Part shown: one piece after another, positions 1 to 64,000 of the stretch
Layout of the letters: each line of letters starts with the position of its first letter
Numbering within the stretch: the stretch's first letter is position 1
NCBI RefSeq assembly: GCF_000426725.1
Contig: NZ_AUFX01000005.1
Location: 310,001 to 374,000 of the forward strand
Direction of reading: 5' to 3'
Length of the DNA: 64,000 bases
From: Sporocytophaga myxococcoides DSM 11118
Lineage (GTDB): Bacteria > Bacteroidota > Bacteroidia > Cytophagales > Cytophagaceae
Translations under genes and position numbers: made by a program
The notes under the pieces: generated by a model
The model's database searches: none
What the model was told of the DNA's origin: nothing
What the model saw: the letters and a program-made list of their open reading frames with translations, nothing else

Positions 1-1
1 C

Positions 2-784
2 ACAGAAGCAGCTATAGATTTTGCAAGACTTGCAGGATTTCAACCTGCAGGTGTGCTTGTGGAGATTATGAATGAAGACGGCACAATGGCAAGGCTTCCT
101 GATCTTAGAAAGGTAGCTGAGAAATTTAAGCTGAAACTTGTTTCCATTAAAGATCTGATTGCTTACAGACTTAAAAATGAATCATTGATAAAAAGTGAGA
201 TCGGAGTAAAAATGCCAACTGAGTTTGGTGACTTCGAATTACTCGCTTTCCGTCAGACTAATACAGAAGATCTACATCTTGCTTTGGTAAAAGGAACCTG
301 GAAAGAAGATGAACCGGTACTTGTAAGAGTTCACAGCTCTTGTGTTACAGGTGATATCTTCGGCTCATGCCGTTGTGATTGCGGTCCGCAGTTGCACAAA
401 GCAATGGAACTGGTAGAGAAGGAGGGGAAAGGTTTAGTCCTTTATATGAACCAGGAAGGACGTGGTATTGGGCTTCTTAATAAATTGAAGGCATACAAAC
501 TTCAGGAGCAGGGCAGAGATACTGTTGAAGCCAATCTTGAGCTTGGATTCAAGATGGATGAAAGAGATTACGGAGTAGGTGCTCAGATCATAAGAGAACT
601 AGGTATCACTAAGCTTAAGCTTATCACCAATAATCCTGTTAAAAGAGCCGGTTTGATAGGTTATGGTCTGGAAATCGTTGATGTTGTTCCTTTGGAGATC
701 AATCCAAACGCTTATAACGAGCAGTACCTCATGACCAAGAGAGATAAAATGGGACACAATATTCTTAATCCGAAAAAGAAATAA
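2..784 (+). CDS. ribBA: RibBA, DHBP synthase / GTP cyclohydrolase II (5' end cut off)
   Basis: Bifunctional riboflavin enzyme. The RibB part makes 3,4-dihydroxy-2-butanone 4-phosphate from ribulose 5-phosphate, and the RibA part opens GTP to the diaminopyrimidine precursor. The frame is open from base 2, so the gene starts outside the window. The visible part begins in the C-terminal end of the RibB domain (HTEAA-like start, then [15 protein letters not shown]) and continues through a full RibA domain. RibA shows the zinc motif [15 protein letters not shown] and the nucleotide-binding stretch [16 protein letters not shown]. The protein ends in a lysine-rich tail. surE follows after 2 bp, so the two are probably co-transcribed. 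A ribF gene lies about 54 kb away in the same window. The identification is secure. Confidence 0.96.
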
Positions 785-786
785 GC

Positions 787-1596
787 ATGGCTAAAGCAAA
801 GAAGGCAGCTTCGAAGAAAAAGCCTCTGATACTCGTGTCTAATGATGATGGAATTTCTTTTTATGGAATCAGATTGTTAGTAGACATTATGAAGGAGCTT
901 GGGGAAGTGGTTGTAGTAGCTCCAAGTGGTCCTCAATCAGGAATGGGGCATGCCATTACAATAGGTAATACGCTTCGTCTTGATGAAACGGATATCTTCA
1001 AAGGTGTTAAAGCTTACGAATGCTCCGGAACTCCGGCAGATTGTGTAAAGCTGGCCAAAGACTTTGTTCTTAAAGGAAGAAAACCTGATCTGGTTGTCAG
1101 TGGAATCAATCATGGAAGCAATTCTTCCATAAGTGTTCTTTACTCCGGAACCATGTCTGCTGCGATGGAAGCCGCTATTGAAGGAATGCCTTCAATAGGT
1201 TTTTCTTTATGCGATTATTCTCCGAATGCGGAAATGGAACATGGAAGAAAATTCATTAAGCAAATCGCAAAACAAGTACTGGATCATGGAATGCCGAAAG
1301 GTGTTGCGCTTAATGTTAACATACCTGCAAAGTCAAAGGGAAAGATCAAAGGTATAAAAGTCTGCAGACAGGCGAGAGCCAGATGGCAGGAGAAATTCGA
1401 AGAGCGCAGAGATCCTAGAGGCAGAAGATATTTCTGGATGGATGGCAACTTTGTAAGCCTTGACAATGGACAAGATACAGATGAATGGGCTTTGAATAAT
1501 AACTACATATCATTAGTGCCTTGCTCATTTGATATGACTGCCCATGAGACTTTAGCTGAATTGAATGCGAGCTTTAGTAAGATGAAGAAGGCTTAA
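787..1596 (+). CDS. surE: 5'/3'-nucleotidase SurE
   Basis: Metal-dependent phosphatase that removes phosphate from nucleoside monophosphates. In the family it is linked to stationary-phase survival. The 269-residue protein has a lysine/alanine-rich leader of about 12 residues, then ILVSNDDG with the paired metal-binding aspartates Asp20 and Asp21. The SGPQSGMGHAIT loop and the SGINHGSN motif follow, both typical of SurE. Length fits the family (about 250-270). It starts 2 bp after the ribBA stop, so translation is probably coupled. A hairpin at 1645-1687 lies after the stop codon. Confidence 0.95.
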   Translation: MAKAKKAASKKKPLILVSNDDGISFYGIRLLVDIMKELGEVVVVAPSGPQSGMGHAITIGNTLRLDETDIFKGVKAYECSGTPADCVKLAKDFVLKGRKPDLVVSGINHGSNSSISVLYSGTMSAAMEAAIEGMPSIGFSLCDYSPNAEMEHGRKFIKQIAKQVLDHGMPKGVALNVNIPAKSKGKIKGIKVCRQARARWQEKFEERRDPRGRRYFWMDGNFVSLDNGQDTDEWALNNNYISLVPCSFDMTAHETLAELNASFSKMKKA

Positions 1597-1626
1597 AGCT
1601 GAAAGCGTAAGGCTTAAAGTAAACTA
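1590..1626. repeat. AAGCTTAAAGC-type dispersed repeat, copy a
   Basis: Short run of loosely repeated 9-11 bp words of the form GCTTAAAGCTGAAAGCGTAA, overlapping the surE stop codon. Similar runs occur near 18890, 21390, 28345, 36740, 37010, 45345, 50880 and 51020. Confidence 0.5.
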
Positions 1627-1644
1627 AGCTAGATTACATTTTTG

Positions 1645-1687
1645 TAAGCATCAAGAGAGGTGTATTGAGTTCTTCTCTTGTTGCTTA
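1645..1687 (+). terminator. Hairpin after surE
   Basis: The arms at 1645-1658 and 1674-1687 are 14 bp each and complementary with a single mismatch. They enclose a 15-base loop. The T-rich run after the stem is weak, so this is a terminator-like or attenuating hairpin between surE and the following membrane protein gene. Confidence 0.45.
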
Positions 1688-1700
1688 AAGCTTATTTTAT

Positions 1701-2258
1701 ATGAAATACACTAGAGTTTATTGGGGGAGTTTTTTAGTATATTCAAGTATCGTTTTATTTTTAGTATCCTTCTTTTTACCTGCATTTACTCATATGGATG
1801 AAGGAAGGCCAGAAACAATTCCAGGGTTTTTCGCTGCTTTATTAGGTTTTTTCTTTGGGATATTTGCTTTATTCTCAGGAGATAAAAATTTGTTATATGC
1901 TATAATTCCGCTGAGTGTGTGGTTTGCAAATCCATTATATGTACTACTAGTAATTATAAAGTTTAACAGACAGAGACTTCGCTGGATAAATTGGGTGCCT
2001 AGTTTGCTTTCATTTTCATTTATATTTTGGGGGACCATGAAGGATAAGGCTCACTTGGAAGTTGGGGACATGAAATTGGACGTTGGATATTTTGTTTGGC
2101 TTTGTAGTATAGTGTTGATTGGATTTTCATTTCATTTTCCTAATCCTGTAAAAGTCAAAAAGAGGGGCAAAGAAGGTGAAAGAGAAAATAGGAAGATCAA
2201 ATATAAATCATTGCCATCTGCTGATATTAGGGGAATGCAAAAGGTTAAGAGAAGGTAA
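1701..2258 (+). CDS. Hypothetical multi-pass membrane protein, 185 aa
   Basis: I do not recognise a family. The protein has about five hydrophobic segments, near residues 10-30, 40-60, 65-87, 95-112 and 127-145. It ends in a strongly basic tail of about 35 residues (VKVKKRGKEGERENRKIKYK and onward), which probably faces the cytoplasm. There is no signal-peptidase site or catalytic motif that I can name. The next gene, also a small membrane protein, starts 11 bp after the stop, so the two probably form a pair. The ATG is 13 bp beyond the surE hairpin. Base use resembles that of its neighbours. It is likely a real gene of unknown role. Confidence 0.7.
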   Translation: MKYTRVYWGSFLVYSSIVLFLVSFFLPAFTHMDEGRPETIPGFFAALLGFFFGIFALFSGDKNLLYAIIPLSVWFANPLYVLLVIIKFNRQRLRWINWVPSLLSFSFIFWGTMKDKAHLEVGDMKLDVGYFVWLCSIVLIGFSFHFPNPVKVKKRGKEGERENRKIKYKSLPSADIRGMQKVKRR

Positions 2259-2269
2259 TTTTTATAAAC

Positions 2270-2722
2270 ATGCACTTTAAAATTCAATCTTTCCTAAGAC
2301 CGGATATTCTGCTATATCTGATTGTTCTGAGTTTGATATTTCTTACAATAAAGGTCAAAGGACTGGTCGCTGATATACAATTGCACGATACTTACTACGT
2401 AGTTGAGTATCGTTTTTTCATATATCCGTTTATTATTTTATTTGCAATTGAGGGACTGATATATTCAGCATTTATATTTTTTAAGAAGTATCCGAAATAT
2501 ATACTTAGTCTGATTTATTTTATAGTTTCGATAGTATCGGTAATAAGTCTTATTAAGGCAATGCTCCCTTTGATAGGTTTAAATTCATTTACCCACAGAT
2601 ATTATTCTTTTGCAGAACCTGTATATTCAAGTTCTAAGGAAGTTCTGTTTCTTCTGATAGTATTTTTTCTATCTAAAATAATCTACGTGTTGAGTTTAGT
2701 TCTAAGAAGGAGAGTTGTTTAA
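2270..2722 (+). CDS. Small four-helix membrane protein with a COX1-like HDTYYVV motif
   Basis: 150-residue protein with about four membrane segments, near residues 10-28, 47-67, 76-98 and 124-145. Residues 37-47 read IQLHDTYYVVE, which closely matches the DIxLHDTYYVVAHFH signature of heme-copper oxidase subunit I (COX1). The two heme-ligand histidines that follow in COX1 are absent; YRF stands in their place. The rest of COX1 is also missing, so the protein cannot be an oxidase subunit by itself. Short proteins of this kind occur in Bacteroidota as far as I recall, with no known function. It is probably co-transcribed with the preceding membrane protein (11-bp gap). Confidence 0.65.
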   Translation: MHFKIQSFLRPDILLYLIVLSLIFLTIKVKGLVADIQLHDTYYVVEYRFFIYPFIILFAIEGLIYSAFIFFKKYPKYILSLIYFIVSIVSVISLIKAMLPLIGLNSFTHRYYSFAEPVYSSSKEVLFLLIVFFLSKIIYVLSLVLRRRVV

Positions 2723-2865
2723 TGCAACCAAATTAAGAGTATGATTATTTTTCAAAGTTCATTGAATAAGTAAGCCGGCATAGCTTGAAATTTCATAGAA
2801 GCCACCGGCAGTATCTTCTTTTGGTTTGATGTTTATAGTGGAATTGCCATTAATATTTAGGTTTG

Positions 2866-3066
2866 TTACCCTTTTTTCATTTTACTAACCCAAATATAAA
2901 GCGTCCATATCACCGTAATTACAAAGACTATGATTAGTGGAAGATAATAGTGACTGAAAAACTCATGGAAGTATGATCCGATAATTACATAAAATGAGGC
3001 AATACAAAGTTTGAAAGGAGCAAATTCTATATTGGACCAGGTTGTTTTTCTTGTAAAGAAGTTCAT
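2866..3066 (-). CDS. Small two-helix membrane protein, 66 aa
   Basis: Short protein starting MNFFTRKTTW, with two hydrophobic segments (about residues 20-36 and 40-60) and a basic end (SKMKKG). The composition and the clean start and stop suggest a real gene of a small Bacteroidota membrane-protein family that I cannot name. It lies alone on the minus strand, about 50 bp beyond the unrecognised gene at 3115-3672, and faces the plus-strand membrane protein pair. Function unknown. Confidence 0.55.
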   Translation of the reverse strand: MNFFTRKTTWSNIEFAPFKLCIASFYVIIGSYFHEFFSHYYLPLIIVFVITVIWTLYIWVSKMKKG

Positions 3067-3114
3067 ATCATTAATTTTTTAAGACCTTTACTAGTTTTAA
3101 AGCGAATATTATTA

Positions 3115-3672
3115 TCAGAGATTTTTATCTTCAATCTTGTGTCCGCAATCTATGAAGAACTGTCTTAATTGTTTGTAAGTTTCTTCATCAGCATTGATGT
3201 TCCTATGTCTATTAATAGCAATATATTCACAACTCAGACAAACATTAAGAGCAGAGATTATCTTTTTATTTTTATCATAAAATACTATTGCATCTCTATA
3301 AATAGGAGCACACATCCAAGCTGGAATTTCTCTGATTTTAGTTTGCAGTATTCTTACTAGGTTTATTACCTCATTGTCAGTTGCGGAAAAAGCTGCAATT
3401 TTTTCACTGAATATATGAAAGTTCCCTTTGTCATCAAGAAGATATTGAGTAGTGCCATACAATTCTTCTAAACCTTTGACTTGTTTGAGCTCTTCAAAAT
3501 TTAATGATTTGTTTCTACGTCTTAGCTTTTGAAGGATTTTTATTTCTTGCTCTCTTTGTTTCTCAAACCTTTCACCTCTTTGTAATGAGTAAGTTTCGAT
3601 GTATTCAAATGTTAAACTGTTGATATAGTCAATTGATGAAATGTATTCTGGTTTCATTGTTGGATATCTCAA
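3115..3672 (-). CDS. Conserved hypothetical protein, 185 aa
   Basis: Soluble protein with no signal peptide or membrane helix. The N-terminal half is charged and probably helical (residues 30-70, QRGERFEKQREQEIKILQKL). The C-terminal half has the motif DAIVFYDKNKKIISALNVCL, followed by SCEYI and then a helix ending QLRQFFIDCGHKIE. The CLSC pair could hold a disulphide or a metal, which is inference. It is the last of three minus-strand genes of unknown role (3115-4755) separated by gaps of about 25 bp, so they probably form an operon. I do not recognise a function. Confidence 0.7.
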   Translation of the reverse strand: MRYPTMKPEYISSIDYINSLTFEYIETYSLQRGERFEKQREQEIKILQKLRRRNKSLNFEELKQVKGLEELYGTTQYLLDDKGNFHIFSEKIAAFSATDNEVINLVRILQTKIREIPAWMCAPIYRDAIVFYDKNKKIISALNVCLSCEYIAINRHRNINADEETYKQLRQFFIDCGHKIEDKNL

Positions 3673-3696
3673 TTTGCTTGCAAAGGACTTGTCTGT

Positions 3697-4260
3697 TTAG
3701 TATCTGGTGTTAGAAGCAATACCAATTTGAGGAAAAACAAATTCTTTGACATAATCCCTTATATACCCTTCAGCCTTAATAATTTTATCTTTTCTTTTTA
3801 TAAGTTCAGGTCTTACTTCTTCAGCTATTCTTTGTCTTTGTTCATTTTCCTCATCGGTATATTCTTCTGATTGAAAAGTGTTATCATAGAGAAGAACACA
3901 AATAGATTCAATTAAAATATCAATTTTACGTTTTAAATAAGCTTGTTCATCTATTGCTTTTAATAGCATTGGGAAATAATCTAGTTCGGCGAGGAATAAT
4001 TCTTCATCTTGATCCATAAATGCCAGGTTCAAATTGTTTCCCCATATATCCAACAACTCCTGATTCAGTTGAGGATCTTGCCGGCTTGTTGATTCACAAT
4101 TTTTAGATCCGCATTTTGAACAATTCGTATTCCATATTTTCTGGTGATCAAAAAGGTCAAAAGCTGCTTCCAACTTAGTCAGAGGGAATGAATCAATGTT
4201 TTTACAGTCTTTACAGGTTCTATCGATTTTATATTCTGTATTGTTGTTTAGATTAAGCAT
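3697..4260 (-). CDS. Hypothetical protein with N-terminal zinc-ribbon-like cysteines, 187 aa
   Basis: Unrecognised soluble protein. Residues 14-53 contain CKDC and CSKCGSKNC, spaced like a small zinc ribbon. The rest is acidic and helical, with stretches such as DEELFLAELDYFPMLLKAID and EEYTDEENEQRQRIAEEVRP. A metal-binding N-terminus is inferred from cysteine spacing only. It is the middle gene of the three-gene minus-strand group, 24 bp from one neighbour and 27 bp from the other. It might be a regulatory or adaptor protein, but I have no direct support for that. Confidence 0.65.
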   Translation of the reverse strand: MLNLNNNTEYKIDRTCKDCKNIDSFPLTKLEAAFDLFDHQKIWNTNCSKCGSKNCESTSRQDPQLNQELLDIWGNNLNLAFMDQDEELFLAELDYFPMLLKAIDEQAYLKRKIDILIESICVLLYDNTFQSEEYTDEENEQRQRIAEEVRPELIKRKDKIIKAEGYIRDYVKEFVFPQIGIASNTRY

Positions 4261-4287
4261 AAGAGTTCTGCGATGGAAAAAATGTGA

Positions 4288-4755
4288 TCATTCAGTTAAA
4301 AGTCTTTTCGCCATAATCAAAATATTCCACAAGGAGAATAAGTCAGGGCCTTTGTCTGCATGAAGAATATAACGTCTGTCTTCTTTGTCAACAACTGTGA
4401 GCTCATGCCATTCGCTTTTCTTATGATTGCCTTCTCTATAACTTAAAAGTGTTGGATTTGATGAGGTCTCCAAAACGGTGGGGGTAAATGAAGTAATATT
4501 TGAAATCTCAATGGCGATTGTGGATTTATTGTCGTTGCAAATAACCTGTCTTGTGCAGATAAGTGTCCACTCATTCGTAGGTTTTGTGAAAAATAATACC
4601 GGTGGTCCACTATATTTGGGTTGTATGTAGCTTATTAAATATTGCTGCATGTATGGCGAAAGATCTTTGAATAGAAATGATGATTTTGTCGGCAATTTAT
4701 ACTTGTCTGCTTTCCATAAAAGACGCTTAATTAAAAAATTATCAGTTTTTTCCAT
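4288..4755 (-). CDS. Hypothetical protein, 155 aa
   Basis: First gene of the three-gene unrecognised group on the minus strand. The protein is soluble, with no signal peptide. A mainly beta-type central region (VLFFTKPTNEWTLICTRQVI, then the ELTVVDKEDRRYILHADKGP stretch) ends in a helix, LFSLWNILIMAKRL. The layout resembles small beta-rich domains such as PH-like folds, but that is speculation. The start ATG at 4755 gives MEKTDNFLIKRLLWK. Confidence 0.6.
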   Translation of the reverse strand: MEKTDNFLIKRLLWKADKYKLPTKSSFLFKDLSPYMQQYLISYIQPKYSGPPVLFFTKPTNEWTLICTRQVICNDNKSTIAIEISNITSFTPTVLETSSNPTLLSYREGNHKKSEWHELTVVDKEDRRYILHADKGPDLFSLWNILIMAKRLLTE

Positions 4756-4812
4756 ACAGTCATTTTTCTTAATGCGGAAGAAAAGGAAAAAATGTATTCA
4801 GAGGTAAACAAA

Positions 4813-4841
4813 GTGAGAACGCATGTTTTAAACGCTCTCAC
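4813..4841 (-). terminator. Hairpin after the U32 gene
   Basis: Arms GTGAGAACG (4813-4821) and CGCTCTCAC (4833-4841) pair with one wobble, with an 11-base loop. It lies just past the stop codon of the minus-strand U32 gene and is followed on that strand by a T-rich stretch. Confidence 0.6.
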
Positions 4842-4857
4842 TCTGCTTTATCACAAA

Positions 4858-6714
4858 TTAATACTCTTCTATTTCAAACTCCGCATCTTTTTCCCAGATC
4901 TCCATTTCACAAGGCTTGCAGTTGAATTTGAGTTTATATTCGACTTCTCCATGCTTTAATACCAGAGGTTCAGAGAGTTTTTCTCCCATCGTCTCTTTAT
5001 TGTATTTCCAGCATTTGCCTAGTTCGTATTTTACACAATACTTTGTAACCATCACGCGTGACTTACCAGGATCCCATTGCAGTTCAAATGCTTTTTCAAT
5101 ATCAGTTACTCCATGTCTGTGATAAAAGGCTCTGGCCATTTTATTGGACACATTGTATGTAAAATCAAGTTGAGAAACAGGGTATGGATGATCTGTTTTG
5201 GTCATCTGGAATTCTTCGCGATGATATTCTTTTATTCGGACTTCCATCAATTCATCCAGAACGGTTCTTCTGATTTCATTGATTTTAGAGGTAGGTAGAA
5301 ACCAGTTATCAGATAAATCAATGTTAATTTCATCGACAACGAATGGTGTACTTCCTGCTTTGGAAAGATTTTTCTTAATACCTGATATGGATTCTCCGCT
5401 TTTACTGATCTCTTTAGAAGATAGAATGGACGAGCTGCACGTGTGTCCATCTTCGTCTACTGCAGTTAATCTGAATCCATCATTTGTTTCAGTGAATCTT
5501 AGCTTTACACTGATTTTTCTTACTGCACTATCTTCTCTTTCGACTATCTTATTAAACTCAGCATCTGAGTTACGGTAAATCATCGTGCCTTCTTTGATAG
5601 GCTTGAAGGTATTAGGAATTACTACATTATTCAGGATCACATTTACCTGCGCGCCATCGGCTTCACCGTTTTCATTTACAAAGTAAAGTCCGTCTCCGTT
5701 GTTTAATAAGTCTGAATTCTCAATGATGTAGCCTTTACCTCTTACTTCGATCAGTTTACCAATCTCTTGTCCCTGAGATTTGGGTGTTTCCCATGAACCT
5801 ATTCTTTCTTTTCTGTGATTCAGAAAATAGTCTGTATAGCCTCTGTTGAAGCTTCTGTCCATTTCCGGGACGAAATTATAAAACGTTTTTCCTGAAGAAG
5901 CTTTCTTAAACTTGTCATTGTTTTCCAGAAAGGCATCGAGCTTTTGTCTCAAATATGAAACATTGTTTTTAACATAAACAATGTCCTTCAGACGACCTTC
6001 GATTTTAAATGAAGTGATACCAGCCTCAACCAGGTTAGGAAGTTGATCACTAAGGTCAAGGTCTTTTATTGATAACAAATGACTGTTCTCTATCAGTGTT
6101 TCGCCTTTCCCATCAATAAGTCTATAAGGTAATCTGCAGTTTTGTGCACAAGAGCCCCTGTTGGCGCTACGTTCGCCATTAGCAACGCTCATGTAGCAGT
6201 TACCACTGAAAGAAACGCATAGAGCGCCGGATACGAAAAATTCAAGCTCTACATCCGTTGCGTTTCGTATCTCCCTTATCTGGTCCAGGTTTAATTCCCT
6301 GGCAAGTACAACCTGCTTGATTCCTGCATCTGCAAGGAACTTGACATGTTTGGGATCTCTGTTATTAGCCTGTGTGCTGGCATGGATGACAATCGGAGGC
6401 AGGTCCATTTCCAGGATAGCCATATCCTGAACGATCAATGCATCTACACCAATTTCGTAAAGTTCATAAATAAGCTCCCGGCAGGTTTCTAGTTCGTTAT
6501 CGTAAAGGATGGTGTTGAGAACGACATACACTTTTGCCTTGAAAAGATGGGCATATTCTACCAATTGCGCTATATCTTCTACCGGATTGGTAGCGTTGCT
6601 TCGTGCACCGAATTGTGGTGCGCCGATATATACGGCATCGGCCCCGGCATTAATGGCAGCCATGCCCTGATATAAATTCTTGGCAGGAGCCAGAATTTCA
6701 ACTTTCTGTTTCAT
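4858..6714 (-). CDS. Peptidase U32 family protein (RlhA/TrhP-like RNA hydroxylation family)
   Basis: U32-family protein of 618 residues from the chosen start. E. coli members RlhA and TrhP (YegQ) act in hydroxylation of 23S rRNA or tRNA with prephenate; older annotations call the family collagenase-like. Sequence support: the N-terminus KVEILAPAKNLYQGMAAINA, then GADAVYIGAPQFGARSNA, and the U32 signature FFVSGALCVSFSGNCYMS with conserved cysteines. CAQNCRLPY and a late YCVKYELGKCW add further cysteines, consistent with an iron-sulphur site. The frame is open to 6804, but the first 30 residues (MFIPKQTPLI onward) do not look like the family, so the ATG at 6714 is preferred. Substrate (rRNA or tRNA) is not decidable here. 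Confidence 0.9.
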   Translation of the reverse strand: MKQKVEILAPAKNLYQGMAAINAGADAVYIGAPQFGARSNATNPVEDIAQLVEYAHLFKAKVYVVLNTILYDNELETCRELIYELYEIGVDALIVQDMAILEMDLPPIVIHASTQANNRDPKHVKFLADAGIKQVVLARELNLDQIREIRNATDVELEFFVSGALCVSFSGNCYMSVANGERSANRGSCAQNCRLPYRLIDGKGETLIENSHLLSIKDLDLSDQLPNLVEAGITSFKIEGRLKDIVYVKNNVSYLRQKLDAFLENNDKFKKASSGKTFYNFVPEMDRSFNRGYTDYFLNHRKERIGSWETPKSQGQEIGKLIEVRGKGYIIENSDLLNNGDGLYFVNENGEADGAQVNVILNNVVIPNTFKPIKEGTMIYRNSDAEFNKIVEREDSAVRKISVKLRFTETNDGFRLTAVDEDGHTCSSSILSSKEISKSGESISGIKKNLSKAGSTPFVVDEINIDLSDNWFLPTSKINEIRRTVLDELMEVRIKEYHREEFQMTKTDHPYPVSQLDFTYNVSNKMARAFYHRHGVTDIEKAFELQWDPGKSRVMVTKYCVKYELGKCWKYNKETMGEKLSEPLVLKHGEVEYKLKFNCKPCEMEIWEKDAEFEIEEY

Positions 6715-6812
6715 ATGAACTATAAATTTCCGCAAATTCCCCCTGCTTTCCAAGAAAATAGGGACTGTACTGGTAATCAGAGGGGTTTGCTTCGGGATAA
6801 ACAAAGTTTCAG

Positions 6813-7148
6813 ATTGAATCGTGCGTTTGGCAAATTCAATTTGTCTAGCGGAGAATAGAATTTGACGTACCTAAAACTCAGTTTGCGGCTCCCCTAATTG
6901 AATTTGCGGAGCCGCAAATTGAATTGTGGGAAGGGTATTTTCAATTTGCGGTGCCTACAACTCAATTTGTCGTTCCCATAATTGAATTTGCGGACCGGAG
7001 AATAGAATTTGCGGATACTCAAATCGAATTTGCGGAGCCCCAAATTGAATTGTGGGAAGGGTATTTTCAATTTGCGGTGCCTAAAACTCAATTTGCCGCT
7101 CCCATAATTGGATTTGAGGAAGGAGTAATAGAATTTGAGGATACTCTA
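6813..7148. repeat. Sixteen 21-bp tandem repeats with a 126-bp higher-order period
   Basis: Monomers of exactly 21 bp start at 6813, 6834, 6855 and so on to 7128. The core is GAATTTGCGG with degenerate flanks, and many units contain both this and its inverse CCGCAAATT. Six monomers form a 126-bp unit present twice (6896-7021 and 7022-7147) with few differences, especially in the stretch containing GTGGGAAGGGTATTTTC. On the plus strand each monomer encodes seven residues (IEFAEPQ, IELWEGY, FQFAVPT). A stop at 6846 and the lack of an ATG argue against a translated gene. The array begins about 100 bp upstream of the U32 start. Confidence 0.85.
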
Positions 7149-7448
7149 GACTTTCTTTTGCCAATCTCATATTAAACAAGGGAAAAAGATAAACCATAGC
7201 CAAATTGAAATTGAATTTGTAACTGTAGTTGATAAACTTTATAATTTAATAGATTAGATGTTTTGGTTTCAATGAAAAGAATTTATTTCCTTGAAAAACA
7301 AGTGAATAAATTTTGCATATGAAACCTTTTAAAACAATTGAAATCCAGACAGGGTTTAACAGGAAGAATTAATATTTTTAATCGATCAGATACTCAGAAG
7401 TCTATATGTCTTGTAAGACCGAAGTGTAAACTATCACAACAGGCAGGT
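7149..7448. other. Non-coding stretch upstream of the AsmA-like gene
   Basis: About 300 bp of AT-rich sequence between the repeat array and the preferred AsmA-like start. A reading frame is open from 7338, but its first 37 residues are polar and unlike the family. I see no hairpin or RNA gene; it probably carries the promoter of the gene to the right. Confidence 0.4.
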
Positions 7449-9809
7449 ATGATTCGGAAATATTTTTTTAAAATCTTTTTAGTTTTAACATCTATCCTTG
7501 TATTGTACTTCGGAATCGTATTTGTGCTTTCTTTAAATTACAAACATGAGATTCACGATTTTATTCTCAAAACCATTAATGATAAAATTAAAAAGCCTGT
7601 AAAGGTCAAAGATATTGACTTATCGCCCTTTTCAGGTTTCCCATATATTTCATTAACACTTCATGATGTCGTAGTTCCCAAATCAGATTCAAATGAGCGT
7701 CCATTATTAAAACTTAAGAAAATAGAGGTGCTACTGGGCCTTCATCGTATCTTATTTAAAGAGTATCACATTTCAGGAGTAACGCTATCGGATGGCATAC
7801 TCGATGGGCGTGTTGATTCCCTGGGCAATAAGGATTTTGATATTTTTATAAAAAAAGATACCGTATCTGAGAAACCTCATCTTTCTGAAATTAAAATAGA
7901 TAAAGTAAATCTTAAGAATTTTGAAATCTACTATGAGGATCAATTTAAATCTAAGTGTATACATCTGATATTGAGGAATACAGAAAGTAAGGTAAATCTT
8001 GATTCGAACAATGTCCGTGCTGACTTACGCGGCACTATATATTCTGAGGAAGTTACTCTTCGTCCCGGAACGCTCTTTCAAAAGGCTGACTTGCAAGCTG
8101 ATTTTTTAATCGACTATGATTTCAAATCTGAACTGTTATCATTTGATAAAAGTACTTTAGTGGCCCACAATGATTTATATTCTGTCAATGGTAATATTGA
8201 TTTTTTAAATAAGTCTTTAATGACCTTAAACATTAAAACCGAGGGTGCCAGTGTTCAGAGTATATTTAGTCTGTTACCTGCAAAATGGACGAAAAGCATT
8301 GAGCAATTAAATGTTTCGGGAAAAGTCAATGCTGAGGCTTCCATTGCAATTAATCTGTTGCCAGGATATCAACCTAAATTCAATATAGATTTTTCAGGAA
8401 AGGGTTTTTCTATAGCAAATAAATTGCTGAATGCAGATGTTCATGATATTTCCTTTCCGAGAGCCAATCTGACTTCCACAGATAGTCTGGGTGCAGAAAA
8501 TTATAAAATCACTTTTACCGGTTTGAAAGGAGTGATTAATAAAAGTGATTCGGTCACTGCGTCACAGCTTGCATTTGAAAATTTTATTGATCCTGATTTA
8601 CATGCCAAAGTGAGCGTTAAACTGAGAAGCAAGACACTGTTTGATCTTGTACACTTTGGTCAATATTCCGAAGCAGGAGGGAGCTTTTTCATAAAAGGAA
8701 CCTACAATGGTAAAGTGAATTATTTATTGGGGATACCCACTAAAACCCCTGTAATTAAAGGCATAGTAAAGCTTCATAGAGTCAGTGTGAAGCTGAATAA
8801 AGTTTATTTTCCTTTTGATAATCTGAATGGAGAAGCTGAGTTTGAGAATGATTTTATTAAGATGAAAAGGCTGGAAGTTCAGTGTGGTAAGACAGATATG
8901 AAAGTAAATGGTATTGCCAGAAATTTATTTAAATCTGTTTATAATGATCAACCAGGTCTTGAATTGGATCTTAATTTTGTTTCTGAACAATTCTACTTTA
9001 GTGATTTTACACAGTTTCCAAGAGCAAAAGGAAAGAATGAAAAGAGAAACATCCGTTTGGTAGAGGGGAGCAAGTTTATTTGGCCATATAATCTTCGTGC
9101 ATCATTAACAGGAAAAACATCCAGGTTCCATGCTAATAATTATCAGGCTAATGATATAGATCTGAGCATTCATATGGATAGTAAAAATCTCAGAGTATCG
9201 GAGTCCCTGACTTCATTCGGTGGCACAATGCGTTCTGTAACGGATTTTATTCCAAGAAAAAATCATATTCATTGTAACACAGATGTCAGAATCGAAAAGA
9301 TCAGGATTGATAAAATCTTCAGTGCATTCAATAATTTTGGTCAGAATATAATTTTGGCAGATAATATCAGAGGTATTGTAAATGGGAAGTTTGATACTTA
9401 TTTCAGAATGAATTCTGCTTTGGAGCTGGATAGCAATTCTGTATATGTAAAAGGAGATTATGAGATTCATAAACTTGAAATGATCAATGTTGAGCCTATT
9501 ATGAAGCTATCAAAAGTAGGCTTTAAAGAAATGGATCTGGAGCGTGTAACTTTTGATAAGATTAAATCTTCTGTTATTGTTAAAAATAATGTGATTGATA
9601 TACCACGTACATTATTTGTGACAAACATCTTATATTTTTATCTGAATGCAACTATACAGCCGGATGGAGAAGCTGAGTTTAAAATGCTCGTACCTGTTAA
9701 GAATCTTAAAAAGAACCCTGATACCAGTGACCTCACGAATGACTCCAAAGCTGGGTTATCATTGCCTTTGAAGTTGAAAGGAAAATCCGGGAAATTAAAA
9801 GTATTGTAA
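7449..9809 (+). CDS. AsmA-like envelope protein, 786 aa
   Basis: Large membrane-anchored protein of the AsmA/TamB-like group. Family members lie in the cell envelope and are thought to affect outer-membrane assembly or lipid transport. From the ATG at 7449 it starts MIRKYFFKIFLVLTSILVLY, one N-terminal membrane helix (about residues 5-27). An AsmA-type N-terminal region follows (INDKIKKPVKVKDIDLSPFS, then LHDVVV and VLLGLHRILF). The rest is a long beta-rich body with repeated strands (GKVNAEAS, GVINKSD, GIVKLHRVSVKLN) and ends in KLKGKSGKLKVL. The upstream in-frame extension from 7338 lacks any membrane character, so 7449 is the better start. It is a single-gene unit, convergent with the next gene. 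Confidence 0.82.
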   Translation: MIRKYFFKIFLVLTSILVLYFGIVFVLSLNYKHEIHDFILKTINDKIKKPVKVKDIDLSPFSGFPYISLTLHDVVVPKSDSNERPLLKLKKIEVLLGLHRILFKEYHISGVTLSDGILDGRVDSLGNKDFDIFIKKDTVSEKPHLSEIKIDKVNLKNFEIYYEDQFKSKCIHLILRNTESKVNLDSNNVRADLRGTIYSEEVTLRPGTLFQKADLQADFLIDYDFKSELLSFDKSTLVAHNDLYSVNGNIDFLNKSLMTLNIKTEGASVQSIFSLLPAKWTKSIEQLNVSGKVNAEASIAINLLPGYQPKFNIDFSGKGFSIANKLLNADVHDISFPRANLTSTDSLGAENYKITFTGLKGVINKSDSVTASQLAFENFIDPDLHAKVSVKLRSKTLFDLVHFGQYSEAGGSFFIKGTYNGKVNYLLGIPTKTPVIKGIVKLHRVSVKLNKVYFPFDNLNGEAEFENDFIKMKRLEVQCGKTDMKVNGIARNLFKSVYNDQPGLELDLNFVSEQFYFSDFTQFPRAKGKNEKRNIRLVEGSKFIWPYNLRASLTGKTSRFHANNYQANDIDLSIHMDSKNLRVSESLTSFGGTMRSVTDFIPRKNHIHCNTDVRIEKIRIDKIFSAFNNFGQNIILADNIRGIVNGKFDTYFRMNSALELDSNSVYVKGDYEIHKLEMINVEPIMKLSKVGFKEMDLERVTFDKIKSSVIVKNNVIDIPRTLFVTNILYFYLNATIQPDGEAEFKMLVPVKNLKKNPDTSDLTNDSKAGLSLPLKLKGKSGKLKVL

Positions 9810-9985
9810 CAATCTTATAATAGAAAGACTATTGATTTCTCTTTACAACTATCTACATTATTGTTAAGGTTAAAGGTGCGTGGGCATTATTTTTCAGGCA
9901 ACATCACATAAGAAGTATCACCTCTCCCCCCAAAAGAAATTCATTATCTGCATCTATATCTATAACCCCCTTTTATATAGATAAC

Positions 9986-10546
9986 CTATAATTTGTCAGA
10001 AGCTCGTTGTTTTACTCTTCTTTCATAAACATAAAGTGTTCCGTACTCTTTGGATTTGAAGTTGTCTCCGGACAATCCTCTCTTTATAAGTTCTTTTCGT
10101 ATAACTCTCATTACAAACCAATGACTGACTATAAGAACATTACTTTCATTATTTGCAATAACGTTATCAAGAAAATCAACTATTCTGCTTTTAAATTCAT
10201 TAGTATCCTTGTTCGATGAGAATGATTTTATACGAACAATAATTGCCCATATAATAAATGGCAATTTTAATTTGTCTGATAAGAGATGCAAAATATCTAA
10301 TTCTTTCAGTTCTGTTATTTCTGAAATTGGTCCGTTGTAAATATGATTTGCAGTGCCCACAGCTCTGATCATCGGGCTTGAATAACAATGTTGCCAGTTT
10401 ATTTGGGAAAGGTCAACGTTTTTATATTCGATATTTTTGGTATTATCATATTCGGCAAACCATTTAATAACTTCTCCTTTTGAAAGTAAGAACTTATTTG
10501 GGAATGGTTGATTTACTTTAAAGTGTCTGACTAATCCTATTCTCAT
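9986..10546 (-). CDS. Histidine phosphatase family protein, 186 aa
   Basis: Member of the phosphoglycerate-mutase-like histidine phosphatase superfamily, which forms a phosphohistidine intermediate. The start MRIGLVRHFKV carries the catalytic Arg7-His8 pair, with Phe in place of the usual Gly of RHG. The middle has SSPMIRAVGTANHI, matching the SSxxRAxxTA motif. The late VLIVSHWFVMRVI supplies the second catalytic histidine. Size is typical. The substrate cannot be told; alpha-ribazole phosphatase, phosphoglycerate mutase and SixA-like roles are all open. It stands alone and is convergent with the AsmA-like gene. Confidence 0.85.
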   Translation of the reverse strand: MRIGLVRHFKVNQPFPNKFLLSKGEVIKWFAEYDNTKNIEYKNVDLSQINWQHCYSSPMIRAVGTANHIYNGPISEITELKELDILHLLSDKLKLPFIIWAIIVRIKSFSSNKDTNEFKSRIVDFLDNVIANNESNVLIVSHWFVMRVIRKELIKRGLSGDNFKSKEYGTLYVYERRVKQRASDKL

Positions 10547-10699
10547 TTTGTCTTGAGTGTCGTTTTACAATGACTGTTAGAATTTGGATAGTATAAAAAT
10601 AAATATTCAGCTGTTAACTTAGTGATTTGGTTTTCTATATTTTTCAATATGAGTAATATATAGAAATGAAATTAAGTGAATTCTACGTAATAGACATAC

Positions 10700-11116
10700 T
10701 TAAAACAGGAGAAAATTTATATCCTTCAATTTTTTTGTATGATCTCCGAGAGGCCTTTTATCTATGTATTGTGTAGTGAATTTACGTTTCTGATCATCTT
10801 TTTCAGGATAACTTGAATCCGGGTCTTCATATCTATAACCCCAGAGAATAAAAGAAGTCCAGATAAAATTATGTATCAGAAATATGAAGATCATTAATGG
10901 GATGATGCAACCCAAGGCTTTATTTTCCTGAAACCTTTTTGGAATCCAATAAGCAATAGAAACTCCTAAAACAAATGGACTTGCTAAAAAAGAAATTAAA
11001 ATTATTGTCCGCAGCCAATCCCACGCTAACTCTATAGGAATCAAGTTTCTCAGATAGAAATACATTATGCCTATGATAAAATATAAAGCTCCTAGAAGAG
11101 ATAATTTATTGTTCAT
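10700..11116 (-). CDS. Hypothetical membrane protein, 138 aa
   Basis: Unrecognised protein with about four hydrophobic segments (residues 5-22, 33-60, 72-92 and a final partial one). The polar C-terminal tail contains DPDSSYPEKDDQKRKF. No conserved catalytic motif is visible. The ATG at 11116 begins MNNKLSLLGALYFIIGIMYF. It is flanked by gaps of about 150-180 bp on both sides, so it is probably transcribed alone. The role is unknown. Confidence 0.6.
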   Translation of the reverse strand: MNNKLSLLGALYFIIGIMYFYLRNLIPIELAWDWLRTIILISFLASPFVLGVSIAYWIPKRFQENKALGCIIPLMIFIFLIHNFIWTSFILWGYRYEDPDSSYPEKDDQKRKFTTQYIDKRPLGDHTKKLKDINFLLF

Positions 11117-11300
11117 TATTAAGTTGAGATCTGCAAATTTTTAGCTGGTCGCAGGTTAATCTCTTTGATTTATTTTGTTATACGAAGGGATAAGAAATTA
11201 TTTACAAGATATCAGAGATATATAAAAATAAAAATAGTTGTACCGGATTATTAAATCTCCAATACAACCATCAAAAAACTTACTACTTATAACTTACTAC

Positions 11301-11945
11301 TTAAAACTCTACTGGTCTCTGGAATCCCCAACTTACAGTTCCGTTGTTAATATCTTGAGTCATTATAAGGCTGAATTTTCCTGGGTTCCACATGCAAGAC
11401 TTAGAGTAGTGGTTATATTCTTCAACATTTTCTTCTTTACAAGTCCCGAATTGTTTATTATAAAATTGCTGAATACCAAGATATAAATCTGAAGCCTTTT
11501 CATAATCAGCTTCAGAGACAGTATAAAAGTAGCTGTATAGCGTATCGTTTTTCAGGTTGAATTCCAGATCAGTTTTTTTGCCCATCAGGTCAAGCTTTAC
11601 TGATGCTTCTGAATAACCTTGTTTGGCCAGATCCGCGCTGCCTCCTTCAGGACGAGGATCTTTCAAAGAGGGAAATAACTCTTTAATTTTTTTGAATGGA
11701 GTGCCAAGAGGTAACTCATTGATGACCATTAGATTCTTTTTATCATCTTTTGTCAAACCTAGATCAACCACTTTTTCCTGTTCAACTTCTTCATGCTTTG
11801 GTTCTTCTTTAACTACCGTATCTTTCGGGGGAACAACAACAGTATCTTTAACAACCTCTTTAGTATCATTTTGAGCCTCCTCATGGCAGGCAATGAGACC
11901 TATCATCAGAAGACAACACAGGGAAATATTTAATTTAAGCTTCAT
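11301..11945 (-). CDS. Predicted lipoprotein, 214 aa
   Basis: The N-terminus MKLKLNISLCCLLMIGLIAC is a lipoprotein signal peptide with the acylated cysteine at residue 20. A low-complexity acidic and lysine-rich linker follows (about residues 21-65, rich in DTVVVPPKDT and EEPKHEEVEQE). A C-terminal domain then contains GTPFKKIKELFPSLKDPRPE, a likely SmpA/OmlA-type or unnamed envelope domain. The protein should sit in the outer or inner membrane facing the periplasm. It lies 40 bp downstream of priA on the same strand and may be read from the same transcript, though no functional link is evident. Function unknown. Confidence 0.75.
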   Translation of the reverse strand: MKLKLNISLCCLLMIGLIACHEEAQNDTKEVVKDTVVVPPKDTVVKEEPKHEEVEQEKVVDLGLTKDDKKNLMVINELPLGTPFKKIKELFPSLKDPRPEGGSADLAKQGYSEASVKLDLMGKKTDLEFNLKNDTLYSYFYTVSEADYEKASDLYLGIQQFYNKQFGTCKEENVEEYNHYSKSCMWNPGKFSLIMTQDINNGTVSWGFQRPVEF

Positions 11946-11985
11946 TTTAAATACTCTTTCAAAGTTCGAAAATAAGGAATAAATC

Positions 11986-14487
11986 TTAAACAGGGTCTAC
12001 GTCACAGACAATAATCGAGTTTTTAAATGCGGTTTCAGCCAGAACTTTTTCTATAGCTTCCTGCATTTTATATTTAATTGCCGGAAGATTTGCCTTATTT
12101 CGCTCAAATTTCAGGATTATTTCTTCCAGGTAGTAATTCCTTATTTTGTTAATTATTGGAGGCTCAGGGCCAAGGATTTGTTCTTTTGGGATAAAATACT
12201 TCAGTTTTCCGAAAAGCCTGTCAGCGCCCTTGGAAGCGATTCCAGCATCAGGATCTTTGAAGGTAATGCTAATAAGTCGGTAGAAAGGAGGGTAATGGAA
12301 TTTTTCCCTTTCCGAAATCTCCGTATTAAAGAATCCTGAATAGTCCTGCTGAAGCAATTTGCCTATCACTGGATGATTTATAGATGAAGTTTGAAGGATT
12401 ACAGTTCCTGCCTTTTCCCTTCTTCCGGCACGGCCGCTTACTTGAGTGAAAGTCTGAAAAGCCTTTTCATGAGCCCTGAAATCAGGGAAGTGGATGAGTG
12501 AATCAGCATCGAGTATGCCTACAAGATTTACCCTGTCAAAGTCCAGTCCTTTGGTTACCATTTGGGTTCCTACCAATATGTCAATTTTATTGTTCTGAAA
12601 GTCTTCAATGATCTTCTGGTAGCTATTCTTCTTGCGGGTTGTATCCAGGTCCATCCTCTGTGTGATGGCATCGGGAAACAAAAGTTTAATATCATCTTCT
12701 ATTTTTTCCGTACCCAGTCCTACTGTCTTTATTTTATTGGATCCGCAGGCTTCGCAGCGTGTAGGAATGCTTTCATGGCTTCCGCAATAATGGCATCTCA
12801 GCTGTTTATGATAAAGATGATAGGTGAGGCTTACGGCACAATTGTCACATTTGGGAATATGACCGCAGTCTTCACAAGATATATAAGGAGCATAGCCCCT
12901 GCGGTTCTGAAACAAGATTACCTGATTTCTTTCGTGAAGACTCTTTTCAATCTGCTGAGTCAATAGACCGGTAAAGTCACCATGAATTTTTCTGTCTCTT
13001 TTTTCCTTTCTTACATCCACAGCAATCAATTGAGGAAGCTTGGCATTGCCAAAGCGTTGTTTGATTTCCACCAATCCCCACTTTTTATTCATCGCCTGAA
13101 AATATGATTCGACTGAAGGTGTGGCAGAGCCCAATAAAGTTTTGGAATGATGCATCCGGGCCAGCATCAAGGCTGTATCTCTTGCATGATATCTTGGAGC
13201 AGGATCATGCTGTTTGTATGATGTTTCATGTTCCTCGTCAATAATGATCAGTCCGAGATTATCAAAAGGAAGGAAGATGCTGCTTCTGACTCCAACTACA
13301 AAAGAAAACCTTCCGGAGATAATACCTCTCCATGTTTCCACACGTTCATTATCCGAAAACTTTGAATGATAAATTCCCATCTTGTCTCCGAATATCTTGC
13401 GAAGACGTTGTACAATTTGTGTGGTAAGAGCTATTTCAGGTAAAAGATACAGCACCTGACTGCCGCCGCTTAATACATTTTTGATTAACTCAATATAGAT
13501 CTCTGTTTTTCCGCTGCCTGTAATGCCATGAAGCAATACAGCTTCTTTTTCTCCAAATTGTTCAAGAATGGAATCTTTAGCGCTTTGCTGAGTTTCGGAC
13601 AAACGTACTTCTGTGAAAGTATTCTCTTCATTGTCTTCTTCAAATCTTGAGACTACCACTTCATACTCTTCAAAGATTCCTGCTTTCAAAAGGGATGTAA
13701 AAGGAGAAAGGGAACTTTCTTCAATAAGGAGGTTCTTGTTTGTACCATTTGCATTCTTGGCAGGGTTTTCAAGAAATCCTGTAAGCTTGATATATTTTAA
13801 AAGAAGATCCGTTTGCTTGGGCTTTTTCTCCAGCTTCGTAAAGAGCTCCTGCATATTTACCTTTTGGTCATATGGAGGGCATAGTCTTACCTTTTTTAAT
13901 ATTTTCGGAGTGAACTTTTCTTTTACCTCTTCAAAGACAATGATTCGATCTTTCTTAATCAATGATTTGATTAGAGAAGAACCGCTTTTCTTTCCAACGA
14001 TAAGACTCACTTCATCAAAGGTCAATGCTTCCTTTTTCTCAAGCATTTCAATGATCAGAAGTTCTTTATCTGCAAAAGGCATTTTTTCTTCAAGGTCTTC
14101 AAAGTTTGGGTTCAATTGAATTTTTGATTCACTGCTGACTTTAAGTCCTGAAGGTAAAGCTGCATTCAAAACTTCTCCCTGATGACACATATAGTATTCT
14201 GCCATCCACTCAAACAGCTTAAGCTGAAAGGCATTTACAGAAGGTGTGTCATCAAGGATTTCTATGATATCTTTAGCCTCATATACATCGGGTTCAATAG
14301 AATGCACTTTAACTATTATTCCTGTTAAAATTCTTTTCTTCCCGAACTGGACAATAACTCTTGATCCTATGTTTACTTTTTCCCTTTCCGTATCAGGGAT
14401 ATGATAAGTGAAAGGCCTTGGTAAAGGCAGAGGAAGCAGAATATCCGCAAAGAGCCGGTCTTTTATATTTTCCTTATTAAACTCCAC
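11986..14487 (-). CDS. priA: Primosomal replication-restart helicase PriA
   Basis: DNA helicase that recognises stalled forks and reloads the replisome. At 833 residues it is slightly longer than E. coli PriA (732). Order of domains: N-terminal 3'-DNA-binding domain (FADILLPLPLPRPFTYHIPD); a winged-helix-like region; helicase motif I GITGSGKTEIY with Lys327; motif II IIIDEEHETSYKQ; the eight-cysteine zinc region (CEDCGHIPKCDNC, then CHYCG and RCEACGS); and motif VI QVSGRAGR. The C-terminal part (ILGPEPPIINKIRNYYLEEI) matches the family. The start lies 8 bp after the stop of the DUF255 gene, implying a shared transcript. Confidence 0.97.
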   Translation of the reverse strand: MEFNKENIKDRLFADILLPLPLPRPFTYHIPDTEREKVNIGSRVIVQFGKKRILTGIIVKVHSIEPDVYEAKDIIEILDDTPSVNAFQLKLFEWMAEYYMCHQGEVLNAALPSGLKVSSESKIQLNPNFEDLEEKMPFADKELLIIEMLEKKEALTFDEVSLIVGKKSGSSLIKSLIKKDRIIVFEEVKEKFTPKILKKVRLCPPYDQKVNMQELFTKLEKKPKQTDLLLKYIKLTGFLENPAKNANGTNKNLLIEESSLSPFTSLLKAGIFEEYEVVVSRFEEDNEENTFTEVRLSETQQSAKDSILEQFGEKEAVLLHGITGSGKTEIYIELIKNVLSGGSQVLYLLPEIALTTQIVQRLRKIFGDKMGIYHSKFSDNERVETWRGIISGRFSFVVGVRSSIFLPFDNLGLIIIDEEHETSYKQHDPAPRYHARDTALMLARMHHSKTLLGSATPSVESYFQAMNKKWGLVEIKQRFGNAKLPQLIAVDVRKEKRDRKIHGDFTGLLTQQIEKSLHERNQVILFQNRRGYAPYISCEDCGHIPKCDNCAVSLTYHLYHKQLRCHYCGSHESIPTRCEACGSNKIKTVGLGTEKIEDDIKLLFPDAITQRMDLDTTRKKNSYQKIIEDFQNNKIDILVGTQMVTKGLDFDRVNLVGILDADSLIHFPDFRAHEKAFQTFTQVSGRAGRREKAGTVILQTSSINHPVIGKLLQQDYSGFFNTEISEREKFHYPPFYRLISITFKDPDAGIASKGADRLFGKLKYFIPKEQILGPEPPIINKIRNYYLEEIILKFERNKANLPAIKYKMQEAIEKVLAETAFKNSIIVCDVDPV

Positions 14488-14494
14488 TTATAAA

Positions 14495-16567
14495 TTAACT
14501 AGTTTTATTGATCTGTTTCCAGGCATCATCAACGCTGGTGACTGGCCATTGACAGGTATTATTATAGCATACGAAAATCCTTGTCTGATCTCCAGTTGCG
14601 GGACGGTCGACCAGTAGAGGAAATTCACTTCTTGATGCTGTACCAGCAAGGATTTTATTAGGATAAAATGTCTTATCGATTTCTTTTCTTAAGTTCAGGT
14701 ATTCACTTCCGGAAATGGCAATCTCTGCGGTAGGCTCAATCATTGAGGTCACAAGGCTTGCCCAGTTGGAAACCCATGAAGGATCTGTTGTGATCAGTTT
14801 TTTCATTTTGGCGGCCATGATTTTTGCAAGGTTGCAAAAATCAGACCTTTCAAGTAAGATACCAAGCTTCTGTAAGTTTTGGGCCATTACAGAGTTAGAT
14901 GCAGGAATCACGTTGTCGAAAATTTCTTTTTTTCTGGCAATCAATTTCTCCGCATTGTCAGAAGTGAAATAGAAGAGGTTTTCTTCTGCATCATAAAAAT
15001 GCGTCACAACATGCTCTGTCAGTTCCTTAGATAGTGTGAGCCATTGTTCATCAAATGTCGCCTGGTAAAGAGAAATGTATGCATCAATAACCCAGGCATA
15101 GTCTTCCAGAAAGCCTTCCTGACTTGCTTTGCCGTCTTTGTAGTTTCTGAAAAGGACTTTGTTTTTTATGAGTTTGTTTTTTATAAAAGCTGCATTTGCA
15201 AGTGCAAGTTGAAGATATTCATCTTCATCAAATGTTCTGTAAGCTTCTGTCAGTCCTTTTAGCATGATGCCATTCCATCCGGAAAGGATCTTGTCATCAA
15301 GGCCAGGGGAAGGTCTTTTACTTCTTGCTTGTAGCAAAGTTTTTTTCCAATGTGCAATTTTTGTCTTCAGATCATTAAGGGGAATTTCTGAATATTTGGC
15401 AATCATTTCATCAGTCACCGCCTTGAATAGTATATTCTGGCCGTGCTCCCAATTCCCGTTTTCGCTGACGTTATAATAAGCTCTTAATAAAAGGATGTCT
15501 TCGGGAATTAACTTCTCAACTTCGTCTAAAGTCCATGTATAAAACTTTCCTTCTACACCTTCACTATCGGCGTCTAATGCTGAATAGAAGCCACCTTCAG
15601 AAGATGTCATTTCTCTTTTAAGCCATTCGTATGTCTCTCGGACGACCTCTTTATAGGTTGTATTTTTAGTTAATGTGTATGCTTCGGAGTACAGCGCCAT
15701 AAGCTGTCCGTTATCACACAACATTTTTTCAAAGTGAGGAGCAAACCACTCCGCATCTGTGGAATACCTTGCAAAGCCACCGCCAATCTGATCATAGATC
15801 CCGCCCTTTGCCATTTCGTCTAATGTAAGAACCAATTGTCTCAGAGCAAGATCATCCTTTGTCAGATGATAGTATCTCAGCAGAAAGAAATACAATGTGG
15901 GCATAGGAAATTTGGGCTCTTTATCCATACCTCCCAGTGTAGTATCAAACTGAGCTGACATGGCTTTGTAGCCTGCATTCAGGTCCTCTATGCTGAAATC
16001 TGTTTGATCTTCTGTCAATCCATACTTTTGCAGTTCTGATGCATTCAAAGAATTGGTAAAAGTATCAGCGGAATCTTCCAGTGCCTTTCTCTGATCTTGA
16101 AAAGCTTTTAAAACCTCGTTTAAAACATGCTTCCATTGTTCGCGGGGAAAATAAGTGCCGCCAAAAAAGGGTTTAGCATCAGGTGTAAGAAAAACGTTCA
16201 GTGGCCACCCACCTCCAAGATTCATCTGCTGTATGGCCTCCATATAGATATGATCAAGATCAGGTCTTTCTTCACGGTCAACTTTAATATTAATGAATCC
16301 AGCATTCATAATCTCTGCTACACCTTCATCTTCAAAAGATTCCCTTTCCATGACGTGGCACCAGTGGCATGATGAATATCCGATACTGACTATTATAGGT
16401 TTATCTTCTTTTTTAGCCTGATCCAATGCTTCATTTCCCCAAGATTGCCATTGCACAGGATTATATGCATGCTGCTTCAGGTAAGGACTGGTTTCCTTAA
16501 GCAATTTATTGGCTTTTTTAGTTGTTGTATCTCCCTGCATATCCGTATGGCTTTTATCCATTAACAA
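14495..16567 (-). CDS. DUF255/SSP411 thioredoxin-like domain protein (YyaL/SPATA20 family)
   Basis: 690-residue protein of the family represented by YyaL and mammalian SPATA20. The N-terminal thioredoxin-like domain begins near residue 25 ([19 protein letters not shown]) and has the motif [14 protein letters not shown] with Cys67 and Cys70. [14 protein letters not shown] and [12 protein letters not shown] follow. The C-terminal two thirds resembles a glycosidase-like alpha/alpha barrel ([20 protein letters not shown], then [11 protein letters not shown] and [10 protein letters not shown]). The biochemical role is not established. It may start a few codons later (Met10). It lies between the GSCFA gene (19 bp) and priA (8 bp). 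Confidence 0.9.
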
Positions 16568-16586
16568 AAATAAAAAGGAAAACGGG

Positions 16587-17561
16587 TCATAAAAGCTGTT
16601 TTTCCAAAGCCTTGATTTCAGAGTCTACTGAAAAATGATTTTTAAAATTATTCAGCTTATTAATTGTATCCCTGAGGAACTTTTGATGCGCAATGGAAGA
16701 AGGATTGAAGGCTTTGTGACATAATGCTTTTTGAATTTGATTCCATTCTAGTAATATGCTATTCGTTTCTTCTGTAAAGTAACACCCTGAAAATTTTTCC
16801 CAGATATAATTTTCAGCCATTGGAGTTGGATGAATCAAGTCGTCTTTATAAAATCGATAATCCCTCAGGTCATCCATCAATAGTTCATATGCTGGAAAGT
16901 AAAATACATCCTTAAATTTTTCAGTAAGCAGATGTACCGCTACCCTCAGAATAGATTTGCTGACAGAATTTAAGGTGATGGTATCTTTTATGTGTCTGAC
17001 CGGACTTACTGTTAATAGAATTTTCAGACCCGGATTGAATTTTTTGAATTGTGGATGGACTTCTGAAAATGCTGAAATGATTTCATCAGAAGTCAGGAGG
17101 TTTTTACTGAAGTATGAAGACGGTTTTTTATGACAATTTGCAACAGCTTTATTATCTGGCAGTAGTTTGTAAATATAGGAAGTTCCTAAGGTAATGATGA
17201 GTAAATCTGCCTTTTTAAGAAAGCCATGAGTTTCATTGATTTGCACTCTTATTTTATCCCAAAGTTCATTTTTAGTAGGAGCAGAGAGGTCAGAATGGAA
17301 ATCGTAGTTATACCATAAGTCATCTTGTTGAATAAAATAATCCTGACTAAGATATTGATTGTCAATTGAGTTTTGGAGTAAAGAAAAAAGTGATAGTGGG
17401 TTAAAAATGGTCCCGAAGGGATTGACCAAACTTGGGAATTTGGCGTTTTTTAGTTTGCTTCCAATTACTTCAGCAAAACATGAGCCTGCTGTGAGTATGG
17501 CTGAGTGATGGGAGAGAGTGAATCCCTGATTTTCTACCGTTAATTCAGTTCTTAGATTCAT
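16587..17561 (-). CDS. GSCFA domain protein
   Basis: Named after its own motif: residues 25-35 read [16 protein letters not shown] proteins are a Bacteroidota-rich group related to SGNH/GDSL-type hydrolases. Other expected stretches are present: [57 protein letters not shown] and [17 protein letters not shown], where the late Asp/His may complete a catalytic site. No signal peptide is seen, so it is probably cytoplasmic. It is the first gene of a probable operon with the DUF255 gene and priA. Substrate unknown. Confidence 0.9.
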
Positions 17562-17578
17562 GGTTGTATAAAAATAAA

Positions 17579-17607
17579 AAATCCCGGATAAGCACTACCC
17601 GGGATTT
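17579..17607 (-). terminator. Terminator after rplI
   Basis: Stem AAATCCCGG (17579-17587) with CCGGGATTT (17599-17607), loop 11 bases. It sits between rplI and GSCFA on the minus strand and is followed there by a T-rich stretch. Confidence 0.8.
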
Positions 17608-17628
17608 TGAAATATTTTAAGTTAGTGC

Positions 17629-18072
17629 TTAACCAGCAACAACTTTGAATTTTACTTCATGTTTCACTTCTTTGTGAAGGTCAAGGATTGCAGAATACTC
17701 TCCAACTTCTTTAACTTCAGATTTGAAAGTGATTTTCTTTCTGTCAACATTGAAACCTTTGTCTTTCAGAGCGTCAGAAACCTGAAGAACTGTAACAGCT
17801 CCGAAGATTTTTCCGCTTTCACCTACTTTAGCAGGGATAGTAAGAACCAAAGCGCCGATTTTTTCAGAAAGTGCAAGAGCATCTTTCTTAATTTTCTCAG
17901 CTTTGTGAGCAGCTTGTTTCAGGTTTTCCTGAAGCATTTTTTTGTTGCTATCGCTAGCAATAACAGCAAGTCCTTTTGGGATAAGGAAATTTCTGCCGTG
18001 ACCAGGTCTAACCTTTACAAGGTCATTTTTGTAACCTAATCCTTTTATATCTTCTTTTAATATTACTTCCAT
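17629..18072 (-). CDS. rplI: 50S ribosomal protein L9
   Basis: Large-subunit ribosomal protein bL9, 147 residues, the usual size. The N-terminal domain MEVILKEDIKGLGYKNDLVK with VRPGHGRNFLIPKGLAV is diagnostic. The long connecting helix is lysine- and alanine-rich, and the C-terminal domain contains GKIFGAVTVLQVSDALKDKG. It is the last gene of rpsF-rpsR-rplI, 12 bp after rpsR, and is followed by a strong hairpin. Confidence 0.98.
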   Translation of the reverse strand: MEVILKEDIKGLGYKNDLVKVRPGHGRNFLIPKGLAVIASDSNKKMLQENLKQAAHKAEKIKKDALALSEKIGALVLTIPAKVGESGKIFGAVTVLQVSDALKDKGFNVDRKKITFKSEVKEVGEYSAILDLHKEVKHEVKFKVVAG

Positions 18073-18084
18073 GGATCCAAGAGA

Positions 18085-18336
18085 TTATTTTAGTGAATCA
18101 GTTACATAAGGTAATAAAGCAAGGTGTCTTGCTCTTTTAACCGCCTGAGAAACTTTTCTTTGAAATTTAAGACTAGTACCTGTTAACCTTCTTGGTAAAA
18201 TTTTACCTTGCTCGTTTACAAATTTCAGAAGGAAGTTAGCATCTTTATAATCGATGTATTTGATACCTAGTTTTTTGAATCTGCAATATTTTTTGCGATT
18301 CTCAACTCTGTTTACGGGTTCGTTTACTAGTGTCAT
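18085..18336 (-). CDS. rpsR: 30S ribosomal protein S18
   Basis: Small-subunit protein bS18 (83 residues). The sequence shows [18 protein letters not shown], then [19 protein letters not shown] and [14 protein letters not shown], the standard S18 core that packs against S6 on the platform. Its start codon overlaps the rpsF stop by one base (18336), so the two are translationally coupled. Confidence 0.98.
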
Positions 18337-18704
18337 TATGCTTTTTCCTCCTGTTTTTCAGCTGATTTCTTAAATTCACCTTTTCTTCTCTTGTTGTTGT
18401 AAGCAACAGCATGTTTGTCAAGAGATACAGTCAAGAATCTCATCACTCTCTCATCACGTTTGTACTCAATCTCCAAAGTGTTGATTGTAGTAGGCTTCGC
18501 GTTGAATTCGATAAGCGTGTAGAAACCTGTAGTTTTGTGGTTAATAGGGTAAGCTAGCTTTTTCAGACCCCAGTTCTCCTCGTTAATGATTTGAGCACCC
18601 TGATCTTTCAGAACCTGCTTAAATTTTTCTACGGTATCCTTCATCTGAGCTTCAGACAAAACGGGAGTTAAAATGAATACCGTCTCGTAGTTATTTAATT
18701 CCAT
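18336..18704 (-). CDS. rpsF: 30S ribosomal protein S6
   Basis: Small-subunit protein bS6 (122 residues). Recognised by [20 protein letters not shown], then [20 protein letters not shown], with [20 protein letters not shown] in the C-terminal half and a charged tail. First gene of the rpsF-rpsR-rplI operon. No ssb gene lies between rpsF and rpsR, unlike in several other phyla. A Bacteroidota-type promoter is visible just upstream (18741-18770). Confidence 0.98.
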
Positions 18705-18740
18705 AATTACTTTTATGTAAAATGATAATTTTTAGGACCG

Positions 18741-18770
18741 CAAATATACTGAGAATTACCGGAAAACAAA
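18741..18770 (-). promoter_or_regulatory. Promoter of rpsF operon
   Basis: Read on the minus strand: TTTG (18770-18767), an 18-base spacer, then TATATTTG (18748-18741), matching the Bacteroidota TTTG/TAnnTTTG promoter. The rpsF start is 36 bp further on. Confidence 0.7.
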
Positions 18771-18858
18771 AAAATCTTTGGAAGAGGTTTATTTATAAGG
18801 GATGTTTTTGTTGTAAGTTTTTGAAATATAGTGTTTTGGCTGGTATGTAAACAACAAA

Positions 18859-18881
18859 CCCCGACGATCATCTCGTCAGGG
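18859..18881 (-). terminator. Terminator after the coiled-coil membrane protein
   Basis: Nine-bp stem CCCCGACGA (18859-18867) with TCGTCAGGG (18873-18881), including one G-T pair, with a 5-base loop. It lies about 50 bp past the stop of the minus-strand gene at 18928. Confidence 0.7.
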
Positions 18882-18885
18882 TCTC

Positions 18886-18926
18886 TTTATACTTTTAGCT
18901 TTACGCCTTAAGCTTTCCGCTCAAAA
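18886..18926. repeat. AAGCTTTAAGC-type dispersed repeat, copy b
   Basis: Words TTTAGCTTTACGCC, TTAAGCTTTCCGCTC in tandem, just past the stop of the gene at 18928. Same family as the copies near 1600 and 28345. Confidence 0.5.
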
Positions 18927-18927
18927 A

Positions 18928-19869
18928 TTACTTCACTAAGAAGCTTCCTTCTCCGATTTTATTACCTTCTGCATAAACTTCAATATTGTGTTTTCCAGGT
19001 TTGTAGGCGCTTCCTTTAACATAGGTGAAAACAACCTGAGGTTTTCTGTTGTCGAACAACACATCTTGTTTCAATGTGTAAAAAATCTCTTTTCCTTCAA
19101 ACTGAAAGCTTCCTCCTCCTGTTCCAACATCAAACAATGCGCTTCCGTCTGGCTCGATTACTCTAAGAACGATTTCTTTACCTTCCTGTTTAGCTACTTT
19201 GTTGTCGCCTAAGTAGAAAGAAATTTTTAGTTTGTCAATGCTTTTTGCTTTAAACTCACCACCGTCTTTAACTTTACCTTTAGCTGTGATCGCATCTATC
19301 TGGAAGCTTTCTGCTTTTAATACACTGGCTATTGCCACTTTTTCAGCAAGTTCGTTTTGGGTAACTTTTAATTTACTGATAGTGTCCAGGTTGGCTACCA
19401 CTTTATTCTGGTAATCTTTAATGCTGGAATCAGCCACTGCAAGCTGAGCTTTAAGTCTGTCAACTTCAGCAGAAGCTTCACGAGCAATCTGGTTTGCCTT
19501 ATCTATTTCTTTCTTGATTTTAATGTATTTGCTGTAGTTAGCAGCACTTTCATGTTTCAGTTTTTCGCTTTCAACTTCAAGATTCCTGATTTGCTCACCA
19601 AGGGTTGCGGTGTCTCCTCCAAGTCTTGCAATCTCCTGTTGTTTTAATTTCAGGTCGTCAATTGCTTTGGTCAACTCTGAAGTTGTGCTGTCAATTTTTG
19701 CGTTTGCTTCAACAATTTGTTGGTCCTTTACTGCAATATCATTGCTTTTGTTGATATTGAGAAAAAGTTGTACGGCATTGATAGCCAATAAGATAATAAT
19801 GAAAGCAATGATCAAGCCTTTTTTGCTTCCGCTTTTTTGCGTTTCTTTTGGTTCGTTAACTTCGGCCAT
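18928..19869 (-). CDS. Membrane-anchored coiled-coil protein, 313 aa
   Basis: Conserved-looking protein of unknown role. A basic cytoplasmic start (residues 1-16) leads to a single membrane helix (about 17-37, GLIIAFIIILLAINAVQLFL). A long coiled coil of about 150 residues follows (KIDSTTSELTKAIDDLKLKQ, then EQIRNLEVESEKLKHESAAN). The C-terminal domain of about 120 residues is beta-rich (GGEFKAKSIDKLKISFYLGD ... ALFDVGTGGGSFQFEGKEIF). The shape suggests an envelope scaffold with the coiled coil in the periplasm. It is divergent from the methyltransferase at 19979 and ends in a hairpin. Confidence 0.75.
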   Translation of the reverse strand: MAEVNEPKETQKSGSKKGLIIAFIIILLAINAVQLFLNINKSNDIAVKDQQIVEANAKIDSTTSELTKAIDDLKLKQQEIARLGGDTATLGEQIRNLEVESEKLKHESAANYSKYIKIKKEIDKANQIAREASAEVDRLKAQLAVADSSIKDYQNKVVANLDTISKLKVTQNELAEKVAIASVLKAESFQIDAITAKGKVKDGGEFKAKSIDKLKISFYLGDNKVAKQEGKEIVLRVIEPDGSALFDVGTGGGSFQFEGKEIFYTLKQDVLFDNRKPQVVFTYVKGSAYKPGKHNIEVYAEGNKIGEGSFLVK

Positions 19870-19978
19870 GATTGTTGGTTAATAGGTGTCTTTTTTGTTA
19901 AAGTTTACGTTGTAAAATTAATTATATATTCAATTTTATCAATTTTTTTTTAAAAAAGGGCGTTAATTACAGCTAGAT

Positions 19979-20566
19979 ATGAGTCTAAATAAAGAATTTT
20001 GGGATCAAAGATACGTTTCCAACGACACTGGTTGGGATGCCTCTCATATAACTACTCCGATTAAGGAATACTTTGATCAACTTGACGATAAAGACAAGAA
20101 TCTCCGCATTTTAGTTCCCGGATGTGGAAACGCTCATGAAGCTGAGTATGTTTTCCGTTCCGGGTTTAAAAATGTTTTTGTTGCTGATATTTCCGCTTTT
20201 CCCCTGGAGAATTTTAAAAAAAGAATACCTGAGTTTCCGGCAGAGCAGCTTTTGCATGCTGATTTTTTTCTTTTAAAAGATTCAATTGATATTATTATTG
20301 AGCAAACTTTCTTTTGTGCCCTGGATCCAAAACTGAGACCTGAATACGCAGCAAAAATGGCAGAGTTACTCAAAAAGGGAGGGAGACTTGTAGGTGTCCT
20401 CTTTAATGACACTTTAAATACTGATAAACCACCTTTCGGGGGCACAAAAGAGGAATATATTTCTTATTTTCGTCCTTATTTTGAAATAAAATATTTCGAA
20501 ACTTGTCATAATTCAATTCCTCCGCGTGCAGGCAGGGAGTTGTTTATTTATCTGATAAAAAAATAA
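19979..20566 (+). CDS. TPMT-type SAM-dependent methyltransferase
   Basis: 195-residue methyltransferase of the thiopurine S-methyltransferase-like group. The N-terminus FWDQRYVSNDTGWD is the family hallmark. The SAM site follows as RILVPGCGNAHEAEYVFRSG, then VFVADIS. Later EQTFFCALDP and LLKKGGRLVGVLF are standard. Members methylate small thiol, selenium, tellurium or other compounds; which one here is not evident. The next gene, kdsA, starts 10 bp downstream, so they probably share a transcript, though no pathway link is known to me. Confidence 0.88.
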   Translation: MSLNKEFWDQRYVSNDTGWDASHITTPIKEYFDQLDDKDKNLRILVPGCGNAHEAEYVFRSGFKNVFVADISAFPLENFKKRIPEFPAEQLLHADFFLLKDSIDIIIEQTFFCALDPKLRPEYAAKMAELLKKGGRLVGVLFNDTLNTDKPPFGGTKEEYISYFRPYFEIKYFETCHNSIPPRAGRELFIYLIKK

Positions 20567-20576
20567 AAAGTTTATA

Positions 20577-21389
20577 ATGATCAAATCCTTTTTACCGGAA
20601 ATCAAACATACTGATTCCGGAAACTTCTTTCTGATTGCTGGTCCTTGTGTGGTAGAAAGCAGAGAAAATGTCTTCGAGGTAGCTGAAAAAGTAATTGCTA
20701 TTACTGAAAAACTTAAAATTCCATATATCTTCAAAAGCTCATTTAAAAAAGCTAATCGAACTAAAGGTGGCTCTTTTATGGGGATAGGGGATGAGAAGGC
20801 ATTGGAAATCCTGGCAGAGGTTAAAGCTAAATTTGGCGTGCCTGTAGTTACAGATATTCATGAAAGCCATGATGCAGCATTGGCAGCTAAATATGTCGAC
20901 ATTCTGCAGATTCCGGCTTTTCTTTGTCGCCAGACAGACCTTTTAGTTGCAGCTGCGAATACAGGTAAAGTTGTGAATGTAAAAAAAGGACAATTCCTTT
21001 CCGGAGAAGCCATGAAATTTGCAGTTGACAAAATTAAAGATGCCGGTAATAATAAAGTAATGCTGACCGACAGAGGTAATTCATTCGGATATACTGACCT
21101 GGTTGTAGATTACAGAAATATTCCTGCTATGAAAGAAACAGGAGTTCCTGTTATCATGGATTGCACACATTCCCTACAGCAGCCCAATCAGGCTTCTGGA
21201 GTTTCAGGAGGAAAGCCAGAGTTGATAGAAACAATTTCAAAAGCGGCGATAGCAGTAGGGGCAGACGGGTTGTTTATCGAAACACACCCAAACCCAAGTG
21301 TAGCAAAATCCGATGGAGCGAATATGCTTAAGCTGGATTATCTTGAAGATCTTATGATTAAGCTGGTGAGGTTGAGGCAAGCATTGTAA
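20577..21389 (+). CDS. kdsA: 3-deoxy-8-phosphooctulonate synthase (KDO-8-P synthase)
   Basis: Condenses phosphoenolpyruvate with arabinose 5-phosphate to give KDO-8-phosphate, an early step of lipopolysaccharide inner-core synthesis. 270 residues, usual size. Motifs in order: IAGPCVVESRENVFEVAEKV, FKSSFKKANRTKGGSFMGIG, VVTDIHE, LCRQTDLLVAA, NVKKGQFLSGEAMKFAVDKI and LTDRGNSFGY. Cys24 in AGPC marks the metal-dependent class known from Aquifex, as opposed to the E. coli type with Asn there. It lies 10 bp after the TPMT-like gene. A hairpin separates it from the convergent methyltransferase gene. Confidence 0.97.
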   Translation: MIKSFLPEIKHTDSGNFFLIAGPCVVESRENVFEVAEKVIAITEKLKIPYIFKSSFKKANRTKGGSFMGIGDEKALEILAEVKAKFGVPVVTDIHESHDAALAAKYVDILQIPAFLCRQTDLLVAAANTGKVVNVKKGQFLSGEAMKFAVDKIKDAGNNKVMLTDRGNSFGYTDLVVDYRNIPAMKETGVPVIMDCTHSLQQPNQASGVSGGKPELIETISKAAIAVGADGLFIETHPNPSVAKSDGANMLKLDYLEDLMIKLVRLRQAL

Positions 21390-21395
21390 GGCAGA

Positions 21396-21457
21396 AAGCT
21401 ATAAGCAGAAAGCTAAAAGTAAATAAAATCTAACTTTGAGCATTCTGCTTATAGCTT
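21396..21457. terminator. Shared hairpin between convergent kdsA and methyltransferase genes (repeat copy c)
   Basis: Perfect 15-bp arms AAGCTATAAGCAGAA (21396-21410) and TTCTGCTTATAGCTT (21443-21457). The right arm overlaps the last codons of the minus-strand gene. The arms are made of the same AAGC-rich words as the dispersed repeat family. Confidence 0.6.
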
Positions 21458-22237
21458 CAAAATAAAGTGTTGTTTCGGTTGCTCTTTTCTGAAAAACACC
21501 AGACCAATTTCAAAGAGATCAATAGTTACCACGGTTCTGGCGTCTTTTGTTATCTCCTTCCAGGCAAGTTCCATTCCGGATGACCAGTGGATGTCATCAA
21601 AAATAAAAAGTGTGTCGTTATGAATGTTTTTGATGCACAATTCGAAATACCTTTTTGTGGCTTCGTAGGTGTGGTTGGCATCAAAATAAGCAAAATCTAT
21701 TTTTTTGATTATTTCTAATTGTGCTGGCAGAGTGTTGTCAATGTTTCCCTCTATTGTAATGATATTACCTGATTTGGCGGTTTGGAATAGTTTTTTAGCA
21801 TATTCAATGGTCTCATGGCAGCCTTCAAATGAGTAAATAGTGCCTTCCGGAGATGATTTGGATAAATACAAAGTGGTTAATCCGAGGGAGGTTCCGAGAT
21901 CAATCAAGATAGAAGGATGAAAATGATTGGTCAGTCTGAAAAGTAATTCCGAAATCTTGGGGTTTTTACCAGAGTTTTTTACAATATCATAGACAAATCG
22001 CTCTTTGCTTTGATTTACTTTAGATCCAGCTCCCATATCATTAATTTTAAGTGCTGTTCTATCTGATAAAAGATTGTATCGGATCTTATTCAGATCTTCA
22101 AAGGCATAATAATGCTTTTTCTTTTTTATGATATCTCTGTAAAGATTAAAGACAAAAGGACTGTGAATTGAATGTTCGTCTTTGGAAGTAAAAAAATATT
22201 TTAAATAACTAATTATAAAAAAGAAAAAACGCTTCAC
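21449..22237 (-). CDS. Class I SAM-dependent methyltransferase, 262 aa
   Basis: Rossmann-type methyltransferase resembling O-methyltransferases. The basic, aromatic N-terminal stretch (KRFFFFIISYLKYFFTSKDE, then HSIHSPFVFNLYRDIIKKKK) is common in a Bacteroidota subgroup. The SAM motif is ILIDLGTSLGLTTLYLSKSS, followed by TIYSFEGCHETIEYAKKLF and IDFAYFDANHTYEATKRYFE. FIFDDIHWSSGMELAWKEI resembles the metal-binding aspartates of COMT-like enzymes. The substrate is unknown. The stop codon lies within the hairpin shared with kdsA. apaG is 22 bp upstream on the same strand. Confidence 0.85.
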   Translation of the reverse strand: MKRFFFFIISYLKYFFTSKDEHSIHSPFVFNLYRDIIKKKKHYYAFEDLNKIRYNLLSDRTALKINDMGAGSKVNQSKERFVYDIVKNSGKNPKISELLFRLTNHFHPSILIDLGTSLGLTTLYLSKSSPEGTIYSFEGCHETIEYAKKLFQTAKSGNIITIEGNIDNTLPAQLEIIKKIDFAYFDANHTYEATKRYFELCIKNIHNDTLFIFDDIHWSSGMELAWKEITKDARTVVTIDLFEIGLVFFRKEQPKQHFILKL

Positions 22238-22259
22238 TGAAAAGTACTCTGTTAGAAAT

Positions 22260-22646
22260 TTAATTTAGTTTATAAGGCACAACCATTACAAATTGTGGAA
22301 TAGCAGCTTTAAATTGCTTTCCATCTACGATTCTTTCCATAAGATAAGAACCTTTCATTTTTCCCAATTCTGTTTTAAGATTACAACCTGAAACATATTC
22401 ATGAGCCTGGCCTGGCTCTATTACAGGTTGCTGCCCTACTACACCTTCGCCTTCTACCTCTCTTATAATACCATTTGCATCATAGATGTACCAATGTCTT
22501 TTAAGCAATTGTACTGTGTAGTTGCTGAAGTTTTCAATCCTGATTTTATATGTAAAAACAAAATGAGATTGAGAAGGGCTGGAATACTCAGGCTGATAAG
22601 AAGTAACCACGCTGACTTTAAGACCATCTGTGATTTCTGTTACCAT
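22260..22646 (-). CDS. apaG: ApaG domain protein (DUF525)
   Basis: 128 residues, the whole of one ApaG domain, an immunoglobulin-like beta sandwich. Motifs: HFVFTYKIRIENFSNYTVQL, then LKRHWYIYDANGIIREVEGE, GVVGQQPVIEPGQAHEYVSG and GSYLMERIVDGKQFKAAIPQ. The role of the protein in bacteria is unsettled; it has been linked to cobalt/magnesium resistance and to Ap4A metabolism. It precedes the methyltransferase at 21449 by 22 bp and is divergent from ung. Confidence 0.95.
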   Translation of the reverse strand: MVTEITDGLKVSVVTSYQPEYSSPSQSHFVFTYKIRIENFSNYTVQLLKRHWYIYDANGIIREVEGEGVVGQQPVIEPGQAHEYVSGCNLKTELGKMKGSYLMERIVDGKQFKAAIPQFVMVVPYKLN

Positions 22647-22858
22647 ATCTTTCTGAGTTTTTAAATTTTGACTCTTAACTCTAAAGTTAAAGATAAGTTT
22701 TTTTAATTCAATGATTTTGTTTGAAAATCTTTTAGGCTCTTAGCGCTACATCAAAGGCCCTCATTGCTGCGGGACAATATCTATATAGAAAATTAATTAA
22801 GTACAATTTGTCTATTGAATATTCTGATTTTAAATTGTGACAGTAAAAAAGTAGTTAA

Positions 22859-23521
22859 ATGGACGTTAAAATAGAGTCTTCCTGGAAGGAAAGAGTTTCC
22901 AAAGAGTTTGAAAAGCCGTATTTTAAAAATCTGGTTAGCTTTTTAAAACAAGAAAGGCAAAATCATACAATTTATCCTCCTGGAAATCAAATTTTTAATG
23001 CATTCGAGTGGTGCGTTTTTGATAATGTAGAGGTTGTAATTATCGGACAAGATCCTTATCACGGGCCCGGACAAGCAAATGGGTTATGTTTTTCTGTCGC
23101 CGATCATGTTGCACTTCCTCCTTCTTTAAAAAATATTTTTAAAGAAATTAATCGCGACCTGGGCAAGCCAGTGCCAAAATCCGGGAATCTTGAGAGATGG
23201 GCAAAACAGGGAGTGTTATTGTTGAATGCTACACTTACTGTTCGGGCTAATACAGCGGGGTCGCACCAAAAAAAAGGCTGGGAAGAGTTTACAGATGAGG
23301 TGATTAGGATTTTATCATCGGAAAAGGAACATTTGGTTTTTATACTTTGGGGAGCTTATGCTCAGAAAAAAGGGATTGTAATTGATCGTTCAAAGCATTT
23401 AGTACTGGAATCTGCCCACCCATCACCATTTTCAGCAGAAAGAGGATTCTTTGGAAACAATCATTTTAGTAAAACAAATGAATATTTAAGAAAGATGGGG
23501 AAGCGAGAGATTGATTGGTAA
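22859..23521 (+). CDS. ung: Uracil-DNA glycosylase (family 1)
   Basis: Removes uracil from DNA to start base-excision repair. 220 residues. Catalytic Asp65 is in IIGQDPYHGPGQANGLCFSV, the water-activating loop. His187 lies in AHPSPFSAERGFFGNNHFSK, the minor-groove intercalation loop. The LLNATLTVRANTAGSHQKKG stretch completes the uracil pocket. The gene stands alone, divergent from apaG across a 212-bp gap that presumably contains both promoters. Two hairpins follow it. Confidence 0.98.
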   Translation: MDVKIESSWKERVSKEFEKPYFKNLVSFLKQERQNHTIYPPGNQIFNAFEWCVFDNVEVVIIGQDPYHGPGQANGLCFSVADHVALPPSLKNIFKEINRDLGKPVPKSGNLERWAKQGVLLLNATLTVRANTAGSHQKKGWEEFTDEVIRILSSEKEHLVFILWGAYAQKKGIVIDRSKHLVLESAHPSPFSAERGFFGNNHFSKTNEYLRKMGKREIDW

Positions 23522-23577
23522 GGACTAAGTTTTGAGTAATAATTTTTAAGAATAAAGCAAAACTGAATTTAAAGTGT

Positions 23578-23600
23578 AGAGACGCCCTGCTGGCGTCTCT
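23578..23600 (+). terminator. Terminator after ung
   Basis: Perfect 9-bp stem AGAGACGCC (23578-23586) and GGCGTCTCT (23592-23600), 5-base loop, about 57 bp past the ung stop. Confidence 0.7.
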
Positions 23601-23657
23601 CTATCCACAAGCACAGCATCTTATTTTTAGGATTTAGAATGAGATTTAAGAAATCAT

Positions 23658-23692
23658 AAAAAAATCCCGGATTTTAGGTCCGGGATTTTTTG
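23658..23692. terminator. Bidirectional terminator between ung and lepB
   Basis: Stem AAAAAATCCCGG (23659-23670) with CCGGGATTTTTT (23680-23691), with a 9-base loop. A-rich on one side and T-rich on the other, it can stop transcripts from both strands. It lies directly after the lepB stop and resembles the rplI terminator in sequence. Confidence 0.85.
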
Positions 23693-24781
23693 TTATTTAA
23701 TAATATTGAAGAATCTGTTCCAGCGTATCTTATCTGTAATGCCTCCGTTCTGATCAAGTGAAAGCCAGATAAACAATGCTTTTCCAACAATATGGTCAGC
23801 CGGTACAAAACCCCAGTATCTGGAGTCCAAAGAGTTGTGTCTGTTGTCTCCCATCATGAAATAGTAATTCTGCTTGAAGGTGTATTCTTTAGCTTCTTTA
23901 CCATCGATAAACAACTTGTCATCCTCTAATCTCACATCTTCCAGGTTCTCGTAATTTTTGATCGTGGTTCCGTACAGAATTATGTTGTCAGGTGTCAGTT
24001 GGATGGTAGCTCCTTCTTTAGGTACCCAAAGAGGTCCGAAGTTGTCCTCGTTCCATATAAATTTAGAAGAATTTGGGAATATTCTCGGTTCAGGATCTCC
24101 TGCAGGTCTGATGATCGGCTCTACACTTTTAATTCCTTGAAAACCTTTAAATATATTAGCTTGCTCCTCTGTGGTAAAGATATAGAAACCATTTTGCACA
24201 GGCTGATATTCAGTAACTCCAAATTTTCTGAACTCTTTTGAAGAGAATACCTCCGGAGTTTCCATAAAATATCTGTATTGAGATTTAGGAGGATCAGTAA
24301 CAGGTTTACCATTAACAAAAACTTTTGCTTTTTTAAGGGTTATGGTATCTCCTCCGATAGCAATACATCTTTTGATATAATTGGTCTTCAGGTCCGTTGG
24401 ATAACCTTCTTCCGGTGGCCAGTTAAATACTACCACATCATTATTTTTAACCTCGCTGATGCCCGGAAGCCTATATTGAGGGAGTTGAATCCAGTCCAGG
24501 TAAGAAGGTATTTCAGTTCCCCAAATTTTCTGATGCGTAAGTGGCATCTGTAAAGGAGTTTTAGGAGTTCTTGCTCCGTAGTGAAATTTACTTACAAAGA
24601 GAAAATCACCAACTAGTAATGATTTTTCCATGGAAGGAGTAGGGATAGTAAAAGCTTCCATGAAAATCCATCTGATAAGGGTAGCAGCAACAACTGCAAA
24701 TACAATTGCGTCAACCCATTCTCTGCTTTTGGATTTCTTTTTTTGTGGTTCTTTTTTCTTTTCCCAGAATTTTAAATTCAT
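23693..24781 (-). CDS. lepB: Signal peptidase I
   Basis: Cleaves signal peptides of exported proteins at the outer face of the inner membrane. 362 residues. A charged start is followed by one membrane helix (about residues 22-42). The catalytic serine is Ser50 in TIPTPSMEKSLLVGDFLFVS. The general-base lysine is in YIKRCIAIGGDTITL, and the late motif GDNRHNSLDSRYWGFVP is conserved. An insert between the lysine region and the last motif makes it longer than E. coli LepB, as is usual in Bacteroidota. It is the last gene of the parA-parB-DUF5683-dapB-lepB run, 36 bp after dapB. Confidence 0.96.
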   Translation of the reverse strand: MNLKFWEKKKEPQKKKSKSREWVDAIVFAVVAATLIRWIFMEAFTIPTPSMEKSLLVGDFLFVSKFHYGARTPKTPLQMPLTHQKIWGTEIPSYLDWIQLPQYRLPGISEVKNNDVVVFNWPPEEGYPTDLKTNYIKRCIAIGGDTITLKKAKVFVNGKPVTDPPKSQYRYFMETPEVFSSKEFRKFGVTEYQPVQNGFYIFTTEEQANIFKGFQGIKSVEPIIRPAGDPEPRIFPNSSKFIWNEDNFGPLWVPKEGATIQLTPDNIILYGTTIKNYENLEDVRLEDDKLFIDGKEAKEYTFKQNYYFMMGDNRHNSLDSRYWGFVPADHIVGKALFIWLSLDQNGGITDKIRWNRFFNIIK

Positions 24782-24817
24782 ACCTTATATGATTTATTAA
24801 AAAATAATTATCTCCTT

Positions 24818-25540
24818 TTAGTAATTGATTTTTAGCATATCATCCATGCCGAAAACACCTTTTTTACCTACAAGCCATTCAGCAGCCACAACAGCACCTT
24901 TTGCAAATCCTTCGCGTGAATGCGCTGTATGGGTTATTTCAATAGTATCAACGGGTGAATTATAATAAACAGTATGAGTGCCCGGTACCGCATCAAGTCT
25001 TTTTGATGTAATCCCTAATAAATTCTTTTCTTTGGTCGGTTGATTTACCCAGTTATTGATTTTTGGAGTAGCATCGATAATACCTTCTGCCAAGGTAATT
25101 GCAGTTCCGCTTGGAGCATCAAGCTTTTGTTTGTGATGAATCTCTTCCATACTCACTTCATATTCAGGAAAAGGATTCATTATCTTGGCAAGAATATTAT
25201 TTAGATGAAAGAATAAATTAACTCCCACACTAAAATTTGAAGCATAGAAGAAAGCACTACCATTTTTTCTGCAAAGTTCTTCCAGCTCTTTTTTCTTTTC
25301 AAGCCAACCAGTCGTTCCGCAAACCACGGGTATACCTTGTTCTATGCAGTATTTAACGTTGTTATATGCGCTTTCTGGCTGTGTAAATTCAATAGCAACG
25401 TCAACCTGATCTTTGGTTATTGAAGAAAGAGAACTGTAGTTCTCAAGATCGATTTTGAAGGGAGCAGTGTGGTTACGACTTATGGCAATCTGCTCAATGG
25501 TTTTTCCCATTTTGCCATAGCCCAAAAGTAAAATTCTCAT
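24818..25540 (-). CDS. dapB: 4-hydroxy-tetrahydrodipicolinate reductase
   Basis: Reduces the dihydrodipicolinate intermediate with NAD(P)H in the lysine/diaminopimelate pathway. 240 residues. The Rossmann start is MRILLLGYGKMGKTIEQIA. VVCGTTGWLEKKKELEELC and YASNFSVGVNLFFHLNNILA follow. The active-site motif is EIHHKQKLDAPSGTAITLAE. The C-terminal AKGAVVAAEWLVGKKGVFGM is typical. It abuts the DUF5683 gene with no gap (25541). The product feeds peptidoglycan synthesis. Confidence 0.97.
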   Translation of the reverse strand: MRILLLGYGKMGKTIEQIAISRNHTAPFKIDLENYSSLSSITKDQVDVAIEFTQPESAYNNVKYCIEQGIPVVCGTTGWLEKKKELEELCRKNGSAFFYASNFSVGVNLFFHLNNILAKIMNPFPEYEVSMEEIHHKQKLDAPSGTAITLAEGIIDATPKINNWVNQPTKEKNLLGITSKRLDAVPGTHTVYYNSPVDTIEITHTAHSREGFAKGAVVAAEWLVGKKGVFGMDDMLKINY

Positions 25541-26143
25541 TTATTTTATAGTAAAGTTTAACTTTATTCCTCCTGCAAATTGGGAATAATTATAGGAATA
25601 TAAAAGCGGATGTACAGATAAAGAAATATCTTCATTAATGTCAAACTGCCTCAGGTGGGCGTCTACATATGCATCTACAATGTTCAAAGCATAAACTGCC
25701 GTAGATATAATAATAGAGAACTCAAGATCTCTTCTGTAAGCATCTCTCGTTACTTTTAATTCATTATCACTGAAGTCCTCATATGGCGTTCCTACCTGAG
25801 TGAAAGCATTAGTAGTGTCATTTGCCCTGAAAGCAACCCTACTGGCATAAGCTGTATTGAATTTGTTATACTCCGTTGAGTTGAAGTTTATCCAATAAAT
25901 AAGTGCAGCGGCCCCAGCATATAAGATTGGAGGTTTCCAATATCTGCGATTGTAAAACTGTCCGGCTCCGGGAAGTACAGTGGAAAGCAACGCTGCTCTT
26001 CCTGGTCGGTAATTGTGTTTGGGTTTTGTTTTAGTCTTTACGGGTGCCTGAGAAAGGGAATCATTCTGGGCTGTGGCCCCCATTGTATTAAAAAAAGTTA
26101 TGACGGTTATTAATACAATGGGTCTTACCAGCTTTAATATCAT
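25541..26143 (-). CDS. DUF5683 protein with signal peptide, 200 aa
   Basis: Exported Bacteroidota protein. The N-terminus MILKLVRPIVLITVITFFNT ends near ATA-Q, a likely signal-peptidase site after about 26 residues. The next region, HNYRPGRAALLSTVLPGAGQ with FYNRRYWKPPILYAGAAALI, is the DUF5683 hallmark. A second hydrophobic segment lies near residues 145-165 (FSIIISTAVYALNIVDAYVD). The position between parB (2 bp) and dapB (0 bp) is conserved in this phylum as far as I recall. Role unknown, possibly in the outer membrane or envelope. Confidence 0.85.
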   Translation of the reverse strand: MILKLVRPIVLITVITFFNTMGATAQNDSLSQAPVKTKTKPKHNYRPGRAALLSTVLPGAGQFYNRRYWKPPILYAGAAALIYWINFNSTEYNKFNTAYASRVAFRANDTTNAFTQVGTPYEDFSDNELKVTRDAYRRDLEFSIIISTAVYALNIVDAYVDAHLRQFDINEDISLSVHPLLYSYNYSQFAGGIKLNFTIK

Positions 26144-26145
26144 AT

Positions 26146-27081
26146 CTAAAAATTTAATATATCTAATATCCGATTTAAATCATCAGCATTTACAAATGGG
26201 ATCTTAATTTCGCCTTTGTTTTGTTTATCACAATTAATATTGATTTTTGTTCCGAAATGTGTAGACAATTTTGTCTGTATATGGACTATTTCCGGATTGA
26301 AATAAGTCTTTTTGTCTTCACTTTTCGATTCTGAAACTTTTGCCTGTGAAGAAGGCTGCGATATTGACCTTACCAGATCCTCAGTTTTTCTAACCGATAA
26401 TTCTTCTTCCAGAATTTTTTTGAAAATGCTTAGCTGATCATCAATTCTTTCAATAGTAATTAAGGCTCTGGCGTGCCCCATTGAAATTCTATTGTCTCTT
26501 ACAGCTGCCTGAATGTCTGGTGGAAGTTTCAGAAGTCTTAAATAATTGGTTACCGTGGTTCTGTTTTTCCCCACGCGGTCTCCAAGTTCTTCCTGCTTTA
26601 GACTGCATTCAGAAATTAATCTTTGATAGCTTAAAGCAATTTCAAGTGCATTAAGGTTTTCTCTCTGAATATTTTCAATAAGAGCCATTTCCAGCATTTG
26701 CTGGTCATTGGCAGTTCTGATATAGGCAGTTATTTTAGGAATCTGGGCAAGTCTGGTAGCCTGAAGCCTTCTTTCTCCGGAAATCAACTGATATTTGCCA
26801 GGAGAAAGTTGTCTTACTGTAATTGGCTGAATAATGCCTTGAACCTTTATAGATTCAGAAAGCTCCTGAAGGGCTTCCTGATCAAAATGCGTTCTAGGCT
26901 GATAAGGGTTGACTTCAATGCTGTCAACAGGAATTTCGTTGATTGCACTTTCCGGTGCTCTTTCTACTACTACCTCTACTGTTTTTTCGGGTTTTGCGGT
27001 ATCGGAATCCTGAAGCAGAGCTCCCAGACCTCTTCCCAAAACACTCTTTTTTGCAGGTATCTGCGGTTTCTTATCGTTCAT
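26146..27081 (-). CDS. parB: Chromosome partitioning protein ParB
   Basis: CTP-dependent DNA clamp that loads at parS sites and works with ParA to separate chromosome origins. 311 residues. N-terminal KSVLGRGLGALLQDSDTAKP carries the ParA-contact motif. Then IPVDSIEVNPYQPRTHFDQE, the GERRLQATRLAQIPKITAYI CTP-binding motif, the helix-turn-helix (LSYQRLISECSLKQEELGDR) and the C-terminal dimerisation part. It sits 13 bp after parA. I found no perfect parS palindrome in the window by eye. Confidence 0.97.
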   Translation of the reverse strand: MNDKKPQIPAKKSVLGRGLGALLQDSDTAKPEKTVEVVVERAPESAINEIPVDSIEVNPYQPRTHFDQEALQELSESIKVQGIIQPITVRQLSPGKYQLISGERRLQATRLAQIPKITAYIRTANDQQMLEMALIENIQRENLNALEIALSYQRLISECSLKQEELGDRVGKNRTTVTNYLRLLKLPPDIQAAVRDNRISMGHARALITIERIDDQLSIFKKILEEELSVRKTEDLVRSISQPSSQAKVSESKSEDKKTYFNPEIVHIQTKLSTHFGTKININCDKQNKGEIKIPFVNADDLNRILDILNF

Positions 27082-27094
27082 TGAAAACGGGTAA

Positions 27095-27871
27095 TTAACT
27101 TAATGCTACTTTATTTCTTTCAAGAATCTCCTGAGCAAGGTTCAGGTAACTGATAGCTCCTTTACTTTCAGCATCGTGAGCTATAACAGGTAATCCAAAA
27201 CTTGGAGATTCACTGAGTTTAATATTTCTAGGGATAATGGTCTCAAACACCAGGTGCTGGAAGTGATTTTTAACTTCTTCCACTACCTGGTTTGATAATC
27301 TAACCCTTGGATCATACATAGTAAGAAGAATTCCCTCGATCTCAAGTGCAGTATTAAGTCTGGTCTGGATAATCTTAATCGTATTAAGAAGTTTTCCTAA
27401 TCCTTCAAGTGCAAAATACTCACACTGAACAGGTACTAGAATAGAATCTGCAGCAGTCAAGGCATTTACCGTGATAAGACCAAGGGACGGTGAGCAATCT
27501 ATAACTATGTAATCGTATCTCTCTTTTGCGTTTTTTAAAGATTCTTTCATCTTTTGCTCTCTATGATCAAGGCTGATCATCTCTACTTCAGCACCTACAA
27601 GATCGATGTGAGCAGGAAGGAGGTCCAGATATGCTACATTGGTGTTAAGAATCAGCTCATCAGCATTTATTCCGTCTACCATGCACTCGTAAATACTTTT
27701 TTCAATTGTCTTTGGGTTAAAACTTAATCCTGAGGTTGAATTAGCCTGAGGATCAGCGTCTACCAATAGGGTCTTAAATTCCAAAGCTGCAAGACTGGCA
27801 GCCAGGTTGATAGCGGTTGTGGTTTTACCTACTCCACCTTTTTGATTGGCAATTGCAATGATTTTACCCAT
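27095..27871 (-). CDS. parA: Chromosome partitioning ATPase ParA (Soj)
   Basis: Deviant-Walker ATPase that positions ParB-origin complexes on the nucleoid. 258 residues. The ATP site is IAIANQKGGVGKTTTAINLA with Lys11 and Lys16. Then LLVDADPQANSTSGL, YDYIVIDCSPSLGLITVNAL and VLVPVQCEYFALEGLGKLLN. Size is that of the short chromosomal form without an N-terminal regulatory domain. It is the first gene of the run parA-parB-DUF5683-dapB-lepB. The 580-bp gap upstream carries the candidate origin. Confidence 0.97.
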   Translation of the reverse strand: MGKIIAIANQKGGVGKTTTAINLAASLAALEFKTLLVDADPQANSTSGLSFNPKTIEKSIYECMVDGINADELILNTNVAYLDLLPAHIDLVGAEVEMISLDHREQKMKESLKNAKERYDYIVIDCSPSLGLITVNALTAADSILVPVQCEYFALEGLGKLLNTIKIIQTRLNTALEIEGILLTMYDPRVRLSNQVVEEVKNHFQHLVFETIIPRNIKLSESPSFGLPVIAHDAESKGAISYLNLAQEILERNKVALS

Positions 27872-28451
27872 TTAAATTAAAATAATTAAGTTTAACTGAA
27901 TCTCCTATTTCCAATAAAATTAACGCTTTTTCGCCTCATTGTGCAATTATTTTTGCTTTAGGTGATCAATTTAAATTTCAGATATTTGTCTGTCCTTTAA
28001 TCGATTGATTCTCTTTGGTTAAGAAAGCCAGGCTGAACGAGCATTTTACGCTTCGAAAATAATGTCGTTTTTTAATCCGGTATCTCTCCAAACGAAGCTT
28101 TTACTAACCGGTTGACGAATAAACATCAATTTTATTTCAAAATTTATACTTTCTCAAATTTTAAAAGACATTCAATCCAGTATATTTTCAAAATTTCTGG
28201 GAAAGTGATTTTTAAAATTAAGATAAAATGAAATGCAGGTAAGATAATTGTTTATTTTATTATACACATATTTTGCACTTGTGGGCTGTGGAAAGGATGT
28301 GGATAAGTGGGAGATTGTTGGATGTTAGAGAGTTAAAATATCGAAAAGCGTAAAGCAGAAGGCTGAAAGCAAAAAGTCAAAACCTCAGGTTTTGACTTTT
28401 TGCTTTTAAAACTTTCCGCTTTCCGCTTTCCGCTTTAAGCTTTTAGCTTTA
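27872..28451. other. Intergenic gap between parA and yidC: candidate replication origin (oriC)
   Basis: AT-rich 580-bp stretch with no gene. It contains TTATACACA (28260-28268), which fits the TTATNCACA DnaA-box form, and TGTGGATAA (28298-28306), the exact complement of TTATCCACA. Two weaker TGTGG words lie between them (28280-28288, 28287-28295). Very AT-rich DNA (about 28100-28260) lies beside this cluster. The flanks are yidC on one side and parA-parB on the other, the gene set usually found at bacterial origins. The end toward yidC is a long hairpin of the AAGC repeat family. The origin call is inference and needs skew data. Confidence 0.4.
28343..28450 (-). terminator. Long hairpin after yidC, built from the AAGC repeat (copy d)
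   Basis: Core arms of 20 bp, AAAGCAAAAAGTCAAAACCT (28366-28385) and its exact complement at 28387-28406, around a single central base. Outer flanks of AAGCGTAAAGCAGAA type on one side and repeated CTTTCCG words on the other extend it imperfectly. It lies directly after the yidC stop on the minus strand and is a strong transcription stop or structural element. Confidence 0.75.
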
Positions 28452-30263
28452 TTATTTCTTCTTCTTCTTAATTTCTTCTTCTCTGGCCTTCATTGCTTCC
28501 TCAACTCTCTGCATCCATTTAGATTTTTTTCCTCCTGTGGTCGCAAATTTCTTTCTGTTTTCATCTAATACACCTCTGATTTTGTCTTCATCAACAAATC
28601 TTTTGATGATAAATTGCTGTCCGATAGAAACAAGGTTTGAAACAAGGTAATAAAAACTCAGACCTGCAGGGAAGGAGTTAAGGACAAACATAAATACTAC
28701 CGGCATGATGTATGAAACGGATTTCATAGGACCAGTAACAGTACTTACCTGATTGTTTACCCAGGTTAAGAGCAGGGTAGAGATGGTCATCAGGAAGGTA
28801 AATAAACTGAAGTGATTTCCATAGGTATCGCTAAGCCCCCAAATATGTGTGTTCCATGAGAATATAGAATCGTAAGTGGAAAGATCGTGTGCCCATAAGA
28901 ATGGCTCCTGTCTTAGCTCTATTGAATTCGGAAAAAAGTTGAACATCGCAAGAAGGATAGGAGTTTGCAAAAGAACCGGAATACATCCGCTTATAGGATT
29001 GATTCCTACTTTCTGATAGAGTTGCATTTGCTCTGCCTGTACTTTCTGCATATCATCTCCGTTTCTTTCCTTTATTTCATCAATTTCAGGCTTAAGAACC
29101 TTCATCTTGGCCGTAGAGATATAAGACTTGTAGCTAAGCGGCAACAATATTGCTTTCAGCAAAAATACCAGAATGATGATGATGACTCCGTAATTACCTA
29201 TAAATGACTCGAAGAAGTTAAATACAGGAATTACTATGAATCTATTAATCAGGTTGATGACAGGCCAGCCGAGGTACACATTTTTGTCATAATCTGGTGC
29301 TGGAACAGCTTTAAGTGTCTGATAATGATTTGGTCCGAAATAGAATTTGTATTTTCCTTTACCAGAAGTCAGATCATTATAAGGTAATGCTACCGAAGCT
29401 TCCAGGTGTTTCAGACTTGTAGTGTCACCTTGTTTTACATGGCTTTTAACGGCTCCGTTTGAAAATTCATTCTCTGCAATAAATCCGGCATTGAAGAATT
29501 TTTGCTTCATAGAAACCCATTTAATCGGTTCGCTTAATGTAGCACTTTCCGGATCATCTGAGGTTTCTTTAAGATGGTCAAAGCCATCTTTTACTGTATA
29601 ATAATTTACTGAAGTAGTAATTCTACTTTGTTTCAGGTCATATTCTACTTTTGGAGCATCTGCTCTCCAGTCAAAAACTACAGGCTGGTTTAACAGAATG
29701 CCATTCATGCCGTCAAATTTCAGGTCATAGTTAACAAGGTAACCATCAGGGGCAATAGAGTAGGTTTGGGAAATAGCATTTCCCGGAGATAAAGTAGCCT
29801 TGAAAATTACCTTTGTTGTATCTCCTGCCTTTTGAGTTTCAGCTTGATAAAATAAAGTTGATAAGTCAAGATTTCCCGTTTTAGATGTAGCCAGTAGGGA
29901 GATATTGCTGTTATCTTCATTAAGAAGATATAAAGGTTTTTTCTGATCGGTCAGGTAGTGTTTTAAAAGCACACTTTTGATTTTTCCGCCTTTTGAAGAA
30001 AAGGTAACCTTAATGTCTTTATTTTCAGCTACAACATCTTTTTCTTCTCCGGAAGCCAGATTGGCAAGCTCCCCGTATGCAGCTTTTAATTGCTGTTGTT
30101 TTACTGAATCAGGAAGTTCCGCTTCTGATTTTTTGAGAATGACCTGAGTTGATTGTTGTTGTTGTGCGTTTGGTTGGGGTTTATCTTTTTGCCCGAAGTA
30201 CATAAAGTACAGTAACATCATGGCAGTAATTAACACTATCCCCGTAACCTGATTCTTATCCAT
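28452..30263 (-). CDS. yidC: Membrane protein insertase YidC
   Basis: Inserts and folds inner-membrane proteins, alone or with SecYEG. 603 residues, the Gram-negative long form. The first membrane helix is near residues 5-22 (VTGIVLITAMMLLYFMYFGQ). A periplasmic domain of about 320 residues follows (KDIKVTFSSKGGKIKSVLLK). The conserved C-terminal 60KD_IMP core has YGVIIIILVFLLKAILLPLS and GINPISGCIPVLLQTPILLA. The lysine-rich tail is common in Bacteroidota. It is 36 bp downstream of pyrG and is followed by a very strong hairpin. Confidence 0.97.
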   Translation of the reverse strand: MDKNQVTGIVLITAMMLLYFMYFGQKDKPQPNAQQQQSTQVILKKSEAELPDSVKQQQLKAAYGELANLASGEEKDVVAENKDIKVTFSSKGGKIKSVLLKHYLTDQKKPLYLLNEDNSNISLLATSKTGNLDLSTLFYQAETQKAGDTTKVIFKATLSPGNAISQTYSIAPDGYLVNYDLKFDGMNGILLNQPVVFDWRADAPKVEYDLKQSRITTSVNYYTVKDGFDHLKETSDDPESATLSEPIKWVSMKQKFFNAGFIAENEFSNGAVKSHVKQGDTTSLKHLEASVALPYNDLTSGKGKYKFYFGPNHYQTLKAVPAPDYDKNVYLGWPVINLINRFIVIPVFNFFESFIGNYGVIIIILVFLLKAILLPLSYKSYISTAKMKVLKPEIDEIKERNGDDMQKVQAEQMQLYQKVGINPISGCIPVLLQTPILLAMFNFFPNSIELRQEPFLWAHDLSTYDSIFSWNTHIWGLSDTYGNHFSLFTFLMTISTLLLTWVNNQVSTVTGPMKSVSYIMPVVFMFVLNSFPAGLSFYYLVSNLVSIGQQFIIKRFVDEDKIRGVLDENRKKFATTGGKKSKWMQRVEEAMKAREEEIKKKKK

Positions 30264-30299
30264 CTTAAATTATTAATTATCTAAAAATATTTTCGGTTA

Positions 30300-31931
30300 T
30301 TATTCTGTTTTAGACTCCTTTTCTTTTGAAAACTCAATAGCTGCTTTTACAAACTTAACAAACAGCGGATGTGGATTTAACACTGTACTTTTCAACTCTG
30401 GGTGGAACTGTGTACCTATATAAAATCTGTGATCCTTTAATTCTATAATTTCTACCAGACCAGTATCCGGATTTATTCCGGATGCAATCATCCCTGCTTT
30501 TTCAAACTGTTTCAGGTACTTGTTGTTAAATTCATACCTGTGTCTGTGTCTTTCGGTAATTTTGGTTTTACCATATACATGATAAGCTTTACTTCCTTTA
30601 GTAATTTCACAAGGATAAGCTCCCAATCTCATAGTTCCGCCTTTTTTAGTGACGTTTTTCTGAGATTCCATCATGTCGATTACAGGGTTTGGAGTCTTTT
30701 TGTCTAATTCTGCAGATGCTGCGTCTTTAATTCCCACAACATTTCTTGCAAATTCGATAGCTGCGCATTGCATTCCAAGACATATACCAAAGAATGGAAT
30801 ATGGTTTTCTCTGGCAAATTTTACGGCTTGAATTTTCCCTTCAATTCCTCTTTCTCCGAATCCAGGTGCCACTAATACCCCATCAAGATTACCTAAAACA
30901 GACGGAATAGTTTCGGCAGTAAGATGTTCTGACTGAATCCATTTGATTTTTACCTTACATTCATTTTCTGCACCCGAATGTACAAATGCTTCTGCAATAG
31001 ATTTATAAGCGTCAGGTAATTCTACATATTTTCCTACAAGACCAATCTGGACTTCATGGGTAGTATTTTTCAGTTTCCCGAGAAAATCTTTCCAGGTATC
31101 GATTTGAGCTTCTCCTTTATGTGGAAGTTTCAGCTTGGTTAACACTCTTTCGTCCAGTTTTTCCTTTTTCATTAATAAAGGAACATCGTAAATCGTTTCA
31201 GCATCAAGTGATTCAATTACTGAGTTAACATTTACGTTGCAAAACAGAGCAAGCTTCTTTCTGATTTCCGCAGGGATTGGATGTTCTGAGCGACAAACAA
31301 GTATATCCGGCTGAATTCCTGATTCAGAAAGTTGTTTTACAGAATGTTGTGTCGGCTTGGTTTTTAATTCTCCTGCTGTTTTTAGGTATGGAACCAGGGT
31401 AAGGTGTATCACGAGTGTATCGTGAGGGCCAAGATCCCATCTTAATTGCCTTACAGCCTCAATAAAAGGAAGAGATTCAATATCGCCCACGCATCCACCT
31501 ATTTCTGTAATGACAATGTCATAATTCCCTTTTTCTCCTAAAGCAAGAAAATTTCTTTTGATCTCATCGGTGATGTGTGGAATAACCTGAACGGTCTTTC
31601 CTAAAAATGCCCCTTCTCTTTCTTTCGAAATTACATTATGGTAAATTCTTCCGGTAGTGACATTATTTGCCTGAGAAGTATTGATATTCAAAAACCTCTC
31701 ATAATGACCTAGATCCAGGTCAGTTTCAGCTCCATCCTCAGTTACATAGCATTCGCCATGTTCATAAGGATTAAGCGTCCCCGGATCTATATTAATATAG
31801 GGATCAAATTTTTGAATGGTGACGGAAAATCCTCTGGACTGAAGCAGTTTCGCGAGAGATGCGGAGATTATTCCTTTTCCTAATGATGAGGTTACCCCTC
31901 CGGTTACAAAGATATATTTAGCAGAAGCCAT
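30300..31931 (-). CDS. pyrG: CTP synthase
   Basis: Converts UTP to CTP using ATP and glutamine. 543 residues. N-terminal synthase domain: [20 protein letters not shown] and [20 protein letters not shown], the usual start of the family. C-terminal class I glutamine amidotransferase: [20 protein letters not shown] with the nucleophilic Cys, and [20 protein letters not shown] with the catalytic His/Glu. The gene is upstream of yidC on the same strand with a 36-bp gap, so the two may be co-transcribed. A minus-strand TACCTTTG box lies about 36 bp upstream. Confidence 0.98.
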
Positions 31932-31966
31932 AAGTACTAAAAAGACTCTATTTTACTTATGGGATA

Positions 31967-31974
31967 CAAAGGTA
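31967..31974 (-). promoter_or_regulatory. -7 box upstream of pyrG
   Basis: TACCTTTG on the minus strand (31974-31967) matches TAnnTTTG. No TTTG is at the expected distance, so this is a half match. Confidence 0.45.
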
Positions 31975-32212
31975 TATGTTTCGTCTTATAAATTTATACA
32001 AAACCCTTTTTTTGTGTATTATTTTTTTGAAAAGCAGAGAATGTGAAACTTTAATAAGAATATACCATGAATCCACCTTTGGGAAATGGAAATCCATCAA
32101 AATAAGTTCTATCATTCTTACTTTTTGATTATCTTGTGAAGTTGTTTTCTGCAAAAAAGGCACACCAAATCAATTGTTTAACGGATATATTTTGATAGTT
32201 TGGATTGTATTT

Positions 32213-35200
32213 ATGCGTGAAAAAATATCATTTACCTGGAAAATTTGTGTTTTATTTTTATTGAGTCTGGGCTCTTTTGAGGCCTTGGCTCAGTGTGCTT
32301 TACCAGAATTGTATGATTTAACTTACGCAAATCCAAGCTCTTCCCAGACTTGGATCCATTGTATCGATAACGAAACTGATCCGGATACTTATAATCTGGA
32401 GTTGATGTCTCCTCATGATGTTCAGAATTATACCATTGACTTTGGTGATGGTTCTGCTGTTGTATCTGGCGCTCTCTGGTCTTCAAATACTGTAATTTCC
32501 CATTTATTTGGTTTAGGAAAATTTACAATAACACTTTCTGAAACCAAATCTGGTTGTACCAAGAAAACAATAACAAGTACTTTTATCAATGACAGAAAAG
32601 CAGGGGCCGCAGCTTTACCGCCTACCATCGGAGCCAGTACTTGTGCGCCCAATATCCTTTCATTCAAAAACACGTCCACCAATACTTCTGCTTTTACAAA
32701 ATTTGAATGGTCTTGGGGAGATGGGACTAAAGATGTGGTTGATGCTTCTAATTCAGGTCAGGTGACGTCGCATATTTATAAAAAAGGAACATCCAGTTGT
32801 AATATGATTGTCCGACTCACTGCCACAGGTTTGTGTGATGCATCATTTGCCAGTTATGGTCCTTTTAATTTTTGGGATACTGATTCTGCTATCATCAGTG
32901 CTTCCGTGCAGCAAATTTGCGGGGCAGATTCGGTGACATTTAAGGATGTTTCTAAATATAATTGTAATAATAAGCAGGCAAGGAAAATAAAATGGATTTC
33001 CTCTGATTTGGGGATTTCAACCCCATGGCTTCAGGCCACTCCCGTTAATAAATCTCTTAAAGCTTTTATTACTGGGCCTCCAGGTGCTATTTATAATATT
33101 ACACTTTTGGATTCTAACTTTTGTGGAGTGAATCAGACTTCTATGAAAGTGGAAGTTATTGATCCTCCTGTTTCTCAATTTACCGCTTCAACTGCTGCAA
33201 TCTGTAGCGGGGACTCAGTATTATTTCAAAATACTTCAACTGGTGGAGCAAACAGATTCAAATGGAATTTCGGTGATGGAACGGGCTGGATAGAAAATAA
33301 TAATCCCACGCTTTACCATAAATACAGTATTGCAGGAAACTATACTATCAAAATGGCTTCAGTCCAGGACAAGGCTCTTGGTTGCTCTGATACTTCTAGT
33401 TCGACAGTTTCCGTATTAGGCCTTCCCCAGGCGAATTTTACTTTTGATAAACCTACTGGTTGTGGAAAGGCTTCTGTGTTGTTTAAAAATACATCGGTAA
33501 ATACATCCTCTTTTACATGGGACTTTGGAAATGGAACGACTCAATCTGGTGCCGGTCCCTGGACTATTGATTTTGAACCTGGTTATTATAGTGTTAAATT
33601 GGTAGGACGAAATAGTCTTAACTGTATCTCTGAAAGAAGTGCAGCAGTAATTGTGCCTTCCGACATTTCTTTAAATATTTCATCTGATCCGGTTTGTTTG
33701 GGAGATTTTAATGTATTTAAAAACTTAACAGATTTAATGCCTGCGGTATCTTGTGCTACAGGATCAATTTTGAGAGAACAATGGGATAATATCACCGGAG
33801 CTGCTACCGTTGCGACGTTAACAGCCAATGTTAATTTTCCGAACAAACCGTCCAGAACTTCATTACTGACCAACTATTTTGAAGGTCCTGTTAATATTGG
33901 TGATAATTATGGTTCCAGAATTTATGGATTTATATGTCCTCCTGTAGACGGTATATATACCTTCTGGATCTCAAGTAATGGAGATTCTGAACTCTGGCTT
34001 AGTTCAAGTGCAAAGGTTTCTGATAAAACAAAAATAGCTTATGTGTCTGGTACTACTACATTAAGGCAGTGGAACAGATATATTTCTCAGCAGTCATTAC
34101 CTGTTTTTTTGAAAGCCAATCAGAGATACTACATTGAAGCCCTGCATAAAGAAAGTAATCTGGATGATCATTTATCTGTTGGATGGCAATTACCTGATGG
34201 AACTTTTGAAAGACCGATTCCTGCAAAATATCTTAGCCCATATATGCCGGGAACCGAGATTACATCCTGGTCATGGACCTTTGGAGATGGGGGGAGTGCT
34301 TCGGTAAAAGAACCTGTTCATTTATATGACGCTCCGGGAAGTTATGAAGTAATCATTGAAGCTGCTACTGATGTCTGTAAAAGGAAAGATACAATTTATA
34401 CTGTTGTCTCACCTTTGCCGGTTCCTTCTTTTGATTCTGATAAATGGAATGGCTGCACACCCTTTGATCTTAAGATTGCTAATAAATCACAAAATACTTT
34501 TGCATATGATTGGAGTTTTGGTGATGGTTCGCCAGGACTGATTACTTCAGATAATTTAGATACGATCACACATACTTATTTAAATAAAGGGAGCGATCTT
34601 TTGGAATTTCCTTTGAAACTAATTGCCAAATCCGATAAAGGGTGTATGGATACGTTAATACAAATTATTACTGTTTATCCGGATCCCGTAGCTGATTTCT
34701 TGTTCACACCTCAGGCTCCTCAGTGCAGCCCGTCCAATATAAAGCTAGCCAATAATTCATCTTTAGCTTCGTCCTTTAAGTGGACTATTCAAGGTAAGGA
34801 TACTATTGTCAGTTCAATGGAATTTAATCACACTTTTGTGAACAAGACTGGTATAGTGAAAGATGAGTCTGTATCGATCAGAGCTATTACAGATCATGGT
34901 TGCTTTTTAGAAAAAAGCAAAACTATAATTGTATATCCGGAACCTGAGTTTAAAATTGAAGCCAAACCTAAAGAAGGTTGTCATCCTCTAATAGTGGGTT
35001 TGTCTTCTGAAGGAGCACAATATAAGTTTAACTGGGATTTCGGAGATGGTTTTAAATCCTCATCATCGACACCGATACACGTTTTTAACAACATTACAGA
35101 TAAGGATACTCTGTTTCGAATTTCACTTAATGCCTTATCTTCATTTAATTGCTCAGCAACGGTTTACGACACAGTCATTGTACATCCTAAACCTGAAGCT

Positions 35201-36736
35201 GACTTTAATGAATCTGTTTCTTTCGGATGCAGTCCTTTATCAGTAAGGTTTTCTAATAGCAGTCAAAAAGCTGGATGGTATAAGTGGGATTTTGGAGATG
35301 GTGTATTACTGGATACTTTGTTTGGAGATGTTTCGCATGTGTTTGAGAATAAAACCGGTTTGGTTAAAGAGTTTTATGTAAAACTGATTTCGGGGACTGA
35401 TAATAATTGTGCGGATACTTTGATCAGAAAGATTTCTGTCTTTCCAGAAGTATTTCCTGATTTCGTTGGGGAAATGGAAGGATGCAGTCCTTTCAAGACT
35501 AAGTTTGCTCCATCAGGTTCATTAATATCAAATTATACCTGGGATTTTGGAGATGGCAGTACTTCATTGGAAACTTCTCCTGTCCATATTTTTCAGAATT
35601 CTTCCGCAAAAGACACTGTATTTAATGTGATTCTGAAAGTTAAATCAGTGCATAATTGTGACGCAGAAATAACTAAGCCTGTCGCTGTCTGGGCTGGTCC
35701 TGAAGCAAAGTTCACAGTTGCCTCAACAACCATACAGTTACCTGATTCTGCAATTTATATAACTAACAATACTGTTGCAGGAGATTTTGAAATTAAATGG
35801 GACTTTGGTGATGGAAGCAATTCCATAATAAGAGATCCTCAGGTGCATTATTATGGTTTCTATGGGAATTATAAACTCACGCTTTCTTTAAATACAGGTA
35901 AATGTACAAGCACATTTACCAGAGATATAAGTGTGTTGCCGACTGCGCCAATTGCCAGTTTTACAGGTGAAGGGGAGGGGTGTTTGCCTTTAGAGATATC
36001 GTTTAACAATACATCTAAATTTGCAGAACAATATTTATGGGAATTTGGAGATGGCGAGACATCCGTACTTAAAAATCCAAAGCATAATTATGGTATCGCA
36101 GGCGATTATTCGGTAAGATTATCAGCAAAAGGATTGGGTGGTGAAAACTATCTCCTGAAAGATTCAATCATACATGTAAGACCTGTACCAGTTGCTTATT
36201 TCATAGCCCAGCCTAAAATAGTTTTTATCCCTGATCCGATTTTCTTTAATAATAAATCTACTAATGCTATAAAATATATTTGGGATTTTGGAGATCTAAC
36301 ATCTTCTATAGACGTAAGTCCTTCTCATGTATATAAAACATCAGGTAGATATAAAGTAAAGCTTACTGCTGAAAATGAATTTGGATGTATAAATATTTAT
36401 GAGTTGGATGATGCTGTAATAGCTGAAGAAGGCGGTTCAATTGAAATTCCAAATGCCTTTACACCAAATCATGGAGGCTCAAATGGAGGAAGAAAAGATG
36501 GAAGTGGGTTAAATGAGGTCTTCTATCCGCGCTTACATGATGTTGCTGAATTTTATATGGGGATCTATAACAAGTGGGGAGAAATGCTTTTTGAAACAAG
36601 AGATTCTTCAACTGGTTGGGATGGCTATTATAAAAATCAACTTTGTCCGGAAGACGTGTATGTATATAGGATCAAGGTAAAGATGCCAAGTGGGAAGGTG
36701 AAAGAATATGCTGGAGATATTACTTTGATATGGTAA
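32213..36736 (+). CDS. Giant secreted PKD-repeat protein with PA14 and CHU_C (T9SS type B) domains
   Basis: Exported 1507-residue surface protein, counted from ATG 32213. Start MREKISFTWKICVLFLLSLG is a signal peptide with a likely cut after ALA, before QCALPEL. About twelve PKD-like units are marked by FGDG-type motifs (FKWNFGDGTGW, YDWSFGDGSPG, YTWDFGDGSTS, YLWEFGDGETS). A PA14-like domain at about residues 521-676 (GIYTFWISSNGDSELWLSSS, ANQRYYIEALHKESN) interrupts them. The C-terminal 100 residues (IEIPNAFTPNHGGSNGG ... YNKWGEMLFETRDSSTGWDG, ending ITLIW) are a CHU_C domain for type IX secretion. PA14 suggests carbohydrate contact. The in-frame start at 32174 is less likely because it lengthens the signal peptide with hydrophobic residues. 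It precedes a PorP/SprF gene. Confidence 0.93.
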   Translation: MREKISFTWKICVLFLLSLGSFEALAQCALPELYDLTYANPSSSQTWIHCIDNETDPDTYNLELMSPHDVQNYTIDFGDGSAVVSGALWSSNTVISHLFGLGKFTITLSETKSGCTKKTITSTFINDRKAGAAALPPTIGASTCAPNILSFKNTSTNTSAFTKFEWSWGDGTKDVVDASNSGQVTSHIYKKGTSSCNMIVRLTATGLCDASFASYGPFNFWDTDSAIISASVQQICGADSVTFKDVSKYNCNNKQARKIKWISSDLGISTPWLQATPVNKSLKAFITGPPGAIYNITLLDSNFCGVNQTSMKVEVIDPPVSQFTASTAAICSGDSVLFQNTSTGGANRFKWNFGDGTGWIENNNPTLYHKYSIAGNYTIKMASVQDKALGCSDTSSSTVSVLGLPQANFTFDKPTGCGKASVLFKNTSVNTSSFTWDFGNGTTQSGAGPWTIDFEPGYYSVKLVGRNSLNCISERSAAVIVPSDISLNISSDPVCLGDFNVFKNLTDLMPAVSCATGSILREQWDNITGAATVATLTANVNFPNKPSRTSLLTNYFEGPVNIGDNYGSRIYGFICPPVDGIYTFWISSNGDSELWLSSSAKVSDKTKIAYVSGTTTLRQWNRYISQQSLPVFLKANQRYYIEALHKESNLDDHLSVGWQLPDGTFERPIPAKYLSPYMPGTEITSWSWTFGDGGSASVKEPVHLYDAPGSYEVIIEAATDVCKRKDTIYTVVSPLPVPSFDSDKWNGCTPFDLKIANKSQNTFAYDWSFGDGSPGLITSDNLDTITHTYLNKGSDLLEFPLKLIAKSDKGCMDTLIQIITVYPDPVADFLFTPQAPQCSPSNIKLANNSSLASSFKWTIQGKDTIVSSMEFNHTFVNKTGIVKDESVSIRAITDHGCFLEKSKTIIVYPEPEFKIEAKPKEGCHPLIVGLSSEGAQYKFNWDFGDGFKSSSSTPIHVFNNITDKDTLFRISLNALSSFNCSATVYDTVIVHPKPEADFNESVSFGCSPLSVRFSNSSQKAGWYKWDFGDGVLLDTLFGDVSHVFENKTGLVKEFYVKLISGTDNNCADTLIRKISVFPEVFPDFVGEMEGCSPFKTKFAPSGSLISNYTWDFGDGSTSLETSPVHIFQNSSAKDTVFNVILKVKSVHNCDAEITKPVAVWAGPEAKFTVASTTIQLPDSAIYITNNTVAGDFEIKWDFGDGSNSIIRDPQVHYYGFYGNYKLTLSLNTGKCTSTFTRDISVLPTAPIASFTGEGEGCLPLEISFNNTSKFAEQYLWEFGDGETSVLKNPKHNYGIAGDYSVRLSAKGLGGENYLLKDSIIHVRPVPVAYFIAQPKIVFIPDPIFFNNKSTNAIKYIWDFGDLTSSIDVSPSHVYKTSGRYKVKLTAENEFGCINIYELDDAVIAEEGGSIEIPNAFTPNHGGSNGGRKDGSGLNEVFYPRLHDVAEFYMGIYNKWGEMLFETRDSSTGWDGYYKNQLCPEDVYVYRIKVKMPSGKVKEYAGDITLIW

Positions 36737-36737
36737 C

Positions 36738-36840
36738 AAAGCGTAGAGCTTAAAGCTTAAAGTTAAAAGTGTAAAGTTTAAAGTAAAGTCGATGATTTTA
36801 ACTTTAAATAAAGGCTTAAAGTTTTGTGACAAAAACTTTG
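36738..36840. repeat. AAGCTTAAAG-type dispersed repeat, copy e
   Basis: Starts just after the stop of the PKD gene: GCTTAAAGCTTAAAGTTAAA words and then the inverse (TTTTAACTTTAAAT ... GGCTTAAAG), giving an imperfect hairpin. Confidence 0.5.
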
Positions 36841-36855
36841 ATAGTAACATCGACA

Positions 36856-36889
36856 CTAAAGTCCTTCTCCTTCAGGAGAAGGACTTTAG
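36856..36889 (+). terminator. Terminator after the PKD giant
   Basis: Perfect 16-bp arms CTAAAGTCCTTCTCCT (36856-36871) and AGGAGAAGGACTTTAG (36874-36889) around two bases. A very stable hairpin between the PKD gene and the porP-like gene. Confidence 0.75.
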
Positions 36890-36983
36890 GATGAGGTCTT
36901 TTAAGTTGGAAGAATTAAGTTAAAAGTTTAAAAAACTTTCGATTTCAAACTAAAGAAATAACAACAAAACAAAAGGAATTAGA

Positions 36984-38045
36984 ATGCCATCTGCTCATAC
37001 ATTTTTGAGCTCTAAGCTTTCCGTTTTCAACTTTCAGCTTTTCGCTTTAAGCTCACTGCTTTTTGCTTTAAGCTTAACTGATTACGCCTTTGCCCAGGAC
37101 ACCCAGTATTCCCAATACTATGCAGCTCCGCTTTATCTTAATCCTGCTTTTGCCGGAGCTACTTATGAAAGCAGGGCAATGTTTAACAACAGATATCAGT
37201 GGGTAAATTTGCCAAAGCCTTTTATTACTTATGCAGCATCGTTAGATCATAATTTTGAAAAGTTCAGAAGCGGGGTGGGGTTGATGGCGATGCTGGATAA
37301 AGCAGGTGCGGGAGCCTTAAAATCAGCCTCTATAAGCGGTATGTATTCTTTTCGTGTAAATCTGTCGAGCAAATTGGTTTTCAGACCAGGAATTCAATTT
37401 GGCTATGTTTCAAGAAGCATCGATTATTATAACCTTACCTTCGGAAGTCAGATTGACGGAGTTCCTGGAATTCCTTATGATGTAGCAGGCAAAAGCTCGA
37501 GTATTAATTACTTCGACTTTGGAGCAGGTTTTTTATTCTATAATAATAAATTTTGGATGGGAATGGCATCTAGCCATATCAATCAGCCTGATCAGTCATT
37601 GAATACAGGTGGGAATAAACTCCCAATAAAAACAACACTTCATGGTGGTGTAAAATTTTTTCTGAAAGAGGGAGTGCACAAAAAGAAATATGGAGAACAA
37701 AAAGAAAGAAGCATTTCTCCGACCTTTGTGTACAAACATCAGGAGCGTTTCGACCAGCTCGATCTTGGATTATACGTCTGTTATGAACCTGTTGTGACAG
37801 GACTTTGGTACAGAGGGATACCTTTTAAAAGATATAATCAGGCAAATTTCAATCATGATGCAGTTGTAGTAATGGTAGGAGTGCGAACAGACAGATGGGG
37901 AATTGGCTATAGCTATGATCTTACAATTTCTAGCCTGACAGCTACAACTACTGCCGGAGCACATGAGTTTTCATTGTCATATGTTTTTAAGACCAGGAAA
38001 ATAATAAGAAGGAAAGATATGGTTATTCCTTGTCCTAAATTTTAA
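36984..38045 (+). CDS. PorP/SprF family type IX secretion membrane protein
   Basis: 353-residue outer-membrane protein of the PorP/SprF family, needed in other Bacteroidota to export or anchor a partner surface protein. The mature part begins around QDTQYSQYYAAPLYLNPAFA, the family start. GATYESRAMFNNRYQWVNLP and the alternating beta strands follow (FSLSYVFKTRK near the end). The signal peptide (residues 1-38, ending DYAFA-Q) is encoded by an AAGCTTTAAGC-type repeat at 37010-37076. The upstream neighbour is the PKD/CHU_C giant, a pairing like SprB-SprF. ATG 36984 follows AAAAGGAATTAGA, which contains a usable ribosome-binding site. Confidence 0.9.
   Translation: MPSAHTFLSSKLSVFNFQLFALSSLLFALSLTDYAFAQDTQYSQYYAAPLYLNPAFAGATYESRAMFNNRYQWVNLPKPFITYAASLDHNFEKFRSGVGLMAMLDKAGAGALKSASISGMYSFRVNLSSKLVFRPGIQFGYVSRSIDYYNLTFGSQIDGVPGIPYDVAGKSSSINYFDFGAGFLFYNNKFWMGMASSHINQPDQSLNTGGNKLPIKTTLHGGVKFFLKEGVHKKKYGEQKERSISPTFVYKHQERFDQLDLGLYVCYEPVVTGLWYRGIPFKRYNQANFNHDAVVVMVGVRTDRWGIGYSYDLTISSLTATTTAGAHEFSLSYVFKTRKIIRRKDMVIPCPKF
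37010..37076 (+). repeat. AAGCTTTAAGC-type repeat inside the signal-peptide coding region (copy f)
   Basis: Words CTTTCCGTTTTC, AACTTTCAGC, TTTTCGCTTTAAGC, TTTTTGCTTTAAGC in tandem, like those near 28430 and 51050. In frame they encode LSVFNFQLFALSSLLFALSL, the hydrophobic part of the signal peptide. Confidence 0.65.
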
Positions 38046-38297
38046 CCATTTAGAGGAATATAGAGATCTTTACATTGTGATTATTCTTGATAGGCTTGTA
38101 TTTCAATATATTCTGAAAGTTTCTATCAAAAAATAAAAGTAATAGGATATACCAGTCTTTAACTAAAATCAATCTTTAGCCCATTGAAAAATCCTGTTTA
38201 TCATTATAATCAATCGTTTATTATAAACTTCAATGTTTTGATTTACAATGATGTTTTTTTAAATGCTTAATCGCGGTTTAAATTTGTAATTACTACC

Positions 38298-38305
38298 TAT
38301 CTTTG
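38298..38305 (+). promoter_or_regulatory. -7 box upstream of tsaC
   Basis: TATCTTTG matches TAnnTTTG about 30 bp before the tsaC ATG (38335). A weak TTTA-type -33 lies about 17 bp upstream of it. Confidence 0.5.
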
Positions 38306-38334
38306 AGAAAAATCGTCAACAAAAAAGAACCTAA

Positions 38335-38904
38335 ATGAAGTCTGAGGAAGAGATTAACCTCTGTATAGAGCAGTTAAAAAAGGGAAATGTGATTGTGTAT
38401 CCTACAGATACTATATGGGGATTAGGCTGCGATGCGACAAACACTGAAGCTATCAGGAAAATTTACGACATAAAGAAAAGACCGGATGCCAAAGCAATGA
38501 TAGTGCTGATTCATGAGATTGGACAGTTGCATGATTATGTTGTGAATGTACCTGAAATTGCCTGGGACTTGGTAGAATTTGCAGAAAGGCCTTTGACAGT
38601 AATTTATCCGAAAGGGAAAAATGTAAGCCCGGATTTGCTTGGGGAAGATGGAAGTATAGCTATCAGACTAGTACGAAATGATTTTTGCAATGCCTTGCTT
38701 AAAAAATTCAGAAAGCCAATAGTCTCAACTTCTGCCAATATAAGTGGCAATCCTTCTCCGATGAATTTTGCAGGTATAGAAGAGGCTGTATTGAAACAGG
38801 CAGATTTTGTAGTAGATGTCAAAAACGGAGAAAATATGACGTCAAATCCATCTACCATTGTGAAGTTAGGTCTTGACGGGGAAATTAAATTTATCCGAAA
38901 ATAA
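38335..38904 (+). CDS. tsaC: Threonylcarbamoyl-AMP synthase (TsaC/Sua5/YwlC family)
   Basis: Makes threonylcarbamoyl-AMP for the t6A37 modification of ANN-decoding tRNAs. 189 residues, the short TsaC form without the Sua5 C-terminal domain. Motifs: [70 protein letters not shown] and [15 protein letters not shown], the usual KRP and STSAN sites. It is followed by cca, whose preferred start is 20 bp further on; both act on tRNA. A TATCTTTG -7 element is about 30 bp upstream. Confidence 0.95.
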
Positions 38905-38923
38905 TCCGGAGAGTATTCGTTTA

Positions 38924-40342
38924 ATGAATTTTTCAGAACTTTTAAATGGCAACAAGTTATTCAATGTTGTTGCCGAAGCTTCCAGAGAACTTGGAGTTGA
39001 TTCATATGTTATTGGTGGTTATGTCAGAGACCTTCTGCTGAAAAGACCTTCCAAAGATATTGATATTGTGTGTGTGGGCAGTGGTATAACACTGGCTCAG
39101 AAAGTAGCTCAGAAGATGGGTGACCTGCCGGTAGTTGTATTCAAGAACTTCGGAACGGCTATGATCAAGATGGAAGTGGGAGAGCTTGAGTTTGTGGGTG
39201 CCAGAAAAGAGTCTTACAACAGGAACTCAAGGAAACCTGTAGTAGAAAACGGAACTTTACAGGATGATCAGAACAGGAGGGATTTTACCATAAACGCTCT
39301 TGCCATTAGTTTGAATGAAAACAACTTTGGTGAGTTGCTGGATCCTTTCAATGGAATGTCTGATCTCAAAAGGAAAATTATTAAAACTCCACTTGATCCG
39401 GGCATTACTTTTTCTGATGATCCTTTGAGGATGATGAGGGCTGTGAGATTTGCAACTCAATTGGGTTTTGACATAGATCCAAATACCTTTCAGGCTATTA
39501 TTGAAAATAAGGAAAGGATCAATATTGTCTCTTGTGAAAGAATTTCTGATGAACTTAATAAAATTGTTCTAAGCCCTAAGCCTTCTTATGGCTTTAAGCT
39601 TCTTTATCATTGCGGTTTGCTGGAAATTATTTTTAAAGAGCTTACGGATCTGCAGGGGGTGGAATCTGTTGGAAACAGAGCACATAAAGATAACTTCTAC
39701 CACACTCTACAAGTATTGGATAATGTTGCTGAAAAGAGCAATGACCTTTGGTTAAGATGGGCCGCTATTCTTCATGATATTGCTAAGCCAGCTACAAAAA
39801 GGTACGATGAAAAGATCGGCTGGACTTTTCATGGCCATGAGGAATTAGGAGCGAGAATGACTCCCCATATTTTCAGAAAGCTTAAACTTCCATTGAATGA
39901 AAAAATGAAGTTTGTTCAAAAGCTTGTGCGCCTCCATTTAAGACCTATTGCGCTGGTAAAGGAGAACGTTACAGATTCTGCTTTACGAAGGTTGTTGTTT
40001 GAGGCTGGCGATGATATCGATGCGTTAATGACCCTATGTCGTGCTGATATTACTTCCAAAAATGAAGTGAAGGTTAAGAAGTATCTTACAAATTTTAATT
40101 CTGTTGAGCTTAAATTAAAAGAAGTAGAGGAAAAAGATAAGCTAAGAAATTTTAAACCTGTCATTACCGGTGAAATCATTATGGATACATTTAATCTGAC
40201 ACCCGGGAAAGTCGTAGGAGACATTAAAGACGAGCTAAGAGAAGCAATATTACTAGGGACTATTAAAAACGAATATGAAGAAGCTTATCAGTTTATGTTA
40301 AAATTTGCTTCTGATCGTTTTAATCTTCAACCGGTAAAATAA
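38924..40342 (+). CDS. cca: CCA tRNA nucleotidyltransferase
   Basis: Adds or repairs the 3'-CCA end of tRNA. 472 residues from ATG 38924 ([20 protein letters not shown]). The ORF is also open from 38873, but those 17 extra residues overlap tsaC and are not family-like. The nucleotidyltransferase start [20 protein letters not shown] with DIDIV is followed by [20 protein letters not shown] and [22 protein letters not shown]-terminal HD domain ([30 protein letters not shown]) is present, as is usual in the larger bacterial class. The Bacteroidota enzyme could alternatively be an A-adding type. Confidence 0.95.
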
Positions 40343-40365
40343 TACAGACTTTCTAAAAAATCTGT

Positions 40366-41478
40366 TTAGAGAACGGCAATGATTTTAGATATTTCATTAA
40401 GGAAGCTTTTTGTAAGAAGCTCTTTTCTGGCAAGGATTTCTTTCTCCCCAAATTCATGTTCTTTTAATTCTTCGATACTATCATTCATTGCCTCAACATC
40501 TTCTGTTCTTATGCAGCAATTTGAAAGGGCTGGAGATACAAGAACATTACCGTTGGCAATACAAAACCTTCCTTTAAATAGAACATGTAGTAATTTTAAT
40601 TTAGTGCCTGTTTCAAACAGACTAAAAACAATATTAACATGGGCATTAGAAATTAATTCACTAAGCGACTCTTCTGAAGGATTGGGTATTAGTTCTATAT
40701 TATGATCAGAAGCAAGCTGTTTTAATTTTTTCGTGGGGTTTTTACCAGCTATGACGAGAGGAAGTGTATTTTGAGGAGATAAATTTTTTATCAGGTATGA
40801 TGCCGTGATCTCATTTTCACTAACCGATAGATTGCCATGGTAAAGAACATATTTACCTTTTCCTGCTTTGATGGAAACCTCACTTGCTTTAGAAAAAGCA
40901 TTTACAAGTTCTACAGTTTTCGAAGGAAAAGCTTTTTTAAAATAAGTTTCTTCCGGTTCACTTATAGGGAGCAGCACATCTGCATATTTCAATCTTTTTT
41001 CAAAATGATATAATTTGACAGATTCGAAGTGAAAAAATATTTTCTTGAATAAATTACTTTCTGAATCAGCTAAAAGCTTATAATAACGATGCTCAATATT
41101 ATGTAGTCTTACAATCTTCTTTCGGTCTTTTAGGGACGGGTGATTAAGCAGGTGAGTCGTGTGTATGCCCTCAAAAAGGATAGGATACGGATCTTGCAGT
41201 AGATTATTTAGTAATTCCTGATTGTTTCTTGAAGCCACTATATATGGCTTTGTTGAAAATAGGGGTAAGACAGAAGAGCGCTTATAATAAAAAACTTTTT
41301 CGCAAATATCATCCAGCTTTCCTTGAGGAGTTCTATTGGCAAAGAAACAATGTAAAATGATTTTTATTCCTGCTTTTTTAAAGTTGATAAGCTTCTGATA
41401 AACATCTATAACTCCCCCATAATCGGCAGGGTAGGGGATATCAAAGGAGATCAAATGAAGATGTTTATCTTCCTGCAT
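40366..41478 (-). CDS. Glycosyltransferase (GT4-like), 370 aa
   Basis: Protein with the two-domain shape of GT-B glycosyltransferases. N-terminal LHLISFDIPYPADYGGVIDV with YQKLINFKKAGIKIIL; IVRLHNIEHRYYKLLADSES in the acceptor domain; C-terminal KYVLYHGNLSVSENEITASY, IELIPNPSEESLSELISNA and NIVFSLFETGTKLKLLHVLF with the usual late acidic motif region. The sugar donor and the acceptor are unknown; envelope glycan synthesis is plausible. It is the last gene of the fsa-small ORF-ftsE-GT run, 5 bp after ftsE. It is convergent with cca across a 23-bp gap. Confidence 0.8.
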   Translation of the reverse strand: MQEDKHLHLISFDIPYPADYGGVIDVYQKLINFKKAGIKIILHCFFANRTPQGKLDDICEKVFYYKRSSVLPLFSTKPYIVASRNNQELLNNLLQDPYPILFEGIHTTHLLNHPSLKDRKKIVRLHNIEHRYYKLLADSESNLFKKIFFHFESVKLYHFEKRLKYADVLLPISEPEETYFKKAFPSKTVELVNAFSKASEVSIKAGKGKYVLYHGNLSVSENEITASYLIKNLSPQNTLPLVIAGKNPTKKLKQLASDHNIELIPNPSEESLSELISNAHVNIVFSLFETGTKLKLLHVLFKGRFCIANGNVLVSPALSNCCIRTEDVEAMNDSIEELKEHEFGEKEILARKELLTKSFLNEISKIIAVL

Positions 41479-41483
41479 TTATC

Positions 41484-42188
41484 CTAGAAAGAGTTACTTT
41501 CCAAATTATCTTTTGAATCCAGAAGTACTCTGTCTTTGATTTTTAAAATTCTATTGGGGAATTTATTGATCAACTCATAGTTATGAGTAGCCATGAGTAC
41601 AGCTGTACCACTGTTGTTGATTTCCTTGAAAAGATTAAAGATTTCCTCGGCAACTTCTGGATCAAGGTTGCCTGTCGGCTCATCTGCGAAAAGGATTAGG
41701 GGTTCGTTAATCAAAGACCTTGCAATAACTATCCTTTGTTGTTCACCTCCGGAAAGTTGGTGTGGCAATTTGAAAGATGCAGCTCCCAGTCCAACACGCA
41801 TCAAAACTTCAGATAAGCGCGCTTTCATAGCAGCATTGTCTTTCCAACCTGTTGCCTTCATTACAAAGAGAAGATTGTCTGAAATGTTCCTGTCGTGAAG
41901 CAGCTGAAAATCCTGGAAGATGATGCCAATCTTTCTTCTAAGGTAAGGAATCTTAGATCTTTTTGTTTTGATAAGGTTGTATCCTGCAACGTTGATACTG
42001 CCATTTTCAAAAGGAAGATCAGCATATAATGATTTTAGCAATGAACTTTTTCCGCTTCCAGTTCTTCCAATCAGATAAACAAATTCACCTTTGCTAATTT
42101 CAAATGAAATATTGTCCAGGATAAGTCTGTCTTCCTGATAAATACTTAGATCTTTAACAGATACTACAGGTTCGGAGGAAAATGTCAT
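41484..42188 (-). CDS. ftsE: Cell-division ABC ATPase FtsE
   Basis: ATPase partner of FtsX, which couples ATP hydrolysis to septal peptidoglycan hydrolases. 234 residues. Walker A YLIGRTGSGKSSLLKSLYAD with Lys47; Q-loop FQDFQLLHDRNISDNLLFVM; signature LSGGEQQRIVIARSLI; Walker B LILFADEPTGNLDPEVAEEI. FtsE is distinguished from general ABC ATPases by the short length and FtsE-type sequence around ISFEISKGEFVYLIG. Unlike in E. coli, ftsX is not next to it but lies about 15 kb away (57487-58386). Confidence 0.9.
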   Translation of the reverse strand: MTFSSEPVVSVKDLSIYQEDRLILDNISFEISKGEFVYLIGRTGSGKSSLLKSLYADLPFENGSINVAGYNLIKTKRSKIPYLRRKIGIIFQDFQLLHDRNISDNLLFVMKATGWKDNAAMKARLSEVLMRVGLGAASFKLPHQLSGGEQQRIVIARSLINEPLILFADEPTGNLDPEVAEEIFNLFKEINNSGTAVLMATHNYELINKFPNRILKIKDRVLLDSKDNLESNSF

Positions 42189-42191
42189 TGC

Positions 42192-42395
42192 TTATATTTC
42201 CAGTTTTTGAAGTTTTCCAAAGGGAAGATCTTTTATTACTTCTTCCAAAAGTTTTTCTTTTCCTTCAAGCCCTGTTTTTTTGGGAAGTTTGACAGGGCGA
42301 TCTGCCCGGAAATAAGCTACCAAAACGAAGTTTTCGTCTCTTAACTGAATGTAATCTGGAATTTTAGCTTTCCCTTTTACTTTAATAATGTACAT
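42192..42395 (-). CDS. Small conserved protein, 67 aa
   Basis: Short basic protein starting MYIIKVKGKAKIPDYIQLRD, with a beta-rich first half (NFVLVAYFRADRPVKLPKKT) and a helical end (GKEKLLEEVIKDLPFGKLQK). I know no named family. It is set 3 bp before ftsE and 32 bp after the transaldolase-like gene, in the same direction, so it is translated as part of that operon. Its size and position suggest a real, conserved gene. Confidence 0.7.
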   Translation of the reverse strand: MYIIKVKGKAKIPDYIQLRDENFVLVAYFRADRPVKLPKKTGLEGKEKLLEEVIKDLPFGKLQKLEI

Positions 42396-42427
42396 TCTGC
42401 TGAGCTTATTTCCGGAAAGATTCCTGA

Positions 42428-43084
42428 TTAACCATTAAGTTTTTGGTGGTCTGCCAGAAATTTCTGCAAACCTATGTCTGTTAATGGATGATTTAATAAA
42501 CTTGTAATTACACTTAAAGGGCATGTTGCCACATCTGCGCCTATTTCAGCACATTTAATAATGTGCATTGGATGTCTTACTGAAGCCGCTAGTACTTCCG
42601 TTTCAAACCCATAGTTATCATAGATCTGAACGATCTGGCTTATAAGCTCAAGTCCATCAGTCGAAACATCATCAAGTCTGCCGATAAAAGGAGAGATGTA
42701 ATTAGCTCCTGCTTTTGCCGCAAGAAGCGCCTGTCCAGGGCTGAAACAAAGTGTACAGTTTGTTCTGATTCCGTTTTTAGAGAAATATTTTATCGCTTTG
42801 ATACCATCTTTGATCAAAGGAACTTTTACTACGATTTTATCATCGATTGTTACAAGTTCTTCTCCTTCTCTGATGATACCTTCAAAATCAGTGGCAATAA
42901 CTTCAGCACTTACATCTCCGTCAGTAATATCGCAAATAGCTTTATAATGAGCAAAAACGTTATTTTTTCCTTTGATCCCTTCTTTGGCCATTAAACTTGG
43001 GTTAGTTGTAACGCCGTCAAGCACTCCAAGTTCATGAGCCTCTCTTATTTCATTAAGATTAGCTGTGTCAATAAAGAATTTCAT
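42428..43084 (-). CDS. Fructose-6-phosphate aldolase / transaldolase-like protein
   Basis: Class I aldolase of the TalC/FSA type, 218 residues, the short form. Start [20 protein letters not shown] with [16 protein letters not shown] is diagnostic. The Schiff-base lysine lies in [40 protein letters not shown] and [20 protein letters not shown] follow, and the end is [20 protein letters not shown]. Members act either as transaldolase in the pentose phosphate pathway or as fructose-6-phosphate aldolase; this cannot be separated by eye, so no symbol is given. A TAGATTTG -7 element is about 32 bp upstream. Confidence 0.93.
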
Positions 43085-43115
43085 TATTTGAATTATTTTT
43101 TACAAAGTGAAGGTA

Positions 43116-43123
43116 CAAATCTA
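43116..43123 (-). promoter_or_regulatory. -7 box upstream of transaldolase-like gene
   Basis: TAGATTTG read on the minus strand (43123-43116) fits TAnnTTTG. No clear -33 element is seen. Confidence 0.4.
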
Positions 43124-43176
43124 AGAATTTATTTCAACCTGAGTATAGATTTGCAGATAGCCGTTAAAACAAAAAT

Positions 43177-43267
43177 GGCAAATCATATATCGCACTGCTC
43201 AACCGTCTACCCTTGCTTCCTTCCGGACCTGGGGGGGTTCAACAGGAGCTAGTCGTATAGATTTGCC
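43177..43267 (-). ncRNA. ffs: Signal recognition particle RNA (4.5S type)
   Basis: Short SRP RNA of about 91 nt on the minus strand. The conserved core CAGGTCCGGAAGGAAGCA occurs around 43213-43230 (as its complement on the plus strand). This is the GGAA-tetraloop and symmetric-loop region that binds Ffh. The two ends pair: GGCAAATC near 43267 and GATTTGCC near 43177. A Bacteroidota promoter ends about 5 bp before the predicted 5' end. It is not a protein gene. Confidence 0.93.
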
Positions 43268-43271
43268 GGTG

Positions 43272-43302
43272 CAAATGTATATGAATTAATATTAGATTCA
43301 AA
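43272..43302 (-). promoter_or_regulatory. Promoter of the SRP RNA gene
   Basis: On the minus strand: TTTG (43302-43299), spacer of exactly 19 bases, then TACATTTG (43279-43272). Transcription would start at about 43267, the 5' end of the SRP RNA. It matches the TTTG-N19-TAnnTTTG consensus for this phylum. Confidence 0.8.
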
Positions 43303-43473
43303 AGCTTAAGAGAAAATATTAATTTAATTGAAAAATAATTTTTATTTAAACTGAAATACAGATGATTAAGGTTAGAAATAATATTTCGTTTAAAAAAATC
43401 AGATAAAAAGAAAAGTGCCGGAGACAGGAATCAGAATGAAACCAATTATCCCCGGCATAGGTGAGAAGGAAAA

Positions 43474-44505
43474 TTATCTTACCAGTATATGCTTCATTGT
43501 CTTCAATTTCTTTAATGAAGTGGATGTTCCTTTTATTACTGATAATAAACTGTTTTCACATAGATGAACCTTTAGCTTTGTTTTTAGTTCCAATCTTTTG
43601 TCAAGGCCTTTTAGATTGCTGCCTCCACCTGTGATATGAATTCCTTTTCTATAAATATCTCCGGCAAGCTCCGGCGGACATGTTTCAAGGGTTTTAATTA
43701 CAGACTCTTCAATTACAGATATCGATTTTTCCATTGCAGCGGAAACTTCTGAATAATTAACTGTTACTTCTTTAGGAAGTCCCGTCATCATATCTCTTCC
43801 GATTACTGTAAAGTTGGCCGGAGCATCATCTAGTTCCTGAAGAGCGGCACCTACCTCAATTTTTATTCTTTCTGCAGATCTTTCTCCTATTAAAAGATTG
43901 TGACTTCTTCTCATGAAGTTCAGTATATCTTTGTTGAGCTGATCGCCTGCAATTTTCAATGATTGGTTACACACTACTCCACAAAGGGATATAACTGCAA
44001 TCTCTGTAGTTCCACCTCCGATGTCTATTACCATTGAGCCGTGTGGTTCCTCAATATCTATTCCGATTCCAACAGCAGCAGCTATCGGCTCATGTATAAG
44101 GTAAAGTTCTTTCACACCTGCATTTTCTGCAGAATCCCTAACAGCTCTTTTTTCAACTTCTGTGGCTCCATAAGGTATGCAAATCACCATTTTCTGAGCA
44201 GTTTTAATAAGGGATTTTTTACCATCAAAAATCATTTTGATCATCCCTCTGATCATTTGCTCTGCTGCATGGAAATTAGATATAACACCATCCTTAAGAG
44301 GTCTTATGGTTTTGATGTTCTCCGGAGTTTTTTCGTGCATTTCCATAGCTTTTCTGCCAAGGGCAACAAGTTCTCCCGTAATTGTATCTATTGCGATAAT
44401 AGAAGGTTCGTTTAGTACGACCTGGTCGTTTAGCATGATCAGGGTATTAGCAGTCCCCAGATCCATGGCAATTTCATTATGAAAAAGATTTCCGAATAAA
44501 CCCAT
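43474..44505 (-). CDS. mreB: Rod shape-determining protein MreB
   Basis: Bacterial actin that guides lateral cell-wall synthesis. 343 residues. Start IAMDLGTANTLIMLNDQVVL with phosphate-1 motif. ALGRKAMEMHEKTPENIKTI, IRPLKDGVISNFHAAEQMIR, YLIHEPIAAAVGIGIDIEEP, MVIDIGGGTTEIAVISLCGV (phosphate-2) and IHITGGGSNLKGLDKRLELK (adenosine motif) are all present. No mreC or mreD follows; the gene is isolated by 488 bp upstream and the SRP RNA region downstream. It might be a second MreB paralogue, as some Bacteroidota have more than one. Confidence 0.93.
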   Translation of the reverse strand: MGLFGNLFHNEIAMDLGTANTLIMLNDQVVLNEPSIIAIDTITGELVALGRKAMEMHEKTPENIKTIRPLKDGVISNFHAAEQMIRGMIKMIFDGKKSLIKTAQKMVICIPYGATEVEKRAVRDSAENAGVKELYLIHEPIAAAVGIGIDIEEPHGSMVIDIGGGTTEIAVISLCGVVCNQSLKIAGDQLNKDILNFMRRSHNLLIGERSAERIKIEVGAALQELDDAPANFTVIGRDMMTGLPKEVTVNYSEVSAAMEKSISVIEESVIKTLETCPPELAGDIYRKGIHITGGGSNLKGLDKRLELKTKLKVHLCENSLLSVIKGTSTSLKKLKTMKHILVR

Positions 44506-44993
44506 AATAATGGTTGATTATTTATTTTTTTATGAAGCTTTGTTTGATCTGTCAACATCAATAATGTTTTTAAAAGTTCATCATGTTCCAAGAAAAATAA
44601 AGTATGGCTTATGATTTGTTGATAACCTTTAATGTCAACCGCAGTTAGTATGGCACTATATATATAGTAAATTGTAATAAATAATAATTAATCAATCAAT
44701 GCAATTATTGTCAGACAAAATCTGTTTGTGTAATTATATAAGAACATTGCACCTTTTCCTTTGTAAGGCTTGAATGGTTAAGATGAAATAAATTCATTGC
44801 ATTCATTTGGAAAGAAGGCAGAAGTTTCTTTATTAGTAAAATGAATTAATTAACAATTATAATATTCAGTATTAATAAGTTGTAGTGGATTATACCAAGG
44901 AAAAGTTGAACGAAAGAATTAATCCACAGAATTTTAAAATAAGATGAATTTTTTAAAAATATTTGTTGTTTAACCGGAGTAAGAATAAGTAGT
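44506..44993. other. AT-rich gap between divergent mreB and the 78-aa gene
   Basis: 488 bp, very AT-rich, no protein gene or recognisable RNA. It should contain the promoters of both flanking genes. A lone TAATCCACA at 44920-44928 is one base off a DnaA box. Nothing else is visible. Confidence 0.4.
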
Positions 44994-45230
44994 ATGGTAA
45001 CAAGTCAAATGAAAAGGAATAATGTAAAGATCCAGTACAAATGTATTAGGACGCCTGATAACAAGCAGCTAAAAGAATTTAAGGAGAACCAGGTTTATCG
45101 TGGAAGATCCTTTAATGACCTCTTTGAGGTGTCTACTGAATGGGCAAGTCATAAGCCGACTTTTTTGTTGGAGAAAAAAGATTTTGAAAAATATTTTGAG
45201 TTGCTGACACCAATAGAAGCAGGAGTATGA
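44994..45230 (+). CDS. Hypothetical protein, 78 aa
   Basis: Small basic cytoplasmic protein (MVTSQMKRNNVKIQYKCIRT, then DNKQLKEFKENQVYRGRSFN). No known domain. The second half, NDLFEVSTEWASHKPTFLLE with KKDFEKYFELLTPIEAGV, has a plausible helix-rich layout. It starts 488 bp from mreB and ends in a strong hairpin terminator (45259-45282), which supports it as a self-contained transcript. Alternative ATG at 45009 (Met6). Function unknown. Confidence 0.65.
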   Translation: MVTSQMKRNNVKIQYKCIRTPDNKQLKEFKENQVYRGRSFNDLFEVSTEWASHKPTFLLEKKDFEKYFELLTPIEAGV

Positions 45231-45258
45231 CATTACTTCATGTTAAAAAATTGAATAG

Positions 45259-45282
45259 AAAACCTGCCTTCGAGCAGGTTTT
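45259..45282 (+). terminator. Terminator after the 78-aa gene
   Basis: Arms AAAACCTGC (45259-45267) and GCAGGTTTT (45274-45282), 6-base loop, followed by TTCTATTTTTG. Confidence 0.85.
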
Positions 45283-45340
45283 TCTATTTTTGTGTATTTA
45301 TGCCTTTGCTTGAAAATATCCTCCAGCTTTTTAAAAAATC

Positions 45341-45375
45341 AACTTTTGACTTTCAACTTTCAGCTTTCCACTTTT
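45341..45375. repeat. AAGC-type dispersed repeat, copy g
   Basis: ACTTTTGACTTTCAACTTTC words, then AGCTTTCCACTTTT. Upstream of guaA; same family as the copies near 28430 and 51020. Confidence 0.4.
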
Positions 45376-45454
45376 TTCCAGTATGTTTATAACTTGTTCC
45401 GGAAAGGATTTACTTTTTTTGGAAAAACCGGACAACTAATGTTAATTTTACATT

Positions 45455-46984
45455 ATGACTGAAAAAATATTAATTCTGGATTTCGGATCCCAGTATACTC
45501 AACTTATAGCCCGCAGAGTCAGAGAGTTAAACGTTTACTGCGAAATTCATCCTTTCAATAAAATTCCTCCTGTTGATTCCAGTGTAAAAGGCCTAATACT
45601 ATCAGGAAGTCCATGTTCTGTTCGTGAAGCAAATGCTCCAGACATAGATCTGACAGCTTTTAAAGGAAAAATGCCTGTCCTTGGCGTTTGTTATGGAGCT
45701 CAATTAATGGCGCATAAAGCAGGCAATGATGTATTACCTTCTAAAATAAGAGAGTATGGAAGAGCCAAATTGGTGAGCATCCACAATACTGATAAGTTGA
45801 TGAAGGAGATTACACCTGATTCTCAGGTTTGGATGTCTCACGGAGATACAATCTCCGGTCTCAATGACAAATTTGAAATTCTGGCCAGCACTGAGTCTGT
45901 GAAGGTCGCTGCATATAAAGTTATAGGTGAACAAACCTATGGAATTCAGTTTCACCCAGAGGTTACGCATTCTCTTGAGGGTAAAATAATTTTAAGAAAT
46001 TTTGTTGTACACATCTGCGGCTGCAGCCAGGATTGGACTCCAGATACTTTTATTGATTCTACTGTTGCAGAACTAAAAGCCACATTAGGAAATGATAAAG
46101 TAGTACTTGGCTTATCAGGAGGAGTGGATTCTTCTGTAGCTGCTGTGCTTATAGATAAGGCTATAGGAGACAGACTCACTTGTATTTTTGTCGACAACGG
46201 CTTGTTGAGAAAAAATGAGTATGATGAAGTACTGGCATCTTACAAACACATGGGACTGAATGTAATTGGGGTTGATGCAAAAGGACAATTTTATTCAGCT
46301 TTAAAAGGACTTTCTGATCCGGAACAAAAACGAAAAGCCATCGGAAGAGTTTTCATAGAAGTCTTCGATCAGGAGGCTCATAAAATAACTGATGTGAAGT
46401 GGCTTGGACAAGGTACCATTTATCCGGATATTATTGAGTCTGTTTCTGTTAAAGGACCTTCTGCAACCATTAAATCTCACCACAACGTTGGTGGGCTTCC
46501 TGAAAAAATGAAGATGAAAGTTGTAGAGCCTTTAAAGACATTATTTAAAGATGAAGTAAGGATAGTTGGGAAATCTCTTGGAATAGACAATACTATTCTT
46601 GGTCGTCATCCTTTCCCTGGTCCAGGGCTCGCAATCAGAATACTTGGAGACATCACCGCAGAGAAAGTTGCAATACTTCAGGAAGTAGATCATCTGTTCA
46701 TTTCGGGATTAAAGAGAGTTGGAGAATATGATAAGGTTTGGCAAGCTGGAGCAATTCTGCTTCCTGTTAAATCTGTCGGTGTTATGGGGGATGAAAGGAC
46801 TTATGAAAATGTAGTAAGTCTTAGAGCCGTTACCAGCACAGATGGAATGACTGCTGACTGGGCGCATCTTCCTTATGAGTTCCTTGCAGATATTTCCAGT
46901 GAGATTATCAATAAAGTAAAAGGAGTAAACAGGGTAGTTTACGATATTAGTTCAAAACCACCTGCTACCATTGAATGGGAGTAA
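45455..46984 (+). CDS. guaA: GMP synthase (glutamine-hydrolysing)
   Basis: Converts XMP to GMP with ATP and glutamine. 509 residues. Class I amidotransferase: [40 protein letters not shown] with Cys79, and [12 protein letters not shown] with the catalytic His/Glu. ATP-pyrophosphatase: [21 protein letters not shown]-terminal dimerisation: [20 protein letters not shown] and the final [13 protein letters not shown]. The stop overlaps nothing; the next gene starts immediately (46986). Upstream is a 224-bp gap with a terminator and a repeat copy. Confidence 0.98.
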
Positions 46985-46985
46985 A

Positions 46986-48740
46986 ATGATCAACCGGATG
47001 AAAAAAATCTCTTACGCACTAAGTTTTCTTATCCTATATTTTGTCTCCAATAATGTTTTGGGACAAACGGATTATCAGGGACAATTCCTGATTGGTAAAA
47101 ACTTCCTTAAAGAAGGAAAGTATCAACAGGCAATGGATGTTTTTGGGCCGTTGACTAAAGAAAGTGAAGAAAATAATTTCGAAGCTTATTCAGCATATTA
47201 CTATTCTCTTGCTGCTCTTAAACTTGGCAAGCTGAACGAAGGAAAAGCTATGGTCATGCAGATCAAACAGCGATATCCGGATTGGGACAAAATAGAAGAT
47301 GTAAATTACCTTTATGCAAATCTGTATTTTGAACAGCAGAGATATTTTCAGGCCGTTAAGATCCTTAATACTCTTAATTCAAAGGAATTAAAGCAGGAAG
47401 CGGATAAGCAGAAGAATTTTTATCTGCAGAAGGCTCCACTTGACACTCTTAAAAACCTGCAAAAGCTATTTCCAAATGATGCTGTGATAGCAAAGAATCT
47501 TGTTAACAAACTTTCTTATGCTCAGCTAAATGAGAAAGATAAGATGTTGCTGGAATATCTGAGACAGGAATTTAAATTAGAAAAGGAAGCTGTTGAAGCA
47601 ACAAGAGCTTCAGTAAAAAAACAGGAATATCATGTAGCTGTGCTCTTTCCTTTTATGGAGAAACAATTGAGCCCAGAGGCTTGGAGCAAAAGCTATCAAT
47701 ATGTCTTTGAGTTGTATGAAGGGATGAAAATTGCAATAGATTCCCTGAAGAAAGACGGAGTTAGTGTTGTGCTTCATCCTTATGATACAGAAAAGGACGA
47801 TTCAAAGGTCTCTCAAATATTGAAATCTCCTGAACTTGCCAATATGGATCTGATCGTTGGTCCGATTTTTCCTGCAAACTATCCCCTGGTGGCTGAATTC
47901 GCATTAAGGAATAAAATATCAGGTATCAATCCTCTTTCCAATAATATTAAACTTGTAGAAGGGAATCCATATGTGTTTTTATTTCAGCCAAGTCTGGAAG
48001 CTCAGGCGGGCAGGGCTGCAGAAATGGCTGTGGCAAAATTCCCCGCAGAACCTCTGGCTGTGGGAACAGGAAAGAAAGCTCACACCGCACCAGAAAGAAA
48101 AAATGTTTATATATTTTTTGGTCAGGAAAACAGAGATTCATTACTGGCAACAAGATACAAAGACAGTATTATACTAAAAGGATTTGCTGTGACTCAATTT
48201 GAAAAAGTTGCTAAAGATAAGCTTAAAAACATGCAAAAGCTTTTGTCCGATTCTGCAAAGCTATTAGGTGTCAATCATATTTTCATAGCAGCAAACGATC
48301 AGGTAATTGCAGCTAACTTTATCAGTCAAATGGAGATCAGTAAATTTTCTACACCTGTAATTACAAGGCAGGAATGGTTGCAGTTTCCCTTACTTACCTT
48401 TGAACAGTTTGAAAGGAGAAATGTACATTTTATCAATCCTGACTACATAGATTATGATAGCTATGCAGTTCAAAGTTTCAGAAATACATTTTTGAAAAAA
48501 GCTTATATCATCCCAGAGATCTATGCTTACCAGGGATATGATATGATGAGGTTTTTCGGAAATGCATTGAAAAATTACGGTAATGTGTTTGGACCTGGCC
48601 TCTCTGCACAGGGCTTTACAAGAGGTTATACGCTTTATGGTTATAACTTCACAAATTCCAATTCGAATTTATTTGTTCCAATAGTGAAATTTGAAGGGAA
48701 CAAAATGGTAGTAGCAAATCCTGTAGATCAGATTAAATAA
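46986..48740 (+). CDS. TPR plus periplasmic-binding-fold protein (LpoA-like layout), 584 aa
   Basis: Exported protein. From ATG 46986 it starts MINRMKKISYALSFLILYFV and a signal peptide ending near NVLG-Q. Residues about 30-190 look like TPR helices (EGKYQQAMDVFGPLTKESEE, YFQAVKILNTLNSKELKQEA). Residues from about 214 are a type I periplasmic-binding fold (YHVAVLFPFMEKQLSPEAWS, MDLIVGPIFPANYPLVAEFA, GINPLSN). The same order, TPR then binding fold, is found in LpoA, the outer-membrane activator of PBP1A, but no lipobox is visible. The frame is also open from 46971, overlapping guaA; 46986 has GGGAG four bases before it. The hemL gene follows 4 bp later. Confidence 0.82.
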   Translation: MINRMKKISYALSFLILYFVSNNVLGQTDYQGQFLIGKNFLKEGKYQQAMDVFGPLTKESEENNFEAYSAYYYSLAALKLGKLNEGKAMVMQIKQRYPDWDKIEDVNYLYANLYFEQQRYFQAVKILNTLNSKELKQEADKQKNFYLQKAPLDTLKNLQKLFPNDAVIAKNLVNKLSYAQLNEKDKMLLEYLRQEFKLEKEAVEATRASVKKQEYHVAVLFPFMEKQLSPEAWSKSYQYVFELYEGMKIAIDSLKKDGVSVVLHPYDTEKDDSKVSQILKSPELANMDLIVGPIFPANYPLVAEFALRNKISGINPLSNNIKLVEGNPYVFLFQPSLEAQAGRAAEMAVAKFPAEPLAVGTGKKAHTAPERKNVYIFFGQENRDSLLATRYKDSIILKGFAVTQFEKVAKDKLKNMQKLLSDSAKLLGVNHIFIAANDQVIAANFISQMEISKFSTPVITRQEWLQFPLLTFEQFERRNVHFINPDYIDYDSYAVQSFRNTFLKKAYIIPEIYAYQGYDMMRFFGNALKNYGNVFGPGLSAQGFTRGYTLYGYNFTNSNSNLFVPIVKFEGNKMVVANPVDQIK

Positions 48741-48744
48741 GTAT

Positions 48745-50043
48745 ATGAATACTGAAAAAAGCCATAAACTTTTTGAAAGAGCTAAAAATGTAATTCCAGG
48801 TGGAGTTAATTCTCCGGTAAGAGCATTTAGAGCTGTAGGAGGAAATCCTTTATTTATCAAAAAAGCTGAAGGAGCTTATTTGATAGATGAGGATGATAAT
48901 AAATATATAGAGCTGATCAATTCATGGGGGCCAATGATTCTTGGTCATGCTAATAAAGATATTCAGGACGCGGTGTGTGAAGCTGTTAAAGATTCACTTT
49001 CGTTCGGAGCTCCGGGGGAAAGAGAAGTACTGATGGCAGAACTGATCACTTCTATGATTCCATCAATCGAGAAGGTGAGGATGGTTAGCTCAGGAACTGA
49101 AGCAACTATGGCTGCGGTAAGACTTGCCAGAGGGTATACGAACAGAGCTAAGATCGTTAAATTTGAAGGATGCTACCATGGACATGGCGATTCATTCCTG
49201 ATCGCTGCAGGAAGTGGTGCTATAACACTTGGTGTACCTGATAGTCCCGGTGTTACCCAAGGTGTTGCAAATGATACTCTTACAGCTCCATTTAACAATC
49301 TTAAAGCAGTTCAGGATCTAGCAGCTGCCAATAAAGGGCAGATTGCTGCTATTATCATTGAGCCTGTAGCAGGAAATATGGGACTTGTTTTACCGGATGG
49401 TGGTTTTCTGCAAGGGTTGAGAACACTTTGTGATAACGAAGGCATTGTGTTGATCTTTGATGAAGTGATGACAGGTTTCAGATTATCTAAAGGAGGAGCT
49501 CAGCAAATTTTAAATGTTAAACCAGACCTTACGACTTTAGGAAAAATAATCGGAGGAGGTATGCCAGTAGGTGCATATGGCGGAAGAAAGGAAATTATGG
49601 ATTTTGTTTCTCCTTCAGGTCCGGTATATCAGGCTGGAACGCTTTCCGGAAATCCGGTAGCTATGGCTGCTGGTTTAGCCATGTTAAATTATTTGAACAC
49701 ACATCCTGAAGTTTATACTCATCTGGAAAAAATTACAGCGAAAATCTGTGAAGGTTTTGAGAAAAACCTTAAAGAGCTTGGTATAAAAGGAACGGTTAAC
49801 AGGATTGGCTCCATGTTTACATTGTTCTTCACGGATCAGACGGTTATAGATTTTGAAACAGCAAAGACTTCTGATACCACTCTTTTCGGTAAATACTTCA
49901 GGGCAATGTTGGAAGAAGGAGTTTATCTTGCTCCCTCTCAATATGAAAGTTTGTTTATTTCAACAGCGATCAATGAGGAGCTGGCAGAGAAGATAATAAA
50001 AGCGAATTACAAAGCATTAAAAGCTGTGCTTCAAAATGCTTAA
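48745..50043 (+). CDS. hemL: Glutamate-1-semialdehyde 2,1-aminomutase
   Basis: PLP enzyme that makes 5-aminolevulinate in the C5 route to haem. 432 residues. N-terminal SHKLFERAKNVIPGGVNSPV and RAFRAVGGNPLFIKKAEGAY are diagnostic. FSFGAPGEREVL-like residues, VRMVSSGTEATMAAVRLARG, the YHGHGDSFL motif and VLIFDEVMTGFRLSKGGAQQ are present. Lys267 in TLGKIIGGGMPVGAYGG is the Schiff-base lysine. It sits 4 bp after the LpoA-like gene and 23 bp before proC. Confidence 0.97.
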   Translation: MNTEKSHKLFERAKNVIPGGVNSPVRAFRAVGGNPLFIKKAEGAYLIDEDDNKYIELINSWGPMILGHANKDIQDAVCEAVKDSLSFGAPGEREVLMAELITSMIPSIEKVRMVSSGTEATMAAVRLARGYTNRAKIVKFEGCYHGHGDSFLIAAGSGAITLGVPDSPGVTQGVANDTLTAPFNNLKAVQDLAAANKGQIAAIIIEPVAGNMGLVLPDGGFLQGLRTLCDNEGIVLIFDEVMTGFRLSKGGAQQILNVKPDLTTLGKIIGGGMPVGAYGGRKEIMDFVSPSGPVYQAGTLSGNPVAMAAGLAMLNYLNTHPEVYTHLEKITAKICEGFEKNLKELGIKGTVNRIGSMFTLFFTDQTVIDFETAKTSDTTLFGKYFRAMLEEGVYLAPSQYESLFISTAINEELAEKIIKANYKALKAVLQNA

Positions 50044-50066
50044 AAGAAATTAATAATAGATTTAAT

Positions 50067-50876
50067 ATGAGAATTGCAATACTTGGCGGGGGGAATATGG
50101 GTACGACCTATGCCAAAGCCTTTGTTAGAAGTAGCATTGTAAAAACAGGAGACCTACTAATCATAGAAAAACATCCTGAGAAACGTAAAAGCCTTAGAGA
50201 GGAAGGAGTGGCTGACCTTAAGGAAGAAATAAACGAAAGTTTATCAACTTACGACATTCTGATTGTAGCTGTAAAACCTCAGGATTTTAAATCTCTGGTA
50301 CCGGATCTGATAAAGGTTATAAAGCCGAACCAGCTGATTATTTCTATCATGGCTGGAATTACTATCTCTACTATACAGACTCTTCTGAAGCATGATAAAA
50401 TTGTGAGGGCTATGCCAAATACTCCAGCTCAGCTTGGGTTTGGTATAACGGCTTTTACTGTTTGTAAGGATGCATCTCTTGATCAGATATCTATCGTGGA
50501 TACTTTGCTTGAAACTACTGGCAAGGCAATTTTTATGAAAGATGAAGAACTGCTTGATGCAGTAACTGCCTTAAGCGGGAGTGGACCTGCTTATTACTAT
50601 TATTTTGTGAAGCATATGATAGAAGCCGGAAAGCAAATGGGGATGGAAGAGCCTGTTGCTGCTATGCTGGTGAAACAAACTATGTTAGGTGCATTTCAGA
50701 TCATGAGTAATAGCAAGGATTCGCTAGACGATATGATTAAAGCTGTTGCCTCTAAAGGAGGAACAACCGAGGCGGCTCTGAATTCTTTTGAAAAATCCAA
50801 TGTAGGGCAGGATATTATTGAAGCTTTAAAATCAGCTGAGAAGAGAGCAAAAGAGCTTTCCAGAGAATCAGCGTGA
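50067..50876 (+). CDS. proC: Pyrroline-5-carboxylate reductase
   Basis: Last step of proline synthesis. 269 residues. N-terminal Rossmann fold RIAILGGGNMGTTYAKAFVR. VAVKPQDFKSLVPDLIKVIK, IISIMAGITISTIQTLLKHD and VRAMPNTPAQLGFGITAFTV are standard. C-terminal dimer domain: LDAVTALSGSGPAYYYYFVK and VASKGGTTEAALNSFEKSNV. It is the last gene of guaA-LpoA-like-hemL-proC, all on the plus strand with short gaps, though the functions are not related. A perfect 14-bp hairpin follows. Confidence 0.97.
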   Translation: MRIAILGGGNMGTTYAKAFVRSSIVKTGDLLIIEKHPEKRKSLREEGVADLKEEINESLSTYDILIVAVKPQDFKSLVPDLIKVIKPNQLIISIMAGITISTIQTLLKHDKIVRAMPNTPAQLGFGITAFTVCKDASLDQISIVDTLLETTGKAIFMKDEELLDAVTALSGSGPAYYYYFVKHMIEAGKQMGMEEPVAAMLVKQTMLGAFQIMSNSKDSLDDMIKAVASKGGTTEAALNSFEKSNVGQDIIEALKSAEKRAKELSRESA

Positions 50877-50893
50877 GGAGCTTAAAACAGAAG

Positions 50894-50944
50894 TTAAAAG
50901 CAGAAAGTTAAAGTAGTCTTTGGACCTTTGCTTTCTGCTTTTAA
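50894..50944 (+). terminator. Terminator after proC, made of AAGC repeat (copy h)
   Basis: Perfect 14-bp arms TTAAAAGCAGAAAG (50894-50907) and CTTTCTGCTTTTAA (50931-50944), 23-base loop, then TTTTTG. The arms are built from the dispersed repeat words. Confidence 0.75.
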
Positions 50945-51012
50945 TTTTTGATACCAATGAGCCATTTTTTAGGCAGATGAATTCAATAGATTGGGGAGAA
51001 TAACTCCTTTTA

Positions 51013-51087
51013 AAACTTTTAACTTTAAGCTTTCAACTTTTCTCTTTTTAAAAACTTTTCGCTTTAAGCTTTCTGCTTTAAGCTTGA
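51013..51087. repeat. AAGC-type dispersed repeat, copy i
   Basis: Run of ACTTTTAACTTTAAGC, TTTCAACTTTTC, TTTTCGCTTTAAGC and TTTCTGCTTTAAGC words, the densest copy outside the yidC hairpin and close in sequence to the signal-peptide copy at 37010-37076. Confidence 0.6.
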
Positions 51088-51169
51088 TTTGTAGTCTATT
51101 ATCTTCCTCTTTTTCCCTTCTTATAACTATTTGAATTTTTCCCTAGTTAGATTTATAAAGTCGGTAACA

Positions 51170-51598
51170 ATGAAAAAGCAATGGGGAGTTCTGCTGATGT
51201 TCATGGTAATGTACTCAGTGGTCTACGCTCAGGAGACAGAAAGTAATAAGGCCGGAGGGCCTGTAAAAGACCTGTGCGTAAAAAGAATAACTCAAGTAAA
51301 AGATAGTATCAATACTGGTTTACATAATGTAGCTTACCTGAGTGCGACAAAGATAAATAATGATATCAGATATGACTTTGAGGCTGAGCCTCAGCAAAAT
51401 CTTGATGCAAAGAATATTTACTATAAAGATACTTCTACTGTTTATGTAGAAGAAGTGAAAAAGCTAAAAATGCTTCAATGGCCTTTCCAGAAAAGACGTG
51501 GAGAAAGAGAGGGTTCGGCAAGAAGGGTTCGGTATGAAAGAGAAGGACAAGGAGAGGCCGGCAGGGACATGCAGGGAGATGAAGAGGAGTGTATTTAG
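51170..51598 (+). CDS. Secreted hypothetical protein, 142 aa, with basic/purine-coded tail
   Basis: From ATG 51170 the protein starts MKKQWGVLLMFMVMYSVVYA, a signal peptide cut before QETESNK. The mature part (VKDLCVKRITQVKDSINTGL, HNVAYLSATKIN) is unknown to me. The last 45 residues (KRRGEREGSARRVRYEREGQ and on) are a highly charged, low-complexity tail coded by purine-rich DNA. This may be a disordered tail, or a frameshift could have put a foreign frame there; the ORF simply ends at 51598. A perfect 12-bp inverted repeat and a terminator follow. Confidence 0.6.
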   Translation: MKKQWGVLLMFMVMYSVVYAQETESNKAGGPVKDLCVKRITQVKDSINTGLHNVAYLSATKINNDIRYDFEAEPQQNLDAKNIYYKDTSTVYVEEVKKLKMLQWPFQKRRGEREGSARRVRYEREGQGEAGRDMQGDEEECI

Positions 51599-51620
51599 TG
51601 GAGGCGAGTGTTTCTGTTGC

Positions 51621-51678
51621 AGAATTTTCCGGAAAGTATTGCAGGCTGATCGTGGGGAAGAGCTTACCGGAAAATTCT
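51621..51678. repeat. 12-bp inverted repeat with long spacer
   Basis: AGAATTTTCCGG (51621-51632) and CCGGAAAATTCT (51667-51678), spacer 34 bases. Lies between the two secreted-protein genes; role unknown. Confidence 0.5.
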
Positions 51679-51691
51679 TTCACTTCATAAA

Positions 51692-51722
51692 CTAAGGAAA
51701 AACAAAGGCTGTTTTTCCTTAG
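51692..51722 (+). terminator. Terminator between the two secreted-protein genes
   Basis: Arms CTAAGGAAAAAC (51692-51703) and GTTTTTCCTTAG (51711-51722), 7-base loop, then TTATTTTAT. Confidence 0.85.
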
Positions 51723-51769
51723 TTATTTTATAAGAGAGTAGTATTAGTTGGTGATTAAACGTGAGAGAT

Positions 51770-52531
51770 ATGAGAGTAGGAAAATCGCTATTAATGATAA
51801 TGATGGGCATAGGATTCTCATTTGTATCCAAGGCTCAGGGAGATGATCAGGATCTGCAGGGAAGAGTTCAATACGAAGAAAAAGAAAATAAGTCGACTGT
51901 TAAAAGTAATCCTTCAAAACCTGAAGTAGTGGAAGGTGAAATGGAAATGTCTTCTTCTATGACAAGGTTATTTGAAAATAACCTCGCTGATCCGGAACAG
52001 GAAGTTGAAGTATTAAGAGTAATTGAAGACAAGGCTTTTATTCAATCTTTGTCCGGACAAAATGAAATGCCGAAGGACTTTGAATATAAAGACGATAAGT
52101 TTGTATTAAGATATAAACTTTCTGGTGATGAGGAGAAAATAAAAGCAGAGGGGGACCCTTCAGAGTTTGTTGCGAAATATAATGCATTCAGGCAGAATCA
52201 GGGAATGACTCCTACAGCAACTCCTATAACATCTCCTGAGCCTGATAATCAGAATCTATATGCTGAGCCTGAAGAGGTGACTTCTACCAGAGGCGTTGAT
52301 GCTAAAACCAGAGCGAGAAATTATGAACCTGAACAAAATGAAATTTTCAGGATTGAGGTACCTGTGGAGTCAGCAGAGGCTTGTCCGATGAATAATAACA
52401 CAGTTATAAATCAAAAGCAGATGAAAATCAAGCGAAGCTGTCCGGGGCACTCAATGAAAAAAGGGAATAGCTCTACTGAAGAATATAATTTCAATTCATC
52501 TGGTAGCCAAATGAAAAGGAATAACGAATGA
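51770..52531 (+). CDS. Secreted hypothetical protein, 253 aa
   Basis: The frame is open from a GTG at 51761, but ATG 51770 starts the natural signal peptide MRVGKSLLMIMMGIGFSFVS, cut near KAQ-G. The mature protein is acidic and polar (DQDLQGRVQYEEKENKSTVK, PGHSMKKGNSSTEEYNFNSS at the end) with no recognised domain. It contains little hydrophobic sequence and may be largely disordered. It is a separate transcript from the previous secreted gene, since a terminator lies between. The unusual composition suggests an extracellular or periplasmic role, otherwise unknown. Confidence 0.7.
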   Translation: MRVGKSLLMIMMGIGFSFVSKAQGDDQDLQGRVQYEEKENKSTVKSNPSKPEVVEGEMEMSSSMTRLFENNLADPEQEVEVLRVIEDKAFIQSLSGQNEMPKDFEYKDDKFVLRYKLSGDEEKIKAEGDPSEFVAKYNAFRQNQGMTPTATPITSPEPDNQNLYAEPEEVTSTRGVDAKTRARNYEPEQNEIFRIEVPVESAEACPMNNNTVINQKQMKIKRSCPGHSMKKGNSSTEEYNFNSSGSQMKRNNE

Positions 52532-52560
52532 TATAAATCCAATTAATGGACTTATTATAT

Positions 52561-52603
52561 AAAGACTGAAAGGGGGGATTGTGCTTCCCGATTTTCAGTC
52601 TTT
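52561..52603. terminator. Terminator between secreted-protein gene and gldC
   Basis: Arms AAAGACTGAAA (52561-52571) and TTTCAGTCTTT (52593-52603), with a partly complementary G/C-rich loop. It sits between convergent genes and can serve both. Confidence 0.75.
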
Positions 52604-52626
52604 ATTAATTTCATTTATCGAAACTC

Positions 52627-52962
52627 TTATTGTTTATTAAGATTTTCAAGATGTTTTACAAGTTTACGGCAAAGGGCATGCATCTCATCTGCCATAAAAT
52701 CATCACCTGTTGAGGTTTTAACAGTTTCAGCCATTCCTCCGATTGCTTCAATGAAGAAGCGTTTCATCTCATCTACAGGCATATCTTTTTCCCAAAGGTC
52801 TATACGCATAGTTGATTGTTGCTTCTGGTCCCAGATATTAAGGCTGATAGCTTTTGCTTCGGAAAGATTTCCCTGAGGACTATCTGTAGCATCCCATTTA
52901 ATCTTGTCTGGAATATTTTCACTGTCAAGCTCAACTACAAATTTGATCTCTGATTTTTTCAT
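52627..52962 (-). CDS. gldC: Gliding motility protein GldC
   Basis: GldC homologue, 111 residues. In Flavobacterium johnsoniae gldC acts with gldB in gliding motility, and its loss reduces spreading. Sequence: MKKSEIKFVVELDSENIPDK with IKWDATDSPQGNLSEAKAIS, SLNIWDQKQQSTMRIDLWEK, then DMPVDEMKRFFIEAIGGMAE. The start ATG at 52962 lies about 25 bp downstream of a minus-strand TAAATTTG box. It sits among secreted-protein genes, and no other gld gene is nearby. Confidence 0.92.
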   Translation of the reverse strand: MKKSEIKFVVELDSENIPDKIKWDATDSPQGNLSEAKAISLNIWDQKQQSTMRIDLWEKDMPVDEMKRFFIEAIGGMAETVKTSTGDDFMADEMHALCRKLVKHLENLNKQ

Positions 52963-52992
52963 TAATTATATTCAGGTAATTTTTTCTTTACT

Positions 52993-53000
52993 CAAATTTA
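52993..53000 (-). promoter_or_regulatory. -7 box upstream of gldC
   Basis: TAAATTTG on the minus strand (53000-52993) fits TAnnTTTG; start of transcription would be about 24 bp before the gldC ATG. Confidence 0.4.
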
Positions 53001-53031
53001 CTTTTAATTTATAGGATTTCCATTACTTCTT

Positions 53032-54039
53032 ATGAAGAAAATACTTTGGCTGTGCCTTACTCTCATCGTTACCTTTGTTTTATCGTTCTGTCTTCCTGAT
53101 GAAAAACCAGAAGCATATTCAATAGCATTTTATAATGTTGAAAATCTTTTTGACTATCATGACGATCCGGATGTGAATGATGATGATTTTCTTCCTGGCG
53201 GTAAATGCCATTGGACTCAAAATCGATATGAAAAAAAGCTTAATCAGATTGCAACTGTGGCAAGTAAACTAGGAGATAGTGATGGACCGGAATTGCTTGG
53301 TATGGCTGAGATAGAAAATAGTCATGTATTAAAAGATCTTATTAATATTTCTGCTTTTGCTGCTCCATATGGATTTATTCATCAGGAGTCCTGTGATAAC
53401 AGAGGTATTGATGTCGCACTTCTTTATAAAAAGAAAATATTTAAACCCTTATACCACAAACTTTATTCTCCTAAAAGCATGGAAGGAATAAAGTCAGGTT
53501 TGCGAGAGCTTTTATTGGTGAAAGGAATATTGAATAAGGATACAACTTTTATTCTTGTGAACCACTGGACTTCCAGAAGGACAGGTGTAGAAAAGTCAGA
53601 AAGGAAAAGGATAATTATGGGGATGCTGGTCAGAGAGTTGTGCGACTCACTGTTCAGGATCAATAAAGAATCTGAAATTATTGTGATGGGAGATTTTAAT
53701 GATACTCCACATGATCCTAGTGTTACTGAAGTCATAATGGCCAAGGGGAATGCAGAGAAAATGGGAGGGGAAGACCTTTTTAACGGATTTGGAAATATTG
53801 ATGCATCGAAAATCGGCTCAACTAAATACGGGAAAAATTGGCTGACCTTTGATCAGATAATGATGAGCAAAGCATTTTATAAAAAGCATTATAAAAAAGG
53901 GTCTTCAGAAATTTATCATCCGGAGTGGATGCATTATAAAAGTAAACTGATGAATGGACCTTACAGAACCTTCTCTGGTTCTAAATATCAGGAAAATGGT
54001 TTTAGTGACCATTTTCCTGTATATATCAATTTTAAATAG
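53032..54039 (+). CDS. Endonuclease/exonuclease/phosphatase family protein, 335 aa
   Basis: Exported member of the EEP superfamily (DNase I/exonuclease III fold). A signal-like N-terminus MKKILWLCLTLIVTFVLSFC is followed by CLPDE; the cysteine may be lipidated, though the lipobox is weak. Active-site stretches: SIAFYNVENLFDYHDDPDVN, LLGMAEIENSHVLKDLI, VNHWTSR, IVMGDFNDTPHDPSVTEV and the final GFSDHFPVYINF, which carries the catalytic His. The substrate (nucleic acid or phosphoester) is not determined. It is divergent from gldC and convergent with the M48 gene. Confidence 0.88.
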   Translation: MKKILWLCLTLIVTFVLSFCLPDEKPEAYSIAFYNVENLFDYHDDPDVNDDDFLPGGKCHWTQNRYEKKLNQIATVASKLGDSDGPELLGMAEIENSHVLKDLINISAFAAPYGFIHQESCDNRGIDVALLYKKKIFKPLYHKLYSPKSMEGIKSGLRELLLVKGILNKDTTFILVNHWTSRRTGVEKSERKRIIMGMLVRELCDSLFRINKESEIIVMGDFNDTPHDPSVTEVIMAKGNAEKMGGEDLFNGFGNIDASKIGSTKYGKNWLTFDQIMMSKAFYKKHYKKGSSEIYHPEWMHYKSKLMNGPYRTFSGSKYQENGFSDHFPVYINFK

Positions 54040-54040
54040 T

Positions 54041-54850
54041 TTAGAAACCTAGTTCTGCTTTCATGGCCTTAAAGCCCTCCGGATTGTGAGCATTTACGTC
54101 ACATCCTAGTGAATTAGCTTTGTTTGTGATATTTTCAACTCTACTTTGATCAGAAGGGTGAGTGCTTAAGAAAGCAGGAGTGCTGGAACCTGAACCTGAA
54201 GCCATTAGTTTTTCAAAGAAGCCAGCAGCTCCGTCTGCTTCATATTCAGCAGGGTTTTGGCAAAGATATTGAACCGAATAATCATCAGCTTCAGCTTCGT
54301 CATTACGGCTGAATTTTAATGTAAGTAAACCTTCAGTCAGCTGCCCCAACATTCCCGGGTTTTGACCTAACACCAGACTAAATAAGGTTTCAACACCGTA
54401 CTGCTTGCTCATCTGTGATGTACCATGTCTTCTGTCAGCATGCGCCATTTCATGTCCCATTACACCTGCAAGATGATCTTCTGTATCAAGGTATTTAATA
54501 AGACCTGTATATACATACATATAGCCACCAGGAGTTGCAAATGCATTTAATGTAGTATCATCTCTGATGATGGTAACTTTCCAAGGAAAGTCATCTTTAT
54601 ATTTCAGTTTTCCTGATGCCAGTATGTAATCTCTGATATGCTTCAATCTAGCATACGACTGGGGATATTGGGATTCACTTAATACTACCATTCCTGAGGT
54701 GTCAGAGTTTATAAATGCATCCATCTGAGCTCCCAGTTCTTTGTCTTTACTAACCGGAAAGATATTAATTTTTGCGTCCTTGTCTTTTTTACAGGAAACA
54801 AAAATGACAAGAATAAAAACGGATAACAGAAATCCTTTTTTCATACTCAT
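54041..54850 (-). CDS. M48 family metalloprotease, lipoprotein
   Basis: Zinc protease, 269 residues. The N-terminus ends in VIFVSC with Cys20, a probable lipoprotein cysteine. The zinc site is GHEMAHADRRHG with His133, Glu134 and His137. A third ligand probably lies in RNDEAEADDYSVQYL. LSTHPSDQSRVENI is also usual for the family, whose periplasmic members (BepA-like) take part in outer-membrane protein quality control. It lies 15 bp after ribF on the same strand, so may be the last gene of that operon. The plus-strand EEP gene ends one base away. Confidence 0.93.
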   Translation of the reverse strand: MSMKKGFLLSVFILVIFVSCKKDKDAKINIFPVSKDKELGAQMDAFINSDTSGMVVLSESQYPQSYARLKHIRDYILASGKLKYKDDFPWKVTIIRDDTTLNAFATPGGYMYVYTGLIKYLDTEDHLAGVMGHEMAHADRRHGTSQMSKQYGVETLFSLVLGQNPGMLGQLTEGLLTLKFSRNDEAEADDYSVQYLCQNPAEYEADGAAGFFEKLMASGSGSSTPAFLSTHPSDQSRVENITNKANSLGCDVNAHNPEGFKAMKAELGF

Positions 54851-54865
54851 TTATTTTATTTTGAA

Positions 54866-55816
54866 TTAAGAATTATGATAAGCTTTATTATAGTTTTCAA
54901 GAATGGCTCTGGATTGTTTTTCGTCCACTTTTAGCTGGTCAATTAACGCATCGAGGTTAGGGAATTTTGCTTCAAATCTTAAAAATTCCAGGAAACCAAC
55001 TTCTACTGATTCTCCGTAAATATTTTTATTGAAGTCAAATATGTGGACTTCCATACTTCTTCCTTTGCCTTCAACAGTTGGATTGAAACCAAGACTTAAC
55101 ATGCCTCCGAATTTTTTATCCTCTACCTTCACAAACACAGTGTAAATGCCATCAGCAGGAAGAATCTTTTCAGGATCTTCCACTTCAATATTAGCGGTAG
55201 GGTAACCAAGCTCACGTCCGAGTTTTTTGCCTTCTACTACTTTACCTTTAACGCTGTAGGGGCGTCCGAGCAATGTTGTAGCTTTTGATACATTGTTCTG
55301 TGAAAGTGCTTCGCGAATAGAAGTTGAGCTTATTGCGTTGTGTTCAATATCTTCTCTTGGAATTTCTTCAACCTGAAATCCAATACTAGAGGCATTTTCT
55401 TTCAGATATTCAAAGCTACCTTCTCTGTTTTTGCCAAACTTATGATCGTATCCGATTACAAGTTTCTTAGTGCCTATTTTATCAATAAGAATTTTATGGA
55501 TAAAATCTTCTGAAGAGGTAGTGCTGAATTCTTTTGTAAAAGGAATGAGAAGGAGATGATCGATGCCACAGGATGCGATCATTTCTATTTTTTCTTCGAG
55601 AGTAAGAAGAAGTTTTAAAGAGTCGGCACCTTGAAGTACTTTTCTTGGATGAGGCCAGAAGGTAATAACCACGCTTTCTCCTTTTTCTTCCTTTGAAGTT
55701 TCTTTAAGGCGGTTCAAAATTTTTCTATGTCCCAGATGAACGCCGTCAAAGGTGCCAATGGTGACAATGGCATTGGTTAACTTTGTGAATTCATCGAAAG
55801 AATTATAAACCTTCAT
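54866..55816 (-). CDS. ribF: Riboflavin kinase / FAD synthetase
   Basis: Makes FMN from riboflavin and then FAD. 316 residues. N-terminal adenylyltransferase: VTIGTFDGVHLGHRKILNRL and VVITFWPHPRKVLQGADSLK, then VIGYDHKFGKNREGSFEYL and SSTSIREALSQNNVSKATTL. C-terminal kinase: GRPYSVKGKVVEGKKLGREL with GYPTANIEV, and MSLGFNPTVEGKGRSMEVHI. Its first codons overlap the truB stop by 14 bp, so they are coupled. The pathway links to ribBA at the left edge of the window. Confidence 0.97.
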   Translation of the reverse strand: MKVYNSFDEFTKLTNAIVTIGTFDGVHLGHRKILNRLKETSKEEKGESVVITFWPHPRKVLQGADSLKLLLTLEEKIEMIASCGIDHLLLIPFTKEFSTTSSEDFIHKILIDKIGTKKLVIGYDHKFGKNREGSFEYLKENASSIGFQVEEIPREDIEHNAISSTSIREALSQNNVSKATTLLGRPYSVKGKVVEGKKLGRELGYPTANIEVEDPEKILPADGIYTVFVKVEDKKFGGMLSLGFNPTVEGKGRSMEVHIFDFNKNIYGESVEVGFLEFLRFEAKFPNLDALIDQLKVDEKQSRAILENYNKAYHNS

Positions 55817-56492
55817 CTCCTTGTTTCTTTCCTGCTAACTTAAGAAAATCTTCTAATTTGTAGGATTTATCTATCGTGAATTCTCCTATCCTGGTTCGTC
55901 TCAACTGAGCAAGGTGTGATCCCGCTCCGAGTTTTTCCCCAAAGTCTCTTGCTATGCTTCTTATATAGGTGCCTTTGGAACAAACGATTTTGAACTCGAT
56001 AATGGGAAACTCGATTTTTGTTATTTCAAAGCTTTTGATAAGAACTTCTCTTTCTTTCATCTCCACGTTTATACCTTTTCGAGCGAGTTTATAAACTCTT
56101 TTGCCATTTACTTTAATCGCTGAAAAGCATGGAGGGACCTGCATTTGCTGGCCCAGGAATTCAGAAGCTACTCTATGTATATCGGCTTCAGTAATATGAG
56201 AAATGTCAAACTCCTGATCGAACTCTGTCTCTAAATCGCAGGAAGGGGTGGTTTTACCAAGACTGATCTGGCCTTCATATTCTTTTTCCTGGCCCTGATA
56301 GGTCTCGATTTCCTTTGTCTTTTTGCCAGTACAAAGAATCAAAAGTCCGGTGGCCAGAGGATCAAGTGTTCCTGCATGACCCACTTTCTTCATCTTAAAT
56401 GTATTACGAATTTTCCTCACTACATCAAAGGATGACCATTCGTAAGGTTTGTCAATAAGAAGCACTTCACCTGCTTCAAAATCAAATGCCAT
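55803..56492 (-). CDS. truB: tRNA pseudouridine-55 synthase
   Basis: Makes pseudouridine 55 in the T loop of tRNA. 229 residues, the shorter form. GEVLLIDKPYEWSSFDVVRK is the start motif. The catalytic Asp44 is in GHAGTLDPLATGLLILCTG. Then CDLETEFDQEFDISH, QQMQVPPCFSAIKVNGKRVY and CSKGTYIRSIARDFGEKLGA. It follows uppP directly with no gap and overlaps ribF by 14 bp. In many bacteria truB and ribF are also neighbours. Confidence 0.97.
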   Translation of the reverse strand: MAFDFEAGEVLLIDKPYEWSSFDVVRKIRNTFKMKKVGHAGTLDPLATGLLILCTGKKTKEIETYQGQEKEYEGQISLGKTTPSCDLETEFDQEFDISHITEADIHRVASEFLGQQMQVPPCFSAIKVNGKRVYKLARKGINVEMKEREVLIKSFEITKIEFPIIEFKIVCSKGTYIRSIARDFGEKLGAGSHLAQLRRTRIGEFTIDKSYKLEDFLKLAGKKQGDEGL

Positions 56493-57278
56493 TTATTGTA
56501 TTTTTAAATCGACTCCAAGAGCGAGTAATATTAGCAGAATTAAGCCCAGAGCGATTCTATAGTACCCGAAAACTTTAAAACCATATTTGGTAACAAAGCC
56601 TATAAAGAATTTTATTGCAAGCAAAGCCACGATAAATGCTACCACGTTTCCGACAACAAGTATGTTAAGGTTTGAAGCATCAATTGCTTTGTAATCTTTA
56701 AGAAGCTTGTAACCTGATGCCGCAAACATTGTAGGTACAGCCAGGAAAAAGGAAAATTCCGCAGCAGCCTTTCTGTTAAGGTTTTGCGCCATTCCTCCTA
56801 TAATTGTTGCAGCTGATCTGCTTACTCCGGGGATCATGGCAAGGCATTGAAAACAACCTATAATTAAAGAGTTTTTATAAGACAGTTCTTCAAGAGATTT
56901 ACCTTTAAGAGGATTGAAAATCCTGTCAACAAATAACAGGAATATTCCTCCCAGTAAAAGAGAAGAAGCAACAACTATAACATTTTCAAGCAAGGAGTCT
57001 ATAAAATCTCCAAGCAGAAAACCTATTACTGCCGCAGGAAGAAACGCTACAAACAACTTATAATAAAAGTCAAGGGAAGTGAAAAATCTTTTCCAGTAAA
57101 GTATTACGACAGAAAGTATTGCTCCGAATTGAATCTGTACTGTGAAAATTTTTGTGAATTCCTGCTCATTAATTCCCATCAGTGCGGAAGTAATGATCAT
57201 GTGACCTGTAGATGAAACGGGCAAAAATTCTGTAAGTCCTTCAACAATGGCCAGGATTATGGCTTCTATGAAATTCAT
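56493..57278 (-). CDS. uppP: Undecaprenyl-diphosphate phosphatase (UppP/BacA)
   Basis: Removes a phosphate from undecaprenyl diphosphate, recycling the lipid carrier for peptidoglycan and other envelope glycans. 261 residues with about eight membrane helices. The catalytic region [20 protein letters not shown] (Glu17, His26) and the second motif [20 protein letters not shown] are both present. It overlaps the upstream DUF3098 gene by 4 bp and abuts truB (56492/56493). Part of the ftsX-DUF3098-uppP-truB-ribF run. Confidence 0.97.
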
Positions 57279-57481
57279 TCTTTTTTACCTTGCTTATAAA
57301 AGATTGCTACAAACTGTATTATAAAACCGATTAACAGGAATAAAGGGCCAATTGTTAAGCCAAGAGTTCCAAAACCATGCGGCTGGTCGTCCTTACTCAT
57401 AGTTATAAATCCGATAATCAGAAAAGCAATGCCAATAAGCATGATGATGTAATTGGCTTTCGAAAAAACTAGTTTGTTCAT
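57275..57481 (-). CDS. DUF3098 small membrane protein
   Basis: 68 residues, two hydrophobic helices (about 10-28 and 45-62), separated by [18 protein letters not shown]. It matches DUF3098, a Bacteroidota family usually found between ftsX and uppP. It is 5 bp after ftsX and overlaps uppP by 4 bp, so it is translated with both. Role unknown; a link to division or envelope synthesis is inferred from position only. Confidence 0.88.
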
Positions 57482-57486
57482 GGTTA

Positions 57487-58386
57487 TTAATATAATTCGT
57501 CTAAAGACATTTTAAGATATTTGTTAACTGCTCTGAAAGAGGAGATAAGTCCTATAAAAATACCTGCGGCAATCAGAGCTCCGAATACTATAGCTATATT
57601 TTTGGTTTCACCAAGTTGAGACAATTCAGGAATCTCTCTATAAGCATACTGTTGTAAAAGGAATAGAAGACCCGCAGCTATAATGCCGCTGAAGAAGCCC
57701 TGAAATGTAGCATGAAGTAAAAATGGCCCCTGAATAAATGAGCGTTTAGCCCCTACAAGTTGCATGCTTCTAATAAGGAATCGCTGACTGTAAAGTGCCA
57801 GCTTTATAGTATTATTGATTAAAAGGTAAGTCGCAAATAATAAAATCAATGAAAATGAAAGCATAATCAATGCAATGATTTTTATGTTGCGGTTAATTGT
57901 ATCTATAAGATTTACAGGATAGTCAACTTCGAATACTCCGGTCATGGACTTAATCTCTGCTGAGATAGTTTTCATTTTGGTTTCTTCGAAATACCTGGAA
58001 GAAATTTTAACAACCAGGGACGGTCTCAAAGGATTTTCAGTTAAAACGGCGGAAAAGTCTTCACCAGTTTCATTTATAAATCTCTTGGCAGCCTCTTTCT
58101 GAGAAATATATTCAATTTGGGCTTTCCCTTTTTTCTTCAATACAAAAGGTTTGGAAGCAATGGCATTCTGCAAGGAATCCATCATATCCGGAGAAAGGTT
58201 TTTGTCAAGATATACATGAAGCTCCAGATTTTCCCGGATTACTGTACTTAATTTTTTCCCATGTAAAAAGACAAGAGCAAATAAGCCAATAACAAAAAGC
58301 GATAATGTAATACTGAAAACCACAGTAAGGTAAGGATAGCTCCCTAACTTCTTTTTTCTTTTTTTGATTTTTAATGGCTTATTCAT
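57487..58386 (-). CDS. ftsX: Cell division protein FtsX
   Basis: Permease-like partner of FtsE, 299 residues. The basic cytoplasmic start (KPLKIKKRKKKLGSYPYL) leads to a helix (about residues 20-45, VVFSITLSLFVIGLFALVFL). The periplasmic loop follows (VIRENLELHVYLDKNLSPDM), and then three helices with LVGAKRSFIQGPFLLHATFQ, a conserved FtsX stretch. ATG 58386 is preferred over the frame opening at 58401, because a minus-strand TAAATTTG box at 58406-58399 would start transcription close to 58393. It leads the run DUF3098-uppP-truB-ribF. ftsE is about 15 kb away. Confidence 0.92.
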   Translation of the reverse strand: MNKPLKIKKRKKKLGSYPYLTVVFSITLSLFVIGLFALVFLHGKKLSTVIRENLELHVYLDKNLSPDMMDSLQNAIASKPFVLKKKGKAQIEYISQKEAAKRFINETGEDFSAVLTENPLRPSLVVKISSRYFEETKMKTISAEIKSMTGVFEVDYPVNLIDTINRNIKIIALIMLSFSLILLFATYLLINNTIKLALYSQRFLIRSMQLVGAKRSFIQGPFLLHATFQGFFSGIIAAGLLFLLQQYAYREIPELSQLGETKNIAIVFGALIAAGIFIGLISSFRAVNKYLKMSLDELY

Positions 58387-58398
58387 AACTAAGGTGAG

Positions 58399-58406
58399 CA
58401 AATTTA
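58399..58406 (-). promoter_or_regulatory. -7 box upstream of ftsX
   Basis: TAAATTTG read on the minus strand (58406-58399). It would give a very short leader for ATG 58386. Confidence 0.35.
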
Positions 58407-58503
58407 CTAGAATAAATCTTATTACCGAAGTTAAGAATGAGGCTTTTTAACTTATTTATGGAAATTTTCCAAAACATCTTCAGAAATAAGAGGGAATAAA
58501 AAT

Positions 58504-58550
58504 AAAAGGACTTTATCCCTTCTTATTTGTCATGGGAATAAAGTCCTTTT
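58504..58550 (-). terminator. Terminator after the anti-sigma gene
   Basis: Arms AAAAGGACTTTATCCC (58504-58519) and GGGAATAAAGTCCTTTT (58534-58550), one bulged base, loop 14. It lies between the anti-sigma gene (ends 58570) and ftsX and has A/T-rich flanks on both sides. Confidence 0.8.
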
Positions 58551-58569
58551 TAGTTGGGGGTATTATTTT

Positions 58570-59475
58570 TTATTTTTTTAAAGACTCCAATTGTCTTGTA
58601 ATATCTTTATCATGAATTTCTTTAAGAGGGGCAATGTCTACCTGATTTGATTTCAGGGAGAAATAGCTTCCATCATATTTCAGATATAATTCTCTGCCTC
58701 CTTTGCTATTCAGCTCAAGGATTTCATAAGGCTTTTCATCAAATTTTCCATAAAGGAAAAGTTTGTTGCTGAAGAATTGATAGTGGAAGTCCTTGTTCTT
58801 CTTCTGCGCTATTTTTACAGTAATGTTGTCAAGTTTTGCGGCATCGCTTCCTTGTATTTCACCTTTTTGAGGTTGAACTGAATTTTCTGTATTAAAGTCT
58901 TCACTTTCAAAATCAGAAATATTTGGTTCTGAAGTGTTAGTAAAGATTTGAGGATTAGAAGTTTCTGTAACTACTTGCTCAGGATGTTTTTTTAACTGAG
59001 CAATTCTTGATTCCCTCTTTATTTCAAATTTATTTTCACTTTCCAATATTGGAGCAGCGGAAGATGTTTCTGATGTAATTACTTCTGCTTCTGTTTGTGG
59101 AGTAAATACTTCATCAGGAGTATTCGCTATTTGATGTTCTGAAGATTGATGTGTTGAAACAGGTTGGTCAGCAGAATTATTAAATAGAGTGAAATATAGA
59201 GTTGTGCTTAGTAACAATGTGCCTACAATACCAGCTGCTATTTTTAGGCCGGTGTATGATGATGCAGCTGAGACATTGATGTTGTCCAGACGGGCTTTTA
59301 ATTCAGCTTTCCGCTGACCTTTCAGGTGGTTGATAATATCCTCCTGAAGTTTAAGCTCATTACTAACTAAAGGATCTTTAGTCATGTATTCTTCGAACAT
59401 GAGCTTTTCGGTCCCAGAGAGTTTCCCCGAAAGGAAATCGTCTATTTTGTCCTGACTGTAAAAGTTGTTGTCCAT
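58570..59475 (-). CDS. Probable anti-sigma factor, membrane-bound, 301 aa
   Basis: N-terminal cytoplasmic part (FYSQDKIDDFLSGKLSGTEK, then LMFEEYMTKDPLVSNELKLQ) resembles the short helical anti-sigma domains of Bacteroidota. One membrane helix follows (about residues 76-96, IAAGIVGTLLLSTTLYFTLF). The remaining periplasmic part is acidic and polar with a small C-terminal domain (YGKFDEKPYEILELNSKGGR). It starts 1 bp after the ECF sigma gene ends on the same strand, so they are coupled. This would let the membrane protein hold the sigma factor until a signal from outside. The ligand is unknown. Confidence 0.75.
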   Translation of the reverse strand: MDNNFYSQDKIDDFLSGKLSGTEKLMFEEYMTKDPLVSNELKLQEDIINHLKGQRKAELKARLDNINVSAASSYTGLKIAAGIVGTLLLSTTLYFTLFNNSADQPVSTHQSSEHQIANTPDEVFTPQTEAEVITSETSSAAPILESENKFEIKRESRIAQLKKHPEQVVTETSNPQIFTNTSEPNISDFESEDFNTENSVQPQKGEIQGSDAAKLDNITVKIAQKKNKDFHYQFFSNKLFLYGKFDEKPYEILELNSKGGRELYLKYDGSYFSLKSNQVDIAPLKEIHDKDITRQLESLKK

Positions 59476-59476
59476 A

Positions 59477-60019
59477 TTAGTCCAAAAAATCTTTAGCGGT
59501 ATATAAAGATTTAATTTTATTATCTAATTCTTTTTTACACTTGTATTTTTTTGTCTTTGCTGTATCAGCATTGGCAAAACCAAGTTTTTCAGCAATATCG
59601 TTCATTGACAGATCGTCGAAATAATAGTATGTCAGAATTTTCCGACATGTTTCTCCCAGATCTTCAATGCACTTGTTTATAATATTTGCTCTTTCCTGTT
59701 TATCAAGGTCATAAATTTCACCTTTTTCAACCGGTTGTTCCCCTGTAAGCCTGCTTTTTCTTTCAAGCTCTTTCCTCCAGAGGTTTTGGCATATACTGTA
59801 TATGTAAGTGCTAAGTTTGGAAGATAAAACAAATTCCGGTGAATATGCTTTTTGCCAGACTACAATCAAGGCATCCTGAAATATGTCCTTGGCTTCTTCT
59901 TCAGAACCATTATTTCTGATGATCATTTTGACCATCATTTTATAGTTCTTTTTATAAAGATAGTCTAGTGCTGATTCATCTCGTTTCTTTATCTTCTCTA
60001 AGATCTCACTATCTTTCAT
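59477..60019 (-). CDS. ECF-type RNA polymerase sigma factor
   Basis: 180 residues. Region 2: DESALDYLYKKNYKMMVKMI with SEEEAKDIFQDALIVVWQKA, the usual sigma-2 core contact and -10 stretch. Region 4: NKCIEDLGETCRKILTYYYF with DDLSMNDIAEKLGFANADTA and KTKKYKCKKEL, a helix-turn-helix for the -35 element. It is directly upstream of the membrane-bound protein at 58570, forming a sigma/anti-sigma pair. An AT-rich gap of 299 bp lies upstream. Confidence 0.92.
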   Translation of the reverse strand: MKDSEILEKIKKRDESALDYLYKKNYKMMVKMIIRNNGSEEEAKDIFQDALIVVWQKAYSPEFVLSSKLSTYIYSICQNLWRKELERKSRLTGEQPVEKGEIYDLDKQERANIINKCIEDLGETCRKILTYYYFDDLSMNDIAEKLGFANADTAKTKKYKCKKELDNKIKSLYTAKDFLD

Positions 60020-60318
60020 AGTTTATATACTTTATATAAGCATATTGTAACCTGCTTTAATTATAAATATAGTAAAAATTAAGGGTAAATCCTTGAATTA
60101 TTTAATAATTAGAATATTAGGCTAAAATATAATTTGTCTTGCTTTTGTACAAATCTGCTATTTTTTTAAGTTACTATTCCATGTTTAATTTTTTATACGA
60201 CAAAAAAGTAACTGGGATCAGATTAATAATTATAACTCATTTATTAAAAAAAATATATAAACATATTACTATTTTTTGAGGTTTAATAATTGATCCAAAT
60301 TTCTAACCCCCTAATTCT
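60020..60318. other. AT-rich gap upstream of the ECF sigma gene
   Basis: 299 bp of very AT-rich sequence between the divergent sigma gene and the DUF2188 gene. No gene or hairpin is obvious; it should hold both promoters, possibly an autoregulated one for the sigma factor. Confidence 0.35.
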
Positions 60319-60765
60319 ATGCAAAATCTAAAATATAAAATTCCGACGCTTTATAATTTTTTAAAGCAGGATGTTAAAGCAAAAGCTTTAAAACTTGCTT
60401 ATGGTTTAATAGAGGAAGGATTTGAGAAAGATTTATGTTTTGAGGTGGCTTTAGTAAAAGCGAATCTGACCATGGCAGATATTAATAAAATTCAGAAATA
60501 TTCCATTCATCTGATCCCTCATAATTCTGGCTGGGGTGTATGTGATGTGGATGCTAAGCTATTGTTTGTGGAGGAAAGTAAATCATTGGCTTTGGCCAGG
60601 GCAAGAAAGCTTGCAAAAAGTGCTAAGATTAAAATGTTTATTCATAATGTGGATAAAACTCTGGACTGCGAAAGTTTTGAAGTTAATTTTCCAGTTTATA
60701 CAAAACCTCCTGTAAGAAATGAATATGCTGAAAGATGGAAGGTAAGGGTAAGAACTGACAAGTAA
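60319..60765 (+). CDS. DUF2188-like protein, 148 aa
   Basis: N-terminal helical half (LKQDVKAKALKLAYGLIEEG, FEKDLCFEVALVKANLTMAD). C-terminal half looks like DUF2188: HLIPHNSGWGVCDVDAKLLF, then SLALARARKLAKSAKIKMFI and HNVDKTLDCESFE, echoing the HVVP-GW-A-A-R-A-L-HG-D pattern of the family. The domain binds no known ligand. It has a clear terminator after it (60792-60820). Function unknown. The family match was made by eye from the motif pattern. Confidence 0.7.
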   Translation: MQNLKYKIPTLYNFLKQDVKAKALKLAYGLIEEGFEKDLCFEVALVKANLTMADINKIQKYSIHLIPHNSGWGVCDVDAKLLFVEESKSLALARARKLAKSAKIKMFIHNVDKTLDCESFEVNFPVYTKPPVRNEYAERWKVRVRTDK

Positions 60766-60791
60766 ATTTGAAATCTGGAATTATAAAAAAG

Positions 60792-60827
60792 CAGCTTCGC
60801 CTAGATATAAGGCGAAGCTGTTTTTTT
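60792..60827 (+). terminator. Terminator after DUF2188 gene
   Basis: Perfect 10-bp arms CAGCTTCGCC (60792-60801) and GGCGAAGCTG (60811-60820), 9-base loop, then seven T. It may also serve the convergent marR gene, which would stop at 60826. Confidence 0.9.
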
Positions 60828-61280
60828 AATCCCTTAGTTTATCCAAAAGTTGATTAAGAATTTTGGCGTCTTCTACTGTGATAGAATTGAAGACCTTTTC
60901 ATATTCATGAAAATTTTTATCGATTTCCGCCAGTAAATCCAACCCCTTTTGTGAAATTAATATATTCACAGATCTTCTCTTCTGTCTTCTGAAGATGGAC
61001 TACGTTCAAGCAGCTCTTTTATTCTTAATCTTTCTACTAATCTTGATGCATCAGACATTTTGTCGAGCATTCTTTCCTTTAATAAATTTATTGTAGAAGG
61101 ATTGGGGTATTGCCCTCGCAGAATACGAAGAATATTGAACTGCTGTGGAGTCAGATCATAATCCTTCATAAAGTTTCTTGTCCGTGCATCAAGCCAATTG
61201 AAGGTAAAAATGATGTTGACGGCAGTTTTTTGAAATTCATTCCTGAATTCCTTTTGTTTTATTTCATCTTCTAACCTCAT
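60826..61280 (-). pseudogene. MarR-family regulator, broken by a 5-bp tandem duplication
   Basis: Winged-helix regulator. The start at 61280 gives MRLEDEIKQKEFRNEFQKTA and a normal MarR core (YDLTPQQFNILRILRGQYPN, RMLDKMSDASRLVERLRIKE, LLERSPSSEDRRE), then stops at 60966 after 104 residues. On the plus strand the sequence TCTTC is repeated in tandem (60973-60977 and 60978-60982). Removing one copy restores a frame reading DRRSVNILISQKGLDLLAEI and on, ending SITVEDAKILNQLLDKLRD at 60826. The result is 149 residues, the usual MarR length. The truncated form lacks the tip of the wing and the C-terminal dimer helices. It could be a pseudogene, a slipped-strand switch or a sequence error. Confidence 0.85.
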
Positions 61281-61453
61281 TTTCCAAATTAATAAAATTG
61301 GAAGAACTTCTGCAAATGCTTGATTATCTAATTTTTATATATTTTCGTCGAATCGAGGATAAATGTAAATGGATATAAAAATTACATCTCCAATAAAAGG
61401 TGCAAAAAGGGAATATGCGTCGCGGGAAAAAAGGGACTAGGCCTTATTAAAAT

Positions 61454-61490
61454 AAAGGAGGAATAAGGTTTTATGCTTTATTCCTCCTTT
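61454..61490 (-). terminator. Terminator after folE
   Basis: Arms AAAGGAGGAATAA (61454-61466) and TTATTCCTCCTTT (61478-61490), 11-base loop, just beyond the folE stop at 61504. Note that the stem contains the anti-Shine-Dalgarno-like word AGGAGG. Confidence 0.85.
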
Positions 61491-61503
61491 TATAATATCT
61501 GGA

Positions 61504-62196
61504 TTAAGCTTGTTTGGTATGATTCAGGAATTCGGCTTTAATAGCTTCTTCCTTGAATTTACCTGAATAGTGTGCAGTTACCGTTCTGCTGCTGGTATCG
61601 CTAACTCCTCGGGATGCAACACAAAGGTGGCTTGCATCCATGATCACAGCAATATCTTCTGTCTCCAGTGTTTCTTTTAGATCATTGGCAATCTGGACTG
61701 TAAGTCTTTCCTGTACCTGTGGTCTTTTGGAATAATACTGAACAATTCTGTTGATTTTGGAAAGCCCTATAACTTTGCCTGAACTGATATAGGCAACATG
61801 TGCTTTCCCTATGATAGGTACAAAGTGATGTTCACAATAAGAATAAAAGGTAATATCCTTTTCTACAAGCATCTCATTGTACTTAAATTTATTGTCGAAA
61901 AGTTTTATTTTAGGTCTGTTTTCAGGGTTGAGACCGCTAAATACCTCTTTAATAAACATTTTAGCCACTCTTTTGGGAGTACCTTTTAAACTATCATCAT
62001 TAAGGTCCATTCCCATAATAGTCATAATTTCTCTGAAATGATTTTCAATAAGCTGCATTTTAACTTCATCGCTCATTTCAAAGGCATCTGATCTTAATGG
62101 TGTTTCATAGGACCCAGGTACATGATCGTCTCCAATCTCCTCAATAGTCAGGTCTTTAATCAGCTGGGTATTCAACAAAGTTCCTTTCTGTTTCAT
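61504..62196 (-). CDS. folE: GTP cyclohydrolase I
   Basis: Converts GTP to 7,8-dihydroneopterin triphosphate, for folate and, in many bacteria, for queuosine and pterins. 230 residues. The zinc ligands are Cys121 and His124 in SYCEHHFVPIIGKAHVAYIS, and Cys192 in MDASHLCVASRGVSDTSSRT. KVIGLSKINRIVQYYSKRPQ and VQERLTVQIANDL are also usual. N-terminal 35 residues before TPLRSDAFEM are less conserved. The start codon lies 41 bp inside the end of queD, so translation is probably coupled to it. Confidence 0.97.
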   Translation of the reverse strand: MKQKGTLLNTQLIKDLTIEEIGDDHVPGSYETPLRSDAFEMSDEVKMQLIENHFREIMTIMGMDLNDDSLKGTPKRVAKMFIKEVFSGLNPENRPKIKLFDNKFKYNEMLVEKDITFYSYCEHHFVPIIGKAHVAYISSGKVIGLSKINRIVQYYSKRPQVQERLTVQIANDLKETLETEDIAVIMDASHLCVASRGVSDTSSRTVTAHYSGKFKEEAIKAEFLNHTKQA

Positions 62197-62566
62197 ATAA
62201 AATTACCTTAAGATCGTACTTTTTATCAATTTTATCCCTGAGTTTTGTCCAGATTACCATCGCAATATTTTCAGCAGTTGGATTGAGGTTTTTAAATTCC
62301 TCAGTATCAAGATTCAGGTTTTTATGGTCAAATTTTTTAATTATGTGCTCCTGTGCAAGGTCACTCAAAAATTTCATGTCTATAACATATCCTGTTATAG
62401 GATTAGTTTCTCCAGTGACCTTAAGAATTACCTCATAGTTATGTCCATGAAAATTCGGATTATTACATTTTCCAAATAAAGCGTCATTGTCTTCATTAGA
62501 CCATTCGGGAACAAATAGCCGGTGAGCGGCATTAAAATGTTCTTTTCTGTAGACGGCAGTTTTCAT
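62156..62566 (-). CDS. queD: 6-carboxytetrahydropterin synthase (QueD)
   Basis: Acts on dihydroneopterin triphosphate, the FolE product, in the queuosine pathway. 136 residues of the PTPS/QueD fold. Zinc ligands His15 in KEHFNAAHRL and His40/His42 in CNNPNFHGHNYEVILKVTGE, with Cys34 as the probable catalytic thiol. The middle has MKFLSDLAQEHIIKKFDHKN with LNLDTEEFKNLNPTAEN, and the end ETERNFVEY. Its end overlaps folE by 41 bp. The pair suggests shared control of the two pterin steps. A PTPS used in another pterin pathway is an alternative. Confidence 0.95.
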   Translation of the reverse strand: MKTAVYRKEHFNAAHRLFVPEWSNEDNDALFGKCNNPNFHGHNYEVILKVTGETNPITGYVIDMKFLSDLAQEHIIKKFDHKNLNLDTEEFKNLNPTAENIAMVIWTKLRDKIDKKYDLKVILYETERNFVEYPAD

Positions 62567-62829
62567 GTTTAACGTTTATATGAATTTACGCAAAATATAA
62601 ATACAATTTAAATCTCAGGATATCGGAATCAGGAAAAACGTTAATTTGTTCCTATCTTTAACGAAATGTTAGTTTTGGATCAATTAATTGTAATTATTTG
62701 GTCCATAAAGATAGTCTAATAAATCTTTATTAGCTTCTTTGGGAGAATTTTTTTTGGTTTTTATAAAAAAAACTTCAATAAAATTCTTTTAATTTCCATT
62801 AATTCCTAAATTCACAGAATAAAATTTGG

Positions 62830-63495
62830 TTGGCCGTGGATATAGAATCAATAAAAATTAAAATAAACGAATATCTTCAGAAGGATCTGAAGCTGTTCAC
62901 CACTTCTTCTTTTCAGACTCACAGCATTGTACTTTTGCACATTCTCAGCAAAATTGACAATACTATACCTGTATACTTTATAAATACAGGGTACCATTTT
63001 CCGGAGACTGTAGAATATAGAGATCAGCTGGCAGAACTGATGAATCTGAATATACAGGAGGTTAGTTCGTTTACTCCACGCCATATGCAGAAAGATGCTA
63101 ATGGCAGATTACTTTTTGCATCTGATCCTGATTTTTGCTGTTTTTTGAATAAGACCCAGCCACTGGAACCGGTTTTAGCTGAGAAGGATGTTTGGATTAA
63201 TGGAGTGCGTGGTGATCAGAGTGCAGTGAGAAAGGCATTTAAAGTAGAGGAGAGTGCGCCGCATAATACAGTACGATTCCATCCCATGCTGGACTGGACA
63301 ACAAAAATGATTGAATTGTATATTAAAGAACATAAATTACCAAGGCATCCTCTTGAGGCAAAAGGCTATCTTAGCATTGGCTGTGAGCCATGTACAAGAA
63401 AATTTGATCTGGAATCCTACTCGAGAGAGGGAAGATGGTTCGGCATGAAGAAAACAGAATGTGGTTTGAATACAGATTTAATAAATAAGCAATGA
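62830..63495 (+). CDS. cysH: Adenylylsulphate/PAPS reductase family protein (CysH-like)
   Basis: 221 residues. The P-loop-like motif KLFTTSSFQTHSIVLLHILS and INTGYHFPETVEYRDQLAEL are typical of CysH. Cys103-Cys104 and Cys185-x2-Cys188, 80 residues apart (FCCFLN, GCEPCT), form the CC-X80-CxxC iron-sulphur signature of the APS-reductase type. The catalytic Cys211 is in KKTECGLNTDL, with Asn where ECGLH usually has His. The start is a TTG at 62830, with a GTG at 62836 as alternative; neither has a clear ribosome-binding site. The stop overlaps the epimerase start (ATGA), so the genes are coupled. APS versus PAPS use is undecided. Confidence 0.85.
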   Translation: MAVDIESIKIKINEYLQKDLKLFTTSSFQTHSIVLLHILSKIDNTIPVYFINTGYHFPETVEYRDQLAELMNLNIQEVSSFTPRHMQKDANGRLLFASDPDFCCFLNKTQPLEPVLAEKDVWINGVRGDQSAVRKAFKVEESAPHNTVRFHPMLDWTTKMIELYIKEHKLPRHPLEAKGYLSIGCEPCTRKFDLESYSREGRWFGMKKTECGLNTDLINKQ

Positions 63496-64000
63496 ACGTA
63501 TTAGTAACAGGTGGGGCCGGCTACATCGGATCAGAGCTGGTTTATCAGCTTAGCCAGGATAAGAATGTTGAGAAAGTCATCGTATATGACAATCTGGGAA
63601 GAGAAAATTATAATCTTTTTATCAGCAATAGTAACAGAATTGCGGGAGACAAAGTGAAGTTTGAGTTTGGTGATATTCTCGACACCAGAAAAATTAAAAA
63701 GGTTTTGAAAGAAATTGATGTTGTTTATCATTTGGCAGCGCGAGTTTCTACTCCTTTTTCTAATATTGATTCTCACTTTTTTGAGCAGGTTAATAACTGG
63801 GGAACGGCAGAGCTTGTATATGCTGTAGAGGAAACAAAAAGAGTTTCTAAATTTATCTACCTGAGCAGTACTTCTGTTTATGGTTCTTCTAAAGATCTGG
63901 CAAGCGAAACTACGGAGCCAAACCCTAAAACATTCTATAGTATTTCAAAATTGAGAGCAGAGCAGCATGTGCAACGCCTCAGTAAAAAAATCGAAACAAT
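63492..64000 (+). CDS. NAD-dependent epimerase/dehydratase (extended SDR), 3' end cut off
   Basis: Starts at ATG 63492, overlapping the cysH stop (ATGA at 63492-63495), and runs past the window end; 169 codons are visible. The protein begins MNVLVTGGAGYIGSELVYQL, the NAD-binding GxxGxxG, followed by VIVYDNLGRENYNLF and VVYHLAARVSTPFSNIDSHF. KFIYLSSTSVYGSSKDLASE and PNPKTFYSISKLRAEQHVQR include the Y-x3-K catalytic pair (YSISK). Typical for nucleotide-sugar epimerases or dehydratases; the sugar is not determined. The coupling to cysH suggests a sulphur- or sulphate-linked sugar pathway, which is inference. Confidence 0.85.
   Translation, partial: MNVLVTGGAGYIGSELVYQLSQDKNVEKVIVYDNLGRENYNLFISNSNRIAGDKVKFEFGDILDTRKIKKVLKEIDVVYHLAARVSTPFSNIDSHFFEQVNNWGTAELVYAVEETKRVSKFIYLSSTSVYGSSKDLASETTEPNPKTFYSISKLRAEQHVQRLSKKIET

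Follow-up and report, generated by a model that had tools for sequence, protein, structure and literature searches.

The window analysed here is a stretch of 64,000 nucleotides (G000 C3:310001-374000) from the 6.34 Mb genome of a soil-dwelling Sporocytophaga species. This source genome (G000) was compared with one genome from each of three other Sporocytophaga species (G001, G002 and G003); the Sporocytophaga loci L031 and L032 match contigs of G002 and G003 by length and add no further species to the count. The window holds a gene of the PorP/SprF family, the type IX secretion membrane proteins, whose PF11751 match of 221.5 bits compares with a curated cut-off of 22.3. The gene starts 247 nt behind a 4.6-kb gene that carries a type IX secretion signal of its own (Table 1). 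In the gap between the two genes there is a 22-nt palindrome, TCCTTCTCCTNNAGGAGAAGGA, which has 17 sites in the genome (13 exact and four with one mismatch; none for a reversed control), at least seven of them within 200 nt of a heptad array. Promoters of the Bacteroidetes type have the form TTG-N17-23-TANNTTTG. No full match to this form was found between ~320 nt upstream of PorP and 30 nt into the gene in the four species, and -7-like words alone occur in this stretch in G001 (inside the gene) and in G002. The missing full match is compatible with co-transcription of PorP and the upstream gene as well as with separate transcription.

Table 1. Genes, arrays and other features at the PorP/SprF locus and at further array sites (positions within the window).
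Feature	Position	Strand	Basis
Gene with PKD repeats, PA14 and CHU_C type IX secretion signal	32174..36736	+	domain matches
AAAG-sense heptad array, 15 nt after the stop of the upstream gene; partner arm in folding models	36752..36783	-	
Palindromic repeat TCCTTCTCCTNNAGGAGAAGGA between the two arrays	36862..36883	.	dispersed in genome
PorP/SprF-family gene, 353 aa	36984..38045	+	PF11751 E=2e-65, 221.5 bits; ORF
Inferred signal peptide, 37 aa, inferred cleavage between A and QD	36984..37094	+	translation, hydropathy; end from homologue alignment
In-frame heptad array, 11 TTTNNRY-type units, 8 with TTT start, last partial, ~residues 7-32	37004..37080	+	
AAAG-sense (28345-28376) and CTTT-sense (28396-28450) intergenic arrays by the end of a yidC-like (60KD_IMP) gene	28345..28450	.	
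CTTT-sense intergenic array	45343..45374	+	
AAAG-sense and CTTT-sense intergenic arrays	50897..51079	.	

The initial annotation had proposed that the hydrophobic part of the PorP signal peptide is encoded by repeat-like DNA, and the peptide LSVFNFQLFALSSLLFALSL with its CTTT words is indeed found in that place. The in-frame heptad run is real and is larger than first stated. Its units are TTTGAGC, TCTAAGC, TTTCCGT, TTTCAAC, TTTCAGC, TTTTCGC, TTTAAGC, TCACTGC, TTTTTGC, TTTAAGC and TTAACTG, which in the PorP frame read as LSSKLSVFNFQLFALSSLLFALSL, and PorP's own frame is the only one of the three forward frames without a stop through the array. The 7-nt phase of the CTTT words is absent from the initial annotation. 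The inferred signal peptide has a maximum 12-residue hydropathy of 2.15, and its c-region, which lies 3' of the array, is non-heptad. A true start downstream of the repeat, the possibility that was named against this reading, is disfavoured: in G000, G002 and G003 there is no in-frame ATG, GTG or TTG from codon 8 to codons 66-73, where the next candidates already belong to the PorP mature domain (the internal candidates in G001 are codons 25, 27 and 35).

One explanation for such an array is convergence, in which a T-rich, leucine- and phenylalanine-rich signal peptide resembles heptads by its composition alone. Hydrophobic, T-rich codons are to be expected in signal peptides of any kind, and heptad order was rejected as the cause of the hydrophobicity. 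In random frames, 5.5% of nine-unit sense arrays were open and hydrophobic, as against 2.5% of random 63-mers from the window and 19.6% of base-shuffled arrays, so the hydrophobic advantage comes from T content; with AAAG-sense arrays none of 20,000 trials yielded an open, hydrophobic stretch. Yet the phase of the TTT words argues against convergence. In the four PorP orthologues 8/11, 9/11, 13/13 and 11/14 units carry TTT in one heptad phase, and this was reached by one of 20,000 synonymous recodings for G000 and by none for G001, G002 and G003 (20,000 each). The phasing goes beyond what recodings of the same peptide give and is therefore a DNA-level pattern, not codon usage alone. Two further points stand against convergence, namely that the array length differs between species by exactly three units and that an AAAG array of the same heptad class lies in the gap upstream of PorP in four of four species. 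Nor is the same 7-nt phase common among the paralogues: the 12 of the 20 other PorP/SprF matches in G000 that were read have ordinary-looking N-termini with, at best, 1-5 of 10 units TTT-phased (L189 is the highest, with 5 of 10 in one phase). Convergence is improbable on these grounds. Three PorP/SprF matches, at G001 C4:2409, G002 C63:3142 and G000 C3:590771, contain one in-frame TAG.

Outside the genus 26 PorP homologue loci were found, of which 25 are usable, L054 lacking the gene start. In 24 of these 25 no heptad match lies in the 150 nt that precede the barrel, and L062 has a single one; by eye the N-termini of these homologues resemble ordinary signal peptides. Homologues outside the genus have unrelated N-termini, a point in favour of the repeat origin given in the initial annotation. 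The same annotation had counted orthologues with the same signal-peptide DNA, together with a lack of similar repeats elsewhere, as evidence against its view; the first part of this is the case, since the orthologues do share the signal-peptide DNA, and the second is not, since similar repeats do exist elsewhere. As the array is absent from the outside-genus homologues and the paralogues examined, these sequence comparisons point to an origin of the array signal peptide in the line leading to Sporocytophaga, in PorP only as far as examined.

When one array-coded signal peptide was used to search the four Sporocytophaga genomes, 75 matches were obtained, which include the four PorP genes, a duplicate in G003 and others; seven of the others were read and the rest were judged from the match table. 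Several candidates were rejected as array-coded signal peptides. L174 and L176 are one conserved, non-heptad protein, L175 has an ordinary N-terminus without heptads, L177 (G001) has a TAA inside the array, and in L095 the array precedes a likely later start, as judged by reading the sequence. The frame of L117 (G000) has no stop within the array; since its counterpart in G001 is L177, with the in-frame TAA, the L117 array is treated as untranslated. L173, L178 and L179 have arrays in open frames and are candidates for coding only.

The PorP array belongs to a repeat class that is abundant in the window and in the genome. CTTT words in the window are spaced by 7, 14 and 21 nt on 30, 26 and 27 occasions, compared with 5-17 for each other distance between 4 and 30. 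The pattern CTTTNN[GA]CTTT occurs 33 times on both strands of the window (mean 4.5, maximum 11 in 50 first-order Markov simulations), and a three-unit pattern, CTTTNNRCTTTNNRCTTT, has 193 matches genome-wide vs 5 for its reversed control. These 193 places comprise 98 and 68 that were listed in full and another 27 (CTTTNNGCTTTNNACTTT), covered as far as they are among the matches listed; from the listed places we read 74 loci with 96 arrays. Strict-pattern matches number 98, 83, 154 and 247 in the four Sporocytophaga genomes, and among the other 114 relatives the maximum is 20 (G005), followed by 13 (G087) and 10 (G014). Of 395 genomes sampled from the phylum, 92 carry one or more strict matches, with highs of 38 in G213 and in G139, so the class is not confined to Sporocytophaga. 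The reversed control TTTCGNNTTTCGNNTTTC is itself frequent elsewhere, with 208 matches in G020 of the same order and 34 and 35 in G121 and G362 of the same phylum, and these counts suggest that other Bacteroidota have heptad classes with a different unit.

The placement of the arrays follows a rule. Called ORFs of at least 70 aa are touched by 23 of the 96 arrays, 20 on the opposite strand (16 by at most 22 nt) and three on the same strand; among these three, the PorP array alone was judged to be translated. If ATG ORFs of 100 aa or more are counted as genes, AAAG gene-sense arrays begin within 30 nt after the stop codon in 55 of 64 array-gene neighbours (median 7), vs none of 59 neighbours for CTTT-sense arrays (median 98; Fisher P 7e-26, with neighbours treated as independent). 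One locus with unusually dense arrays, L108 (G000 C11:6872-7337), has CTTT-sense units over ~230 nt that overlap a 1587-nt ORF on the opposite strand.

An array-coded signal peptide is inferred in four of four PorP orthologues, with a matching start region and the same end before QD, and its inferred lengths are 37, 37, 42 and 44 aa; the PorP proteins of G001, G002 and G003 are 92-94% identical. The coding array has three more units (21 nt) in G002 and G003 than in G000 and G001, and in G002 6 nt are missing after the array. Over 37.5-38.9 kb the DNA identity is 90.5% for G000-G002, 89.5% for G001-G003 and 87.1-87.4% for the other pairs. If this pairwise identity, from which the species tree was read, gives the true tree, the closest pairs are G000-G002 and G001-G003 and the 21-nt difference needs at least two events. 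The signal peptide changes quickly. Its dN is 0.17-0.30 vs 0.014-0.027 in the mature part, and its dS of 0.12-0.35, on 22-27 sites, is below the mature dS of 0.51-1.01. With so few synonymous sites the signal-peptide dN/dS of 0.6-2.6 shows fast change and not a selection regime, and a claim of selection on the peptide was dropped. When the first 37 residues are compared for each of the block's 27 ORFs, PorP ranks as least conserved with respect to both G001 (21/37; next 29/37) and G002 (23/37; next 31/37). Against G003 the figure is 22/37, where another ORF has 22 of 32 aligned residues and two ORFs are unaligned.

A repeat whose unit length is not divisible by three lies here inside the DNA of the inferred signal peptide, and the same is true of the CTCTT repeat in the signal-peptide region of the Neisseria opa outer-membrane protein, as given in the excerpts of PMC3960869 and PMC3899988. 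One possible option is therefore a phase-variation switch of the opa type, in which slippage by 7 nt shifts the frame and turns the porin on or off; an out-of-frame reading of the coding array does hit a stop 19-41 codons later in the four species. Yet no run of identical, slippage-prone units was found in the four coding arrays, which are heterogeneous and contain 0, 1, 2 and 1 identical neighbouring unit pairs. Moreover all four alleles, from one genome per species, are in frame, with the array changing in length by 21 nt only. In opa, according to the same excerpts, the unit number switches the gene, whereas PorP combines heterogeneous units and in-frame alleles with a class that is mainly intergenic. 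We find such a switch very doubtful.

Another question is whether the repeat was recently mobile. The initial annotation had pointed to similar words in non-coding DNA, which are present at 28345-28450 and 51016-51079, and had regarded the repeat as one that landed at the PorP start. The class is dispersed and most numerous in Sporocytophaga (83-247 strict matches, with at most 20 in the 114 other relatives), and in G003 a tandem duplicate of the PorP start and array segment lies just upstream of the gene with 84% identity over 143 columns. This duplicate (C9 ~227549-227829, L140) forms an upstream frame of ~26 codons that is followed by a stop. The array sites themselves, however, are old. 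The three intergenic sites of Table 1 are all kept in G001-G003. Arrays near 18885, 28400, 45343 and 50900 have counterparts in a collinear place in the three other species, and the last three of these were confirmed by alignment; site A (18700-19450) is outside the flank-mapped alignments, and its counterparts are at the collinear place near the block edge. At the aligned sites 28400, 36741, 45343 and 50900 no difference in presence or absence, and hence no empty site, was seen among the four genomes, at ~87-91% DNA identity. Array length does vary: relative to G000 the alignment of the 45343 array differs by 14 nt in G001 and by 1 nt in G003, unlike the 21-nt steps of the coding array. Copied terminal inverted repeats were also looked for at 14 paired sites, where the own arms are no more alike than the arms of other sites, and own-partner scores no better than swapped-partner scores led us to reject the array pairs as inverted-repeat elements. 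Of the proposed repeat origin, the dispersed class, the gain or loss of units and the hydrophobic translation hold; recent mobility, with sites common to four species, is not supported, and a recently mobile repeat inserted at the PorP start is very unlikely.

The intergenic arrays may instead be looked at as RNA. When the sequence from the upstream stop to ~110 nt into PorP was folded, the AAAG array region paired with the signal-peptide array in the models of all four species, with 37-47 bases of the first 60 nt pairing inside PorP per species and z-scores of -6.4, -4.0, -3.9 and -6.0 (100 dinucleotide shuffles). Genome-wide, with 20 shuffles each, stops that are followed by an AAAG array have a mean z of -3.24 (n=57) vs -1.47 for controls (60 of 169; P 5e-6). 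Downstream pairing takes in half or more of the array bases at 31 of 52 AAAG-after-stop sites, and a CTTTNNRCTTT lies within 250 nt at only 24 of 57. No excess of complementarity to the own partner was found at the 14 pairs or across species at PorP, where co-evolving arms were dropped as an argument because the duplex energies are no better within than between species. Since own partners pair no better than swapped ones, pairing needs the unit class only, and the RNA stem may follow from composition. The folding results are consistent with a register-tolerant stem at the 3' end and also with a by-product of composition. The most likely role of the intergenic arrays is that of 3'-end RNA structures, in which the AAAG array after a stop would pair, in any register, with CTTT-rich sequence further on. 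A more tentative idea, which we consider rather unlikely, is that the same ~75 nt encode most of the PorP secretion signal and form the 3' arm of a long, register-tolerant RNA stem with the AAAG array that follows the upstream gene for a type IX secretion substrate, enclosing the PorP start codon.

Heptamer repeats are known from other bacteria. In passages of PMC4692102, the Xanthomonas GGGAATC and Nostoc GGGGA(C/T)T heptamers are described as mostly intergenic and enriched on the coding strand 0-50 nt downstream of stop codons, and two Xanthomonas species have most of them in the same intergenic places, with varying length. The Sporocytophaga class shares with them the 7-nt period, the mostly intergenic copies and the strand-specific placement after stops. 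In contrast to those G-rich, quadruplex-capable units, the Sporocytophaga unit is CTTTNNR with a free NN, without the GGGAATC unit or quadruplex G-runs, and one of its arrays has been recruited as a signal peptide. TAACTGA heptamers, another dispersed 7-nt repeat with a different unit, are reported from Beggiatoaceae, cyanobacteria and five Bacteroidetes, and their translation cycles through one peptide; the passages of PMC4679880 consulted report overlaps with ORFs but no signal peptide, and the word 'hydrophobic' is absent from them. The genome on which that work centres has them mostly just upstream of start codons, which is rare for CTTTNNR arrays (of the neighbours before a start, 4 of 31 in CTTT sense and 0 of 37 in AAAG sense lie within 30 nt of it). 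In yeast, as outlined in the extracts of PMC7005711, thymine-rich intergenic DNA gives hydrophobic peptides of the transmembrane type once it is translated. The yeast case concerns whole new ORFs, whereas at PorP it is the signal peptide of an established bacterial gene and a 7-nt class. Within the titles and abstract openings of the open-access literature searched, no description was found of the CTTTNNR heptad class or of a signal peptide provided by an intergenic heptad array.

A more probable mechanism than those weighed above is that the PorP/SprF signal peptide comes mostly from a degenerate 7-nt array of an old, mainly intergenic 3'-end class, with the overlap and the replacement of an earlier signal peptide suggested by sequence comparison and the export predicted. 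We give this a probability of roughly 0.78. It builds on the array and its frame, on its presence in four orthologues and its absence from the homologues and paralogues examined, on the 21-nt steps and on the intergenic placement rule, all of which are observed. In an ancestor of the genus, the 3'-end structure of the upstream gene would have come to overlap the PorP start with its CTTT-sense arm, and this arm, judging from the outgroup homologues and with no intermediate among them, would have replaced the older signal peptide. Translation of a T-rich sense array would yield leucine, phenylalanine, alanine and serine. As 7 and 3 have no common factor, such an array also gives the same cyclic peptide in every frame, stops apart; for both reasons it could serve as a signal peptide. 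Selection may then have kept the frame, the start and the general hydrophobicity, allowing turnover by three units and the drift of single residues. Once the array is translated only three-unit changes keep the frame, which matches the 21-nt steps seen.

The origins of signal peptides are rarely visible; at PorP the DNA still shows the source, and its change can be followed across four species. A mainly intergenic repeat class would supply the hydrophobic core of the inferred export signal of an outer-membrane protein. The strand rule of AAAG arrays after stop codons points to a 3'-end element of Sporocytophaga, of which no description was found in the literature searched. If the dual role of the PorP array were true, it would link the 3' end of one message with the translation of the next, and the intergenic heptad arrays of the genus would be a standing reservoir of secretion signals that are readable in any frame.
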